Below are positions 1-64,000 of a stretch of DNA of 64,000 bases, one piece after another; position 1 is the stretch's first letter; each line of letters opens with the position of its first letter. The position numbers and the translations under genes are program-made. Below the pieces are notes generated by a model. The model was not told where the DNA came from and searched no databases. It was given only the letters and a program-made list of their open reading frames with translations. Source of the DNA: an uncultured cyanobacterium (lineage in GTDB: Bacteria; Cyanobacteriota; Cyanobacteriia; Thermostichales; Thermostichaceae); contig CALFBB010000005.1 in NCBI GenBank assembly GCA_937944885.1, positions 1 to 64,000 of the forward strand. Direction: 5' to 3'.

Positions 1-300
1 CAATTTGGTTCGTCAGCTTCTCAGGGGTGTTTTGGTTTAGATACGCACCGCATTTTGCAAAGGCATTGAGCATCGAATCCTTCAATCTGCCGTGCATTCC
101 TCCCCACACTCAATCCAAGATGAGAGCGCGGCACTCCTGCTGGTTGAGTTGAACCCTAGCTTGCCGAGCCTGTTGCCAGAGAGGAAGACACTGCCAAAAA
201 CTCTTGCCTTTACAGCACCCCAGATCATTTCTACCAAGTTATTTCTATTTGTGGGTTTTCAGTTGAATGATTCATGCCGACTTTTGGCCTGTTCTCTAAC

Positions 301-328
301 CAAAGAGAAAGCACCCTAGATAGGGTGC
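301..328 (-). terminator. Rho-independent terminator of petC-petA
   Basis: A perfect inverted repeat lies at 311-328 (arms GCACCCT and AGGGTGC around a 4-nt loop). Read on the minus strand it is followed by the T-rich run TTTCTCTTT. It sits about 60 bp downstream of the petA stop codon and on the correct strand, so it most likely ends the petC-petA transcript. Confidence 0.8.
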
Positions 329-387
329 CACCGGAAATCTATGCGGTTAGCTCTGAGGCCGACCCTGAGGGGGTAAGGGTTACTCTC

Positions 388-1371
388 TTAGCCAAGCAGT
401 TCTGCTGCTTGAATCAGCTCCACTTGCTTCTTCTTCAAGACCAATACCGTTTGAGCAATGAAAACTGCTGCCAAGAAAGCCAGGAGCCACTTCACCCGAT
501 CCGGACTTTGCAGCACCAGATCCCGCTCCACTTGTCCGAAGCCACCCACATTGGGGTTATTGGTGACGGGATCCCCTTCCTGAACGCTGTCGCCCAGGTT
601 AATGATAAGCTCTGGGCCCGGTGGCAGAACCAAGTTTTGGATCCCGTTTTCGGTCTCAAAACTAAGCACTCGGGTGCCCGGCAGTTCGTATTCAGGAGGA
701 ACCAAACTGGCCAAGTCAGCGGGCAGATCACCGATATCTGACTCAATCATGGCCACATTCGTCAGACGCCCGGTCGCCGGTGCCCGGAAGACATTGTTAT
801 TGCTTAAGCTGCCATCGGGGTTAAGCTGTCCACGGCCACGGTTGGCCCCCACATAGACCTTATATTTCATAAAGGCCACCGAGGGATCCTGCGCCGGATC
901 GGGAGCAACCACAGGGAAAACGATCTCTTGATGATCTTCGCCGGCCAGCGGTCCCACCAGGAGGATGTGGGGCTTATCCTCACTGTAAGGAGTAATGTAG
1001 GTCTCCGCAGTTTCCTGCCGCTGCTCCTCATTCATTTCCTCTTCAGTGGCAAGGCGGAAGCCTTCCGGCAACACCACCACAGCGCCGACATTCAGCCCAC
1101 CCTTGCTGCCATCTCCCAGAAGCTGCTGCTTGCTCAGGTCATAAGGGATGCCAACTTTAATGTTGAAGACCTGCCCGGGGATAACAGCCTGGGGCACCTC
1201 GGCACGGGTGGGCATGGCGTTCAGGTGACAATTGGCACAGACAATTTTTCCAGTTGCTTCGCGCGGATTGTCATAGGCCATTTGGGCGTAGTAGGGGAAA
1301 GCCGCTGCTGGACGACTTCCTATTCCCAATAGCAGGAAAAGTGCGCAGAAGACTAAGCAAATTCGCTTCAT
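388..1371 (-). CDS. petA: Apocytochrome f precursor
   Basis: Cytochrome f is the c-type haem subunit of the thylakoid cytochrome b6f complex and passes electrons from the Rieske protein to plastocyanin or cytochrome c6. The protein (about 327 aa) begins MKRICLVFCALFLLL, a signal peptide ending AAA before FPYYAQ; the mature N-terminal aromatic residue provides the axial haem ligand in this family. The haem motif CANCH follows shortly after. Near the C-terminus a hydrophobic stretch (WLLAFLAAVFIAQTVLVL) followed by KKK is the single thylakoid anchor. I chose the ATG at 1371; a TTG at 1383 would add four residues. It lies 91 bp downstream of petC on the same strand, the usual cyanobacterial petC-petA operon, and ends in a terminator. 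Confidence 0.98.
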   Translation of the reverse strand: MKRICLVFCALFLLLGIGSRPAAAFPYYAQMAYDNPREATGKIVCANCHLNAMPTRAEVPQAVIPGQVFNIKVGIPYDLSKQQLLGDGSKGGLNVGAVVVLPEGFRLATEEEMNEEQRQETAETYITPYSEDKPHILLVGPLAGEDHQEIVFPVVAPDPAQDPSVAFMKYKVYVGANRGRGQLNPDGSLSNNNVFRAPATGRLTNVAMIESDIGDLPADLASLVPPEYELPGTRVLSFETENGIQNLVLPPGPELIINLGDSVQEGDPVTNNPNVGGFGQVERDLVLQSPDRVKWLLAFLAAVFIAQTVLVLKKKQVELIQAAELLG

Positions 1372-1474
1372 ATCTTGGCTCAAATGTTCAAAAGTTCATG
1401 TTACGCAGAGTGTAACTGGGGCATCAAAGCGGGTTATAGCTTTCACCCCACCGCTTGGTTGCAATTCATGGGCT

Positions 1475-1993
1475 TTAGGCATCCCGGAAGTCAGCCTCTT
1501 CCCAGGGGCTAAAACGAACGTTATCCCCTTCTACAGTGGCACTGACCAACTCCAAGGAGCGTGGCGCCGGCCCTCGTATCACCTTGCCGTTGGCCGCATA
1601 CTGAGAGCCATGACAGGGACACTTAAACAGGTTTTCGCCCACGTTCCAGGGCACCACACAGCCTAGGTGGGTACAAACGGCATTCAGGCCGTAGTTGGCC
1701 ACAGAACCGTCGTTGATCACGATGTAGGTGGGATCCCCCTTCAAGCCTTGGGCCAACACCCGGTCAGTACTGGCGTGGGTAGCCAGCAGCTCACTGACGC
1801 TCACCGGCTTGCCAAGGGCATCTTTGGCCAATACCCCCTCTCCAGCACCCCCAGAAGAGGGCGGAATAAAATACTTCACCACTGGGTAAAGGGCACCCAG
1901 CACCACAACCCCCACAGAGCCGCTCAGGAGGGCATTCATGAAGACTCGCCGGCCCATGGAGGGCGCTTCAAACTTGCTAACCGCTTCCGTCAT
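1475..1993 (-). CDS. petC: Rieske iron-sulfur protein of cytochrome b6f
   Basis: This is the 2Fe-2S subunit of the cytochrome b6f complex, which oxidises plastoquinol on the lumenal side of the thylakoid. The 172-aa product has an N-terminal membrane helix (about residues 17-40, preceded by GRRVF) and a flexible hinge. The two cluster-binding boxes CTHLGC and CPCHGS lie at about residues 105-130. The open frame extends upstream to 2086, but the ATG at 1993 ([16 protein letters not shown]) matches the normal family N-terminus, so I start there. petA follows in the same orientation and DUF3067 is divergent upstream; the 129-bp space between them must hold promoters for both. Confidence 0.97.
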
Positions 1994-2122
1994 AATACAA
2001 GTGCAGATCTGAGAGTGTCTTAATGTTCGTTGATAATTGAATCCATAGTAGCTGGCCCCCATGGCCAGTATCGTTAAGAAATACAACAGACTTCCTCTGT
2101 TGTAGACAACAGGCAGAACTAG

Positions 2123-2440
2123 ATGACCGGATCCGACTTACAATCTCTGCTACGGGAGAAGTGGGGCCATTCTTACGACGTACAGCTGCGGCGCGTCAAC
2201 CAGAGGGTAGTGCTGCTGGTGATGTGGCGGTATCTGGAGCAGCCTTCTTTCCCGATGAGTGAAGCGGAGTATCTTGACCACCTGCAGAGGATTGTTGCCC
2301 ATCTGCAGGCTTGGGGGGTTTGGGAGACGGTATGCAGAGAAATTGCTGCCACCCGTCAAAAGCCGCGTATGGGCAAAGCGGTCACGATCCCGCTGGATTT
2401 GGCCGGGATGGGGGAGCGGGCTTCTGAGTGGCTTCTGTAA
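2123..2440 (+). CDS. DUF3067 family protein
   Basis: A 105-aa soluble protein of the DUF3067 type, a small family of cyanobacteria and plastids with no agreed biochemical function. Visible features are the N-terminal [16 protein letters not shown], a central LVMWRYLEQ and a C-terminal [14 protein letters not shown]. It is divergent from petC across 129 bp. Neighbourhood with petC suggests a link to cytochrome b6f biogenesis, but that is inference only. The ATG at 2123 is the only good start. It converges on the DUF815 gene, with 17 bp between the stop codons. Confidence 0.8.
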
Positions 2441-2457
2441 TACTTTTTTTATCCTTC

Positions 2458-3711
2458 TTATCTTTCAACCTGAACCAGGCCGGCTCTGATAGCATCCAAA
2501 AACTGGCGGGCGGTGCGACCGGAAAATCCATTCTGCTGTTGAGCCCAGATCAAAGCCTGGCGGCGCAGCACCTCTGGATCATGGGCAAGACCGAGTTTGT
2601 CTGCTAAGTGTTCAATCGTAGCGAAGTAATCCGCTTGGGTGAAGGGGGTGAAGGTGAGGGTGAGGCCAAAGCGATCCCGCAGGGAGAGTTTTTCTTGGAC
2701 TGTGTCCCAGGCATGTACTTCTTGATCCTCAGGACTCGGTCGATCCGCAAAGAACTCCCGGATTAAATGGCGGCGGTTGGTGGTGGCATAGAGGCGTACG
2801 TTGGCCGGTTGGGCGGCAACATCCCCCTCCAGCAGGACCTTCAGCTGCTTAAAGTCGGTCTCATCCGCCTCAAAGGAGAGATCATCCACAAACAAAATGA
2901 AGGGCAACACCCGTGCCTGCAGATCCAACAAAATCTCCGGCAAGTGGATCAAATCGGCCCGGTTCAGTTCCAAAAGCCGTAACCCTTGCTTGCCATAACG
3001 ACCCAGCAGGGCCTTGACCAGAGAGGATTTACCGGTCCCTCGCGCCCCATACAGCAGCACATGTAAGGCGCTATCACCCCGCAGCAGGGCTTCGGTGTTA
3101 GCAGCCAGCCGCTGTTTTTGTCGCTCATTGCCGTAGATCCAATCCCACTCGGGTAGGTCGGGAGTAGGGATCCCTTGTAGCCCTGTAGGTCCCCAGCGAA
3201 AGGCCCAATACTGCCCACATAGGCCCACACCCGCCTGCCGATAATGGGTAATCAACCCTTCCAGACTCAACTCCCAATCGGGGAAGTGGCGGGGATCCCA
3301 ATCCCTCTCTGCTGTGCCACCCGGTATGCCATCTGGCCAGTGGATCCCCAAACCCAGGGCCTGCACCTGTTCCCAAATTTGCTCTTGGCTATCTGCTATG
3401 GTTTGCAAACACTTCAGGTCATGTTGAGCCGCCTGCAGCAAAGGTGCCGGGATCCCATGCGAACCCAGTGCTGCCCGGGAAAAGGGGTTATCCGCCAGTC
3501 GAATCGCTTGAATTAGCCATTCCCGCCAGCTCCGGTTCTGCTGAGCCAACAATTCAAACCAGCAGCCATAGGCTTGCAAACACAGCAAGGGATCCCCTTC
3601 GGCTAACTGTTGAACCAAGGCCCGCCAAGCCAGGGCAACCGGATGGGTGAGAATACCCCGAAACACCAGCAGCTCGGCGGCGGCTTCTACAGCTGCTTGC
3701 AGAGAAGTCAT
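2458..3711 (-). CDS. DUF815 family AAA-type ATPase
   Basis: A 417-aa P-loop ATPase of the DUF815 family. The Walker A motif GARGTGKSS is at about residue 222, and a Walker B-like LFVDDLSF follows about 55 residues later. The sensor-like ATTNRRHL and the C-terminal FSGRTARQFLDAIRAG are typical of the family. The first 200 residues are a helical region of unknown role. The substrate or partner is unknown. The start ATG overlaps the stop of the upstream membrane-protein gene by 4 bp (ATGA), so the two are almost certainly translationally coupled. Confidence 0.85.
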   Translation of the reverse strand: MTSLQAAVEAAAELLVFRGILTHPVALAWRALVQQLAEGDPLLCLQAYGCWFELLAQQNRSWREWLIQAIRLADNPFSRAALGSHGIPAPLLQAAQHDLKCLQTIADSQEQIWEQVQALGLGIHWPDGIPGGTAERDWDPRHFPDWELSLEGLITHYRQAGVGLCGQYWAFRWGPTGLQGIPTPDLPEWDWIYGNERQKQRLAANTEALLRGDSALHVLLYGARGTGKSSLVKALLGRYGKQGLRLLELNRADLIHLPEILLDLQARVLPFILFVDDLSFEADETDFKQLKVLLEGDVAAQPANVRLYATTNRRHLIREFFADRPSPEDQEVHAWDTVQEKLSLRDRFGLTLTFTPFTQADYFATIEHLADKLGLAHDPEVLRRQALIWAQQQNGFSGRTARQFLDAIRAGLVQVER

Positions 3712-4115
3712 CGATCTTTATCCTCAGGAGAGGAACGAGAAGCGGCCCGCTCACCATCGCGGCGGCCCAATTCGTACAGACCGCCACTGACACAAGCAAT
3801 CAACCCACAAGATACTGCCCAGCTTTTACCCAAAGACAGTTCCGTCAACCCCACCACCAAGAGGGATGCCAGCAAAAAAGGCGCCAAGCTCAACAGTGAG
3901 GCCAAGGCCCCGGTTTGGTCAAAGGGCAGTTGCCGTTCCCAGCCCTCCTGCAACTGCCGCTGTAGGGGTGAGAAGGCCCACATTAGCCCCAAACACCAGA
4001 GGGCCATACCCGCCCACAGGGAGGGGCGGATCATCTCCCAAGGCACTGCAATCACACCGGGATCCATGCTCAATACTCGTTCGCGTGAGCGGGACGGAGT
4101 TCTTACGTTCCCCAT
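3708..4115 (-). CDS. Small conserved membrane protein, function unknown
   Basis: Up to 135 aa. It has three hydrophobic segments, around MIRPSLWAGMALWCLGLMWA, LLSLAPFLLASLLVVGL and WAVSCGLIACVSGGLYELG, and a charged C-terminus rich in R, D, E and S. I do not recognise a named family. The ATG at 4115 gives the longest form; the ATG at 4067 (MDPGVIAVPWEM) is an equally plausible start just before the first membrane segment. Its stop overlaps the start of the DUF815 ATPase by 4 bp, and the FAD oxidoreductase ends only 6 bp upstream of the longer start. The three genes therefore look like one operon. Confidence 0.65.
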   Translation of the reverse strand: MGNVRTPSRSRERVLSMDPGVIAVPWEMIRPSLWAGMALWCLGLMWAFSPLQRQLQEGWERQLPFDQTGALASLLSLAPFLLASLLVVGLTELSLGKSWAVSCGLIACVSGGLYELGRRDGERAASRSSPEDKDR

Positions 4116-4121
4116 CCTAGG

Positions 4122-6020
4122 TTACCGGGACTCTGCCCATTCTGTGGCGGTGATTGTGGTACCGGGAAACTGGATCGGGTTACCCAAGCGCTGGATCTGG
4201 GCCTGTAAAGCCGGCAAAAGCTGTAAATCCAACAGGGGCTCCTGCACAATCTCAGCTGGGATCAGATCTCGCTCTAGGGCAAAGTGAGCAGTGTGGCCGG
4301 CAGCAGTGCCGATGGCCCACTCCACCGGGTGCACCCGATAGGAGGCGCTGGCGATACGACTGGTGGCAATGTTTTTATTGCCAGCCAAGAGGTTATCCAC
4401 CCGCTGTGGGATCAAGGCCCGCAAGGGGATTTGGTAGGGATAGCTGGGGGCTTGTGAGTCTTTGTTGTTGCTGGGGGGCAGGGAGAAATCCGGCAACAGG
4501 CAGTCGTGAAAATCAATCGGGTACTGGCCTATCCCGACCGAGTCATAGAAGATAAAAGGGCGGCCCCGATTGAGATCCGATTCTCGTGTGGTGATATCCG
4601 ACTCATAAATCGTGAACCCCTGCGGATAGGCAGGGCCGGGTCGGCCGATAATGCGCCGCGATTCGCGAATGTAAGGATATTTAGAAAGACCACTGGCGGA
4701 TCCCATTGGGCTATCGGCTCCTTGCATATAGCCGTAGCGCAGATAGTAATCCTTCTGAAAGTCAGGATCCTCCTGTTGCAGCAGAAAATCCGTGGTTCCC
4801 GCCACCAACCAGTAGAAAAAGCCTTTGGCGTGTTGTTCCCCCCGCCGCAGGGCTTCCGGTCGTAGCCCCCCTAGCCATCCGCCCGGCTGCAACTGGCCGG
4901 AGGCCTGCAGCTGCTCATGGGTGAGAATGAAGTTCTTCTCCGGCCCTGTGATCCGCCAGTCGTTGCCCCAGGTCCAGTTCTGCATTGATTGATCCCCAAC
5001 CCGGATGGCATCTTCGCCAAAGCCAGGCACCTGACCGAGGATCCGCCGATAGGTAAAAACCAGCGGAAAATTGAAACGGGCCTGTTCAAAGCTGTAATAA
5101 GGGCCGTGCAGGGGGTCATGGTAAAAGTCAGGCCGCACCGGTAACTGGGGCAGAGGTAATCGCTCCATCACGAAAGTATAGGTAAAGCCCTGGGTACAGT
5201 AGGGATCCTTGTAGGGCTTGGAGCTGGGTTCCCAACGGCTTTCTCCATCAGTGCCAAGACGATAGGGCACCCCTGCTAAAGGCAGCAGCTCCCCGGTCTC
5301 GGTAGCATCAATAACTATCCAGGGCAAGGTTTGACTCTGTCGTTCCGGTGGAGGAACAAAGCGCAGGATTTCCTTATCCCAATCTGCAGTGGGTTCTAGG
5401 CTGTAAAAGTCCAAGAAATAGGTAGAGAGATCCCCCCGTTGCTGCGGTTCAACCCCCGCGTGTTTGGGGAGGTTACGGATGGCTTGCACGCTGCGGATTT
5501 GGTTGTCCCGCACCTCCAGATCCTTGATCACCGTTTCGGTAAACAGTTGTAACTGCCCCGTCTGAATGTAGGGATCCAACATGTCGCGGATCACCTGGTG
5601 ACCCACCTGGGGTGAAAAACAGAGCACACTCACCCAGCATTTGCCCGGGTTGGGATCCCCACCGTAGGCTGCCCGTACCCGCTGGCGAAACTCACTGTAC
5701 CCCCTGGGGAAGATATCATTCTCCCGCTGCAAGGGCCGCTCATCCAGGGCCGATACCCCCTGGGCACTCACCTGGCCACCGATCCAATCGGTGATCTCCG
5801 TCATGCATACCTGACGGCCCAGTTGCAGGGCATCGTAGGCTGCAGCCACGCCTCCCAGGCCACCCCCCGCAATCAAAATCTCACAGGTTACAGGGGTTTC
5901 CGACAAGGGTAGGGATGTGGTTTGGGCCATGCTTGTCCCGGAGGCAAGCATCCCTAGCCCTAACAAAACCCCACCCCAGGCTGTTCTGTCCATCACACCC
6001 ACTGCTTCAGGCAACATCAC
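4122..6020 (-). CDS. Exported FAD-dependent oxidoreductase
   Basis: A 632-aa flavoprotein. After an N-terminal signal-like stretch (GGVLLGLGMLASGTSMAQ) comes the dinucleotide-binding fold CEILIAGGGLGGVAAAYDA at about residues 47-65, followed by EITDWIGGQ. This pattern fits the FAD-dependent oxidoreductase family with an EITxxxGGQ motif. WIVIDATETGELLPLAGV and NLLAGNKNIATSRIA further along are also typical of FAD-binding folds in this group. The substrate is unknown. The signal sequence suggests a periplasmic or lumenal location. The first ATG at 6020 or the third (MDRTAWGG, about 5993) could be the start; the latter gives a cleaner signal peptide. It is first in a probable three-gene operon with the small membrane protein and DUF815 ATPase. 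Confidence 0.8.
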   Translation of the reverse strand: MMLPEAVGVMDRTAWGGVLLGLGMLASGTSMAQTTSLPLSETPVTCEILIAGGGLGGVAAAYDALQLGRQVCMTEITDWIGGQVSAQGVSALDERPLQRENDIFPRGYSEFRQRVRAAYGGDPNPGKCWVSVLCFSPQVGHQVIRDMLDPYIQTGQLQLFTETVIKDLEVRDNQIRSVQAIRNLPKHAGVEPQQRGDLSTYFLDFYSLEPTADWDKEILRFVPPPERQSQTLPWIVIDATETGELLPLAGVPYRLGTDGESRWEPSSKPYKDPYCTQGFTYTFVMERLPLPQLPVRPDFYHDPLHGPYYSFEQARFNFPLVFTYRRILGQVPGFGEDAIRVGDQSMQNWTWGNDWRITGPEKNFILTHEQLQASGQLQPGGWLGGLRPEALRRGEQHAKGFFYWLVAGTTDFLLQQEDPDFQKDYYLRYGYMQGADSPMGSASGLSKYPYIRESRRIIGRPGPAYPQGFTIYESDITTRESDLNRGRPFIFYDSVGIGQYPIDFHDCLLPDFSLPPSNNKDSQAPSYPYQIPLRALIPQRVDNLLAGNKNIATSRIASASYRVHPVEWAIGTAAGHTAHFALERDLIPAEIVQEPLLDLQLLPALQAQIQRLGNPIQFPGTTITATEWAESR

Positions 6021-6727
6021 TTAGGCTAGACGGGTTCGAGCGAGGTTGAGGATCCCAAGGCGACCCAATCTTCTCTTGCACTCCTCTCTTGCACTCCTCT
6101 GACAAGAAGAGGGATTTGTAAGCAGGGAGTAGTCTGTCGGCCAGGTTCTCAATTCAGCCAAGATCTGTTGCACTGTTCTGCCCCTCACCTCAGCAGCGCC
6201 TAGCAGTCCAGCCTAGACTTCATGAGCAAGAATCTTCCCCTCCAGGGTGTGCGCAGCAGCAGGGGGCAGCTGCAGGGAACAATCAGCTAGATTAGCTGGC
6301 CGTCAGATGCCGACGAGCCTTGCAGGAGATCTGTGACCAGACTCCGCGAACTGAAACGGGTTTATAGGGGTCTGTGGTGGGGCGCAGCCTGGATTGCTCA
6401 AGGGGTCCTGAGGGCTACTAAAAGCCTGGACTCCATGCCAACGTCCGCTAGTTTAGTTGAAGACGTTACCTAATGCCTGCGGAGAAGGTCTGGCGGAGGT
6501 TGGGGAACCACCCCAATGAATCGGGAATCTCTCTCCACATTCCCCAGGGTTGAAGGGAGAGCGTGGGAGGTAAGCCTCGCAACCAGCAGGGCTCCAGAGT
6601 AGCGCATGGGGAGGTCCAGGCAAGGGGAAAGGGTTGACGTAACGCCTGCCCCATCCGGGATCCAACCCCTAAAGGTTGACCCGGTGCGCGGCAAGCCCCG
6701 CCGTACCGCTCGCTGTGCGGGCGCAAA
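6021..6727. other. Gene-free 0.7-kb block with tandem repeat and many stem-loops
   Basis: No convincing coding sequence is present; minus-strand open frames at 6453-6726 have proline- and tryptophan-rich, protein-unlike translations. At 6072-6097 there is a perfect 13-bp tandem duplication (TCTCTTGCACTCC twice). From about 6230 on, perfect short stem-loops succeed each other, for example CAGCT/AGCTG at 6284-6298 and CGTC/GACG at 6301-6315. The densest part, 6480-6720, is listed separately. Confidence 0.6.
6480..6720. ncRNA. Candidate structured RNA of unknown class
   Basis: Successive perfect hairpins are visible. TTGGGG/CCCCAA lies at 6500-6516 and GGGAAT/ATTCCC at 6523-6544. The pair GGTTG/CAACC (6548-6584) encloses GAGG/CCTC (6567-6578). 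GGGTTG/CAACCC spans 6631-6668. A final hairpin occupies about 6682-6708 (CGGT and GCGG pairing with CCGC and ACCG, with an asymmetric bulge). The last one faintly recalls group II intron domain V, but the catalytic triad does not align cleanly on either strand. No RNase P or tmRNA core motif is present. The strand is not determined. It could be a decayed ribozyme or a mobile-element RNA. Confidence 0.3.
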
Positions 6728-8980
6728 CTAACAGGCCGGGGAGGATGTCAAAAGGCCCGTCTGCTGCAAAACCCTCAGTAACTCCGGGATCTGCACCCAG
6801 ACATCTTCTCGATCCAGATCTGGACTGGCCAAAAGGGATACCAAGGCCGGGTCACACACCGGAGCCACCAGCGGGAAATACCTCAGCTCTGCCACCTGGG
6901 CGATGGTCCAGAAGTAGGGCAAGACGGCGTTGCTGGGAAAGATCTCAATCACCAAGGTCTGGGGGCGACAAAAGGCAATGTTGGTCAGACCTGCCCCATG
7001 TAAACCAATCACCACCTCTGCCCCCTGCATCAGGGCAATTTGCTCGGCCAAAGAGAGCTTTTCCAGTTGCACCGACACAAAGCCCAAGGGCTGCAAATAG
7101 GCCAGTACCTCGGCTTCGTTGATCACCCGCCGCCAACGGGCAAAGCGGCGACTGATGTAAAGGCGACGGGATGCGGAGAGAGAGGGGCTACCCTGAACCA
7201 ACTGCCGCAAAACCTCCAGACCTCTGGGGGTAAGACAACCCACCGGGCCAACCCCAGAAGGAACAACTAGGGTGGGGGCCTGCACATGGGATCCCCCCAA
7301 CTGCTCAAAACTGAGAATCCGTTCTAGCGGGATCCCCAAGCTGGCCAAGGTTTGTTGCTGAAAGGGTTTGCCTTGGTAGCCGTGGATAAGAATTGGGATG
7401 GGGCGATTGAGGATCCCAGCCCGGTGCAGCATATCCAGAGCTGGCAAAACATCCACCATCCAGTGAAAATAATTCACTGCTCCCAGAGGCAGCAAGGCTA
7501 TGGGCTGATCCAATCGGATTGGCGCAGGAAGGGAGGGTAAGTCAAAAATGGGATGGTGTTGCAAATGATCTGGCCGATAGTCTTGATCGAGAAACTCCGG
7601 CGGTGGCAAACAGGGGGATAAATCTGTGAGGAGCTCCCCTTGCCGCGTCAAAACTGCACTGGCAAAACTGGCATAAAGATGGCGGGGATAATGGCCAATG
7701 TGGACGGATCCCTGCGGAATCTCCACCACAAAGGTTTCCGGCAAAGGGATCCGCTGTGGGCGTAACTTCTGCTCCAGGCTAGGGATCCCTTCTAGGCCAG
7801 CTATCCTCCCGGCGGAAGACTCCGGCCAAGCAACAGGGTGTAACTGCAAGCTAGCCGCTGCATCCAAGCGATGGTAAACCCCTTCCCCTGTGGCTTGGTG
7901 CCAGGCCCAAGCTGTCAGGTACCCCTGCGTTGGCACCGGCCAAACTTGAGGGCGTAGAGCTTCTGAGCCCGATTGAGGCAGAGCTCCTGCTCCAGAACCC
8001 GATCCAGCAGGGGAGAGCAGGCGTTCTTGCCAAGCCCCATAGAGCACCAGCCAGGGATCTTCGGGCTGGGATCCCCCCTTGCCCCCTGACCCTTGCAGTT
8101 CCAATAGCGACCCTAGGGCGGTACTCAGAGGATGGAGACTCTCCGCCGTCTTTTTTGCTCCAGTCCACCAAGCCCGTAACCACTCCTGTTCTGCTTCTAG
8201 GGCCCGCTGCAGTCGCTCCCGAGCCGCCTTGGCATCTCCCTGCCGGATCAACGCCTCCACCCAGTAACTGTACAAACCCTTGGCCAGAGGATCCCGAGTT
8301 TCCGCTGCCTGGAAGCAAGCTATGGCCTGCTGCGGATCCCCCAAATCCAGCCACACCACCCCCAACTGCACCCAAGGCTCCGCCCAATCCGGGCATAACT
8401 CGGTAGCTTGTTGCAGCGGCCTAACTGCCGCTTGCCAACGTCCCAACTTGAAGAGTGCCAGCCCCCACTGAAAAAAACTCTCTGCTGCCGTTGGATCCCG
8501 TTGACAGGCCCGCTCAAACCAAGTTGCTGCCGAGGACCAAAACCGACTTCGCGCCTGGGTTAACCCGATGCGGCGCATTGCCAACCCTGTTGGAAAAGTC
8601 ACCTCCCCCCCTTCCACAGCCTCCAGCAACTCTAAAAGCTGTTGATACAAGGTGGCCGCCTGCAGCCAATGGCCACCCTGCCACAACCCTTCGGCTACTT
8701 CCTGCAGCCCTCTTGCCAACCGATGGATGGCTACAGATTCCGGGATCCCCACTTCCGTCAGAAGGGCCAACCCCTCCTGCCACGTCAGTTGTGCCTCCAG
8801 TTCTTGACCCAATAGCTGCTGCACTGCCCCAAGGCACCAGTAGAGCTCAGGGGTAGGGGATCCCTGTTCCATTTGCTCTTGTAAGTAAGCAGCCACTTGT
8901 ACGTAGTTCCCCTGCTGCCAGTTCTCACGGATGGCAGCCAACCTCAGCTGGGAAAAAGGGAGCGGCAAAGCGGAATCCAT
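6728..8980 (-). CDS. TPR protein with GT61 (DUF563) glycosyltransferase domain
   Basis: About 750 aa. The N-terminal half is a series of tetratricopeptide-like helical pairs, for example SFFQWGLALFKLGRWQAAVR and AEPWVQLGVVWLDLGDPQQA. The C-terminal half is a glycosyltransferase family 61 (DUF563) domain, with NYFHWMVDVLPALDML and RLYISRRFARWRRVINE. It also has the typical end block MQGAEVVIGLHGAGLTNIAF followed by VIEIFP. Such enzymes transfer sugars such as xylose or GlcNAc in eukaryotes; bacterial members are usually linked to surface polysaccharide, and the substrate here is unknown. The ATG at 8980 (MDSALPLPFSQLRL) starts at the first TPR; a GTG at 9040 would add 20 residues. It is monocistronic, facing away from apcE. 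Confidence 0.85.
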   Translation of the reverse strand: MDSALPLPFSQLRLAAIRENWQQGNYVQVAAYLQEQMEQGSPTPELYWCLGAVQQLLGQELEAQLTWQEGLALLTEVGIPESVAIHRLARGLQEVAEGLWQGGHWLQAATLYQQLLELLEAVEGGEVTFPTGLAMRRIGLTQARSRFWSSAATWFERACQRDPTAAESFFQWGLALFKLGRWQAAVRPLQQATELCPDWAEPWVQLGVVWLDLGDPQQAIACFQAAETRDPLAKGLYSYWVEALIRQGDAKAARERLQRALEAEQEWLRAWWTGAKKTAESLHPLSTALGSLLELQGSGGKGGSQPEDPWLVLYGAWQERLLSPAGSGSGAGALPQSGSEALRPQVWPVPTQGYLTAWAWHQATGEGVYHRLDAAASLQLHPVAWPESSAGRIAGLEGIPSLEQKLRPQRIPLPETFVVEIPQGSVHIGHYPRHLYASFASAVLTRQGELLTDLSPCLPPPEFLDQDYRPDHLQHHPIFDLPSLPAPIRLDQPIALLPLGAVNYFHWMVDVLPALDMLHRAGILNRPIPILIHGYQGKPFQQQTLASLGIPLERILSFEQLGGSHVQAPTLVVPSGVGPVGCLTPRGLEVLRQLVQGSPSLSASRRLYISRRFARWRRVINEAEVLAYLQPLGFVSVQLEKLSLAEQIALMQGAEVVIGLHGAGLTNIAFCRPQTLVIEIFPSNAVLPYFWTIAQVAELRYFPLVAPVCDPALVSLLASPDLDREDVWVQIPELLRVLQQTGLLTSSPAC

Positions 8981-9120
8981 AACCCCGAGGATAGCCTTAG
9001 GGATGAGAAACAGTGTTACAAACTGCAACAACCCTCCCACGTCAGGGGCATCGCCCTAGTATTCTAGGCTTGGCTTCTCCTTCAGGCAGCAATCCTTCTG
9101 GTCCAGGGGTTTTTGCTTGA

Positions 9121-11901
<2,781 letters not shown>

Positions 11902-11918
11902 AGTATCCTTAGCAGCCG

Positions 11919-11940
11919 ACTGAACGGGAACTGAACGGGA
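11919..11940. repeat. 11-bp perfect tandem duplication
   Basis: ACTGAACGGGA occurs twice head to tail between the apcE stop and its terminator. It is one of several similar intergenic duplications in the window. Confidence 0.9.
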
Positions 11941-11949
11941 TTCCTATGG

Positions 11950-11984
11950 CCCCCTGATTCCACACCTGGGATCCGGGGGTTTTT
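11950..11984 (+). terminator. Rho-independent terminator of apcE
   Basis: A hairpin with outer arms CCCCC (11950-11954) and GGGGG (11975-11979) encloses GATTCC/GGGATC, with one G-T pair. It is followed directly by TTTTT. It lies about 50 bp after the apcE stop on the same strand. Confidence 0.8.
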
Positions 11985-12010
11985 GAGGGGGAAAAGGGAT
12001 CCCTCCTGCT

Positions 12011-13189
12011 TCAACTCCACAGAGGTAGGGGCGACTGGGCCTCATAACCGAGATGCCGCAGGGCTGCCGGTGTGATCACCCGGCCCCGAGCGGTGCGCTG
12101 CAGATAGCCAATTTGCAATAGGTAAGGCTCGTACACCTCCTCAATCGTCTGGGGATCCTCACCTGTAACCGCCGCCATGGTCTCTAGACCCACCGGCCCA
12201 CCCCCAAACTGCTCCACCAGCAGGGTGAGCAACTTGCGATCCGTCCAATCTAGCCCCATCGGATCCACATGGAACAATTCCAGAGCAGCAGCGGCAACCG
12301 CCTGACTGATGTGGCCATCCCCTCGCACCTGAGCATAGTCTCGCACCCGTTTGAACAGACGATTGGCAATACGGGGTGTGCCGCGGGAGCGGCGAGCGAT
12401 CTCAGCCGCCCCTTCCGGGTCAATAGAGGTGTTCAAGAGACGGGCGGTGCGCAAAACAATCTGCACCAACTCGTCAGGCTCATAAAAGCGTAGCCGTTGG
12501 ATCTGGCCGAAGCGATCCCGCAGGGGAGAGGTGAGCGCGCCAACACGGGTGGTAGCCCCGATCAAAGTAAAACGCTCCAAAGCCAGAGAGGTGATGCGGG
12601 CAGAACGCCCCTTGCCAAGGGTGATATCGAGGCGAAAATCTTCCATGGCCGGATAGAGCAATTCTTCCGTAACCTTGGGCAGGCGGTGGATCTCGTCGAT
12701 AAAGAGCACATCTCCCCGCTTCAGGCGTACCAAATAGCCGGCAATATCCCGCGGGCTTTCTAAGGCCGGGGCTGTGGTCATGTAAAACCGGGATCCCATT
12801 TCAGCTGCCAAAGCAGCCGCCACTGTGGTTTTGCCTAAACCAGGCGGACCGTAAAACAACAGGTGATCCAAAGGTTCTTGGCGGGCACGGGCCGCCGCAA
12901 TCACAATTGCCAACACTTCCTTCAGTTCCGTCTGGCCGATGTACTCCGCCAGTGTGCGGGGACGGAGGGATTCCTCCTGCTTTTCGGCAGGGTCAGCTTC
13001 TGGCTGCAGCAGATCTGCACCGGTTTTGGGGGCATTTTCCTCTGCTAGTTCCCCAGGAAGAGAAATGCTTTGGTTACTTTGGTGGGGGAAGCCTGGGTTG
13101 CTCTTTAGAGGTTCTCTGGCAGCCTTGCCAGCCTTTCTCCCCTCTTTTGGGTGCTCAGCATCTGCATCTTGTGAGGAAATAATTGCCAT
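12011..13189 (-). CDS. ruvB: Holliday junction branch-migration helicase RuvB
   Basis: RuvB is the hexameric AAA+ motor that drives branch migration of Holliday junctions with RuvA. The core starts at [19 protein letters not shown] (about residue 76) and contains Walker [10 protein letters not shown], Walker [11 protein letters not shown], the sensor/arginine-finger block [19 protein letters not shown] and the C-terminal winged helix [11 protein letters not shown]. The 392-aa product has an N-terminal extension of about 70 low-complexity, charged residues beyond the usual bacterial start; the ATG at 13189 is the only ATG before it, but a shorter form cannot be excluded. ruvA and ruvC are not in the window. 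It is divergent from the ABC ATPase gene. Confidence 0.97.
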
Positions 13190-13303
13190 GGGCTTTTACC
13201 AACCTAACCTGCCCCACTTTAACTTTGCGGGCAATTCCAGGATCCCGGCTTCGGCGTATGCTGGAGAAGAAGGATTTCTTCACACTTACGGACGGAGCGG
13301 ATC

Positions 13304-14197
13304 GTGACAGCTCTTTCGATAGCCCCAACTTTGCCCCAGACCCAGCCGGCGGCGGTAGAACTGCAATCGGTGTGGAAACGCTTCGGGCAGCAGGTTGCTG
13401 TTCAAGACCTGAACTTACGCATTCCCAAGGGAGAAGTGTTTGGCTTGCTTGGGCCCAATGGAGCTGGGAAATCCACCACCATCCGCATGTTGACCAGCCT
13501 CACCCGTCCGAGTGAGGGATCCATTCACGTGGGGGGCTACGACGTGGTCCGGGATCCCCTCTCGGTGCGGCGGCAGATCGGGGTGGTGCTGCAGCCGATC
13601 ACCCTAGAGGCAGAGCTGACCGTTTGGGAAAACCTAGAATTTCACGGTCGGATGCACCATATTCCCAACCCGGAGCGGCAGCGGCGCATTGATGAATGGC
13701 TGGAGTATGTGCGCTTAGCGGATCGGCGGCAAGACAAGGTCAAAACCCTGTCTGGAGGGATGAAGCGGCGGTTGCAGGTGGCCAGAGCTCTGTTGCACCG
13801 CCCGCAAATTTTGTTTTTGGATGAGCCGACAGTCGGGTTGGATCCCCAGGCACGGCGACTGCTCTGGGAGATCATGCGGGATCTCAACCAGCAGGGCATG
13901 ACCTTGCTGGTGACCACTCACTACATGGAAGAGGCCGAGGAGTTGTGTGACCGCATCGGCATTATGGAAGGGGGGCGGTTGATCGAGTTGGGCAGCCCGA
14001 CCCAGTTGCGGGCCAAACATGGGGAGGCCCTTTTGGTGCGTTCCCTCTCCGGTCTGGAGGCCGAGTATACTTTTTTCCCCAGCTTGGCGGAAGCACAGCG
14101 GCAGCTGGAAGCAGAACCCGACAAAACCGGCCTGATGGTACGCCCTGCCAACTTAGAGGATATCTTCGTGCGTTTAACGGGCCGTCGTCTGGATTAA
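13304..14197 (+). CDS. ABC-2 type transporter ATP-binding protein
   Basis: A 297-aa ABC ATPase of the CcmA/DrrA (multidrug, ABC-2) type. It has Walker A GPNGAGKST, the signature LSGGMKRRLQVARAL, Walker B ILFLDEPTVGLD and the H-loop TTHYMEEAEELCDRI. The C-terminal NLEDIFVRLTGRRL is the normal ending of this subfamily. It would energise export of an unknown substrate through an ABC-2 permease. No such permease lies downstream: the next gene converges. The start is a GTG at 13304, giving MTALSIAP; the Shine-Dalgarno signal is weak. Confidence 0.9.
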   Translation: MTALSIAPTLPQTQPAAVELQSVWKRFGQQVAVQDLNLRIPKGEVFGLLGPNGAGKSTTIRMLTSLTRPSEGSIHVGGYDVVRDPLSVRRQIGVVLQPITLEAELTVWENLEFHGRMHHIPNPERQRRIDEWLEYVRLADRRQDKVKTLSGGMKRRLQVARALLHRPQILFLDEPTVGLDPQARRLLWEIMRDLNQQGMTLLVTTHYMEEAEELCDRIGIMEGGRLIELGSPTQLRAKHGEALLVRSLSGLEAEYTFFPSLAEAQRQLEAEPDKTGLMVRPANLEDIFVRLTGRRLD

Positions 14198-14242
14198 TCA
14201 AAAACCTTCCTTGCATGGCCGGCACTGTTGAGCTAGTCCATC

Positions 14243-14962
14243 TCAGGATTTTTCCTCCGGCCATCCTTCTGTAAAACTGGGAGGTTCGAACTTGTAGCCT
14301 ACCCCACGCACGGTGCGAATTAGCTCCGGTTGGTTGGTATCGGTTTCCAGTTTCTTGCGGATCTGACCAATGTGCACATCCACCACTCGTTCATCCCCCT
14401 CGTGGTTAAAATCCCACACCTCTTGAATCAACTCAGCCCGTCGCCAAACCCGACCCGGATATCGGGCTAGGGTATAGAGCAAATCAAATTCCAACGCCGT
14501 CAAGTTAACCGGGCGATTATCTCGGGTTACTGCTCGAGTTTCTGGGTCGATCACCAAAGAGGGAAACGTCAGCGTTGGTGCCGAGGCAACTTCGGTTTTA
14601 AGCCGTTGTCGCCGCAAAATGGCTTGTACGCGTGCTTGCAATTCTGGCAGGTTGAAGGGCTTGGTCAGGTAGTCATCTGCCCCCAACTGGAAACCCTGTA
14701 ATTTGTCAGCATCACTGACCCGGCTGGTTAGCATCAACACGTACACACCGGTCTCTTTTTGCATTTGCTGGCAGAGGTTATAACCGCTGACATCCGGCAG
14801 ATTTAAATCCAAAATCACCAAAGTTGGTTGGAAGGAGCGCAACCGTTGTAAGCTTTCTGACCCGGTGGCGGCCACTTCAACCGAATAGCCTTGCCGCTGT
14901 AGATACCGCTGTAACAGTGTGCGAATACTGGGATCATCATCAACAACGAGGATACGCGACAT
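14243..14962 (-). CDS. OmpR/PhoB-family response regulator
   Basis: A 239-aa two-component regulator. The receiver domain (residues 1-120) has the acidic pair DDD near the N-terminus, the phospho-acceptor Asp in VILDLNLPDVSGYN and the conserved Lys in LTKPFNLPEL. The winged-helix DNA-binding domain (about 135-232) carries LTALEFDLLYTLARYPGRVW, VVDVHIGQIRKKLE and TVRGVGYKF. It does not look like RpaA or RpaB, so I give no symbol. No sensor kinase is adjacent; it stands alone and converges with the ABC ATPase gene. A good ATG at 14962 begins MSRILVVDDD. Confidence 0.93.
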   Translation of the reverse strand: MSRILVVDDDPSIRTLLQRYLQRQGYSVEVAATGSESLQRLRSFQPTLVILDLNLPDVSGYNLCQQMQKETGVYVLMLTSRVSDADKLQGFQLGADDYLTKPFNLPELQARVQAILRRQRLKTEVASAPTLTFPSLVIDPETRAVTRDNRPVNLTALEFDLLYTLARYPGRVWRRAELIQEVWDFNHEGDERVVDVHIGQIRKKLETDTNQPELIRTVRGVGYKFEPPSFTEGWPEEKS

Positions 14963-15461
14963 GGCAGCTTCACATTCTCAGGGCTAAGATGGGCAGCAGG
15001 GATGTGGGCTCGGCTAAGTAAGAATGCAGGGGCAGGCGATGATTCCAGGATAGGCAACTTCCTCAGCTGGCTTGATGCCTTGCACAGCAGCAGGCGGCCA
15101 ACAGAGCAAGCTCAACTTGTGGAATCTTTGCTGTCATCGAAGATAGGCTCAAGCAACTTGTTTCAGCTCATTCCTAAGTTTTGTTTACTACATTACATAG
15201 AAAGTTTATCCTTGCTAGGGTACTCTTTTTCTCTGTAAATTAACGGAGGTTGCCGGCAAAATGGGGTTATTAGCTTACCAACTTGCCCGGAATCGAGGGG
15301 AAGAGTAACCTAGAAGAGATCCAAAAAAGGGACCGCTGTGGTGATCTGGGCCGGGGAGTGAATCAAGGTGGATCCCGGCGGGAGTACAAAGGATAAAAGA
15401 ACAAAAAAATCGAGAGTGACACTTAGTAACACTTTAAGAGTGACACTTAAACTGGAGGCTT
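14963..15461. promoter_or_regulatory. Intergenic 0.5-kb region with probable promoter elements
   Basis: The stretch separates a regulator and a membrane-protein gene, both transcribed outward. The part 15170-15245 is AT-rich (for example TTTACTACATTACATA) and is the best place for promoters. A 15-codon frame at 15261-15308 starts after CGGAGG but resembles no known peptide. The repeats just before the next gene are listed separately. Confidence 0.4.
15413..15450 (+). repeat. Direct repeats before a small membrane-protein gene
   Basis: AGAGTGACACTTA occurs at 15413 and again at 15437, 24 bp apart, with a related GTAACACTTT between them. The repeats end just before the Shine-Dalgarno sequence of the next gene. 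They could be an operator array or act in the mRNA leader. Confidence 0.7.
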
Positions 15462-15833
15462 ATGTACAACCCCCAAGAAGTCTTTCGCAAGGATATCCAG
15501 TTGGCCCTCTTCACTTGGGGAGTCTTAGAGCTTGCTTGTTTTGTGATCATTCCTCTTACAGGAGCTTATCAGTTTTCACAAGTCGAGGCTTGGCTGTGGC
15601 CTTCTCTGGTTTTAGGACCGGTGGGAGCGGTGATAGTTGCCTTCTGTTCTAAGGTGGTGCTGGCCGCCAACAATATCCCGGATCCTAAGAAGAAAAAAGC
15701 CCAGCGGCAGATTGCCCAGCTATTCAGCCTTGTTGGTTTTCTAGGCTTGGCTTTGCCTTTGCTCTTGGCAGGCTGGGTGTTTGGACGGGAAATTCTCACC
15801 ACTGACTGGCAGAATATGTTCACCAATGAGTGA
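15462..15833 (+). CDS. Small membrane protein, function unknown
   Basis: A 123-aa integral membrane protein that I do not recognise. Three hydrophobic segments are visible: LALFTWGVLELACFVIIPL, PSLVLGPVGAVIVAFCSKVV and LFSLVGFLGLALPLLLAGWV. Between the second and third is a basic loop PDPKKKKAQRQ. The ATG at 15462 follows a good Shine-Dalgarno sequence (GGAGG). Immediately upstream are the TGACACTTA direct repeats, which suggests specific regulation. It is monocistronic, with about 200 bp before the next gene. Confidence 0.7.
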   Translation: MYNPQEVFRKDIQLALFTWGVLELACFVIIPLTGAYQFSQVEAWLWPSLVLGPVGAVIVAFCSKVVLAANNIPDPKKKKAQRQIAQLFSLVGFLGLALPLLLAGWVFGREILTTDWQNMFTNE

Positions 15834-16035
15834 GCTGGATGCGATCCGGCTACCCACCCCTTCTTGAACAGGCGAGGGATCCTTGAGCTTATCCGGAAAG
15901 GGCCGGATGCCAAGATGTTATAAATTATAAACTGAGAGGCAAGCGCTGCTGCCCTCCTAAGCTGCAGGTGAAGCTGGTGTTGGGGATCCCTACCCGTGGC
16001 TTTGCCTGTTTTTGGCTGGTTGAGGTGAAGAACCG

Positions 16036-16971
16036 ATGTACCCATACGAGACGACTTCTCAACCTGAGATGAGCCGCCGATCGCTATCTGCACAGGAGGC
16101 TGGGCAAGGGATGAACCGGGATCCCGGAGCGCGGAGGCTAGCTTCTCCCATTCATGAATCTGCGTGGGTACAGGATTTGGATAGCCAATCTGCAGGTTAC
16201 TACCCCATGCGAGGTCGTTCTTCTGGTTCTGACAGGGGTTTTCCCCTTGGCACCTTGATGGTGATGAGTGTCTCGGTGGGGGGCTTGGCTGCTTTGGGTT
16301 GGCAGGTTTGGCAGATCTTATTACCCATGTTGGAACCGCCTTCCCCTCCTCAATTTCGCCAGGCTGTGCGGCTGGATCCCTTGCCCAGTCCAGTGAGTTT
16401 GCCTTCTCCAACAGCGGTTACCTCTGAGCCTGCTGCCGGCAGAATTGATCCTGAGGGTTTTCCTCCCGGTAGCCGCGGACGGGTGATTGAGCCGATTGGT
16501 TTGGCGATTCGCAGCCGCCCTGCTGCTGATGGAGACTATCAGGGGGGGATTGTGGTGGGAGAAACGGTCACAGTGCTGGAGTACAGTGCTGATGGCCGTT
16601 GGCAACGGGTGCGTCGGGAGCTGAATGGGCAGGAGGGTTGGGTACGAGCCGGCAACCTTGGCCCAATTGACAGTTCTGGATCAGTAGCTGCGGTTACCTC
16701 TGCAGAGGCTCCTCCAGTTGAGTCTACCCCGCTCCCCACACGGCCTCCTGCACCAGCGGCTGTTTCTGTGGGTGGGCAAGGACGGGTCATCGAGCCAATT
16801 GGGTTGGCGTTGCGAGCATCTCCAGATGCGGAGGGAACCTATATCGGTGGTGTGCCCATGAATGAGGTGGTGACGGTGCTGGGCCTGAGCGAGGATGGCC
16901 GTTGGCAGCGCATCCGTCGTCAGGATGGCCAGGAGGGTTGGGTACGAGCCGGTAACTTGGCCCAAGAATAG
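16036..16971 (+). CDS. Membrane-anchored protein with two bacterial SH3 domains
   Basis: A 311-aa protein. A disordered N-terminus of about 70 residues precedes one membrane helix (FPLGTLMVMSVSVGGLAALGW). A proline/serine-rich linker follows, then two SH3b repeats at about residues 150-215 and 250-310. Both repeats share the pattern GRVIEPIGLA, DGRWQRVRR/DGRWQRIRR and GQEGWVRAGNL. SH3b domains of this kind usually bind cell-wall peptides or protein partners outside the membrane; the actual role is unknown. It lies 99 bp upstream of the Ni/Co cluster on the same strand and could be co-transcribed with it. Confidence 0.8.
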   Translation: MYPYETTSQPEMSRRSLSAQEAGQGMNRDPGARRLASPIHESAWVQDLDSQSAGYYPMRGRSSGSDRGFPLGTLMVMSVSVGGLAALGWQVWQILLPMLEPPSPPQFRQAVRLDPLPSPVSLPSPTAVTSEPAAGRIDPEGFPPGSRGRVIEPIGLAIRSRPAADGDYQGGIVVGETVTVLEYSADGRWQRVRRELNGQEGWVRAGNLGPIDSSGSVAAVTSAEAPPVESTPLPTRPPAPAAVSVGGQGRVIEPIGLALRASPDAEGTYIGGVPMNEVVTVLGLSEDGRWQRIRRQDGQEGWVRAGNLAQE

Positions 16972-17070
16972 GGAGACTATCCGCACAGAGATGCCCCGGC
17001 AGGGGATTGTGGGGGACAGGAGCCTGTGTTTCGGTAGAAAAGTACCGACGCAGAGCAATGGATAAAACAG
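16972..17070 (+). promoter_or_regulatory. Leader with three perfect hairpins before the Ni/Co uptake cluster
   Basis: Three consecutive perfect stem-loops are packed into 55 bp: CCCC/GGGG at 16994-17005, ACAGG/CCTGT at 17016-17027 and CGGTA/TACCG at 17032-17047. They directly precede the metal-uptake lipoprotein gene. The block GGGGGACAGG is suggestive of a metal-sensing RNA, but I cannot match it to a known riboswitch by eye. The cobalamin riboswitch core is not present. Confidence 0.35.
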
Positions 17071-17976
17071 ATGGGATTTGGGTTGGACCGAACGTGCAGG
17101 GATCCCCGGCGAGGGATTGTGCTGGTATTGGTTTTCCTATTGGGATCCCTTCTGGGTGGCTGCCGACCCACTCCGGATGCGACGCCAAATCGGAGGGCAG
17201 AGAAACCCCAAGCGACATCAGCGCCTGCGGCTCAGACCGAGGTGGGCACGCTGGAGATTTGGGCCAATGGGGAGGAGTTTATTCGTGAGGGCTTTGTTTC
17301 CAAGGATGGCTGGACACTGAGCTTTGATGAAGTGTATGTAACCCTGGCAGATATCACAGCCTATCAGACGGATCCCCCCTTTGATCCTGAATCGGATCAA
17401 GCTTTACAAGCACAAGCTCAGGCGGGTCTACCCGGCCCGATTACTGTTAATTTGGTCACTACCCCGGAAGAGCGGGCCTTACTGGGATCCGTAGAGGCCC
17501 CCTTTGGCCACTACAATGCTCTGTCCTGGCGGATGGTGCCGGCGGTTACAGGTCCGGCAGCCGGATATTCCCTGTGGCTGAAAGGGACGGCCCAACCCCA
17601 AGGAGGATCTGAAGGGGATGACCTGACCTTTGTGCTCCGATTCGATCAGGAGTTGGCCTTCACCTGTGGCGAGTACATTGGTGAGGAACGCAAAGGATTT
17701 GTCAGGTCAGGCCAAGGGGCGGATTTGGAAGCTACTTTTCATTTCGACCACCTGTTTGGAGATGGAGAGTTGCCTCCTGAGGATGGTCTTAACCAGGGGG
17801 CGCTAGGGTTTGCACCGCTGGCGGCCCTGGCCACAGATGCGGGATCCCTAGAGGTAGACTGGGCCGATCTGCGGGAGCAGCTTAGCTCGGCAGAGGCTGA
17901 GCAAGTCTTGGAGATCCTGAGGCACCTAGGCCATGTGGGGGAGGGGCACTGCCGCGAGATTGCTGCCGATTCCTAA
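17071..17976 (+). CDS. Putative metal-uptake-associated lipoprotein
   Basis: A 301-aa exported protein. After a basic start comes a hydrophobic segment and a lipobox (SLLGGC), so it should be lipid-anchored. The mature part has SFDEVYVTLADITAY near the start, a central cysteine (LAFTCGEY) and the His/Asp-rich block FHFDHLFGDGELPPEDGLN at about residue 222. I cannot name the family with confidence. Its place directly before NikL-like, CbiM and CbiQ genes suggests a periplasmic metal-binding partner of the transporter; that is inference. It lies 50 bp upstream of the next gene. Confidence 0.65.
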   Translation: MGFGLDRTCRDPRRGIVLVLVFLLGSLLGGCRPTPDATPNRRAEKPQATSAPAAQTEVGTLEIWANGEEFIREGFVSKDGWTLSFDEVYVTLADITAYQTDPPFDPESDQALQAQAQAGLPGPITVNLVTTPEERALLGSVEAPFGHYNALSWRMVPAVTGPAAGYSLWLKGTAQPQGGSEGDDLTFVLRFDQELAFTCGEYIGEERKGFVRSGQGADLEATFHFDHLFGDGELPPEDGLNQGALGFAPLAALATDAGSLEVDWADLREQLSSAEAEQVLEILRHLGHVGEGHCREIAADS

Positions 17977-18025
17977 ACACACCCCTAACCGATTCACCTT
18001 TGGATGCAGATTTTCCATATTGTCT

Positions 18026-18571
18026 ATGTACACATTCTTGTCCAGAAGTTGGAAGCTTTCCCGCCGCTTGAGACTGGGGCTGTTGGCTTCTAGCTTACTG
18101 CTGCCTGAGGGGACTTGGGCCCATGGAATGGAAGCCTCCTTCCGGGCTATCCCCACCTTTCAAATTGAGGCCCGCTACGATTCCGGTGAACCCATGGGAG
18201 GAGCTCAGGTGACGGTGTTTGCGCCGACGGATCCCACTACCCCCTGGCAGGAGGGGCAGACGGATAAGGCGGGGCAGTTTCTTTTGCAACCGGATCCGGA
18301 ACTGCCGGGACTTTGGCAGGTGCGCATTCGCCAGGCGGGGCATGGTGTGCTGTTGAATGTACCGGTGGGGAGCGAAGCGGAGTCTACAAGTGCTGCTGGG
18401 GTGGCCGCCGGCAGCCGTAACTCTTCCCTGGGGCTGCTGCAACGGGGGTTCATGGCTGCCTGTGTGATTTGGGGCTGTTTGGGTACAGCCTTGTTTTTCT
18501 CCAGACCACACCTACATGCCAAGACTTCCCAGCCTGAAGAGCTGACCACTCCTGCTCTGGAGCAAGACTAA
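18026..18571 (+). CDS. NikL/CbiL-like periplasmic domain protein of a Ni/Co ECF transporter
   Basis: About 181 aa. A signal-like helix (LRLGLLASSLLL) is followed by THAHG-like processing (GTWAHGMEASF), a periplasmic Ig-like fold and a C-terminal membrane helix (FMAACVIWGCLGTALFF). YDSGEPMGGAQVTVFAP, TDKAGQFLLQPD and WQVRIRQAGHG are typical of NikL-type components, which accompany CbiM/NikM in nickel uptake systems. The ATG at 18026 is chosen because it precedes the signal helix; the frame is open back to 17933 inside the lipoprotein gene. It is separated from cbiM by 2 bp, so translation is coupled. Confidence 0.75.
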   Translation: MYTFLSRSWKLSRRLRLGLLASSLLLPEGTWAHGMEASFRAIPTFQIEARYDSGEPMGGAQVTVFAPTDPTTPWQEGQTDKAGQFLLQPDPELPGLWQVRIRQAGHGVLLNVPVGSEAESTSAAGVAAGSRNSSLGLLQRGFMAACVIWGCLGTALFFSRPHLHAKTSQPEELTTPALEQD

Positions 18572-18573
18572 CC

Positions 18574-19269
18574 ATGCACATCAGCGATGGCATCCTACCG
18601 GTGCCCTTTTGGTTGGGGGGCTACGGCCTCACTGCTGTGATCACCGCCCACAGCTTGCGGCGCCCTGAAGGAAGGGATCCCCGTCGTCAGCTACCGAAGG
18701 CGGCGCTGCTCACGGCTGCTTTTTTTGTTGCTTCCTCGATTTACTTGCCGCTTCCGCCTACCAGTGTGCACCTGCTGCTGAATGGATTGATGGGGGTGAT
18801 GTTGGGGGCCTTGGCCTACCCGGCTATTCTGGTGGGCTTGTTTTTTCAAGTGGCAACCTTTGGGCACGGCGGTCTGACCACCCTCGGAATCAACGCTGCC
18901 ATTATCGGGATCCCGGCTCTTTTGGCTGGTGCTCTCTTTCGGGTGGGGCGTTGCAGGTTAGGCATTGGCTTCTCTGCTTTTTGGGCCGGTGCAGTGGGGG
19001 TAGGGCTGGCGGTGCTGCTGTTTTATGCGGTGCTGCTTGTTGCTCTGTCGGGCAGCGGGACCCTCTCTCCTGAAGCAGAGCATCTGGCCCTTAGCAGCTT
19101 GGTGGTAGCCCACATCCCCCTGATGGTTGTGGAAGGGATGTTTACCGGTTGGGTGGTGCTGTTTTTGCAGCGGGTGCAGCCGGAGCTCTTGTCTGATGGC
19201 GAGTCGCTCCCCCAAGTCCTCGCTGAGCCGGTAGATCCAACCTCTGCCCTGCCTCCAGGGAGATCCTAG
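18574..19269 (+). CDS. cbiM: Cobalt/nickel ECF transporter substrate-binding membrane protein
   Basis: A 231-aa S-component. The N-terminus MHISDGILP is the family hallmark: the N-terminal amine and His2 are known metal ligands. The motif SVHLLLNGLMGVMLG supplies another conserved His. About six membrane segments are visible. With CbiQ and a CbiO ATPase it imports Ni2+ or Co2+; the NikL-like neighbour favours nickel. It starts 2 bp after the NikL-like gene, and cbiQ begins immediately after its stop. Confidence 0.95.
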   Translation: MHISDGILPVPFWLGGYGLTAVITAHSLRRPEGRDPRRQLPKAALLTAAFFVASSIYLPLPPTSVHLLLNGLMGVMLGALAYPAILVGLFFQVATFGHGGLTTLGINAAIIGIPALLAGALFRVGRCRLGIGFSAFWAGAVGVGLAVLLFYAVLLVALSGSGTLSPEAEHLALSSLVVAHIPLMVVEGMFTGWVVLFLQRVQPELLSDGESLPQVLAEPVDPTSALPPGRS

Positions 19270-20112
19270 ATGGGTCCTGTCTTCCCTGTGAAGAGACATA
19301 CGAAATGTGCGACTGCAGATCAGGCCAGGTTGGAATCCCTGCAGCCGGAGACTGGGCCTTCTCTCTCTGCTAAACCTTCCTCCTGTATCTACCGTTGGCG
19401 GCCTTTGCCCAAATTGCTGGGTCTAATGGCTCTCATTGTGGCCTTTGCCTCAGTGCAGCGCTTGACTTGGCTGCCCGTAATCGGGGCTTTGGCAATCGGG
19501 ATCTGGGGTCTATCGGGATTGCCCTGGAGCTTGGGGCTGAGGCGGCTGGCCTTGCCGGGGCTACTGGTGTCGGGCTTAATCGGATTATTGCCCTTTTGGA
19601 TGGGGGAAACCGTGATTTGGCGCTGGGGATCCCTGGTGCTGTACTGGGAAGGGCTAGAAATGGTGCTGCGCATCGGGGCACGTCTGCTGGCTATAGTGGC
19701 CCTCAACTGGGTACTGCTGGAAACCACACCTCTGACGGAGTTGCTGGCGGCTCTGCGGCGGCTGGGGATCCCGGATTTACTCTTGGAGCTGGCCTGGCTC
19801 ACCCACCGCTATTTACAAGAGCTGGGATCCCAGTGGCAGCAAATGCAACGGGCAGCCCAATTGCGGGGCTGGCAGCCATCCCTGAGGCAAGATCTTCCTT
19901 TCCTGGCCACTTTGCTGGGGACTTTGCTGGTGCGCAGCTACGAACGCTCTGAGCGAGTTTACCAGGCATTGCGGTTGCGGGGTTGTGGACAGGTTGTTCC
20001 GTGGGTTACTGCCGCAGGGGATCCCACCCCCAGCTGCGTAGGCCTGAGTTGGGGAGCAACCGGGCTGGCTTTGGGGGTGGCAGGGCTCCTGCTGAGGCTG
20101 GGCACGGCTTGA
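19270..20112 (+). CDS. cbiQ: Energy-coupling factor transmembrane (T) component
   Basis: A 280-aa T-component that couples the substrate-binding CbiM to the ATPases. Several membrane helices are followed by the two coupling motifs, seen here as QRAAQLRGWQP and RVYQALRLRGCGQ (the Ala-Arg-Gly class). The first 35 or so residues are hydrophilic and unusual, so the true start may lie downstream of the ATG at 19270. The ATG directly follows the cbiM stop. The expected cbiO does not follow; a CbiO-like ATPase gene lies at 35.5 kb. Confidence 0.93.
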   Translation: MGPVFPVKRHTKCATADQARLESLQPETGPSLSAKPSSCIYRWRPLPKLLGLMALIVAFASVQRLTWLPVIGALAIGIWGLSGLPWSLGLRRLALPGLLVSGLIGLLPFWMGETVIWRWGSLVLYWEGLEMVLRIGARLLAIVALNWVLLETTPLTELLAALRRLGIPDLLLELAWLTHRYLQELGSQWQQMQRAAQLRGWQPSLRQDLPFLATLLGTLLVRSYERSERVYQALRLRGCGQVVPWVTAAGDPTPSCVGLSWGATGLALGVAGLLLRLGTA

Positions 20113-20225
20113 AGTCTCAAACCTAGAGCAGGGACTGATGGAGAGATTCTCGGCAGCAGAGATGCCAAAGGCGCCGTGCAGCTCCGTCCTAGGCGGAAAG
20201 CTTGCTCAGTAGGGCGGGAAGGCTG

Positions 20226-21365
20226 TCAAGCATCCGGCAAAATTAACATGCCATCCCCAAAGGAATAAAAGCGATACTGCTCTGCCAAGGCTTCTTGATA
20301 GAGATCCAAAAGTCTGGGTCGCCCAATTAATGCCGCCACCAACATCATTAAACTGGAGCGGGGCAGATGAAAATTGGTGATCAGCCCCTGAACAACCCGC
20401 CAGGTATAACCGGGGTAGATAAAGAGATCACTCTTGCCCTGCCAGGGCTGCAGGGATCCGGTTTGAGCCGCCGTTTCCAGCGAGCGGGCTACTGTTGTCC
20501 CGACAGCAATGACTCGCCCCCCACGGGCTTGGGCTGCCTGAATTGCCTCCACGGTTTCCGACGGAACCTTGAGCCACTCGCTGTGCAGACGGTGGTCGGT
20601 TACCCGTTCCACCTCCACCGGCCGAAAGGTGCCCAAGCCGATATTCAGGGTAATGTCAGCAGTCCGGATGCCGGCCTGAGCCAGCCGCTCCAATAGCTCC
20701 TGGGTAAAATGCAGCCCCGCAGTGGGAGCCGCCACAGAGCCGGGTTGCCTGGCCCACACCGTTTGGTAGTCTTGCGGACGGGCTTGATTCGACTGAATAT
20801 AGGGAGGAAAGGGGATCCGACCCACCTGTTCCAAAACCGTTTCAAAGGCAGCCGATCCTACCCACTCAAATTGCAGGATGCGCCCACCCGTACTGGTATC
20901 TACCTCTAGCACCCTAGCCTCCAGTCGATAGGGCAGGATGGATCCCTGTGGATCCCGAAATTGCATCCGATCCCCTACCTTGACCCGTTTGCCCGGCTTG
21001 ACCAAAACCCGCCAAACCCATCCTGGGATCTCAGCTTGAACCGGTTCCAAAAGCAAAACTTCCACCTTCCTTCCGCCCGCCTGCGCAGACACAGCTTGAG
21101 GATCCCTGTCCCGCGGTAGCCTTGTGCCCAACAGCCGAGCCGGGATCACCTTTGTATCGTTTAGAACCAACAGATCCCCTGGCCGGAGAATCTCTGGCAG
21201 ATGGCAGAAGCGTCGGTGCTCATGGCGATCCCGCCAAACCACCAGCATCCGCGCTTGATCCCTAGGTTCTACAGGGGCTTGGGCGATGTACTCGGGAGGA
21301 AGCCTGTAGTCATAGGAAGCTGTCAGCAGATCAGGATGAAGATCGCCAGCCGAAGGATAAGCCAT
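20226..21365 (-). CDS. queA: S-adenosylmethionine:tRNA ribosyltransferase-isomerase
   Basis: QueA transfers and isomerises the ribosyl part of AdoMet onto 7-aminomethyl-deazaguanine in tRNA to give epoxyqueuosine. Visible family motifs are YDYRLPPEYIAQAPVEPRD at the start, LLVLNDTKVIPARL, SVAAPTAGLHFT, LNIGLGTFRPVEVE and LITNFHLPRSSLMMLVAA. The product is about 379 aa. The ATG at 21365 (MAYPSAGDL) gives a normal N-terminus; the frame is open to 21392. It converges with cbiQ across 113 bp. Confidence 0.97.
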   Translation of the reverse strand: MAYPSAGDLHPDLLTASYDYRLPPEYIAQAPVEPRDQARMLVVWRDRHEHRRFCHLPEILRPGDLLVLNDTKVIPARLLGTRLPRDRDPQAVSAQAGGRKVEVLLLEPVQAEIPGWVWRVLVKPGKRVKVGDRMQFRDPQGSILPYRLEARVLEVDTSTGGRILQFEWVGSAAFETVLEQVGRIPFPPYIQSNQARPQDYQTVWARQPGSVAAPTAGLHFTQELLERLAQAGIRTADITLNIGLGTFRPVEVERVTDHRLHSEWLKVPSETVEAIQAAQARGGRVIAVGTTVARSLETAAQTGSLQPWQGKSDLFIYPGYTWRVVQGLITNFHLPRSSLMMLVAALIGRPRLLDLYQEALAEQYRFYSFGDGMLILPDA

Positions 21366-21649
21366 ACAGTACGCCGGGACAAATCCAAACACACCCGCAG
21401 AATCTAGCCTAGCTAACCGGATCCCTAAAGCTGGAAACGGAAGATAACCCCGCCATCTCCATGACTTACCCCCAATGCTTGGGCCGTGACCGAGGCCAAG
21501 TCAGGGTTGAGCCGTTTCGCCCTAGTCAGCTGTTGGCACTGCCCCTAGAGTAGGGCGGCAGGATGGACTCGCTACGCCCAGAGCAGGCGTCCACCAGACA
21601 CTTGTCAGAAGCCATCCAGTCTTTGCCCTTTCTAAGCGGATTAGGGATT

Positions 21650-22546
21650 TTAGAGATTATCCAAAAGACGATTGCTAATGGTGAGACGACGACTCTCTAG
21701 GGTGATGCCTGTCTGATTCACCAGCATGACGGAGATCCATTCCGCACCTGGCTCCTGCGGGGCATCAGCTTGCCGGAAAATGCCGCCTGCTTGTAGGGGC
21801 TCAAGAGGAAAAGAGGTCCCTTCTAGGTAGCCAGCAGGGTTAATGGGTTGTTCCGTAACAGCTCCCAGAAGTAACGAACGAGTTAGGGGTTCCGCCACAA
21901 TCGCTTGCAAAGAATAGGTGGCACCTGGTTTGACCACCTGCGGCAGACTGAGGGTGACTGTAGGTGGAGCCGAGCCAGAGGTGAGAGTGCTCTCTTCTCG
22001 CAAGACCTCTTGTTCAACCAAGAGCAGCTGCTCAGGATTGCTCGGATCCGGGCGATAGCGATTGCGCACCAGAGTAGAGGCTTCCACCTGAAAATTGCCC
22101 CGTACCGAAGCTTGGGATCCCTGCATCCGGCCAGAGACCTCAGCAACAATATCAGGACCGACTTGCCGCCAAGATTCAATCTGTGCTGAGTAGATCAGGT
22201 CAGGGTGATGATCCCAGAGGGTTTGAATGGCACGCTCCACACCCTCGCGATCCAGTCCATCCCGATGCCGGAATTCAAGGCTATAGGTGGCCATAACCCC
22301 TTCTAGATCCCGCCGATTGGCCGCTTCAATCTGTCGGTTAAGCAGATCAACAAGAGCCTCAGGGGGAGGATTCAAAACTTTCCGTTGCAGCCCCCCTTCT
22401 AACTCCATTGGGGCTAGCTGAGCCAGAGCTTGTGTTGAAACAACTGCCGTGAACGGGATCCCCAAGCACACAGCAGAGACTAGGGTAAAAAGCTGTTCGT
22501 GTAAGCGGGCCGCAGGCCTTTGTAAACCGACCGATGAGGATCTCAA
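21650..22546 (-). CDS. Secreted protein with NTF2/SnoaL-like region, function unknown
   Basis: A 298-aa exported protein. A signal peptide (LFTLVSAVCLGIPFTAVVS) is cleaved near ALAQ. Residues 65-165 (LLNRQIEAANRRDLEGVMA and FRHRDGLDREGVERAIQ) resemble an NTF2/SnoaL-type domain, followed by a beta-rich C-terminal region. No in-frame ATG exists upstream of the signal peptide. The TTG at 22546 is preceded by GGAGG at a 7-nt distance, which supports that start. It is divergent from the rhodanese gene. Confidence 0.7.
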   Translation of the reverse strand: MRSSSVGLQRPAARLHEQLFTLVSAVCLGIPFTAVVSTQALAQLAPMELEGGLQRKVLNPPPEALVDLLNRQIEAANRRDLEGVMATYSLEFRHRDGLDREGVERAIQTLWDHHPDLIYSAQIESWRQVGPDIVAEVSGRMQGSQASVRGNFQVEASTLVRNRYRPDPSNPEQLLLVEQEVLREESTLTSGSAPPTVTLSLPQVVKPGATYSLQAIVAEPLTRSLLLGAVTEQPINPAGYLEGTSFPLEPLQAGGIFRQADAPQEPGAEWISVMLVNQTGITLESRRLTISNRLLDNL

Positions 22547-22661
22547 ACCGTAACCTCCAGCAAGCCAATCTGCTCTCCAGTCTAGCCTCGCGGCGACTAT
22601 GATCCAGAAGGTGAGCCGGATCCCGGCTCATCAAGTCCACCGAAAACAGGTTAGGTTCCCC

Positions 22662-23036
22662 ATGGCTTCTCACCACTCTCCTGCTTTTCTGGCCTTGGTC
22701 AACGAGGCCAAAAGTCGCATCCAAGAGCTGACCGTTGAACAGGTCCGGCAGAAACAACTGCGGGGGGATCCCTTCTATTTTGTGGATGTGCGAGAGGAAT
22801 CGGAATGGCAAGCAGGTCATGCGGCGGGGGCCATCCACTTGAGCAAAGGCATCATCGAGCGGGACATTGAAACAGCTATCCCCGACAAAGAGGCGGAGAT
22901 CGTCCTGTATTGCGGAGGAGGATTTCGCTCCGCCCTGTCAGCAGACACTCTGAAAAAGATGGGCTACCGAAACGTAATTTCCATGGCTGGTGGGATCCGA
23001 GCTTGGCGAGAGGCTGGATTTCCCGAAGAATCCTAG
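22662..23036 (+). CDS. Rhodanese-like domain protein
   Basis: A 124-aa single-domain rhodanese. It has the CH2A-like FVDVREESEWQAGHAAGA, and the active-site loop YCGGGFRSALSA with the catalytic Cys. The ending VISMAGGIRAWREAGFP is typical. Such proteins carry persulfide sulfur for transfer; the acceptor is unknown. I use the ATG at 22662 (MASHHSPAF); the frame is open 63 bp further upstream. Confidence 0.9.
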   Translation: MASHHSPAFLALVNEAKSRIQELTVEQVRQKQLRGDPFYFVDVREESEWQAGHAAGAIHLSKGIIERDIETAIPDKEAEIVLYCGGGFRSALSADTLKKMGYRNVISMAGGIRAWREAGFPEES

Positions 23037-23048
23037 AATCAGAAAAGC

Positions 23049-23074
23049 TGGACGGATTCAGTGGACGGATTCAT
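23049..23074. repeat. 13-bp tandem duplication
   Basis: TGGACGGATTCA followed by G or T occurs twice head to tail, just after the rhodanese stop codon. Confidence 0.9.
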
Positions 23075-23208
23075 CAGAATTGAAACACCACAACAGGTAA
23101 CCAGCAGGGTAGCCTTGAATCGGTGACCGCTCCTTGGTTTCAAGAAATTCCAAAGACCAAGATACAGTTTTTTCAGCAGCATCTACGGCGGTTAGGGCAG
23201 GCGAGACC

Positions 23209-23802
23209 ATGTTACGAGGGCTGGATCAACTCCTGGAAAGCTTTGCTAGCCATCCCCTTTGGGCGGAACTGAAACAAATGCAAACCTTGCGACAAGTATG
23301 GCCGGAAGTGGTAGGGGAGGTTGTTGCTGCTCAAACCTACCCCCTCAGTGTGCGACGACAGGTACTTCAGGTGGCTACCTCAACCCCGGCCTGGGCACAA
23401 AATCTAGCCTTCCAACGACGCCTAATTCTGCAAAAATTGAACAGCCACCTTCACCCTCCCCTGAGTGACATCCGCTTTAGCCCCGGGGCTTGGCATAAGG
23501 GATCCGGTACCACCTCCCCCCTTCATCCTGACACCGAGCTAACCGGCCAGTTCTACGGTGTTGCTCGCCCTAACAAGCCAGCGAATCAGACCCTGACTGC
23601 AAAACCCAACTCTTCAAAGCATTCCCGACCAACGGATGCCAAAACAGCCTTTGAACGCTGGGTGCGAGTGGTGAAACAACAGCAAAGCCAGCAGAATATG
23701 TTTCCCTGCCCTGTCTGTCGTTGCCCTACCCCTGCTGCCGAATTGGAACGTTGGTTTGTTTGCGGTTTTTGTCATCGACAATCGCTACACCCACCCAGCT
23801 AA
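23209..23802 (+). CDS. DUF721 (DciA-like) protein with C-terminal zinc ribbon
   Basis: About 197 aa. The N-terminal 100 residues match DUF721, the family of DciA, an ancestral loader or partner of the DnaB replicative helicase. Key stretches are LRQVWPEVVGEVVAAQTYPL and LQVATSTPAWAQNLAFQR. A long polar linker leads to a C-terminal CPVCRC...CGFC zinc-ribbon-like pair. Some cyanobacterial members share this layout, as far as I recall. I start at ATG 23209 (MLRGLDQLLES), the beginning of the domain; a TTG at 23134 would add 25 residues. Confidence 0.8.
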   Translation: MLRGLDQLLESFASHPLWAELKQMQTLRQVWPEVVGEVVAAQTYPLSVRRQVLQVATSTPAWAQNLAFQRRLILQKLNSHLHPPLSDIRFSPGAWHKGSGTTSPLHPDTELTGQFYGVARPNKPANQTLTAKPNSSKHSRPTDAKTAFERWVRVVKQQQSQQNMFPCPVCRCPTPAAELERWFVCGFCHRQSLHPPS

Positions 23803-23855
23803 TTTTGGGATCCCTCAATTGTTGCAACCCATCCCCAGTTGATTGGTTAAGCTTA

Positions 23856-25232
23856 CTAATCATTCATGGCCCGGTAAGTGGCCACAGAAGAGGGTGAAAC
23901 CCGATTCAAGTAGCGGAAAATCCAATACTTAAATACCGTATCCAGAAAAACCGGGAAAGTTGCAATAAAACCATAGATCAAGTCACGGTTTTCCGGTACC
24001 CCTAGGTGAGCAGCCAAATTACTGAGAAGCACCTCCCAGCCGTGAGGAGAGTGGTAACCCACAAATACATCTGTGAAAAGAATGATAATAAAAGCCTTGG
24101 CACTGTCACTTAGTCCATAGATAAGGCGATCCAAAAAGGACTTCAGTACTTCGATTTCTTCTCTACCAATAAAGATGAGCCAGCCAAACACTAACATAGA
24201 CAAGAGATCGGCCAAAACATTTTTGACTCCTTCCAAGTTCTCGCGACTATATTTTTTCAAGAGTTCTTCTGCTTTAGCTGAGAGCTGATCCTCTGCTTCT
24301 AGGTCCAGCTCTCGAGATTGGTGATGTAGGGCTCGCTCGAATTCAAGCTTTTCCTTAAAAAAATTAAACTCCGAAAGAGCTTTTTCTTGAAGCTCAGCCC
24401 TGAGAATCATAGCAGTGGAGGCCTGGCTTTGAAAATGATCCACCAAGGGCGCAAATAGAAAATTTTTTGAGAGAATCTGTGTGAGCAAAGGCAAGATTGC
24501 CAATAGCAATAAAAACCGTATCGACACCAATGTGCGGGTGCGGGAGTTACGGTAATCACGAATCAACTCTTCTTCTGCTTGTGAACTCAGCTCACGGCGG
24601 ATCTGGCTGGCGGTGCGCAGAATCGAACGGGGTAGGATCCCGGTTTTAGAAGCAACAGGGGCATTGTCATGACTAAGGCTTGCCTTAGACAACTCTTCAG
24701 AAGGAGGAGTCTGGGTCAGAGGCAGCCGTTCTGGCTGCTTGTTTGGTTCAGGCGGACCAGCAACAGATTTACGTTGACCAGGGGAATGTTTGTAGCGAGA
24801 GATCACCTGGTCAATAAACTGCAGTTTCTCCAGAATAGAAAGCTCCCCGCTTTTGTGACCGTTTTCAGAGCCTTTGCCGTTCTGTTCAGAGCCATTGAGA
24901 GGAAGGGTTTCCTTCTCCTGATCTGGGGCAACTTGGCCAGCCACAGCAGGACCCCTGCCATTTTGATTGGGATCCGGTAGACCAGAAAAGCTGCTACTGG
25001 CTCGAAACTCTGCTAAGCGCAGCTCAATTCGGCTGAGTTGTTGACGCAGTTGAATCTGAAAGTAGCGACTGACATTTTGGCCATGTTCTCCCTCCGCACT
25101 GATAGAATTCCCATGGAAGTATTGGTCTTCGATGGCCTTGATGCGAAGGGCAGCCTCATAGGCTTGCTCAAGGGAACGGAGGGGTGTATTTGAGATCCAT
25201 TGGCCTAGCCTACTAAAGACAGACTTTCTCAT
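23856..25232 (-). CDS. pxcA: Proton extrusion protein PxcA (CemA/CotA family)
   Basis: PxcA is a cytoplasmic-membrane protein needed for light-induced proton extrusion and acid tolerance in cyanobacteria, homologous to chloroplast CemA. The 458-aa product has a long hydrophilic N-terminus (about 1-220) with coiled-coil-like stretches. Then come the CemA-type membrane part with TRTLVSIRFLLLLAILPLLT, the charged region ELEAEDQLSAKAEELLKKY-like, FGWLIFIGREEIEVLKSF and FIIILFTDVFVGYHSPHGWE. The end LDTVFKYWIFRYLNRVSPSS is diagnostic. I use the ATG at 25232 (MRKSVFSRLGQW). Confidence 0.95.
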   Translation of the reverse strand: MRKSVFSRLGQWISNTPLRSLEQAYEAALRIKAIEDQYFHGNSISAEGEHGQNVSRYFQIQLRQQLSRIELRLAEFRASSSFSGLPDPNQNGRGPAVAGQVAPDQEKETLPLNGSEQNGKGSENGHKSGELSILEKLQFIDQVISRYKHSPGQRKSVAGPPEPNKQPERLPLTQTPPSEELSKASLSHDNAPVASKTGILPRSILRTASQIRRELSSQAEEELIRDYRNSRTRTLVSIRFLLLLAILPLLTQILSKNFLFAPLVDHFQSQASTAMILRAELQEKALSEFNFFKEKLEFERALHHQSRELDLEAEDQLSAKAEELLKKYSRENLEGVKNVLADLLSMLVFGWLIFIGREEIEVLKSFLDRLIYGLSDSAKAFIIILFTDVFVGYHSPHGWEVLLSNLAAHLGVPENRDLIYGFIATFPVFLDTVFKYWIFRYLNRVSPSSVATYRAMND

Positions 25233-25330
25233 GGCACATTCCTGTGGCACCTCCCCTATGGGCCGATCCACCCCTCTTTCTCAAGTATTGTAACGGGTTT
25301 GGACAGGGATCCTTATCCCGCAGCAGCCGT

Positions 25331-25379
25331 GCTCTGCCAGGGTAATCTTTGGGATTGAGCTCCTGCTATCTGGCAGAGC
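25331..25379. repeat. Perfect 10-bp inverted repeat
   Basis: GCTCTGCCAG at 25331-25340 and CTGGCAGAGC at 25370-25379 flank a 29-nt loop, between the carotenoid oxygenase stop and pxcA. No T-run follows, so it is not a standard terminator; it may stabilise an mRNA end. Confidence 0.75.
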
Positions 25380-25395
25380 GGCCGGGCAGCATCCA

Positions 25396-26835
25396 TTATT
25401 CCACCCACACCTGTGGGGTAAAACTGCCGTGTAGACCATAGGGAATATGATGCCGCAACGGGATCCGTGCTACGGGGCCGGCAGCCAGGTCTTGCGCCTC
25501 CAGGATCACCACCTGGGAGCAACGGCTGGCTGCATCAAAAACCACGGTTACAATCCACCCCTCCTCTTCTGCAGCGCTATCGGGATAGGGGACAAACACC
25601 GGTTCACCGACAAATCCACGCGGGGCAAAGCTGTACTGCTGGGTGCGGCCTGTGGCGGTATCTAACTTCAAAATTGCTTGTAAGGGAGCATTGGGGCCAG
25701 GGGCATGAGTAGCACCCATGTAGATGTAGCGATGGCATCCTCCCATGTGGGCCGGGTGAACAGCGGGGAACTCCACCGATCGATCCAGGAGCCGTTCTCG
25801 TTTGACGCTGCCCGCTTTAGGATCCAGATAAAACCGCCACAGCTTACCCGCTGGAACCTGGGTGAAATCAATCTGCAAATAATCGGCATCGGGCTCTAGA
25901 GCAGGGTATTCTTCATAGAGAACCGCATCTACAATCAGTTGCTCCCCAACTTCGTAGCCGTTGACAAAGTGAAAGACAAAGCCCGGTTCGGTTGCCAGTT
26001 GCATCGGCTCGCCGCTGTTGGGAAATAACCAGACGCGGGTCGGCTCCCTCTGCTTGAGGGTCAGGCAGGTGCCTGCCGGTTGCCAACCCAGGACAAAAGG
26101 TAAGGGGTTGAAGGCCATTGGATTTTGGAAAAAGATGCGGTAGTTAGGTGTCCAGGCAAAGTCATGCAGAAAAGCAAAACCGGGCAGGGTGTAATTCCGC
26201 CTTTCCGTTAGCCGCCCCTGGGCATCTAGGCGATAAAAGAACAGCTGAGAATTGAGGGCAGCCCGTACTCCAAAGGCCATCAGATCCCCCGTCTTGGGAT
26301 CCCGACGTGGATGAGCGGTAAAAGGCTGACCAGGAGAGAGAGCTCCAGCAAAGGTTTCCACCCCTTCTGTTGCCAAGGTGGCCGGGTTGAGGCGGTAGGG
26401 AGCACTGGCCTCCCAAAGGGCCAGCAGTTTATCCCCTTGATAAATCACATTGGTGTTGGCAGGGTTCTTAAACCGCAAATCCAGAAAATTGGCCCACCAA
26501 CCCCCCGGTTTTTGGGTCCCAAACACCCCTCGATAGAGCACCCGCCCCGCCTTCTCTTCCGCTTCAAACTCGCAGGTGCGCACAAAGCGGTTGCGGAAAT
26601 GGACTTTTCCATTGACAAAAGTAATGGCACAAACCATGCCATCCCCATCAAAGGGGTGACCGTAACGCTGGGATCCGATCTCCAACTTGCCCGGACCATT
26701 GCGAAAGAGAGTGCCCCGTAAACCCGTTGGGATCCGCCCCTCAATCTCCGGGATCCAATACTCCTGTTCGCAGGTGAGGGAGCGGTAGCCCAGCTGCCAA
26801 TCGGCAGTGCTGTAGGTGGAAGTGGCAGTGACCAT
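25396..26835 (-). CDS. Carotenoid cleavage oxygenase
   Basis: A 479-aa enzyme of the RPE65/carotenoid oxygenase family, non-haem iron dioxygenases that cleave carotenoid or apocarotenoid double bonds. The four iron-binding histidines can be placed in TAHPRRD, FLHDFAW, FHFVNGYE and the C-terminal GLHGSFTPQ. GTLFRNGPG and HPFDGDGMV near the N-terminus are also typical. The exact substrate (carotenoid or apocarotenal, as for Diox1-type enzymes) cannot be told. Soluble or peripheral; no signal peptide. It is divergent from ffh. Confidence 0.93.
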   Translation of the reverse strand: MVTATSTYSTADWQLGYRSLTCEQEYWIPEIEGRIPTGLRGTLFRNGPGKLEIGSQRYGHPFDGDGMVCAITFVNGKVHFRNRFVRTCEFEAEEKAGRVLYRGVFGTQKPGGWWANFLDLRFKNPANTNVIYQGDKLLALWEASAPYRLNPATLATEGVETFAGALSPGQPFTAHPRRDPKTGDLMAFGVRAALNSQLFFYRLDAQGRLTERRNYTLPGFAFLHDFAWTPNYRIFFQNPMAFNPLPFVLGWQPAGTCLTLKQREPTRVWLFPNSGEPMQLATEPGFVFHFVNGYEVGEQLIVDAVLYEEYPALEPDADYLQIDFTQVPAGKLWRFYLDPKAGSVKRERLLDRSVEFPAVHPAHMGGCHRYIYMGATHAPGPNAPLQAILKLDTATGRTQQYSFAPRGFVGEPVFVPYPDSAAEEEGWIVTVVFDAASRCSQVVILEAQDLAAGPVARIPLRHHIPYGLHGSFTPQVWVE

Positions 26836-27090
26836 AGGTGGAGCTCAACGGCAAGCAACGCCTCCTATTGTCGCTTAAACTTTTGTAAAGGAGCCAGTTC
26901 CTGGGGGCCCAAATCCTGTTTCTCAGGCCACCGGCAGGAGTCTATCTCTTGAGAAGTCCAATCGGATGGGCTAGAGATTCTCTAGGGCTTTGCTTCTGCC
27001 CTTTCTCCCCCAGGTCTTGCCCCAACTGGATTATGGTAGGAAATACCCCAAATACCCCCGCAGGATCCCTGGACAGGATAGGCAGCACCC

Positions 27091-28545
27091 ATGTTTGATG
27101 CGCTCTCTGAGAAATTGGAACTGGCCTGGAAAAAGCTCCGTGGCCAGGACAAAATCACCGAAACCAACATCCAAGAGGCCCTCCGAGAAGTGCGGCGGGC
27201 TCTGCTGGATGCCGATGTCAACCTGCAGGTGGTGAAGCAGTTTATCGAGGAGGTACGACAGGCTGCCCTTGGCTCCGAGGTGATCATGGGGGTAAGCCCG
27301 GATCAGCAGTTCATCAAAATTGTTCACGATGAGCTGGTGAAGGTGATGGGGGAAGCCAACGTACCGATTGCGCAAGCTGAGCAACCGCCGACCATTATTC
27401 TCATGGCCGGTTTACAGGGATCCGGAAAAACCACCACCTGTGCCAAGCTGGCCCTTTACCTACGCAAACAGGGCAAAAAACCTCTCATGGTAGCGGGAGA
27501 CATTTACCGACCGGCAGCCATTGACCAATTAAAAACCCTGGGGCAGCAGATTCAGATTCCGGTCTTTGATCTGGGTAAAACGGATCCCGTTGAGATTGCC
27601 CGCCAAGGGGTGGAGGCAGCCCGGCAGCAGGGGTATGACTATGTAATCTTGGATACCGCTGGGCGCTTGCAAATTGACCTGGAAATGATGGCAGAACTGG
27701 AACGGGTCAAGGCTACCGTGCAACCCCACGAAATTCTGCTGGTGGTGGATGCCATGATCGGGCAGGAGGCAGCCAACCTGACACAAGCTTTCCACCAACG
27801 GCTGGGCATTACCGGCGCCATTCTCACCAAGTTGGATGGGGATACCCGCGGTGGAGCAGCCCTCTCCATTCGACAGGTGTCCGGGCAGCCGATTAAGTTC
27901 ATCGGTGTGGGAGAAAAAGTCGAGGCCCTGGATCCCTTCTATCCCGACCGCATGGCCTCGCGCATTTTGGGCATGGGGGATATCCTCAGCTTGGTGGAAA
28001 AAGCCCAAGAAGAAATTGACCTGGGGGATGCCGCTAGCATGGCGGAAAAGATGATGACCGCCCAGTTTGATTTCAACGACTTCCTGAAGCAAATGCGCCT
28101 GATCAAACGCATGGGATCCCTAGGGGGCCTGCTGAAACTGATGCCGGGGATGGGCAAAATCAGCGATGAACAGCTGCAGAAAGGACAAGACCAACTGGCC
28201 CGTTCCGAAGCCATGATCAACTCCATGACCCCAGAAGAGCGCAAAAATCCCGATCTCTTGGCCCGCAGTGTCAGCCGCAAACGCCGTGTTGCCAACGGTT
28301 CCGGCCACAAGTTGGAGGATGTCAGCCGTTTGGTCAGTGACTTTCAACGCATGCGGGACATGATGCGCAGCATGGGCATGGGCGGTGGGTTTCCCGGTAT
28401 GGGGGGCTTCGGACGTAGCCCTCTTCCCGGTGGTGGACCCAACTGGCGCGGACGTTCAGCCGCTCCTCCGCGTCAACGACCCAATCCCAAGCCGGGTAAA
28501 GGGGGGAAAAAGGGGGGTAACAAGCGAGGCTTTGGCGGCAAGTAA
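27091..28545 (+). CDS. ffh: Signal recognition particle protein Ffh (SRP54)
   Basis: Ffh binds SRP RNA and signal sequences and targets nascent membrane proteins to FtsY. The 484-aa product has the N domain, the GTPase (NG) domain with GLQGSGKTT, VILDTAGRLQ and LTKLDGDTRGGAALS, and a Met-rich M domain (MGSLGGLLKLMPGMG and MRDMMRSMGMGGG). The tail is Gly/Pro/Lys-rich. The matching RNA gene, ffs, is also in the window at 41.5 kb. The ATG at 27091 gives MFDALSEKLE, the normal start. Confidence 0.98.
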   Translation: MFDALSEKLELAWKKLRGQDKITETNIQEALREVRRALLDADVNLQVVKQFIEEVRQAALGSEVIMGVSPDQQFIKIVHDELVKVMGEANVPIAQAEQPPTIILMAGLQGSGKTTTCAKLALYLRKQGKKPLMVAGDIYRPAAIDQLKTLGQQIQIPVFDLGKTDPVEIARQGVEAARQQGYDYVILDTAGRLQIDLEMMAELERVKATVQPHEILLVVDAMIGQEAANLTQAFHQRLGITGAILTKLDGDTRGGAALSIRQVSGQPIKFIGVGEKVEALDPFYPDRMASRILGMGDILSLVEKAQEEIDLGDAASMAEKMMTAQFDFNDFLKQMRLIKRMGSLGGLLKLMPGMGKISDEQLQKGQDQLARSEAMINSMTPEERKNPDLLARSVSRKRRVANGSGHKLEDVSRLVSDFQRMRDMMRSMGMGGGFPGMGGFGRSPLPGGGPNWRGRSAAPPRQRPNPKPGKGGKKGGNKRGFGGK

Positions 28546-28547
28546 CC

Positions 28548-28790
28548 ATGCTTCTGGAAGCTTATTGCCAAGAGTCTGGCATCTGCTTTCATAAGGTGAG
28601 TTCTGCAATGCCTGGCCAGGCTCTGAAACGTCGGGGATTGGAGCCAGATGAGTGCTACTACCTGGGTTCTCAAAAAGAATTTCCCGACCTGAGTGTTGAA
28701 ATTGTCCTTGGCAGTAGATTGATCGATAAACCTGAACTCGGTCTGATCTTGATCAAGAATTGGCTATATCGAGCTATATCGGAAGTGTAG
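28548..28790 (+). pseudogene. Relic of a Uma2-family (DUF820) gene
   Basis: The 80-codon frame starting 2 bp after ffh reads LLEAYCQESGICFH, then RRGLEPDECYYLG and FPDLSVEIVLGS. These match the middle of Uma2-family (DUF820) proteins, which are PD-(D/E)XK-like and abundant in cyanobacteria. Normal members are about 190 aa; here the N-terminal half is missing and the frame dissolves after the PDLxxEVV block. A 10-bp near-perfect tandem duplication (GCTATATCGA/GCTATATCGG, 28763-28782) lies in the degenerate end. It is probably not functional. Confidence 0.65.
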
Positions 28791-28847
28791 CAGTGACAAG
28801 AGGGTTAATTCTCAATCTATTGCCTAGGTTCTGATGGTTAAGCATTC

Positions 28848-29300
28848 ATGCCTCTCCATGTTGTTTTGGTTGCTCCGGAGATCCCTGCCAACACGGGCAA
28901 TATTGCCCGCACTTGTGCTGCTACCAACACCCCTCTACATCTGGTGGATCCCCTTGGATTTCGACTCTCAGATCGCTACTTGAAAAGAGCCGGACTCGAC
29001 TATTGGCAACATGTGCAGCTGTATCGCTACCCCTCTTGGGCTGCTTTGGTGGAAGCCCATCCAGAAGCACGGTTTTGGTGTTTTAGTGTGCGCGGCAAGG
29101 CCGTTTATACAGAAGTCACCTATCAACCAGGGGATTGGTTGGTCTTTGGCAGCGAAAGTCGAGGATTGGATCCCATGTTTTTGGAAAACTACCCCAGTGT
29201 GCGGATCCCGTTGAGTGGGCCGGTGCGCAGCCTCAACTTGAGTAATGCCGTAGCGATTGCCCTGTTTGAAGGATTACGCCAACAGGGATCCCTGATTTAA
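28848..29300 (+). CDS. trmL: tRNA (cytidine/uridine-34 2'-O)-methyltransferase
   Basis: TrmL is a SPOUT-fold methyltransferase that methylates the ribose of the wobble base in tRNA-Leu isoacceptors. The 150-aa protein shows the three motifs: PANTGNIARTCAATN, FGSESRGL and SLNLSNAVAIALFE. It is normal in length and starts at the ATG at 28848 (MPLHVVLVAPEIP). Confidence 0.95.
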   Translation: MPLHVVLVAPEIPANTGNIARTCAATNTPLHLVDPLGFRLSDRYLKRAGLDYWQHVQLYRYPSWAALVEAHPEARFWCFSVRGKAVYTEVTYQPGDWLVFGSESRGLDPMFLENYPSVRIPLSGPVRSLNLSNAVAIALFEGLRQQGSLI

Positions 29301-29800
29301 TCATCTATACTTCTACAAACCAAAACACTGCCTTTAGGATGCCTTTACGATGACAGAAAATATGACCCTACCCATGTAGAGGCTAAACCCAAAACCAGTT
29401 CAAATCCTCAAAAATCACGATCCACTCAGGGAAGAATGCAACATTTTTTCCCTTCCAATTATCTTTCAATACTTCTGGCAGATGTGAGTGTGTACCAGCT
29501 AAACAGCATCAAACAGTTCATAAAAGATTGGGAGGACTTCATGGATTGAAGGGTTGAATGACACATTACGACAAGTGGGGTGATGATTTAAGAAGACCCT
29601 GTCACTTTCCAACCAGATTGACAACCCCATCGCAGCAATTTTTAACTTTCTAGGTCATTAGAATAAGTTATTACTTGCTTAGAACTACCCTTTTGCGCCC
29701 CCTCACCAGTTGCTAGGGCGAATTGATTTGCTCCCATGCTAGGGCTTTTGGGGTGAGTGTTTTATGTCTCTATTTTTAAGTGGGATCCTCGGGTTCGCCT
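29301..29800. other. AT-richer intergenic region with an 11-bp tandem duplication
   Basis: No coding sequence is supported. TGCCTTTAGGA and TGCCTTTACGA are adjacent at 29329-29350 (one mismatch). The last 100 bp before galE carry CTCACC and GGTGAG around two GCTAGGGC copies, and probably the galE promoter. Confidence 0.5.
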
Positions 29801-30790
29801 ATGCGTTTCTTGGTTACCGGCGGTGCCGGTTATATCGGTAGCCACACCTGCAAAGCATTGGCTGCCTCTGGCCATATCCCGATTACCTACGACAATTTGG
29901 TTTACGGTCACCCATGGGCCGTTCGCTGGGGGCCTTTGGAACAGGGAGATATTGCAGACCGAGAGCGGCTGGATCAGGTGATTAAACAGTATCAACCGGA
30001 GGCTGTTATTCACTTTGCCGCCTATACCTACGTGGGCGAGTCAGTCCAAGATCCGGCCAAGTACTACCGCAACAATGTGGTTGGATCCCTTAGCTTATTA
30101 GAGGCCATGCGGGATCACGGCATCCCCTACATAGTCTTTTCCAGTACCTGCGCCTCTTACGGTATACCCGAACAGATCCCCATTCCCGAAAGCCACCCTC
30201 AGCGCCCGATCAATCCCTACGGCCAAAGCAAGCTGATGGTGGAACAAATGCTGCGGGATTTTCGTGCTGCTTACGGGATCCAGTCGATTAGCCTCCGCTA
30301 TTTCAATGCCGCCGGGGCGGATCCTGAGGGCGAGATCGGGGAAGCCCACAACCCGGAGACCCATCTCATCCCCTTGGTGTTGGATGCAGCCAGTGGCCGA
30401 CGACCCCACATCACCCTTTTTGGTGACGACTACGATACGCCAGACGGCACCTGTATTCGAGACTATATCCACGTCAGTGACCTAGCCCGAGCCCATGTTT
30501 TGGCGGTAGAAGCCTTAGTCACCCATCAGCCTGTACAAGCCGCCTACAATCTTGGGAATGGTCAAGGCTTTTCGGTCAAAGAGGTGATTGCTGCCGCTGA
30601 AGCTGTGACCCAAAAGCAGATCCCGGTGCAGATCGGAGCACGCCGACCCGGGGATCCCCCTCGTTTGGTGGGAGATGCCAGTGCTATCATGCGGGATTTA
30701 AGTTGGAAACCCACCTACACCAAGCTGGCCCAGATCCTAGAAACCGCCTGGCTTTGGCACCAGAAGCAACCCTACCAGAAAGCGGTGTAA
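29801..30790 (+). CDS. galE: UDP-glucose 4-epimerase
   Basis: GalE interconverts UDP-glucose and UDP-galactose for glycolipid and polysaccharide synthesis. The 329-aa SDR protein starts MRFLVTGGAGYIGSH (NAD-binding GxxGxxG). It has the catalytic Ser in FSSTCASYG and the YGQSK (YxxxK) motif, then SLRYFNAAGADPEGEIGE. The ATG at 29801 is the natural start, seven codons inside the open frame. Confidence 0.95.
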   Translation: MRFLVTGGAGYIGSHTCKALAASGHIPITYDNLVYGHPWAVRWGPLEQGDIADRERLDQVIKQYQPEAVIHFAAYTYVGESVQDPAKYYRNNVVGSLSLLEAMRDHGIPYIVFSSTCASYGIPEQIPIPESHPQRPINPYGQSKLMVEQMLRDFRAAYGIQSISLRYFNAAGADPEGEIGEAHNPETHLIPLVLDAASGRRPHITLFGDDYDTPDGTCIRDYIHVSDLARAHVLAVEALVTHQPVQAAYNLGNGQGFSVKEVIAAAEAVTQKQIPVQIGARRPGDPPRLVGDASAIMRDLSWKPTYTKLAQILETAWLWHQKQPYQKAV

Positions 30791-30901
30791 AATCTTGCCT
30801 AGCCCGCCAGAGGTATGGCCAGTAACCAGAAACTTTGTTCCCGGCGTAAACCGTAGGCATCACTCTAGATGAAGTGTTGAGATGAAGGCTTGGGAAGGAC
30901 G

Positions 30902-31921
30902 TCAATCCACCCAGTGCTCTGCCATGTATTCCGCCAGATCCAATACCCGCTGTGAGTAGCCCCACTCGTTGTCGTACCAGGCCATCACCTTGACCAGGTC
31001 ACCACCCAGCACACTGGTCATTTCTGCATCCACAATGGCCGAGCAGTCATGGCCCCGATAGTCAATCGACACCAAGGGAACATCAGAATAAGCAAGGATC
31101 CCCTTCATATAGGTTAAAGAGGCTTCCTTCAAGGCATCGTTGACCTCTTCAGCAATAACACTCTTTTCAGTTTGCACAACCAGATCTACCAAAGAAACAT
31201 TGGGGGTGGGCACCCGTACTGCCACACCATTTAGTTTGCCCTTCAGCTCAGGAATCACCAGTGCCACCGCCTTTGCTGCACCTGTAGTGGTGGGAACCAT
31301 ACTCAAAGCCGCCGCCCGCGCTCGGCGCAGATCCCGGTGTCCACCATCCAAAATGCGTTGATCCCCGGTGTAACTGTGGGTAGTGGTCATGGTGGCACGG
31401 ACAATGCCGAATTTGTCCAGCAGAACCTTAATGATCGGCGTCAGACAATTGGTGGTACAGCTAGCATTACTGACAATGTTGTGGCGTACAGGATCGTAGG
31501 TATGCTGGTTTACTCCGTAGACAAAGGTAGGAATCTCACCCCCTTTGGCCGGAGCCGTGATCATCACCTTTTTGGCACCAGCTTCGAGATGCTTAGAAGC
31601 GCCCTCATAGTTAACGAAGACACCTGTAGCTTCGATTACCAAATCCACATTCCAGTCTTTCCAGGGTAGATTACTGGGGTTGCGATCCGAAACGGTGTTA
31701 ATAAACTTGCCATTCACCACCAAGCCCCGCTCGGCAGGCTCAACTTCCGCCCCTTGCAGTGGCCCAAGAATGGAATCGTACTTGAGCAAATGGGCAGCAG
31801 TGCGAGCATCTGAAGTGTCATTGATAGCTACAATATCTAAATTGGACCGGGAGCGACCCAACCAACAGCGCAAGAAGTTGCGACCAATACGACCAAATCC
31901 GTTAATTGCTACCCTGACCAC
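30902..31921 (-). CDS. gap2: Glyceraldehyde-3-phosphate dehydrogenase (Gap2 type)
   Basis: A 339-aa GAPDH. The NAD(P)-binding [17 protein letters not shown] start, the catalytic Cys in NASCTTNCL, the active-site His in [12 protein letters not shown] and [11 protein letters not shown] are all present. The sequence, especially [10 protein letters not shown] and [12 protein letters not shown], is of the cyanobacterial Gap2 type, which works with NADPH (or NADH) in the Calvin-Benson cycle and binds CP12. The start is a GTG at 31921 ([10 protein letters not shown]). It is divergent from the S9 peptidase. Confidence 0.96.
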
Positions 31922-32110
31922 TGCTCTTGACCTCGCTACTTGAAATTCTCTAAGGGCTGCTGCTTAGCACATAATATCGCAAGCCCTAGATATTCTGAAG
32001 GTAAAATTTGGGATCCCTGTGTTAAATTGCTCAGGACGCTGCCGGTTGAACGCCTATCCGCAAGGGATCCCCGGTCTTCTAAGATCGGCTAAGGAGTAGG
32101 AGCAGCCCCT

Positions 32111-34045
32111 ATGGTTGAGCAAGCCAGTTATGGATCCTGGCGATCCCCGATTACGTCTGATCTGGTTGTGGCGGGATCCATCCGCCTGGGACAGATCTGC
32201 TGGGATCAAGGGGATCTCTACTGGACGGAGGGCCGCCCGCAAGAGAAAGGACGCAATGTTCTGATCCGGCGTTCTGCCGATGGGAGCTGCAGGGAACTGA
32301 CGCCTGCTCCCTTGAATGTGCGCACACGAGTTCATGAATATGGGGGCGGCGCCTACTGGGTGGCAGCGGGGGTGGTTTACTTCTGTAACTTTGCCGACCA
32401 ACGGCTCTATCGTTTGGTTCCCGGTTCGCATCCCCAACCCTTGACGGCAGCAGGCCCCTATCGCTACGCGGATGGAATAGTGGATCGGCTGCGCAGACGT
32501 ATCCTCTGTGTGCGAGAAGATCACAGCCGAGAAGGAGAGCCGCAAAATAGTTTAGTAGCCATTGACCTGCAGAGGGGATCCCAGCAGATTTTGGCCTGCG
32601 GACATGACTTTTATGCCAATCCTCGCCTCAGCCCAGAGGGTCAGGTTCTGGTGTGGCTGACTTGGGATCACCCCCAGATGCCTTGGGACGGCACAGAACT
32701 GTGGTGGGCAGAACTGGCTCCAGACGGGACCTTAGGGGAGCCGCGAAAAATCGCTGGGGGCCCTCATGAATCGATTTTTCAACCACAATGGTCACCGCAA
32801 GGCCAGCTTTACTGGGTTTCTGATCGCTCCGGTTGGTGGAATCTCTACCGCTGGGATCCGCAGGGGGCCGAACCTGTACAACCCCTCTGCCCGATGCAAG
32901 CTGAGTTTGGTGAACCCCAGTGGGTATTTGGCCTGAGCACCTATGGCTTTTGTCAGGATGGTCGCCTCCTCACCTGCTACAAACAAGAGGGGGTTTCTCA
33001 CCTGGCCTACCTGGATCCGGATTCAGGAGAGTTACAAGGGATCCCCTTACCCTATACCCAGATTGACGGTTTACAGGTCAGCGGCCAACAAGCTGCCTTC
33101 CTAGCCGGATCTCCAACCGAGTCGATGGCCTTGGTTTGTTTGGACCTAGATTCTGAACAATGGCAGGTGTTGGCCCGCTCCCACAGCCTGCAGGTGGATC
33201 CCGGCTATGTATCGATCCCAGAAGCCATCGCCTTTCCAACCGGTGCAGGAGAAATAGCTTACGCCTTTTTTTACCCTCCTCAAAATCAAGATTTTGTTGC
33301 GCCTGCCTCTGAAAAACCTCCCCTCCTGGTCAAAAGTCATGGAGGACCGACCGGGGCGACCACAGCCGTGCTGAACCTAGGGATCCAATACTGGACCAGC
33401 CGGGGCATTGCGGTTTTGGACGTAAACTATCGAGGCAGTACAGGCTACGGACGAGCCTATCGGGATGCTCTGAAGGGGAAATGGGGCCTTGTAGAGGTGG
33501 AAGATTGTATCTGTGGGGCAAAATTCTTGGCAGAGCAAGGCAGGGTGGATGGGGAGCGGCTGCTGATTGACGGTGGCAGTGCAGGAGGGTACACCACGCT
33601 GGCTGCTCTCACCTTTCACGATACCTTTAAAGCCGGTGCTAGCTACTACGGTGTCAGCGACCTAGAAGCATTGGTTCAAGAGACCCACAAGTTTGAATCT
33701 CACTACCTGGACAGCCTCATCGGCCCCTATCCAGAGCAACAGGATCTCTACCGGGCGCGTTCTCCCATTCATCATCTAGATCGTCTCAATTGCCCGGTGA
33801 TTTTCTTTCAGGGTTTAGAAGACACCATTGTGCCCCCCAACCAAGCGGAAGCCATGGTAGCAGCCCTGCGGGCTAAGGGGTTGCCCGTTGCCTACGTTCC
33901 TTTCGAGGGCGAGCAACACGGTTTTCGGCAGGCAGCCAACATCAAACGGGCTCTGGAGGCAGAGCTTTATTTTTATGCCCATGTGTTGGGCTTTGCCCTC
34001 GCAGAAGAAATTGAGCCGGTTATCATTGATAATCTCTATTCCTGA
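32111..34045 (+). CDS. S9 family (prolyl oligopeptidase-like) serine peptidase
   Basis: A 644-aa cytoplasmic peptidase with an N-terminal beta-propeller-like region (residues 1 to about 380) and a C-terminal alpha/beta-hydrolase domain. The nucleophile Ser lies in [14 protein letters not shown]. The acid is likely the Asp of GLEDTIVPP, and the His is in [11 protein letters not shown]. It probably cleaves short peptides or acylated peptides, as in the acylaminoacyl-peptidase branch; the substrate is not predictable. The ATG at 32111 follows a purine-rich AGGAGTAGGAGC. Confidence 0.92.
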
Positions 34046-34354
34046 ACGTGATGTACTCTCACGGCATAACTTCTGACCGAAAACCCAGCCGATTATCCTT
34101 CGGCTAGCCGATCAACCGTTGCGACTCACAGGCCTCTGCAACACCTTAGCCAGATCTTGGGGAACTGCCGAAAAGTCTCTGCAGATTTGTCGACCCATTA
34201 TTTCCCTGCTAGCTCTGGAGGTATTTCCAAGGATGGAGGCGGATCCATCCGTTAGCAATTCTCCGACATAGCGAGAACAGGCGTGATACAACTATTAGTT
34301 AGACCAATCACCCAGGATTTTGTTTTTCGGTATTGTTCTGCTTGAGGAGAAGCT
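34046..34354. promoter_or_regulatory. Region upstream of ndhO
   Basis: There is no gene in this 309-bp stretch. A short hairpin (AGCCGA/TCGGCT) lies at about 34088-34106 with no T-run. AT-rich sequence with TACAACTATTAG at about 34285 is the likely promoter area for ndhO. Confidence 0.35.
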
Positions 34355-34573
34355 ATGGCCATCAAACGGGGCAGCCTAGTGCGAGCCGTGCGCGAACAAT
34401 TGCAGGGGAGCTTGGAAGCCCAAGCCAGTGATTCCTTCATCCCCAACTACGTCTTCGAGAGCCCTGGAGAGGTGGTGGACATCAAAGACAACTACCTGCA
34501 GATTAAGTTCGGCGTTGTTCCGACCCCCACCATTTGGTTGCGAGCAGATCAAGTGGAAGAGGTGGGTGACTAA
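34355..34573 (+). CDS. ndhO: NAD(P)H-quinone oxidoreductase subunit O
   Basis: NdhO is a small peripheral subunit of the cyanobacterial/plastid NDH-1 complex in the thylakoid, involved in cyclic electron flow and CO2 uptake. The 72-aa product starts [16 protein letters not shown] and has the SH3-like core [20 protein letters not shown] followed by WLRADQVE. The length is normal. A good Shine-Dalgarno sequence (GAGGAGAAGCT) precedes the ATG. ftsQ begins 56 bp downstream. Confidence 0.95.
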
Positions 34574-34629
34574 ACGAGGAGCATGGGTAGCTCCAAATCT
34601 CACAGCCATGGCTGGGTTGAGGTGGTTGA

Positions 34630-35475
34630 ATGGTACCTCTGGCTCCCCCCACACGGGAACAACTGTTGCAGCGCCGCCAGCTTCTCCGCCGGCAGCGGCG
34701 CAGTCGCTTTTGGCAAGGATCCTGGCGTCTCACCAGTTCCATGGTTGTCCTGACCGGTTTGGTACTGGGGTTGCGGCAACCCTACTGGCAAATTCGTCAG
34801 CCGGAGCAGATCCAGGTGCAGGGAGCAAACTGGGTGGATCCTGCCTGGGTAAGATCCCAGTTGCCCTTGCGCTATCCGATCCATATTTGGCAAGTGCAAC
34901 CTGCTGTTCTGGAAAAAGCTCTCCTGGGATCCCCGAGTCAACCTTCCCCAATTGCAAAGGCTCAGGTGTGGCGGCGGCTCCTGCCTGTGGGCATCATCAT
35001 TCAAATCCAAGAACGACAGCCCATTGCGCAAGCGATACGTGGAGATCAACTGGGTTTGGTGGATATTGAGGGCAACTGGCTGGCCCTTGACTCCTTTCAA
35101 AACCCTGGTGTGTTCAACTCTTCTACATCTCCTCTCCCGCGGTTGGAATTACTGGGTTGGGAAAGCCATACCCCAGAGCAATGGGCCCTCTTGCTCAGCA
35201 CTCTGCAGCAATCTGACATTCCCATCGAAGCGGTGGATTGGCAAGGGGGGGAAGCAATCCGATTGCGCACCGAACTGGGTAACGTCTACCTAGGGCCAAT
35301 TTCCGACCGTTTGGCGCTGCAAATTCAAACCCTTAACCAGATGCGCGAGCTGCGCCGCTACTGTGATTGCACCCCTGAGGAAATCGTTCATATTGATCTC
35401 ACCAGCCCCACTGTACCCACCCTGGAGCTAACTCCTAGCGCCAGCCAAGAACGTTGGCGGTTGGACTTGCCCTAA
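34630..35475 (+). CDS. ftsQ: Cell division protein FtsQ/DivIB
   Basis: FtsQ is a bitopic division protein that links FtsL/FtsB and FtsW/FtsI at the septum. The 281-aa protein has a basic cytoplasmic start (RRQLLRRQRRSRFWQGSW) and one membrane helix (LTSSMVVLTGLVLGL). A POTRA-like domain follows from IQVQGANWVDPAWV, then IQIQERQPIAQAI and GLVDIEGNWLAL. In many cyanobacteria ftsZ follows ftsQ; here a CbiO-type ABC ATPase gene follows after 6 bp. Confidence 0.9.
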   Translation: MVPLAPPTREQLLQRRQLLRRQRRSRFWQGSWRLTSSMVVLTGLVLGLRQPYWQIRQPEQIQVQGANWVDPAWVRSQLPLRYPIHIWQVQPAVLEKALLGSPSQPSPIAKAQVWRRLLPVGIIIQIQERQPIAQAIRGDQLGLVDIEGNWLALDSFQNPGVFNSSTSPLPRLELLGWESHTPEQWALLLSTLQQSDIPIEAVDWQGGEAIRLRTELGNVYLGPISDRLALQIQTLNQMRELRRYCDCTPEEIVHIDLTSPTVPTLELTPSASQERWRLDLP

Positions 35476-35481
35476 ACCCCT

Positions 35482-36228
35482 ATGAGCCTTTCCCCCCTAG
35501 CATTGGATGCAAAGCAGTTGTGGGTGGCTTACCCCGGTCACCCACCTGTCTTGCAAGGGATTGATCTACAGATCAAGCTTGGCGAGCGTCTAGGGATCAT
35601 CGGCCCAAACGGGGCTGGCAAAACCACCCTGTTCCTCACCCTCTCTGGTCTATTGCCAATTTACTCTGGCCAAGTCACCCTGTTGGGACGACCACTGGTG
35701 CCAGGAGAATTTCGCCCAGACGTGGGGTTGGTATTCCAGGATCCCAATGATCAACTGTTTGCCCCCACCGTTGCCGAAGATGTTGCCTTTGGGCTGCGTA
35801 ACTTGGGTGCTTCGGAGCGGGAGATTGCCGCCGCTGTTCAGGCCGCTCTCCACCATACCGGTACTTTGCACCTGGCCGAGTGCCCTCCCCATCATCTTTC
35901 GGGGGGTGAAAAACGCATGGTGGCAATTGCTGGGATCCTGGCGATGCAACCCCAACTGGTGCTTTACGATGAACCAACCGCCAACCTGGATCTGCGAGGG
36001 CGGCGGCGGCTGATCCGGTTTCTGCAGCAAAGGTCACAAACCTTCCTGCTGGCTTCCCACGATTTAGAACTGGTTTTGCAGGTCTGTGAGCAAGTCATTC
36101 TCCTGGATCAAGGCCGTATCTGGGCAGTAGGATCCCCGGTCGAGGTGATGAGCCATGCGGATTTGATGGAAGCCCATGGCCTGGAAGTCCCCTACTCCTT
36201 ACGCCGGGAAGAATCAGGTAAGCAGTGA
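35482..36228 (+). CDS. cbiO: Energy-coupling factor ATP-binding protein, CbiO type
   Basis: A 248-aa ABC ATPase of the ECF class. Walker A is GPNGAGKTT, the Q-loop VGLVFQDPNDQLFAPTVAED is characteristic of CbiO/EcfA proteins, the signature is LSGGEKRMVAIAGIL, and Walker B is LVLYDEPTANLD. The H-loop is ASHDLELVL. It would hydrolyse ATP for a Co/Ni-type ECF transporter. The only T- and S-components in the window are CbiQ and CbiM, about 15 kb upstream and lacking their own ATPase, so it may serve them. It is probably co-transcribed with ftsQ. Confidence 0.9.
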   Translation: MSLSPLALDAKQLWVAYPGHPPVLQGIDLQIKLGERLGIIGPNGAGKTTLFLTLSGLLPIYSGQVTLLGRPLVPGEFRPDVGLVFQDPNDQLFAPTVAEDVAFGLRNLGASEREIAAAVQAALHHTGTLHLAECPPHHLSGGEKRMVAIAGILAMQPQLVLYDEPTANLDLRGRRRLIRFLQQRSQTFLLASHDLELVLQVCEQVILLDQGRIWAVGSPVEVMSHADLMEAHGLEVPYSLRREESGKQ

Positions 36229-36729
36229 TCAAGCCCTCAGACGCAGCTGGCTCCTCTCACCCCGCTGCCGGTTTTCTCTCCCCAGCCGGCGTTCCCGATC
36301 GGCCTATGCTCTTGTGAAGGAGCTTATCCCAGGTAGGTGGCAAAAGAGTCGAAATGTCAAGAATTATTTTCTAATCAATAGTAATTTAGCCTCTCTTAAT
36401 AAAAAGCTATCAAGCTAATTAAAAATATTGATTTTTGTTCAGGATCAATTGGGGATATCATTTTGTTGAGTCGGAGAACCTTGCTCTAGGCCATCCTGAT
36501 CAGTTTTGTATGATCGGTATTGTGCAGGAAAGGCATGGATTTTACTCAGGCTTGGGATCCTTGTCCGCCCCGGTTGAGGTTTGGCCAAGGTAGCCATTGC
36601 GATCAAGCTTTGGACAGAAATTCCTCTTTGATGAGAGTGTATAAGCAAGCCTAATAAGCGAGACAAATCTGCCTGATTGCTTGGTTTTACGACGCTCAGG
36701 AACTCAGTGTTCAAACAGGGAGAGTTGAT
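36229..36729 (+). promoter_or_regulatory. Upstream region of the carboxysome operon
   Basis: There is no gene in 500 bp. An AT-rich core at about 36340-36440 includes TAATTTAGC and GCTAATTA, a near-inverted pair that may be a regulator site. The ccmK ribosome site (AGGGAGAG) lies at the end. The ccm promoter should be here; I cannot name a factor. Confidence 0.45.
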
Positions 36730-37038
36730 ATGCCTATCGCAGTCGGAATGATTGAAACCCGCGGGTTCCCGGCAGTGGTGGAAGCCGCCGATGCCATGGT
36801 GAAGGCCGCTCGGGTGACTCTAGTGGGCTACGAAAAAATCGGTAGTGGTCGAGTCACGGTGATCGTGCGCGGCGATGTCTCGGAGGTGCAGGCTTCGGTG
36901 GCTGCCGGTTTGGAGTCGGCTAAGCGGGTCAGTGGCGGTGAGATCCTCTCCCACCACATCATTGCTCGGCCCCACGAAAACCTAGAGTTTGTCTTGCCCA
37001 TCCGCTACACCGAGGCGGTTGAGCAATTCCGCACCTGA
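36730..37038 (+). CDS. ccmK: Carboxysome shell protein CcmK (first copy)
   Basis: A 102-aa single BMC-domain protein that forms the hexamers of the beta-carboxysome facets. The sequence [20 protein letters not shown] and [20 protein letters not shown] is standard CcmK; KIGSGRVT lines the hexamer pore. A second, very similar copy follows after 157 bp. It is first in the ccmK-K-L-M-N-O operon and has a good ribosome-binding site. Confidence 0.97.
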
Positions 37039-37053
37039 GGGGGGGATCCCTTT

Positions 37054-37083
37054 GCTGAGGTGATGCAGGCTGAGGTGATGCAG
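37054..37083. repeat. 15-bp perfect tandem duplication between ccmK copies
   Basis: GCTGAGGTGATGCAG occurs twice head to tail, followed by a partial third copy (AAGGTCATGCAG, 37084-37095). Confidence 0.9.
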
Positions 37084-37195
37084 AAGGTCATGCAGAGGCT
37101 TGGTGAGGGCACCCCTGAGATTGCTGGTTTTGCTTTGAGTTTATGTTCAGTTTACTTTCCACCCCTACCCTCGAATTTCAGCATAAGGAGTACAT

Positions 37196-37537
37196 ATGGC
37201 TATTGCAGTTGGCATGATTGAAACCTTGGGCTTTCCTGCTGTGGTGGAAGCCGCCGATGCCATGGTGAAGGCCGCTCGGGTGACCCTGGTGGGTTACGAA
37301 AAAATCAGCAGTGGCCGGGTGACCGTAATTGTGCGGGGTGATGTCTCGGAGGTGCAGGCTTCCGTGTCTGCCGGGATTGACTCTGTAAAACGGGTCAACG
37401 GCGGTCAACTGCTCTCCTGGCACATCATTGCCCGGCCCCACGAAAACTTGGAGTATGTGCTTCCGATTCGCTACACGGAAGATGTGGCTCAGTTTCGTGA
37501 AGGGGTGAATGCCATCCGTCCCTTCACCCGTCCCTGA
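37196..37537 (+). CDS. ccmK: Carboxysome shell protein CcmK (second copy)
   Basis: A 113-aa BMC-domain shell protein. It is nearly identical to the first copy through [12 protein letters not shown], but has KISSGRVT at the pore, [14 protein letters not shown], and a C-terminal extension [12 protein letters not shown]. Two adjacent ccmK genes are normal in beta-cyanobacteria and allow mixed shell composition. An AAGGAG ribosome site lies 6 nt upstream of the ATG. Its stop overlaps the ccmL start by one base (TGATG). Confidence 0.97.
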
Positions 37538-37836
37538 TGCGTATCGCCATCGTTCGGGGCACCGTCACCAGTACCCAAAAGGATCCCAGCCTAACAGGTG
37601 TCAAGTTTCTGTTGGTGCAATACCTCGATCTGGAGGGGCAGCCCCAGCCCGACTATGCGGTGGCCGCCGACCCAGTAGGAGCTGGTACCGACGAGTGGGT
37701 ACTGGTCAGCCAGGGCAGTGCTGCCCGTCAGCCACAAGGGAATGAAACTCGCCCTCTAGATGCGGTGGTGATGGCCATTATCGATACGGTCAGCATCGGT
37801 GGGCGCTCCCTTTACAACAAACGGGATCAGCGTTAG
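37537..37836 (+). CDS. ccmL: Carboxysome vertex protein CcmL
   Basis: A 99-aa EutN/CcmL-family protein. Its pentamers cap the vertices of the icosahedral carboxysome shell. [29 protein letters not shown] and [19 protein letters not shown] are typical. It is translationally coupled to the second ccmK by a 1-base overlap. Confidence 0.97.
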
Positions 37837-37883
37837 CTTCTACTTTTTTGGTTCATTTTGATACGCTCTTGAGGCTCTTGGAT

Positions 37884-39893
37884 ATGCCTGTACGTACCTA
37901 TGCTGCACCACCAACCCCTTGGTCTCGTGAACTGGCGGAGCCGGATATTGACCCATCCGCTTATGTTCATTCCTTCTCTAACTTAATCGGGGATGTACGG
38001 GTAGAGGCGCAGGTGCTGATTGCTCCCGGAACCTCGATTCGAGCCGATGAGGGATCCCCTTTCCACATTGGTGAGGGCTCCAACGTTCAAGATGGGGTCG
38101 TGATCCATGGTTTAGAGCAAGGACGAGTGATAGGGGAAGATGGCGAACCCTACTCCGTCTGGATTGGCAAGAATACCTCCATCGCTCACATGGCCCTGAT
38201 CCATGGGCCGGCCTATGTGGGCAACAACTGCTTTATCGGCTTTCGCTCGACGGTATTCAATGCCCGGGTTGGGGATGGCTGCATCGTCATGTTGCACTGC
38301 TTGATTCAGGATGTGGAGATTCCCCCTGGCAAATATGTGGCCTCCGGCTCCATTATCACCACCCAAGCAGAGGCGGACCGACTGCCGGATGTACAGGATA
38401 GCGATGCCAAGTTTGCCCAGCATGTCATCGGCATTAACCAAGCACTGCGGGAGGGCTACCAGTGCAGTGAGAACTTGGTCTGCATTGCCCCGATCCGCGA
38501 CGAACTGAAAGCGAGAACTCACAAAACGGCTACGGAGACTGCAACCATGACCTATTCCTCCCACCACGCTAACGGATGGAACGGCGATGGATCCCCTCTT
38601 AAGCCTGAGGTGGTGGATCAAATCCGGGCTCTATTGGCCCAGGGCTATCGAGTTGGCCTTGAATACGCCGATGCTCGTCGCTATCGTACCTCCTCCTGGC
38701 AAAGCGAAAGCCCGATTACCAGTACCCGCGAAGCGGAGGTGGTGCAATCTTTAGGGGCGATCCTGGCGGAGCACCAAGGGGAATATGTGCGCCTGTTGGG
38801 TATTGATCCCAAGGCCAAGCGAAGGGTCTTGGAGCAGATTATCCAAACCCCCGATGGACCTGCTCATGTGGGATCGGCTCGGATCCCGTCAGCTCCCCCT
38901 GCAACTGCTGCCGGTGGGACAACAGCCACATCCTCTCCTGCTGTTCGCGCAAGCGGGACGGAGTCCTTAGGGTTGAACCTAGAGGAGCAAATTCGCTCCC
39001 TCTTGGCGCAAGGATATCGAGTCGGGTTGGAAGCTGCCGATGCCCGTCGCTATCGTACCTCCTCCTGGCAAACGCTGGGCAACTTGAGTGGTCAGCCCCG
39101 CGAGATTCTCGCCTCCATCCAAGCTACTCTGGCGGAGCACTCAGGGGAGTATGTGCGCCTGCTGGGAATTGACCCGAAGGCCAAGCGGCGGGTTCTCGAA
39201 CAGATCATCCAAACCCCGCAAGGCCGGGTGGGTAGCCATTCCGCTACTGGGGCAGAAGCAAGCAGAGTGACTTCAGCAAGGAGTAACGCCGGCCTAGAAC
39301 TGGGTCTGCAGGAGGAAGTGCATCGTCTCTTGGCGCAGGGATATCGCATCGGCTATGAGTATGCCGATGAGCGCCGCTATAAGACCTCTTCTTGGAAGAG
39401 TGGGGCCACCATTCGGGCCACCCGTGCGCCAGAGGTACTGGCCAAGTTGACTGCAGCCTTAGCAGAACACAGTGGTGAGTATGTGCGTTTGATTGGCATT
39501 GACCCTAAGGCCAAAAAGCGGGTCTTTGAGCGGATCATTCAAACGCCCAACCGCCAGGTTGCCGGAGCTGCCGCTACATCCCCCTCTGGGGCGTCTTCCT
39601 CCTCTGCCGGCACCGCCCATGCTCCCGCCACCCATTTGAGTGCTGAAGTCCTAGCACAAGTCCAGCAGCTTTTGGGCCAGGGCTATCGCATCGGTACCGA
39701 ACACGCAGATAAGCGTCGGTTCCGCACCTCCTCTTGGCGGAGCTGTAGCCCCATTGAAGCAACCCAGGTGCCTCAGGTGGTGGCGGCCCTGGAAGCCTGC
39801 CTGGAAGAGCATCGGGGTGAATATGTCCGCTTACTGGGCATTGATACCAAGGCCAAACGGCGGGTGTTGGAGCAAATCATCCAAACCCCTTGA
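37884..39893 (+). CDS. ccmM: Carboxysome assembly protein CcmM
   Basis: CcmM condenses Rubisco and links it to CcmN and the shell. The product is 669 aa from the ATG at 37884 ([14 protein letters not shown]). Residues 1 to about 200 form the gamma-carbonic-anhydrase left-handed beta-helix; histidines in VIHGLEQ and [14 protein letters not shown] fit the zinc-ligand set, so the domain may be active. Four Rubisco-small-subunit-like repeats follow at about residues 242-325, 366-446, 473-556 and 586-670, each with LLAQGYRxG, RYRTSSW and [16 protein letters not shown]. Linkers are rich in Ala, Ser, Pro and Thr. An internal start producing a short, SSU-only form is known in this family; I did not locate it with confidence. 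Confidence 0.97.
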
Positions 39894-39935
39894 AGGCGTA
39901 GTTAACCTGTTCGGTTTGAGACCGACCCCCTAGCG

Positions 39936-40616
39936 ATGAGGAGCATCTTGGCCTCTAGTCTGCCCAGCCTAAAGACACTGAGCATCTTGCCCAACCTGAT
40001 CAGCGAAACCCGCTATTTTGTCAGTGGTGAGGTGCATGTCGAAGCGGGAGCAGGGATCGGAGCAGGTGTGTTGTTACGGGCCAATCCTGGTTGCCGCATT
40101 CACATCAAGCGGGGAGCCTGCATTGGCATGGGATCCATTCTGCATGCCCAGGGGGGAGATCTGATTATCGAAGAGGGGGCCACCTTGGGGACGGGGGTGT
40201 TGGTGATCGGTCAGGGTACCATCGGCAGCTACGCCTGTATCGGCTCCGAGACCACGCTGCTAGACTGCTCGATTCTCAGCCAACAGGTGATCCCCCCTGG
40301 CTCTTTGCTTGGGGATCCCACCTATTCTGGAAGTTCTGAACCTGCTGCAGAAGTCAGTAACCGCACGCCCGGTCCGGTTGAGTCTTCCCAATCAGCCGCC
40401 GCGCCGGAGCCCACGCCACCTCCGCCCCCCCGATCGCCAGTGGCCCAGGTGGAGCAACAAACCCGTCGTTGGCGAGAGTCCGCTCTACCAGTGGAAGAAA
40501 AATCTCGCTCCAGGAAGCTCGGCAAATGGAATGGGATCCCGGGGCATACGGAGCTGGATCGGCTCCTGGGCAAAATCTATCCCCATCGACAGACGCTCTT
40601 CTCCAAGGATGGCTAG
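39936..40616 (+). CDS. ccmN: Carboxysome assembly protein CcmN
   Basis: CcmN bridges CcmM to the CcmK shell. The 226-aa protein has an N-terminal hexapeptide-repeat domain (about 25-130, e.g. GAGIGAGVLLRANPG and GATLGTGVLVIG). A proline-rich linker (PEPTPPPPPRSP) follows, then a C-terminal amphipathic encapsulation peptide (HTELDRLLGKIYPHRQTLF). It is 42 bp after ccmM and 25 bp before ccmO. Confidence 0.95.
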   Translation: MRSILASSLPSLKTLSILPNLISETRYFVSGEVHVEAGAGIGAGVLLRANPGCRIHIKRGACIGMGSILHAQGGDLIIEEGATLGTGVLVIGQGTIGSYACIGSETTLLDCSILSQQVIPPGSLLGDPTYSGSSEPAAEVSNRTPGPVESSQSAAAPEPTPPPPPRSPVAQVEQQTRRWRESALPVEEKSRSRKLGKWNGIPGHTELDRLLGKIYPHRQTLFSKDG

Positions 40617-40641
40617 ACTGGCATGAGAACATAGGATAGCG

Positions 40642-41358
40642 ATGTCAACCTCTCTTGGTCTGATTCAAACCCGCAGCTTCCCGGTGATTGTGCGCATTGC
40701 TGATGCCATGACAAAGTCAGCGGGAGTGACGCTGATCGGCTTTGAGAAAACCTCCGGAGGCTACTGTACGGCGATTGTGCGCGGAGGTATTGCCGATGTG
40801 CGCATCGCTATCGAGGAGGGGATCGAGCTGGCCCAACATTTTGATCAAGAGGAGCTCTCCAGCTTGGTGATTCCCCGCCCTTTGCCCAACTTGGAAGTGG
40901 TGCTGCCGATTAGCAGTAAGCTTTCCCAACTGGCCCAAAACCGTGGCTATAGCCGCCTTAGCAACTTGGCGGTGGGTCTACTGGAAACACGCGGCTTCCC
41001 GGCCATGGTAGGGGCTGCCGATACGATGTTGAAAACTGCCGATGTGCAGCTGGCTGCCTATGAAACCATTGGGGATGGCCTTTGCACAGCGATTGTGCGG
41101 GGTACTGTAGCCAATGTGGCCATTGCCATCGATGCCGGCATGTATGAGGCGGAGCGGATTGGAGAACTGCACGCAATAGCGGTGATCCCGCGTCCCCTCG
41201 ACGAGCTAGAACAAGCCCTGCCTGTGGCCAGCTGTTTTGTTGCTCAGCCCGTCAGCTTGCCGGTGGCCATTCCCCAAGCCCAAGAACAAGAGGTAAAACG
41301 GAGCGATGCTGCTGTGGAGCGGATCCCTGTCTATCTCGAGCCACCTGAGACCCCCTAA
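40642..41358 (+). CDS. ccmO: Tandem-BMC carboxysome shell protein CcmO
   Basis: A 238-aa protein of two fused BMC domains (about 4-92 and 110-198), which forms pseudohexameric trimers in the carboxysome shell. The domains begin LGLIQTRSFPVIVRIADAMT and VGLLETRGFPAMVGAADTML and share TAIVRGGIADV/TAIVRGTVANV. The C-terminal 35 residues are polar. It is last in the ccm operon; the SRP RNA gene follows about 105 bp later. Confidence 0.95.
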   Translation: MSTSLGLIQTRSFPVIVRIADAMTKSAGVTLIGFEKTSGGYCTAIVRGGIADVRIAIEEGIELAQHFDQEELSSLVIPRPLPNLEVVLPISSKLSQLAQNRGYSRLSNLAVGLLETRGFPAMVGAADTMLKTADVQLAAYETIGDGLCTAIVRGTVANVAIAIDAGMYEAERIGELHAIAVIPRPLDELEQALPVASCFVAQPVSLPVAIPQAQEQEVKRSDAAVERIPVYLEPPETP

Positions 41359-41464
41359 ATTTGTCGATAGGCTGGGGAGCTTCTCTACCCACCCCGTCCA
41401 GCGCACCCTGAGCAGCAGGATCCCCACCCGCCAGCCCGACAGGAAAAGTGCTACGCTATCTAAA

Positions 41465-41559
41465 GACCTGGGTCCGTGCGGCTCCGACGCCCAAACCGTG
41501 TCAGGATCGGAAGATAGCAGCACCACGGGATGCTCTGAGCAGGCGCGTCAACCCGGGTC
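41465..41559 (+). ncRNA. ffs: Signal recognition particle RNA (4.5S-type)
   Basis: The 95-nt stretch has the SRP RNA domain IV signature: GTGTCAGGATCGGAAGATAG then CAGCACCACGGGATG, compared with the E. coli core GTCAGGTCCGGAAGGAAGCAGC. The ends pair: GACCTGGGT (41465-41473) with ACCCGGGTC (41551-41559), nine pairs with one G-T wobble. The hairpin shape and length fit the short bacterial SRP RNA. A possible -10 box, TACGCT, lies 8 nt upstream. It binds Ffh, whose gene is at 27.1 kb. Confidence 0.9.
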
Positions 41560-41560
41560 G

Positions 41561-41593
41561 CCCGTCATCACCCCGTCATCAACCCGTCATCAC
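41561..41593. repeat. Three tandem copies of an 11-bp unit after ffs
   Basis: CCCGTCATCAC, CCCGTCATCAA and CCCGTCATCAC follow each other without spacing, starting two bases after the SRP RNA terminal stem. Confidence 0.95.
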
Positions 41594-41661
41594 TCAGTCT
41601 CTCTGTGCTGAGCAGGTCTATCCTAGGGTCCATCCACCATTGCACTGGCAACGCACCACGC

Positions 41662-42069
41662 ATGGCTGAGACAGACAATCCTATCGCCAACTTTGCCCAA
41701 AAAGCGCTCTATCTCGGCATGGGCTTAGCTGCTGTGGCAGCAGATAACGCAGCAAAAGTAGCAGGTAGGGCGAGCAGTCGTCTGTTTGAGTTGCGCAAGC
41801 AAGTCCAAGCATTGGTGGATGAGTTGGTGGAGCGGGGAGCCATGAGTGCCGAAGAGGCGCGGGCCTTTATGGATGCCATGGCAATCAATGCCAACCGTAG
41901 GGTGGAACCACGACAAGCTGGCGGTCCCCGCAAGATCAACATCGATGACATTAGCGATGAAGAGGAAAAAGCTGGCAACGCTATTGAGCTTTCGGAAGCA
42001 GCTCGCCTACGTCGGCAAATAGCAGAGTTGCAGGCGGAACTGGATCGAATCAAGAAACAATCAAGCTAG
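41662..42069 (+). CDS. Phasin-like / coiled-coil protein
   Basis: A 135-aa hydrophilic helical protein. NFAQKALYLGMGLAAVAAD and LFELRKQVQALVDELVERG with MSAEEARAFMDAM resemble the PhaF/phasin-like family common in cyanobacteria. A C-terminal heptad region (AARLRRQIAELQAELDRIKK) forms a coiled coil. The function is uncertain; relatives coat polyhydroxyalkanoate granules or act as scaffolds. I start at the ATG at 41662 (MAETDNPIANFA); the frame is open 57 bp further upstream, into the 3' tandem repeats. Confidence 0.75.
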   Translation: MAETDNPIANFAQKALYLGMGLAAVAADNAAKVAGRASSRLFELRKQVQALVDELVERGAMSAEEARAFMDAMAINANRRVEPRQAGGPRKINIDDISDEEEKAGNAIELSEAARLRRQIAELQAELDRIKKQSS

Positions 42070-42142
42070 AAGTCAGCCAGATCTCACCCTAGGCTCTTTC
42101 ACCCAGTAAAACCAGATCCCAGCAAGCCCTGAGGTTAATTAA

Positions 42143-43456
42143 TTACTGGGAAGGGTTAGGAATCAGGATCCCTTCCTCTGAAAGAAAACGAGGACTCAAA
42201 AATGGCTGTAGGGCTTTGGGAATGCGAATCGAGCCATCTGGCAGCTGGTGATTTTCCAGTAGAGCTGCCAACGACCGCCCTACCGCTAACCCAGAGCCAT
42301 TCAGGGTGTGGACAAACTGAGTTCCCTTTTGGCCGGCCTCCTTACAGCGGAGATTGGCCCGTCGCGCCTGAAAATCCCGGCAATTGGAGCAACTGGAGAT
42401 TTCGCGGTACTGATCCTGAGAAGGGAACCACACCTCCAAATCGAAGCAACGAGCGGCCGCAAAGCCCAAATCCCCGGTGCACAACTCCACCACGCGATAG
42501 GGTAACTCCAGCATCTGTAGGATGGCTTCGGCATCTTGCACCAGCTTCTCGTGTTCTGCTTCCGATTGATCAGGATGGGTTACCTTCACCAGCTCTACTT
42601 TTTGAAACTGGTGCAGCCGGATCAGCCCCTTGGTATCGCGGCCATAGCTACCGGCCTCACGGCGAAAACAGGGGGTATGGGCACAGAAGTAAAAGGGCAA
42701 TTGCTCAGCCGGAATCACTTCATCCCGGTACAGATTGGTGAGGGGAACTTCAGCGGTAGGGATCAACCACAGGTCATCCTCAGCGCATCTAAAGCTATCT
42801 TCGGCGAACTTAGGTAGCTGCCCTGTCCCCTGTAGGGCGGCACTGTTCACCATAAAAGGTGGGATTACCTCAACATAGCCGGCATTGATATGGCGCTCCA
42901 GCATCATGGTAATCAAGGCCCGCTCCAGGGCAGCTCCTGCCCCTAGCATGGCTACAAAGCGGCTCTGGGCCACCTTGACCGCACGGCCAAAATCGAGCAG
43001 TCCCCACTTTTGGGCAATCTCGTCGTGGGGCAAAACAGCATGGGTAGGCTTCCGCTCATCCCCCCAGCGACGCACCTCCACGTTGTCGGTCTCATCTCGG
43101 CCAATCGGTACACTCGGCAGCGGCAAGTTGGGTAATGTGAGCAACTGCCTCTGCATCTGCTCCTCCAGATCCTGCTCCTGCTGCTCCAGTTGGGCAATCT
43201 CACTCTTGAGATCCACTCCCTGCTGTCGCAGTGCAGCTACCTCAGCTCCCTGCGGATCCGCCCCCTGACGGATGATCTCACCGACTTTTCTGCCGATGCT
43301 GTTGCTCTCCGCCTGCAGGGATCCGCGCTGGGTTTCCAACTGCCGTCGTTGCCGATCCAATTCCAGGATCCTATCCAAATCCACAGTGGCCCGCCGATGT
43401 TGGAGAGCTTGACGTACCTGTTCCGGGTGATCTCGTAGCAGCTTTAGATCCAGCAC
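42143..43456 (-). CDS. serS: Seryl-tRNA synthetase
   Basis: SerS charges tRNA-Ser (and tRNA-Sec precursors where present). The 437-aa class II enzyme has the N-terminal coiled-coil arm (residues 30-100), motif 2 around [20 protein letters not shown] and motif 3 near [30 protein letters not shown] is the family block. The start is a GTG at 43456 ([12 protein letters not shown]). An 8-bp perfect inverted repeat, CCCAGTAA/TTACTGGG (42102-42109 and 42143-42150), overlaps the stop codon. Confidence 0.97.
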
Positions 43457-43524
43457 AAAAATTGCCTATGTTTTGAGTCTTCCAAATAGACTACATTTTG
43501 GCTCTGTTCGCCCGGTTTATCAGC

Positions 43525-45202
<1,678 letters not shown>

Positions 45203-46651
45203 CTAGGGTTGCTTTGGAGAACTATTCCCAGTTTGTTCGGCGGAGAACCCATAGTGAGTGGTTTTCACCCACTTCAGGCATTTTGGCTGCACACAGAGGC
45301 GGGCGGTAGTGGTGATCATCACCGGTAGCCAATGGAGCATGTAAACCAGCCCCAGGGTGGTTTGCCACCACAGGGCTTGCCCGCGTAGGCCTTCTACTTG
45401 CCGCAGCCCGCGGTAGAAGGCAACTGCTAGGCAGCCCATAACCAGGGCATTTAAGGGGAGTAGCACCGAGGAGTGACCGGCCAGCAATACCCAGAGGGTA
45501 TCGGGTACCAAGGCCATAGGCAGTAGGTACTGGGAGATAAAAAACGCCCACAGATCCAGGGTTTTGGCCAGACCCATGCGGCGGCTGAGGATCCCAGGCC
45601 AGTAGTCGAGATAGCGTTGGTAACCGCCTTCTGCCCAACGGCAGCGCTGGTGCCAGAGGCTTTTCCAGGAGGTAACCCCTTCTTCGGCAATGGCAGGTTC
45701 AGGGAGAAAGGCGATATCCACCCCTGCCAAGTGTAGCTTGAAAGTGAGATCCAGATCATCGGTGAGGGTATTTTCGTTCCAGCCACCGCACTTTTCCAAG
45801 ACATCCCGCCGCACCAGTTGGCCGTTGCCTCGCAGCTCGCCAATACCTCTCACGGCCACCCGCTGCTGTTGCAGGTAGCTGTCGGAGGCCATTTCCGCCA
45901 CTTGCCCACGGGTCCAGAAGTTGGTGCCGGCGTTACTGATGGCTTTGCGCACCTGTACAGCTCCGATGGTGCGCCTGCCACGGTGAGGGGTCTGGGCAAA
46001 CAGGGGCAAGGTACGGGTGAGAAAATCCGGCGGTACTACTGCATCGGCATCGCAAACCAGAATAATCTCGGCGTGGGTCAAAGGCATCACTTCGTTCAAA
46101 GCACCGGATTTGCCCCCACCGCGACCGGGCTGGCGATGGTAGACCCGTAGATGCGGGATCCGTTTTTGGGCCTCTTGCAGGATATGGGGGGTGTCATCGC
46201 TGCTGTTGTCGTTAATGGCCCACAGCTCTAGGTGACTGGTGGGGTACTGCAGCTGAGTTAGGCTCTCCAGCAGACGAGGAAGCACTGCACTTTCGTTCTT
46301 GGCCGGGATCAGCACAGCCACACGGGGCAAGGCTAGTAATCTCGACTGCGAGAACTTGGCCTGTGAATCTGGCGCCAGGTCTGGTTCCGGTTGGGTAGCC
46401 CAGGTGAGGGGAGGTAAAGGAGCCAGCGGTTGCAGCCGGAATAGGCGGCTGATGTGCACCACCATCAAAGTAGCCAGGCCAATGGTGAACCAGCGGGCTA
46501 GGGGGAAGATGTGCATTAAGCTAACCAGTCCCCATACCAGCACCAGCACCAGCAGAGCCTTGAGACGCCGGCGTTGGGCCGGTGTAAGCAGCCAATCTGG
46601 GAGATGAAGACCCTCAAGAGGTTCAGGCTCTAACCAGACAAACTCAGACAT
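45203..46651 (-). CDS. mgdA: Monoglucosyldiacylglycerol synthase (GT2 family)
   Basis: MgdA makes glucosyl-diacylglycerol from UDP-glucose, the first step of cyanobacterial galactolipid synthesis. The 482-aa membrane GT2 enzyme has two N-terminal helices. The catalytic blocks are VAVLIPAKNESAVLPRLLE, CDADAVVPPDF, NTLTDDLDLTFKLHL and the processive-type HQRCRWAEGGYQRYLDYW. C-terminal helices follow. GKSGALNEV, GAVQVRKAISNAGTNFWTRG and GIGELRGNGQ match the Synechocystis enzyme as I remember it. Other processive GT2 enzymes are the alternative. Confidence 0.85.
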   Translation of the reverse strand: MSEFVWLEPEPLEGLHLPDWLLTPAQRRRLKALLVLVLVWGLVSLMHIFPLARWFTIGLATLMVVHISRLFRLQPLAPLPPLTWATQPEPDLAPDSQAKFSQSRLLALPRVAVLIPAKNESAVLPRLLESLTQLQYPTSHLELWAINDNSSDDTPHILQEAQKRIPHLRVYHRQPGRGGGKSGALNEVMPLTHAEIILVCDADAVVPPDFLTRTLPLFAQTPHRGRRTIGAVQVRKAISNAGTNFWTRGQVAEMASDSYLQQQRVAVRGIGELRGNGQLVRRDVLEKCGGWNENTLTDDLDLTFKLHLAGVDIAFLPEPAIAEEGVTSWKSLWHQRCRWAEGGYQRYLDYWPGILSRRMGLAKTLDLWAFFISQYLLPMALVPDTLWVLLAGHSSVLLPLNALVMGCLAVAFYRGLRQVEGLRGQALWWQTTLGLVYMLHWLPVMITTTARLCVQPKCLKWVKTTHYGFSAEQTGNSSPKQP

Positions 46652-46831
46652 GGGGATCCATCTCGCGGGTGAACAGATTAATTTTGCCCCAACCGTGCAG
46701 CACAGGCAGGCAAAGGCTGTTACTCATTGTCACCCATGGTGTGGAGCGCACCTTGCCTTGCGGCAGGACTGTTTCCACTGACTCAACAGGAATGGTCGGG
46801 ATCCCTGGGGGCTTACAAGAGAGTACAGAGC

Positions 46832-47293
46832 CTATGGGTTACCCCGGATCTCCTTGATAACTCCATCTTCCAGAAGGATTTCTACCTGCATCTTTTGGAT
46901 CAAGTTATCACCCTTCTGCACCCGAAAGAAACTCTCTACGTTACCCTGCAGAACCTCTTGGTTGAGTTCCAGGTTCACCAGTTGGTTGGCTTGTTGCAGA
47001 AGCTGATTTTTCTGATCGAGGAGCTTGATTTTCTGTTCGTTTACGCGACTCTTGATGGCCTCCACCTGCTGGAGGACTTGCGGGCTATTTGGGTTGGTGC
47101 TCTGCTTCTCTACCTCGGCAATGGCTCGCTTGCCTTGAAACTCCAACTGCTGGATCTGGGCGTCGGTGGCCTGGATTTGCCGTTGCAGTTGCTCCTGCAT
47201 TTCACTTTTCCAGAGGGCAGTAACCACTACCTTGACGGGAATGTTGCGCTTCAGAAGCAACTGAGTACTGTTGCCGTTGTTGTTTTCTTCCAT
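46832..47293 (-). CDS. YlqD family protein
   Basis: A 153-aa, largely coiled-coil protein of the YlqD family, whose role is unknown. A beta-strand start (TQLLLKRNIPVKVVVTALWK) is followed by a long Gln-rich helical region (QLQRQIQATDAQIQQLEFQ through LLDQKNQLLQQANQLV). The C-terminus VEILLEDGVIKEIRG closes the fold. It is on the same strand as mgdA but separated by 180 bp. The ATG at 47293 gives MEENNNGNS. Confidence 0.8.
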   Translation of the reverse strand: MEENNNGNSTQLLLKRNIPVKVVVTALWKSEMQEQLQRQIQATDAQIQQLEFQGKRAIAEVEKQSTNPNSPQVLQQVEAIKSRVNEQKIKLLDQKNQLLQQANQLVNLELNQEVLQGNVESFFRVQKGDNLIQKMQVEILLEDGVIKEIRGNP

Positions 47294-47570
47294 AAAAACC
47301 TAATCTGGGCAGACTATGACCAATTTGGGGAACCAGGCTCCCACAGAACTGTTTTCTTAGGATTTCCAGGCTCAAAGAAGAGGGGGCTTGACGTACCACA
47401 CTCCTCTCTGCTGCCAGGGAGAATCCGATTACTTATCCTACCGGCTCAGATCCCCGGGGTAAAGGGTTAGCTGCCGGGGAAAAGCAATTTTGGTTAAGGA
47501 TCTTGAAGGTCAACAGCATGCTTTGTCCTAGATTCAGCTAGGTTGAAGGACAGTGTTTTTTGCGGCAGCC

Positions 47571-48557
47571 ATGAGCGAATCGGCCTTGACACCCTTTCAA
47601 TCCTCTGCTTGGACCACTGAACCGGTACGGGTTGCCTCTCGCAAAAGCGAGTTGGCTTTGGTGCAAACCCATTGGGTGATGGAGCAGCTGCAGGGATATT
47701 ATCCGGGCCTGAGGCTTGAGCTCAATACCCTCTCTACCCAGGGAGACATTATTCTCGATGTGGCGCTGGCCAAGATCGGGGATAAGGGCCTATTTACTAA
47801 GGAGCTGGAGGTGGGGTTACTGAACGGCAGCAGTGACTTGGCGGTGCACAGCCTCAAGGATCTGCCCACCCGTCTGCCCGAGGGGCTGGTGTTGGGGGCA
47901 ATCACGCGGCGGGAGGACCCGCTGGATGCGCTGGTGGTGCATGAGCGGTTTGGCGGCTATCAACTGGCAACCTTGCCGGCAGGAACGGTGATTGGGACTT
48001 CTTCACTGCGTCGGTTGGCTCAGCTGCGCCACGCTTTTCCCCATTTGCAGTTTAAGGATGTGCGCGGCAACCTCAACACCCGCTTGGCCAAGTTGGATAG
48101 GGGAGAGTACGATGGGCTAATCTTGGCAGTGGCGGGCCTAAAACGTCTGGGTAAGGAAGATCGCATCCATCAGGTTTTGGATCCGGGTGTATCCTTGTAT
48201 GCGGTCGGGCAGGGATCCCTAGGCATTGAGTGCCGGCAGGGGGATGAGCGCATTCTCAGTTTGATTCAACCTTTGGCAGATGCGGAGGCAACGGCCCGCT
48301 GCCGGGCGGAACGGGCTTTTTTACGTGCTTTGGAAGGGGGCTGTCAGGTGCCCATCGGGGTACACAGCCAAGTGCAGGGGGATGAGCTACAGCTGACGGG
48401 CATGGTGGCCCAGTTGGATGGTCAACGCTTGATCCGCGATAGCCACAGGGGATCCCTGAGGGAGGCGGAGGAGATTGGCATGGCTTTGGCGGAGAAGCTG
48501 AAACAGCAGGGAGCAGATGAAATCCTGCAAGCTATTTTTGCCCAGGCGCGTAGCTAA
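47571..48557 (+). CDS. hemC: Porphobilinogen deaminase (hydroxymethylbilane synthase)
   Basis: HemC joins four porphobilinogen units into hydroxymethylbilane in haem, chlorophyll and bilin synthesis. The product is 328 aa from the ATG at 47571 (MSESALTPF). The block [16 protein letters not shown] and [17 protein letters not shown] are typical. [10 protein letters not shown] and [12 protein letters not shown] bind the substrate. The cofactor-binding Cys is in [13 protein letters not shown]. It converges with purC, overlapping by 4 bp at the stop codons. Confidence 0.97.
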
Positions 48558-49354
48558 TGAATGGGCATGGGTCCTACCTGGGGCTGGCTGAGCTTAGCAG
48601 GGGCAACCACCTGTAAAACCCGTTGCAACACTTCTTGATAACCAGCCACGGGATCCCCAAGATCAAAGCGAAAGAGATCTTTATCCAGCACTTGTGGCTC
48701 TGAGGCTTGCCCACCCGACCAATCCCAAAGGCGACAGGTGTCGGGGCTAATCTCATCGGCCAAGAGGATGGCTCCATCTGGATTCAGACCAAATTCCAGT
48801 TTGAAGTCAACCAACTCCAGGTGGCAGGTCTGCCAGAAAACTTGGAGATGGCGATTGATGGTTAAGGCCAGGGATCCCAGTTGCTCTACCTGCTCCGGGG
48901 TAGCCAGCTTCAGGAGACGAATGTGGTCTGGGGTAACTAAGGGATCCCCAAGGGCATCGTTTTTGTAATAGAACTCCAACACAGGCGGATCGATGGGTAG
49001 CCCCCGCTCCAGGCCAAGACGCCGACAGAGGCTACCGGCACTGCGGTTGCGTACCACCACTTCCAAAGGAAGAATCGTAACGGCTCTAACCAGCATTTCG
49101 GTGGGTCCGGTTTGGGCCAGAAAATGGGTGCGGATCCCCTGCTGACCTAGGTACTGAAAAAGATGGCTGGAAACGGTGCAGTTGACCTCTCCTTTGCCGG
49201 CGATGGAGCCCCGCTTTTGGGCATTGAAGGCGGTGGCATCGTCTTTGTACCGGCAGAGATACACCTGGGGATCAGGGGTGCGGTAGATGCACTTGGCTTT
49301 GCCCTCGTAGAGCAAGTCTTGAGGGGAGGGAGTAGGGGTAGAGGAAGATGGCAT
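48554..49354 (-). CDS. purC: SAICAR synthetase
   Basis: PurC condenses CAIR with aspartate in purine synthesis. The 266-aa protein has [13 protein letters not shown], the nucleotide-binding start, then [42 protein letters not shown] and [16 protein letters not shown]. The length is normal. Its last codons overlap the hemC stop, so the two transcripts converge with no spacer. Confidence 0.96.
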
Positions 49355-49367
49355 GGAAAGTCAGCCT

Positions 49368-50909
49368 TTAGTACCCGGTCAGTTGTCCGCGGATCCCTTG
49401 CCAAAGGGTGATGGCTAGAATACGCAGATCCAGCCACAAGGACCAGTTTTGCACATAATACAAATCATATTGGGTGCGGCGGGCAATACTGGTGTCCCCT
49501 CGCAGGCCATGGATTTGCGCCCAACCGGTGAGGCCGGTTTTTACTAGGTGCCGATCCAGGTATTTGGGGATTTCCTGGCTAAATTGCCGGACAAAATAGG
49601 GCCGCTCCGGGCGAGGCCCCACCAAGCTCATTTCCCCCTTCAACACATTCCACAGTTGCGGCAACTCATCTAGGTTAGACCGCCGTAAAAAGGCTCCAAT
49701 GGCAGTGCGTCGCGGATCCCCGGGGCGTGTCCAACCGGGTTGTGCGGATCCTTCGGCATCCACGCGCATGGTGCGAAACTTGGCAATCCAGAAGGGTCGG
49801 CCATCCAAACTGAGCCGCTCCTGAAAATAAAAGATTGGCCCTGGACTGCTGCAAGCCACCAAAACAGCAACCACCAAGAACAAGGGGCTGAGCACAATTA
49901 GCCCTAAAAGGGATCCCACCACATCTACCGCTCGCTTGAGGAGACGGTTGTGGGCGTAGCGCAGCGGTGGATCCCGTAGGGTGAGGAGGGGGATCCCGTC
50001 TAGGGAGTGCAGGCTGAGGTTAACCGTTAAAAAGGCGAGGATATCGGGCACCAAGCGCACCTGCAGGGAGAGGGCTTGCAAGCTCAACAGCAAAGGAGCA
50101 GTGACCAAGTTGGGTTGACCCAACCAAACCTCTCGAATGTGGGGGTGACTTTCTAGGTAGGCCACCAGATGGGGTAGTTGAACCCGCTCAATTTTTTCCA
50201 TTCCCTCGGCTTCAAGGCTGTACTCAGCGCTTGTGAGGTTGCCCCAGAACTCTTTCCCTCTGTTGTTGGCATCTGGAGAAGTACCGGGCTCGGCGCAGTT
50301 ACAACTGAACTGCTGATCCGGAACCTGTTGCATCAAACCTTTGCCCAAGCCTTCTGTGCCCTCGTCAGCCCAAGCCGCCACCTCAAATCCCAATTGCGGA
50401 GAGCGCTGCAACCGTTCCAGCACCTCCACCAAGATGGAGGTGGATCCCACCCAAAGGACCTGCCGTCGTCCGTACCCTTGGGAGCGTAACCAGCCCATGG
50501 CCAAGCGCAGCCCGACCCGCAGCAAGGTCATCCCTAGCAGAGCCAGCAATCCGGCGTAGCCCAGCACCAGCCGTGACAAAGACACCGAGCGGACAAAAAA
50601 AGCCCCTGCCAGGATCAAGCCAAAGGTCAAGCCCAAGCTCACCAGCAGGCTGACCCATTCCTCGAAGCAAGACAGGCGTTTGGACTCGCTGTATCCTCCT
50701 AAGCCCGCCTGGATACCCCAGTAGCTGAGCACCGTCAGCAGCCCCAGCCCCGCGTAGAGATCCCAGGGGAGAAGCTGATGGGGAGCAAGGCTGCGCAGCC
50801 AGTACCCTACCCCGAAGGCCAACCAAATACAGAGGCCATCTCCAAAACAGGCCAGAGGCAGCCACAGATGCTGCGGATCCAGCCAGAGCTTCTGGCCTTG
50901 TGCAGTCAA
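49368..50909 (-). CDS. Polyprenyl-phosphate sugar-1-phosphate transferase (WbaP/CpsE-like)
   Basis: A 513-aa membrane enzyme that loads the first sugar phosphate on undecaprenyl phosphate for exopolysaccharide synthesis. Four or five N-terminal helices (residues 10-140) and a nucleotide-binding-like middle region lead to the C-terminal bacterial sugar transferase domain. That domain shows KRAVDVVGSLLGLIVLSPLF, FRTMRVDAEG, RRSNLDELPQLWNVLKGEMS and VGPRPERP, then KTGLTGWAQIHGLRG. The start is a TTG at 50909, supported by GGGGGAG a few nt upstream. The gene lies 13 bp upstream of purC and may form an operon with it. Confidence 0.9.
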   Translation of the reverse strand: MTAQGQKLWLDPQHLWLPLACFGDGLCIWLAFGVGYWLRSLAPHQLLPWDLYAGLGLLTVLSYWGIQAGLGGYSESKRLSCFEEWVSLLVSLGLTFGLILAGAFFVRSVSLSRLVLGYAGLLALLGMTLLRVGLRLAMGWLRSQGYGRRQVLWVGSTSILVEVLERLQRSPQLGFEVAAWADEGTEGLGKGLMQQVPDQQFSCNCAEPGTSPDANNRGKEFWGNLTSAEYSLEAEGMEKIERVQLPHLVAYLESHPHIREVWLGQPNLVTAPLLLSLQALSLQVRLVPDILAFLTVNLSLHSLDGIPLLTLRDPPLRYAHNRLLKRAVDVVGSLLGLIVLSPLFLVVAVLVACSSPGPIFYFQERLSLDGRPFWIAKFRTMRVDAEGSAQPGWTRPGDPRRTAIGAFLRRSNLDELPQLWNVLKGEMSLVGPRPERPYFVRQFSQEIPKYLDRHLVKTGLTGWAQIHGLRGDTSIARRTQYDLYYVQNWSLWLDLRILAITLWQGIRGQLTGY

Positions 50910-51135
50910 GGGTTCTCCCCCATCTTCAAAAGTTGGTTACCCAAAGTCTGACAACCATCTTACCTGTTATGCTGTCGGCCACCGACCGAGCCTATTTTTC
51001 TGGGCTTTTTTGGGGTAGGGTTGCTCTAGCTAGCCTACATTGGCCGGGGATCCTCCTCCATACCTTTTCCATACCTTCCAGGGATCCCGACCGACAGCCA
51101 CTAAAATTCAAGCAGGTACCTTTGCGATTTAAGCG

Positions 51136-51600
51136 ATGACAGCCGTCTTTTTGACTTCCGTACTCAACATTGACTATCGTCCTTTGCAAGCCCTGTTGGA
51201 GGCAGGTTCCTGGCTAGAGGCGGATCGGCTGAGTTTACAATTGCTCTGTCGGGCGGCAGGAGAAGGGGCAACCCGGCGGGGCTGGCTTTACTTTTCCGAG
51301 GTCAGTCGGATCCCGGTTGAGGATCTGCGCACCATTGATCAACTGTGGCGGGTGGCCTCCGGGGATCGGTTTGGGTACTCGGTGCAACGGCAACTGTGGC
51401 TAGGTGTGAACCGCAACTGGGAGCGCCTCTGGCCAATCATCGGTTGGAAACAAGGCTACCACTGGACTCGTTACCCGGAGGAATTCACCTGGGATCTCTC
51501 GGCACCTAAGGGCCATTTGCCCCTTTCCAACCAATTGCGGGGGGTGCGGGTGCTGGAGGAGTTGCTGACCCACAAAGCCTGGGAAGACTTCTCGGGTTGA
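51136..51600 (+). CDS. GUN4 domain protein
   Basis: A 154-aa protein consisting almost entirely of the GUN4 fold, which binds porphyrins; the founding member stimulates Mg-chelatase in chlorophyll synthesis. Visible signature stretches are [60 protein letters not shown] and [11 protein letters not shown]. It lacks the N-terminal helical domain of Synechocystis Gun4 (about 230 aa), so it is either a minimal Gun4 or one of the additional GUN4 proteins. It stands alone on the strand. Confidence 0.9.
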
Positions 51601-51621
51601 GCAGCTTGGATTGATGCCACC

Positions 51622-51678
51622 TTTGTGAATTACTGACTTTGTGAGTTAGTTTTGTGAGTTACCTATGAATCATGAATC
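51622..51678. repeat. Cluster of short direct repeats
   Basis: TTTGTGAATTA (51622), TTTGTGAGTTA (51638) and TTTGTGAGTTA (51651) are followed by two adjacent copies of ATGAATC (51665-51678). They lie between the GUN4 and DUF1995 genes. Confidence 0.85.
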
Positions 51679-51765
51679 AGCTGCTACAGGGACCGGCACT
51701 TTTTTCCCAACCCCCCTCGCAAATAGGGGTAGGGTTGTCATAAACCCACCTAGAGGCTGTAAACC

Positions 51766-52515
51766 GTGGTAGAGCCCCTGCAATTGACTCAATTTGCAAA
51801 CCTACCGGTCGATTTGGCTGAGGCCTGCCAACAGGCCATACAAGCTACTCGCTTGGCCATGCAAGCCGGGTATCGGCGCTTGCTCATTGAGATTATTGCC
51901 CCTGACCTGAAAGCGGAGGTGCTAGCCCGCCCTTTCTTAGAATTGGTGCAGCCACCTGCTTTGGTGTTGTTTAGCGATGCCGGAGGTGCAGCCCTAGCTC
52001 AGCGAGAATGGGGCCTTCTCCCAGACGGGATCCAACTGCAAAGCCTGAGCCCCCGCACTCAGCCTAGACCGGATCAGAGTGTGTTGCTGGTGATGCCGGC
52101 GGTGTACAGTCTGGATCAGGTGGAGCGGGTTTGCCAACAGGTGAGTGGCGGGGATCCCTCCGGGCTGGCCCAGAAAGGATGGGATCCCAAGCCGGTGATT
52201 TTGCTCAACCCGCAACTGCAGGATGCGGCTACAGTCGGGGTAGGGTTGGCCGGCCGACGCTTGCGGCAGCGTTTCTTAAGTACCTTTGAAACCAGCTATT
52301 ACCTGCGCTCATTGGTGGAGGGGGCTTTGTTTCGGGCTTATCCGGATCCCTGGAGTGTCTGGCAGCAGGAGGAACCGGGCCTCTACAGCCTCCTCAAGAC
52401 TCTTGCAGCTCAACCCACTGGAGAGGAAGTGGCCGAATTGTTCAGGAGCACGGCTGCAGCAGGATGGGATCCCTGGTCGGGCTTGCGCCGTTTCTGGCAA
52501 TCTCTGCGGCGTTGA
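51766..52515 (+). CDS. DUF1995 family protein
   Basis: A 249-aa soluble protein of the DUF1995 family, found in cyanobacteria and plants (LPA3-type in Arabidopsis has been linked to photosystem II assembly). Features are LAEACQQAIQATRLAMQAGY, LLIEIIAPDLKAE, QSVLLVMPAVYSLDQVERVC, VILLNPQL and TFETSYYLRSLVEGALFR, which are the family core. Its own function is not known. The start is a GTG at 51766. The remains of an ABC permease gene lie downstream. Confidence 0.85.
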   Translation: MVEPLQLTQFANLPVDLAEACQQAIQATRLAMQAGYRRLLIEIIAPDLKAEVLARPFLELVQPPALVLFSDAGGAALAQREWGLLPDGIQLQSLSPRTQPRPDQSVLLVMPAVYSLDQVERVCQQVSGGDPSGLAQKGWDPKPVILLNPQLQDAATVGVGLAGRRLRQRFLSTFETSYYLRSLVEGALFRAYPDPWSVWQQEEPGLYSLLKTLAAQPTGEEVAELFRSTAAAGWDPWSGLRRFWQSLRR

Positions 52516-52601
52516 AAGCAAGGAAACCCATGCCCCACTCCCTCTTACGAATTCTTTTTGCTGCAACATTGAGGGAAAAAGTGGGGGGAGACAATCGAAC
52601 C

Positions 52602-53134
52602 AATACGGCAGAAGACTGGGATCCCTTGCAAATGGGTCTGGGGCTGGGGCGGCTTGCCCTGTGGCTGCTGGTGGGGGCGCTGGTGCTCTACCCTCTGGGT
52701 ATGGTGTTTGTCTCCACCGTCTTTGCCGGCTCTTTAGGGAACCCCCTTTCCAAATTGGGGATCTCCTAACTCCCCGCATCGTTTCCGCCTGGCGCAACAC
52801 CCTGCTGCTGGGATTTTGGGTGACTCTGTTGAGCACAGCTTGGGCAGCACCCCTAGCTCTGTTGGCGTTGGGATCCCCGTGGGCTCGTTGGCTGGATGGG
52901 TTGATGAGCATCCCGTTTCTCACCCCTCCTTTTTGGGTGAGCCTGGACTGGACCTTGGCCGTTGGGCGACGCGGGTACCTGAGCAGCTGGGGATTGCCGG
53001 GATCCGCTGCTGAAGGGATCCTCTGGGGGATTGGCCCTACTCATGTTGCTCAACCCTGCACCAATGATATACCTTGCTCTGCCGGCTCAAACGAACAAAT
53101 TGTGAAGCTCCAGATCCTACTTCAACAGAGGTGA
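52602..53134 (+). pseudogene. Truncated, frameshifted ABC transporter permease
   Basis: The translation shows membrane-protein coding potential in two frames. The first (about 52602-52769) reads LGRLALWLLVGALVLYPLGM and VFVSTVFAGSLG, then stops. The second, one shift later, continues TPRIVSAWRNTLLLGFWVTL, PLALLALGSPWARW and MSIPFLTPPFWVSL before dissolving near 53080. This is the N-terminal part of a binding-protein-dependent permease of the FbpB/FutB-like two-half type (normally over 500 aa). The EAA loops and the rest are missing, so it cannot work. It ends about 50 bp before the TPP riboswitch of thiC. Confidence 0.8.
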
Positions 53135-53139
53135 TAGCA

Positions 53140-54634
<1,495 letters not shown>

Positions 54635-54803
54635 AGGTTACCTGATCCACTTGGGGTCCTTCTCAGAGGGATTTAAGGTCGGGGCCGTTCGTCAGCAGGT
54701 TTTGGGAAACGGACCAGGGAACCTGCCAGAAAAAATGAGCTAAGCTACTGGCGGGGAAGCCCCCAAGGGTTGGTCTTTCTACAAAAATCAGGAGGATAAA
54801 ACG

Positions 54804-54962
54804 GTGACGGGAATACCGCCATTTCCGGGAAGTCTCGCTCTCGGAGGTGGTTATACCTGGCTGAGCAAAAGTGTTAAGCAACCCACTTCCTGCCCTTGGC
54901 TTGCCTCTGGCAGCTCCCTCAATCTATGGCTTCTGTCTCTGGCTCCTCTCCTCCAGCTTTGA
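54804..54962 (+). CDS. Possible small ORF with strong ribosome site
   Basis: A 52-codon frame starts with GTG at 54804, eight bases after a perfect AGGAGG (54790-54795). It reads VTGIPPFPGSLALGGGYTWL then SKSVKQPTS, and runs out of frame into the start of the channel gene. I recognise no family. It may be a leader peptide or a chance frame using a ribosome site. Just upstream are a GCAGGTT/AACCTGC inverted repeat (about 54695-54726) and a short GGGG/CCCC hairpin. Confidence 0.3.
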   Translation: MTGIPPFPGSLALGGGYTWLSKSVKQPTSCPWLASGSSLNLWLLSLAPLLQL

Positions 54963-55978
54963 AAAACACTTCTAAAATCCGGCAAGATCTCCGCCTAGGG
55001 GTGGGAGTGCTAGGTTTCGTCGTGTTGGTCGGCACCCTCTGGTACCACTGGATCGAGCGGTGGCCTTGGGTCGAAGCCCTTTACATGACAATCATTACCC
55101 TGACTACCGTTGGCTATATGGAAGTCCAGCCTCTAGGGGATCGAGGACGGTTGTTCACGGTGGCCTTGATCCTGATGGGAGTCTTGAGTATTGGATTCAT
55201 GGTGAACCGCATCACAGAAACCTTGGCTCAGGGACATTTTCAGGAAGAGATCCGACAACGCCGCTGGAGAAAACAAATGGAAGCCATGACCAATCACTAC
55301 TTGATCTGCGGCTTTGGGCGTATTGGGCGACAGGTGGCTCAAGAGTTTCAAGCAGAAGGGGTCCCCTTTGTGGTGATCGATCAATCTACTGATGCAATTC
55401 ATACCGCCCGCGATCTGGGGTATGTAGCTCTACAGGGAGATATCACCCTGGATGCCACTCTGATGGAAGCACGGGTGCAGAAGGCAGAGGGGTTGATCGC
55501 TGCCTTGCCCTCTGATGCCGAAAATTTGTATGTGGTTTTATCGGCACGCACCCTCAATCCCCGTATCCGTACCATCGCCCGCGCCAATACTGAAGAGGCT
55601 TTGCAAAAGCTACAGCGGGCAGGGGTTACCCATGCCATTTCCCCCTACATCACCGGTGGTAAACGCATGGCAGCAGCAGCCCTACGCCCACGGGTAGTGG
55701 ACTTTGTCGATGGCATCCTTTCCGGTCGGGATCGCACCTTTTACTTGGAAGAATATGAACTGGCGGCTCAGGAATGTCCTTGTGTAGGTCAAACTCTACG
55801 CAAAGCGGATTTACGGGCTCGCTCTGGAGCTTTGATCGTGGCAATTCGGCGGGCTGATGGCCAGTTGATCGGTGGTCCTAGTGGGGATACTCTGCTACAA
55901 CCGGGGGATCTCTTGTTGTGTATGGGAACCTCTGAGCAACTGAGACGGTTGAGTCAGTTGCTTTATCCTTTGCACTGA
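54926..55978 (+). CDS. Two-TM ion channel-like protein with RCK/TrkA domain
   Basis: A 350-aa protein with two membrane helices (GVGVLGFVVLVGTLWYHW and LFTVALILMGVLSIGFM) around a pore loop. A cytoplasmic RCK-N domain (ICGFGRIGRQVAQEF, about 120-240) and an RCK-C-like domain (to the end) follow. The layout is that of MthK-type potassium channels. The filter reads TTVGYMEVQPL rather than TVGYGD, so the second filter glycine is methionine. It may belong to the subgroup with altered filters, and selectivity for K+ is not assured. I start at ATG 54926 (MASVSGSSPP). Confidence 0.85.
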   Translation: MASVSGSSPPALKNTSKIRQDLRLGVGVLGFVVLVGTLWYHWIERWPWVEALYMTIITLTTVGYMEVQPLGDRGRLFTVALILMGVLSIGFMVNRITETLAQGHFQEEIRQRRWRKQMEAMTNHYLICGFGRIGRQVAQEFQAEGVPFVVIDQSTDAIHTARDLGYVALQGDITLDATLMEARVQKAEGLIAALPSDAENLYVVLSARTLNPRIRTIARANTEEALQKLQRAGVTHAISPYITGGKRMAAAALRPRVVDFVDGILSGRDRTFYLEEYELAAQECPCVGQTLRKADLRARSGALIVAIRRADGQLIGGPSGDTLLQPGDLLLCMGTSEQLRRLSQLLYPLH

Positions 55979-56140
55979 GGGATCCCTGTTCTGGGCCTGC
56001 CCGCTAAGATTGCCCCCTACCGTCAATCCTTTGCTTGAGCAGAGGAGAATCGCTCCAATCAACGCTCAGATTAAATTGAGATTACCCTCTCAACCTGAGT
56101 CAATCAGCGCTACCCGCTCAGAGCTGCTCCACAGTAGTGA

Positions 56141-57418
56141 TCAGCTTTTCAGTAGGCGCCGCCGCAACTGATCCAGAGCCGTTTGAGCGCTCAGCCAACG
56201 TATCCCTTCTCTACCTCGTAAGCTACCGAAGCGGTATTCATAAATCTCCACCTGGCCATCGGGATCCGCCAAACCCAGATAGACCAAACCGACCGGCTTG
56301 GTGGCGGTACCTCCCTCTGGTCCAGCAATCCCGGTAATGCTGAGGGCCCAGTCGGAGCTTAGGGTCTGTTTCGCTCCTAGGGCCATCTGGGCGGCCACCG
56401 GCTCACTCACTGCTCCATGCTGTTGTAGGGTTTCTGGTTTTACCCCCAGCAACTGGGTTTTGATGCGGTTGTCATAGGCAACAATTCCCCCCAGAAAATA
56501 GCGGGAGCTACCCGGGATCCCGGTGAGCAACTGCCCCAAAAGTCCACCGGTACAAGACTCGGCTACCGCCAGGCTCTGCCCTTGTTTGAGCAGAAGCTCC
56601 CCCACGACAGAAGCTAAGGTGGCCTCATCACTGCCAAAGTAGTCTTCTCCGGCAAGGGCGATGATCTGCTCCACCACGGGAGCAATCAGGGCTTGCGCCT
56701 GCTCACGGGTAGGGGCCCTACCGGTGACCCGCAGCCGTACCTCCCCCTGGCTGGCGTAGGGGGCCACCGTCGGGTTTTCACCGGCCAACAGGGATCCCAC
56801 CCGTTCGGCCAAGGTGGATTCGGGAATACCCCAGTGGCGCAGCACCTGGCTGTAAAACACCTCTTTCCCCCAACCAATGGAGCGCAAATAGGGTACGGCC
56901 GTCTCCTGCCACATAGCTTGCATTTCCCGCGGCACCCCTGGGAAGGTGAGGATCCTCAGGTTGGGGCGTGGCTCCCAGATTAACCCACAGGCACTGCCAA
57001 GGGGATTGGGCAACACCTGGGCTCCTGCAGGTAAAAAAGCCTGCTTGCGATTGCTGGGGGAAGGAACCATACCCCGCTGCCTGTATTTTCGCAGGATTTC
57101 TTCCCAAGCCTGGGGATGCTCCACCATCTCCACCCCAAAGAAGGAAGCCAGTGCTGCATGGGTGAGATCATCAGGGGTAGGGCCCAAGCCGCCGGTGGTC
57201 AAAATCAGGCTGGAACGGCCACAGGCCACCTCCAGGGCATGGTGAATGCGAGCTTCATTATCCCCTACCACTGTTTGGTAATGATGGGGGATCCCCAGCT
57301 GCGCCAGTTCGCAAGCCAGGTACTGGGCATTGGTGTTGGTGATCTCTCCCAGGAGCAGCTCTGTGCCGATGCAGAGGATCTCAGCCCCTTGAGGAGTAAC
57401 GGTTTCTACTGGGCTCAT
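56141..57418 (-). CDS. cinA: CinA-like protein with nicotinamide-nucleotide amidase domain
   Basis: A two-domain protein of 425 aa. The N-terminal MoCF/CinA domain (about 1-170) begins AEILCIGTELLLGEITNTNA and has LTTGGLGPTPDDLT. The C-terminal PncC-type domain (about 265-420) carries QSLAVAESCTGGLLGQLLTG, the catalytic Ser/Lys region, and ALSITGIAGPEGGTATKPVG. It recycles NMN by deamidation; CinA is also linked to competence. The ATG at 57418 (MSPVETVTPQG) is chosen over one 12 codons upstream. Confidence 0.94.
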   Translation of the reverse strand: MSPVETVTPQGAEILCIGTELLLGEITNTNAQYLACELAQLGIPHHYQTVVGDNEARIHHALEVACGRSSLILTTGGLGPTPDDLTHAALASFFGVEMVEHPQAWEEILRKYRQRGMVPSPSNRKQAFLPAGAQVLPNPLGSACGLIWEPRPNLRILTFPGVPREMQAMWQETAVPYLRSIGWGKEVFYSQVLRHWGIPESTLAERVGSLLAGENPTVAPYASQGEVRLRVTGRAPTREQAQALIAPVVEQIIALAGEDYFGSDEATLASVVGELLLKQGQSLAVAESCTGGLLGQLLTGIPGSSRYFLGGIVAYDNRIKTQLLGVKPETLQQHGAVSEPVAAQMALGAKQTLSSDWALSITGIAGPEGGTATKPVGLVYLGLADPDGQVEIYEYRFGSLRGREGIRWLSAQTALDQLRRRLLKS

Positions 57419-57450
57419 TCTTAGCCTCCTGCTCAAATCGGCGGCAAGTA

Positions 57451-57472
57451 TCAAGTACAGGTCAAGTACAGA
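57451..57472. repeat. 11-bp tandem duplication
   Basis: TCAAGTACAGG and TCAAGTACAGA are adjacent (one mismatch), between cinA and the permease gene. Confidence 0.85.
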
Positions 57473-57505
57473 GGTCTGGGTTCCTGGGCAGGCAGGGATC
57501 CGGGC

Positions 57506-58573
57506 CTAGCTACCGTAGTAGTTGACAGCCAGGGATCCCACCAACGTCAACTGGAAGGTCAGGATCACCAAGTAGACGATCGCGCGGGGCTTGAACAGCG
57601 TCAGCATCAGGCCAATTGCTTTCAAATCTACCATCGGCCCAAACACCATAAACGCCAACAGAGATCCGGGCGTAAAGGTAGCCGCAAAGGAAAGGGCAAA
57701 AAAAGCATCCACCGTTGAGCAAATGGAGATGATCGCCGCCAGGGCCATCATGATCAGAATGGACACCAGTGGATCCTGGCCATAATCCAACAGCAACGAC
57801 CGCGGGATCACCGTTTGAATCAGGGCCGCCATGGCTGAACCCAGAATTAACACCGATCCCAGCTCGCGAATTTCTCGGGCCCACGCTTGCAGCAGCATAG
57901 ATCCCTTTTGCCGCCAAGAGAGCATAGGCCTAGAGGCCAGAGCCGATTGGTAAACCTCCTCTGCCGTTTGTAAAGTCAGCAGGGATCCAACCGGTTGCGG
58001 TGCAGTACTTCCCAGCTTGGCTCGCCCTCCGATCCAGAAGGTGCCCCCCCGCAGCAAAGTAGGTGTAGAGGCAGCAGCTCCAGTAGAAGACTGATTACGT
58101 TGTAATTCTCGCCAAACAGCGGGATGTAGCAAAGGCTGAAGATCCTTTTGCAAGCTAAAGAGCAAGCCAATTACCACCGCAATACCAAAGGAAAAGAGAA
58201 TGCGGTAAACCACAATCTCCGGCATGGTGCGAAAGGCAATCCAAGTCGAAAAGATCACGACCGGGTTAAACACAGGTGCTGCCAACAGAAACGCCACCGC
58301 CACATGGGGTGGGATCCCTTTGATCACCAGCTGACGGGCCACCGGCAGGTTGCCACATTCACACACCGGGAAAAAGAACCCCAAGGCTCCACCGGTCACT
58401 GCGCTACTCAACCTGCCTTTGGGTAAGAAACGAGCCAACTGGGATCCATCCACGAACACCGCCAGCAACCCGGAGAGAAAAACTCCCAAGAGCAAAAACG
58501 GCATTGCCTGCACCACAATGCTCAAAAACAGTGTGAACCCATCTCGCCAAAGGGGAGAGTCCCAAAGACCCAA
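57506..58573 (-). CDS. DUF318 (YraQ/ArsP-like) permease
   Basis: A 355-aa integral membrane protein of the DUF318/permease family, some members of which export organoarsenicals (ArsP). The hallmark GALGFFFPVCECGNLPVARQ with its CEC motif lies at about residues 62-82. HVAVAFLLAAPVFNPVVIF follows, and the C-terminal half repeats the fold (ISICSTVDAFFALSFAATF and PGSLLAFMVFGPMVDLKA). A loop of about 80 hydrophilic residues separates the halves. The substrate is unknown. The start is probably a TTG at 58573 after GAGGTGG. Confidence 0.9.
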   Translation of the reverse strand: MGLWDSPLWRDGFTLFLSIVVQAMPFLLLGVFLSGLLAVFVDGSQLARFLPKGRLSSAVTGGALGFFFPVCECGNLPVARQLVIKGIPPHVAVAFLLAAPVFNPVVIFSTWIAFRTMPEIVVYRILFSFGIAVVIGLLFSLQKDLQPLLHPAVWRELQRNQSSTGAAASTPTLLRGGTFWIGGRAKLGSTAPQPVGSLLTLQTAEEVYQSALASRPMLSWRQKGSMLLQAWAREIRELGSVLILGSAMAALIQTVIPRSLLLDYGQDPLVSILIMMALAAIISICSTVDAFFALSFAATFTPGSLLAFMVFGPMVDLKAIGLMLTLFKPRAIVYLVILTFQLTLVGSLAVNYYGS

Positions 58574-58600
58574 AGCACCACCTCACACACAACTTGAACC

Positions 58601-58894
58601 TTATTGAGTGTGGATCCCGGCTCTGTAGCCTGTCAAATCTTGCCAAGTATTTAAGTCAGGTAAGGTTGGACAGGGATCCCAGCCATGGCCCTCCTGTTCT
58701 ACAACACCGTCTAGCAGAGCATTGATCAAGGAATCTGCTGCCTGTAAATCCTCCTCATCTGTGGAGCAGGTCTCAAACAACTCGTGTAATACAAACCTCC
58801 TGAAAAAGACTTCCTGAAAAGCGCTCAAACCTCCCGTCCCTTGCTGGGCAATGTCTTGAACTTTGCAGCTGAAAGGATTGGCGATATCTCCCAA
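58601..58894 (-). CDS. Doubtful hypothetical protein
   Basis: A 97-codon frame with a TTG start and no clear ribosome site. The translation (AFQEVFFRRFVLHELFETC, then DEEDLQAADSLINALLDGV) is protein-like and acidic, but I recognise no family. It lies in the 0.46-kb gap between the permease and tRNA-Arg and may be a degraded gene. Confidence 0.3.
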   Translation of the reverse strand: MGDIANPFSCKVQDIAQQGTGGLSAFQEVFFRRFVLHELFETCSTDEEDLQAADSLINALLDGVVEQEGHGWDPCPTLPDLNTWQDLTGYRAGIHTQ

Positions 58895-59035
58895 TACCTT
58901 CCGGTGGAAGGATCTGAGTTTAGATCTCTAGGTCAAACCGCATAACTTACCTCCGCCGCTATGCAGAACTTATCGAGAGGACAAACCCTGGGTGCTCAAG
59001 CTAGGGGGATATAATAACTCTGCAGCCTTGGTTTA

Positions 59036-59108
59036 GCCTTGCTAGCTCAATGGATAGAGCACCGACCTTCTAAGTCGATGGTTGCAGGTTCGAGTCCTGC
59101 GCAAGGCG
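59036..59108 (+). tRNA. tRNA-Arg (anticodon UCU)
   Basis: A full cloverleaf can be drawn. The acceptor stem pairs GCCTTGC with GCAAGGC, the D-arm is AGCTCAATGGATAGAGC, and the anticodon loop CTTCTAA has TCT at its centre. The T-arm GCAGGTTCGAGTCCTGC is perfect. TCT reads AGA (and possibly AGG) as arginine. A TATAAT-like sequence (ATATAATAAC) lies about 25 bp upstream. No integrase or island follows. Confidence 0.95.
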
Positions 59109-59151
59109 CTGGTTTTGGCTCTGCCCTCAGCAAGGGGGTTCTGGTCTGCTT

Positions 59152-61470
59152 CTACCCATTCAAATAAGGGCACCACACATAAAACACTACCTGGTTCTGG
59201 CTGCTTTCTACCGTCAGGGATCCCTTTAGCAGCTCCATCGCCTTGCGGGCCAGCGATAACCCCAAACCCGTTCCGCCCACATTACGCCGATCCAGGTGGG
59301 TTACCCGGTAAAACTTGTCAAACAAACGGGGTAACGCTTCTGCCGGAATTTCTACCCCTGTATTGCGTACAGTAATCAGCCAACCGGAGGTACCATTTTG
59401 CACCGTCTGCTCCACCCGCAACTGAATCGCTTCCCCTACCGGAGTGTATTTGCAAGCATTGTTCAACAGCTCATTGACCACTCGTGACAGTAAACCCTCA
59501 TCGGTACGAATAGGCTGAAGACCGGGATCCAGTTGCACCTGAAAGTATTGACCTTGTTCACGGGCTCGCAACAAAAAAGGCGCCGAGATCTTTTCGATAA
59601 ACTCTTGACAAGAAAGACAAGACAATATCACGGTTTTGCTGCCCGAATCAATGGCTTGCAAATCCAAGAGATCATTGACAAGATCAATCTCTCGCTGGGT
59701 TTCTGTCTGCAAAATTTGTAAATAGCGCTTCTCCTGTTCTGTCAGATTGGCTCTTGAAAGGAAGCTAATGGCTAACTTCATATTGGTCAGGGGGGTGCGC
59801 ATCTCATGGGAGACCATGTGTAGGAATTCATCCTTCAGTTGATTCAGATCTTGCAGCTGCTGCACCTGTTGTTGAATGGTTTTGTAGAGGCGAGCTTGGC
59901 AAATGCCAATGGCCAAGTGGCTGGCAACCCCTTTTATCAGACTTTGTTCTCGCCGGGTAAACACCCAACCCGGGGGACGGGATCCGCAAATCTCTCCCAA
60001 AAGCTGCCCATCAGCTTCTGTTGGGTTATCAGGATCACAAATAGGCACAATCAGCAGCGTGTAGCGGTCGTGGTTCGGCCAATAGCGATGATGAAAATTG
60101 CTAAAGTGACAAACTTCTCCTTGCCTCAATTGATTCAAGATATCGGTAAACTCTGCAAAAGGAATCTCTAGAGGAAAGCGACGGATCCCTTTGTTGGCTA
60201 AATAGTCCACTGCCAAGACACTGACTTGTCGCTCGAAATCGTACAGAGAAATGGCACAATTGCAAAGGTTTAGGCTTGTGGCCAACTCTTGAGCTGCTGT
60301 CTCCAAAATCTTTTGTTCATCTAGGCTGGTGCGAATTTCTTCAGTAATCAGCTGTAGCAATACTTCGTAGTCATAGGCTTGCTGGATTTCTCGATTGCGC
60401 ACCTGCAGCTGGTAAGTTAATTCTGCGTTGGTTTGTTGTAGCCTTCGATAAAGTTCTGCCTGCTGAATTGCCACCCCTAAGTGATCGGCAAAGGCCACTG
60501 CCAACTCGATCTCATCCGGTTGGTAAGCAGGATCCGTCGTCAACCGTCTTAAGGATAGCCCACCCCACAGTTGACCTTGATGGGCAATAGGCACCACCAG
60601 CCACGGCCCCAGCCGATCTTCTCGATCGCCAGTGGGTGTGCTTTCAACACCAGGACCAGGAGAAGAGTTGGTTGCCTGTGCCAGGGTCGGCAGGCAAAAT
60701 ACCTGCTGCCGCTGGAGATGGTCAATAACCCGGGATCCCTCCGGTGCCTGAAAGTTCAAAATCCTGGGTAGGTCTACCCATTCCCCATCACCCGCTAGGC
60801 CTACCCACTTTTCTGCTTCAGGCAGATACTGGTAGAGGGTGGCCTGGGCTGCCTGTAAAACTTGACGAGCACCTCGCATTGCCATCTCAAACAGAGTAGG
60901 CAACTCCAGAGAGGATTGAATGGCTCGTACCATTTGGTTGAGCAGCTTTTCCCGCTCCATGCGCTGCTGCAGCTGCAGCTCTAGTTGTTTGCGGTCGCTA
61001 ATGTCAATCGTCACACCGACAATCTGACAAGGCTCACCCTCTAGATCGGTAAGGGCAACACCCCTAGATAGCTTCCAGCACCATTGGCGATCCTGTAAGT
61101 AGACGCGATACTCCACCGCAAAGTTGAGATTCAGGCGGTTAACTGCTCCCACAGCCTTGCTCACCTGCTCGCGATCTTCAGGGTGGATGCGCTCCAGAAG
61201 CATTGCCAAGGTGATGTTTTGGTCCGGATCCCATCCGTACTGGGCTCTGCACTGGGGGGAGATAGTCAGTTGTCGGCTGTGTAAATCCAGTTGCCAATAA
61301 CCCAGTTGCACTGCCTCCAACGCTAGATACAGATGAGGGTGAAAAGGAACCCGATCTGGATGACTGTGATCTAGGTAACTTATCTCAAAATCGCTGTCCT
61401 CCGGCTGAAGGGATATTCGGCAGCAGGGGCATTGGTGTGGCAATGAAGAAATTTGGTCAGACACCGGCAA
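59152..61470 (-). CDS. Multi-sensor histidine kinase (PAS-GAF-GAF)
   Basis: A 772-aa soluble sensor kinase. A Cys/His start (CPCCRI) precedes a PAS domain (about 45-165, with LERIHPEDREQV and VGVTIDISDRKQLE). GAF domains follow at about 185-345 and 370-530. The HisKA dimerisation helix has the phospho-acceptor His in HMVSHEMRTPLTNMK. The ATPase domain shows the N box LLNNACKYTP, and GGTGLGLSLARK. GAF domains here do not show an obvious bilin-binding Cys in a CH motif. The partner regulator is not in the window. The start is a TTG at 61470. Confidence 0.93.
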   Translation of the reverse strand: MPVSDQISSLPHQCPCCRISLQPEDSDFEISYLDHSHPDRVPFHPHLYLALEAVQLGYWQLDLHSRQLTISPQCRAQYGWDPDQNITLAMLLERIHPEDREQVSKAVGAVNRLNLNFAVEYRVYLQDRQWCWKLSRGVALTDLEGEPCQIVGVTIDISDRKQLELQLQQRMEREKLLNQMVRAIQSSLELPTLFEMAMRGARQVLQAAQATLYQYLPEAEKWVGLAGDGEWVDLPRILNFQAPEGSRVIDHLQRQQVFCLPTLAQATNSSPGPGVESTPTGDREDRLGPWLVVPIAHQGQLWGGLSLRRLTTDPAYQPDEIELAVAFADHLGVAIQQAELYRRLQQTNAELTYQLQVRNREIQQAYDYEVLLQLITEEIRTSLDEQKILETAAQELATSLNLCNCAISLYDFERQVSVLAVDYLANKGIRRFPLEIPFAEFTDILNQLRQGEVCHFSNFHHRYWPNHDRYTLLIVPICDPDNPTEADGQLLGEICGSRPPGWVFTRREQSLIKGVASHLAIGICQARLYKTIQQQVQQLQDLNQLKDEFLHMVSHEMRTPLTNMKLAISFLSRANLTEQEKRYLQILQTETQREIDLVNDLLDLQAIDSGSKTVILSCLSCQEFIEKISAPFLLRAREQGQYFQVQLDPGLQPIRTDEGLLSRVVNELLNNACKYTPVGEAIQLRVEQTVQNGTSGWLITVRNTGVEIPAEALPRLFDKFYRVTHLDRRNVGGTGLGLSLARKAMELLKGSLTVESSQNQVVFYVWCPYLNG

Positions 61471-62292
61471 AAACCTCTATGACCTGCATCCATTGTGGAC
61501 GATTCGCAGGATTTTGTTGAAATTGATGCTGAAAAACTTGGGGCAGCCTCATGTCTATTCTTGATTCCTTAATTCAAGGAAAACCAAGTAAACAGCAATT
61601 ATTATTACTTATTGACTAACAAATTCCTATAGGCCTTTACCTTTTACAGCCATATTACCAACCATAGACTTTTGAAAGTTGTAGCCTAGACTTCAAAGGT
61701 TGACCGGAGAGTCTTCCCAGCGGTTAAAGGAGTCTTGCCTCCCCAAAACCCAGCCTAGAGGAGCAATCCCTCTGCTATAGTGGAGAGCGGCTACGTTTTG
61801 GATCCCGCTTGTGGGATCCCCCTGGCAGGTGGGGTTAGGGCAGGGTGCGCTTGTGTTTTTGTGCACCAGGAAGGTATTGCCAAGCGGTATGGCCTTCTTT
61901 GACTGATGTTGCCCTCAGCCTGCATGAAGCGTTTCTCTTTTTTTATGCTGTCCTATGCGACGTTAAGCCAAGCACTTTTATCGCCACTCATTTCGGGGCT
62001 GCTCCCGGCTAAGTTTACTCCCCGCTGGACTCGACTAACCTTTATCCCTCTGAAAGTACCGCTTCCCTCCTCTTTTGGTTAGGGGCTGTTTCCTGTTGCC
62101 GATTGGGGCAAAAAGAGTTGTCCCAGGCTTTGGCCTAGGCTTCTGAGCTTGCTCTGTTGCTATCTCAGCCTGTAGGCCTTTCTCGGGATCCCCGCAGGTC
62201 GATATCCTTTGACCGTACCCTGTTCTCTTGGTGGGTGAGGGATCCCTGTCTTTTGGATTGGTTTTATCCCCAAAGAATTCAAGGTACTTTCT
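61471..62292. promoter_or_regulatory. 0.8-kb leader between histidine kinase and amine oxidase
   Basis: No gene is supported. An AT-rich first part (to about 61680) has a near-perfect inverted repeat TTTGAAAGT/ACTTCAAA. A -10-like TATAGT lies at 61776-61781. It is followed by a perfect hairpin GGATCCC/GGGATCC with a 6-nt loop (about 61800-61820) and GGTGC/GCACC around a T-rich loop. A 52-codon frame at 61924-62082 has no ribosome site. Much of it could be a long 5' leader of the amine oxidase mRNA. Confidence 0.4.
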
Positions 62293-64000
62293 GTGGTTTG
62301 TGAACTTTCTCGCAGCCGTGATGGGCAGGTGGAAACCTGCTTACCGAGGCTATCTGCTCAATGCGCCGAGAATAGGTCGGTGCCAACAGACACCTCTAAA
62401 CAAGGGATCCCACTTCACCCTTTGGATCCCCTTACTGCTGCCGAAATTCAAGAGACGGTGCAGATCCTGCGCCAGCAACGGCCCATTACAGATCAATGGC
62501 GCTTCGTCACCATCCAACTCCAAGAACCGGATCGCCGCTGGATGTCCACTTGGCAGCCGGGCCAAGCTTGGGATCGGCAGGCTTTTGTGGTGCTTCTGGA
62601 TCGCACCGACGGCAGCACTTATGAGGCGGTGGTTTCTCTTTCCCAACACCAGGTGTGCTCCTGGCGGTTAATTCCAGGGGTGCAACCGGGTCTGTTGGAT
62701 GATGAGGTGTATGAATGTGATCGCTTACTCAAGGAGGATCCTACTTTTTTGGCTGCTCTAGAGCGGCGGGGGATTTTCGATATCAGCCTGGTAATGGTGG
62801 ATTACTGGACCGTTGGTCAGTTTGGGATCCCAGAAGAACAGGGGCAACGGCTGGTGCGGGGGCTGTGTTTTCTGCGCTCAGAACCCTGTGATAACGGCTA
62901 CGCCCGCCCAATTGAGGGTCTGTACCCTTGGATTGAGCTCAATCGCATGCAAGTGATCAAGGTTGAGGACCGCGGCATTTGGCCGCTACCACCGGAATCA
63001 GGCAACTTTGATGAACTGTTTATCAAGGATTTTCGCACCGACCTCCAACCGCTGGAGATCACGCAGCCCCAAGGGGTGAGCTTCCAGGTGGAAGGCCACC
63101 ACATCCGCTGGCAAAAGTGGGATCTGCGCATCAGCTTCAACCCGCGGGAGGGCTTGGTGCTCCATCAGGTGGGCTATGAAGATCAAGGCTTGCCAGAGTC
63201 TGGTGAGCAAAGTCGGATCCGCCCCATTCTCCACCGGGCCTCAGTGGTGGAAATGGTGGTGCCCTATGGGGATCCCCGCGATCCTCACTTTCGCAAAAAT
63301 GCCTTTGATGTAGGGGAATACGCCATTGGGATGCAGGCCAACTCTCTGCAACTGGGGTGCGATTGCCTTGGGGAGATCTATTACTTCGATGCTTGCCTAC
63401 ACACCAACAGTGGCGAGCCCATGCTCCTGAAAAATGCCGTCTGTATGCATGAAGAGGACTTCGGCATTCTGTGGAAACACAGTGACTGGCGCACCGAACG
63501 GGCACAGGTCCGCCGTTCCCGACGACTGGTGCTCTCGTTTTTTACAACCATCGGTAACTACGACTACGGCTTTTTCTGGTACTTCTACCAAGACGGCACC
63601 ATTGAGTTCGAGGCTAAGCTGACAGGCATTATCAATACCTGTGCCACCCTGCCCGGTGAGGAGCCAGAGTTTGGCACCCTGGTGGCCCCCCAGTTATCCG
63701 GCTTGAACCACCAACACTTTTTCACGGTGCGGCTGGATATGGCGGTGGATGGAGAGCAAAACTCTCTGTACGAGGTGCACGCCCAAGCTTTGCCCTTTGG
63801 CCCCGACAACCCTTACGGCAATGCCTTTCGCCCTCAGGCGACCTTGCTGAAAACGGAGCAGGAAGCAGCCCAAACGGTGGATCCCTTACGGGGCCGTTAC
63901 TGGAAAATTATCAACCCGCAAAAGCACAACCGTCTGGGGCAACCGGTAGGATACAAGCTTTTGCCGGGAGAGAATGTCCAGCTTCTGGCCCAACCGGGCT
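62293..64000 (+). CDS. Copper amine oxidase (5' part; truncated by window end)
   Basis: A quinoprotein oxidase that converts primary amines to aldehydes, H2O2 and ammonia. The frame runs open from 62239 to the window end, about 570 codons of a typical 640-650. HPLDPLTAAEIQETVQILR is the usual N-terminus. The topaquinone site is the first Tyr of TTIGNYDYGFF, and the catalytic Asp probably lies in EIYYFDACLHTNSGEP. QLSGLNHQHFF includes copper-ligand histidines. There is no in-frame ATG before the domain; GTG codons at 62293, 62329 or 62380 could serve as start. Confidence 0.9.
   Translation, partial: MVCELSRSRDGQVETCLPRLSAQCAENRSVPTDTSKQGIPLHPLDPLTAAEIQETVQILRQQRPITDQWRFVTIQLQEPDRRWMSTWQPGQAWDRQAFVVLLDRTDGSTYEAVVSLSQHQVCSWRLIPGVQPGLLDDEVYECDRLLKEDPTFLAALERRGIFDISLVMVDYWTVGQFGIPEEQGQRLVRGLCFLRSEPCDNGYARPIEGLYPWIELNRMQVIKVEDRGIWPLPPESGNFDELFIKDFRTDLQPLEITQPQGVSFQVEGHHIRWQKWDLRISFNPREGLVLHQVGYEDQGLPESGEQSRIRPILHRASVVEMVVPYGDPRDPHFRKNAFDVGEYAIGMQANSLQLGCDCLGEIYYFDACLHTNSGEPMLLKNAVCMHEEDFGILWKHSDWRTERAQVRRSRRLVLSFFTTIGNYDYGFFWYFYQDGTIEFEAKLTGIINTCATLPGEEPEFGTLVAPQLSGLNHQHFFTVRLDMAVDGEQNSLYEVHAQALPFGPDNPYGNAFRPQATLLKTEQEAAQTVDPLRGRYWKIINPQKHNRLGQPVGYKLLPGENVQLLAQPG

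Follow-up and report, generated by a model that had tools for sequence, protein, structure and literature searches.

The gene-free block at 6230–6720 of the window (the whole 64,000-nucleotide stretch of DNA analyzed here) is a composite of an ORF-less element of the IS200/IS605 type (approximately 6158–6568), the DNA at 6569–6675, and a second repeat at 6676–6751, and its true structural signal lies in the 5′ domain (6299–6381), which is seen through covariation in relatives and not through hairpin counts. We regard it as somewhat probable that 6158–6568 is a non-autonomous element in which tnpB has been replaced by a four-way-junction RNA domain, yielding a stand-alone guide RNA (reRNA) that would be loaded into TnpB and guide it. 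In this way, gene-less jumping DNA may make its own guide RNA.

The initial annotation had described the block as a dense array of short perfect hairpins without a protein-like ORF. Both the hairpins (6256–6273, 6284–6298, 6500–6516, 6523–6544, and 6663–6678) and the lack of a protein-like ORF in the block were confirmed, but the density is ordinary: counting non-overlapping hairpins with a stem of at least 5 bp and a loop of 3–12, the block contains 5, versus 3.6 ± 1.85 in all windows of the same size, and 27% of mononucleotide shuffles yield at least 5. Folding of the complete 411-nt element is at the level of the shuffles (z −0.40). The suggested relationship to group II introns, HEARO, or another Rfam ribozyme found no backing either, with 0 families recovered at gathering score in an Rfam scan of the block, nothing credible up to an E-value of 10, and no Rfam covariance model matched by the element. 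Elsewhere in the window, a small SRP RNA, a TPP riboswitch, and one tRNA are located at 41465–41562, 53142–53243, and 59036–59108, respectively.

The end profiles identify 6158–6568 (plus strand) as an IS200/IS605-type element that lacks an ORF and has diverged from its relatives. Its left end (6158–6291) was detected with an nhmmer left-end profile from which the window was excluded (E = 3.7e-7), and the segment comprising the former tnpB 3′ end, the reRNA core, and the right end (6471–6568) with a right-end profile, likewise constructed without the window (nhmmer match at 6471–6564, E = 4.4e-14); the 2 matches are in the correct order and on the same strand. Also on the plus strand are a −10-like hexamer, TAGATT (6288–6293), at the site of the TATAAT-like hexamers of family members, the 5′ RNA domain (6299–6381), the first reRNA scaffold motif, GGTGGGGCGCAGCCTGG (6376–6392), which the alignments show to be common to nearly all family members, and approximately 78 nt (6393–6470) that have no counterpart in the aligned relatives and represent either a private insertion or divergence. 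At the tip, the window copy reads GGGA where the family ends in TCAA (alignment A4). Neither a tnpA or tnpB gene nor any other ORF was found inside the element; hence, the copy is non-autonomous and is classed only as a derivative of IS200/IS605-type elements. Both this element and the second repeat are short, gene-less, and dispersed and carry the ends of a larger element, as do PATEs and MITEs. At least 11 further gene-less relatives of the element are present in its own genome. Four short copies in this genome (L014, L015, L016, and L017; approximately 110 bp), which begin with CTACAATGCC and end at GTCAA, consist of the reRNA/right-end segment only.

Both element ends are shared with tnpB-bearing elements of other cyanobacteria (L064, L081, and L085), in which the left-end sequence also lies upstream of tnpB; the tnpB product of L064 contains OrfB_IS605 and Cas12f1-like TNB domains. 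The core at 6473 corresponds to a former tnpB 3′ end (NACGEGLAEVG versus NACGDVLAGVG), and the segment, judged by sequence homology, overlaps the tnpB 3′ end and terminates at the right end, as a reRNA scaffold does. Among the options raised in the initial annotation, an RNA linked to TnpB-type elements is the one supported.

The stretch 6311–6369 matches an element from another family of the same order (L011) and, via L011, a second copy in the window's own genome (L074). Its interpretation as a remnant of tnpB coding sequence was abandoned, as no TnpB protein match was obtained, and was replaced by that of an RNA domain. A degenerate 20-base pattern searched against the genomes of 84,980 prokaryote species recovered 14 stretches, 12 of them in cyanobacteria; where the cyanobacterial matches had enough downstream sequence, the reRNA core came next, in the same order. 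Chance matches to this pattern are estimated at a handful, and the 2 non-cyanobacterial stretches are estimated to be of that kind. A covariance model (R1), seeded with 6 copies, window excluded, that were aligned manually and padded with N, yielded a single match in the 64-kb window, at 6299–6381 on the plus strand (cmsearch, E = 2.7e-8, the short-calibration E-values being rough), where the assignment is further supported by covariation and the local fold. Eleven of 390 cyanobacterial genomes, from 11 different genera, were positive, with up to 3 copies per genome; the weakest of these matches are marginal, and because strict filters were applied, the number for this set of genomes is at least 11. 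No Rfam match was found for the approximately 80-nt domain, and searches for a phage, plasmid, or viral source returned no match.

In nearly all full-length copies, the domain directly precedes the reRNA core in a fixed order; 2 loci, L163 and L166, carry the domain with the core hardly or not at all recognizable. A long ORF-less form (L011, L150, L152, L155, L156, and L164) has approximately 120 nt extra between the 5′ domain and the core, a conserved stretch with additional hairpins. In a same-genus genome, a CRISPR spacer (L141:1501–1539; G005:C19:59313–59351), associated with the repeat TTTCCATTAATTCCACTTCCCCGAAGAGAAGCGAG, matches the L011 copy within its 5′ domain (39 nt, 92%), suggesting that the element, or whatever carried it, had been recognized as foreign.

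When the sequences are placed side by side, the domain folds into a four-way junction composed of P1, P2 closing on GACG, P3, and P4 with varying tetraloops. P1 occurs as GGUAC/GUACC, CAUCGC/GCGAUG, and CACCGG/CCGGUG, and P4 as AGUC-UUCG-GACU, AGCC-GCAA-GGUU, and ACUC-GCAA-GAGU. Across 22 copies, two-sided changes are found in 16 of 25 pairs, 83.5% of the cells pair, and the covariation score is 0.369, whereas shuffles give 0.144 ± 0.014 and slid structures no more than 0.080; this alignment was fitted to the model, and the P1 and P4 variants are also readable by eye in the raw sequences. The domain thus displays the conserved, covarying structure expected of a stand-alone RNA gene. In the 3′ part, 8 of 20 predicted pairs show two-sided changes. 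Several unpaired letters are strongly conserved, namely, the GACG loop, the UAAC/UGAC loop, and the GAAACGU joint. In the window copy, P1 is formed by CAGAU (6304–6308) and GUCUG (6370–6374), a pairing private to this copy that R1 had placed in a different register, and P3 (6325–6345) has 2 compensatory changes, UCUG/CAGA instead of UCCA/UGGA. Folded alone, 6304–6374 has a z of about −2.9 to −3.4, with approximately 1% of random 71-nt windows reaching −3. An unknown structured RNA without an ORF, as initially proposed, is retained on the strength of homologues and covariation, outside Rfam, and not on the hairpin counts from which it was argued.

A TATAAT-like hexamer lies 3–9 nt upstream of the 5′ domain, with TAnnnT conserved in 16 of the 22 copies. 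The mean −10 score of the family is 4.36, versus 3.15 ± 0.16, a value reached in none of 2,000 draws, and the −35 region is weak. The hexamer of the window copy (TAGATT) matches in 4 of 6 letters. Because this promoter-like hexamer is weak, the right-end TCAA has been lost, and the 78-nt insertion is present, full function has probably been lost in the window copy.

The 5′ domain was found in none of 30 tnpB-bearing loci, and all 9 tested genomes carrying the RNA encode TnpB. In 6 of these 9, the best TnpB is 56–83% identical to that of L064, and the ORF-less elements share their left end, the tnpB-3′-end/right-end segment, or both with a tnpB element located elsewhere in the genome. In one genome (G128), the ORF-less and tnpB elements match over 236 bp, beginning just past the 5′ domain. 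The window's genome, with an assembly approximately 95% complete, contains only a 91-aa C-terminal TnpB fragment (57%) along with TnpBs that are distantly related (near 32%).

The last positions of the block as initially delimited, 6676–6720, belong to another mobile repeat. This separate 75-bp palindromic, PATE-like repeat (6676–6751, plus strand; TTGAC...GTCAA) has 10 other copies in the genome, 87–92% identical (alignment A1), which are too alike to display covariation, and none was found. The repeat shares one end with a tnpA-bearing element at G000:C39. The ends of G000 contigs C14, C28, C37, C46, and C58 (L115–L119) are breaks inside one multi-copy IS element, which also has one end in common with the 75-bp repeat. 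The last codons and the stop of a glycosyltransferase-61/TPR gene (6728–9040, minus strand; Pfam) lie within the repeat. The alignment with orthologues in the genus stops at residues 762–763 of 769, and the DNA similarity to relatives ends at approximately 6753–6756, indicating that the repeat supplies the last codons of the gene (LTSSPAC) and its stop. The neighbor of the glycosyltransferase gene is not the same in the relatives.

In the reading that we favor, the tnpB upstream of the reRNA segment would have been swapped for a promoter-like site plus a dedicated RNA domain on the 5′ side. Transcription in intact relatives probably begins at P1; beyond the domain and the reRNA scaffold, the transcript would cross the right end and enter the flanking DNA, so that its 3′ tail would be a copy of the insertion site and, from its position, the guide. 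A related TnpB made elsewhere would load this RNA and, following excision, cut the empty donor site, the repair of which would restore the gene-less element. Here, the guide RNA would have its 5′ end set by a promoter, in contrast to the 5′ end made by TnpB itself. Counting for such a stand-alone reRNA are the ends homologous to tnpB elements, the covarying domain absent from tnpB loci, the fixed −10-like site, the presence of tnpB in trans, the covarying pairs of the 3′ part, and the identity of the core as a tnpB 3′ end. Counting against it are the restriction of the domain to so few of the sampled genomes, the weak −35 boxes, the model-fitted alignment, the lack of a full-length cognate TnpB in the window's genome, the lost TCAA and the 78-nt insertion of the window copy, and the fact that tnpB elements make reRNA without a 5′ domain.

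Alternatively, the element could be a plain MITE or PATE, recognized as DNA by TnpA, with the RNA incidental and the folds relevant as single-stranded DNA. Such elements are already known, as PATEs (PMC3119063) and, as cited in PMC10969869, as MITEs of thermophilic Synechococcus, and the window's own genome contains many gene-less copies that share these ends but lack the 5′ domain (L012, L060, L072, and shorter ones). Nevertheless, recognition of the ends would need neither an 80-nt covarying domain with conserved loop letters nor a fixed −10-like hexamer, and the domain lies inside the element rather than at its tip, and tnpB elements that have these ends lack it, which makes this explanation unlikely in our view. 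Even less probable is that the 5′ domain is an independent, hitch-hiking RNA, either a ribozyme that cleaves itself or an RNA whose protein partner is not TnpB. The conserved unpaired letters do point to tertiary contacts or to a binding site, and L163 and L166 have the domain with little or no recognizable core; however, no Rfam ribozyme family was matched, and in nearly all full-length copies the domain is placed directly before the core, in a fixed order.

That the block is nothing but neutral debris of a tnpB element, functionless in this genome and elsewhere, appears highly improbable. A plain match to a decayed element, which the initial annotation had named as a refutation, describes the window copy, which looks worn, with the loss of its right-end tip and its private insertion in a genome without a full-length cognate TnpB, but not the family, the structure of which is conserved with covariation across genera. 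Moreover, the window copy itself retains P3 through the 2 compensatory changes and has a private P1, and the wear of this single copy is compatible with the stand-alone reRNA reading of the family.

Several known systems resemble the RNA described here in part. In ISDra2, the guide RNA of TnpB (reRNA, or omega RNA) is encoded at the 3′ end of tnpB (PMC8612924), and in tnpB elements TnpB itself generates the 5′ end of the guide RNA from its own mRNA (PMC10278001). The likeness lies in the right-end position, the core derived from the tnpB 3′ end, and a flank-derived tail that would be the guide, whereas here there is no tnpB in cis, and the scaffold comes after a promoter-like hexamer and a separate structured 5′ domain. 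The MITEs of thermophilic Synechococcus are derived from ISSoc2 (Nelson 2012, as cited in PMC10969869), and PATEs are short gene-less elements; like the element studied here, and like the repeat at 6676–6751, which is of the same kind, they are dispersed and carry the ends of larger IS, but they are described as DNA elements, with no conserved covarying RNA domain reported in the portions of these sources available to us. RAGATH-18 was an orphan structured RNA motif later recognized as the guide RNA of IS607 TnpBs (PMC11061315); it lies downstream of its own tnpB, unlike the RNA here, which matches no Rfam family. The omega RNA of IscB (HEARO) is likewise a transposon-encoded guide RNA, but the relatives here are TnpB, not IscB, and HEARO was not matched. 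A literature search of incomplete coverage, in which absence is not proof, turned up no comparable TnpB guide RNA that stands alone. We tentatively suggest, as a possibility that falls somewhat short of probable, that these cyanobacterial gene-less elements, having exchanged tnpB for a promoter and the four-way-junction domain and supplying their own guide to TnpB made elsewhere, constitute a novel class of guide RNA genes that stand alone.

The structured RNA domain is new to Rfam, and its helices are defined well enough for direct testing. TnpB guide RNAs are ordinarily cut out of the tnpB transcript. If the stand-alone reRNA reading is true, an RNA-only element with a promoter-like site and an additional conserved domain would illustrate how a guide RNA turns into a separate gene acting in trans, a parallel to the transition between a cis-encoded reRNA and a guide RNA encoded on its own, and by what means gene-less transposons might escape loss at excision.
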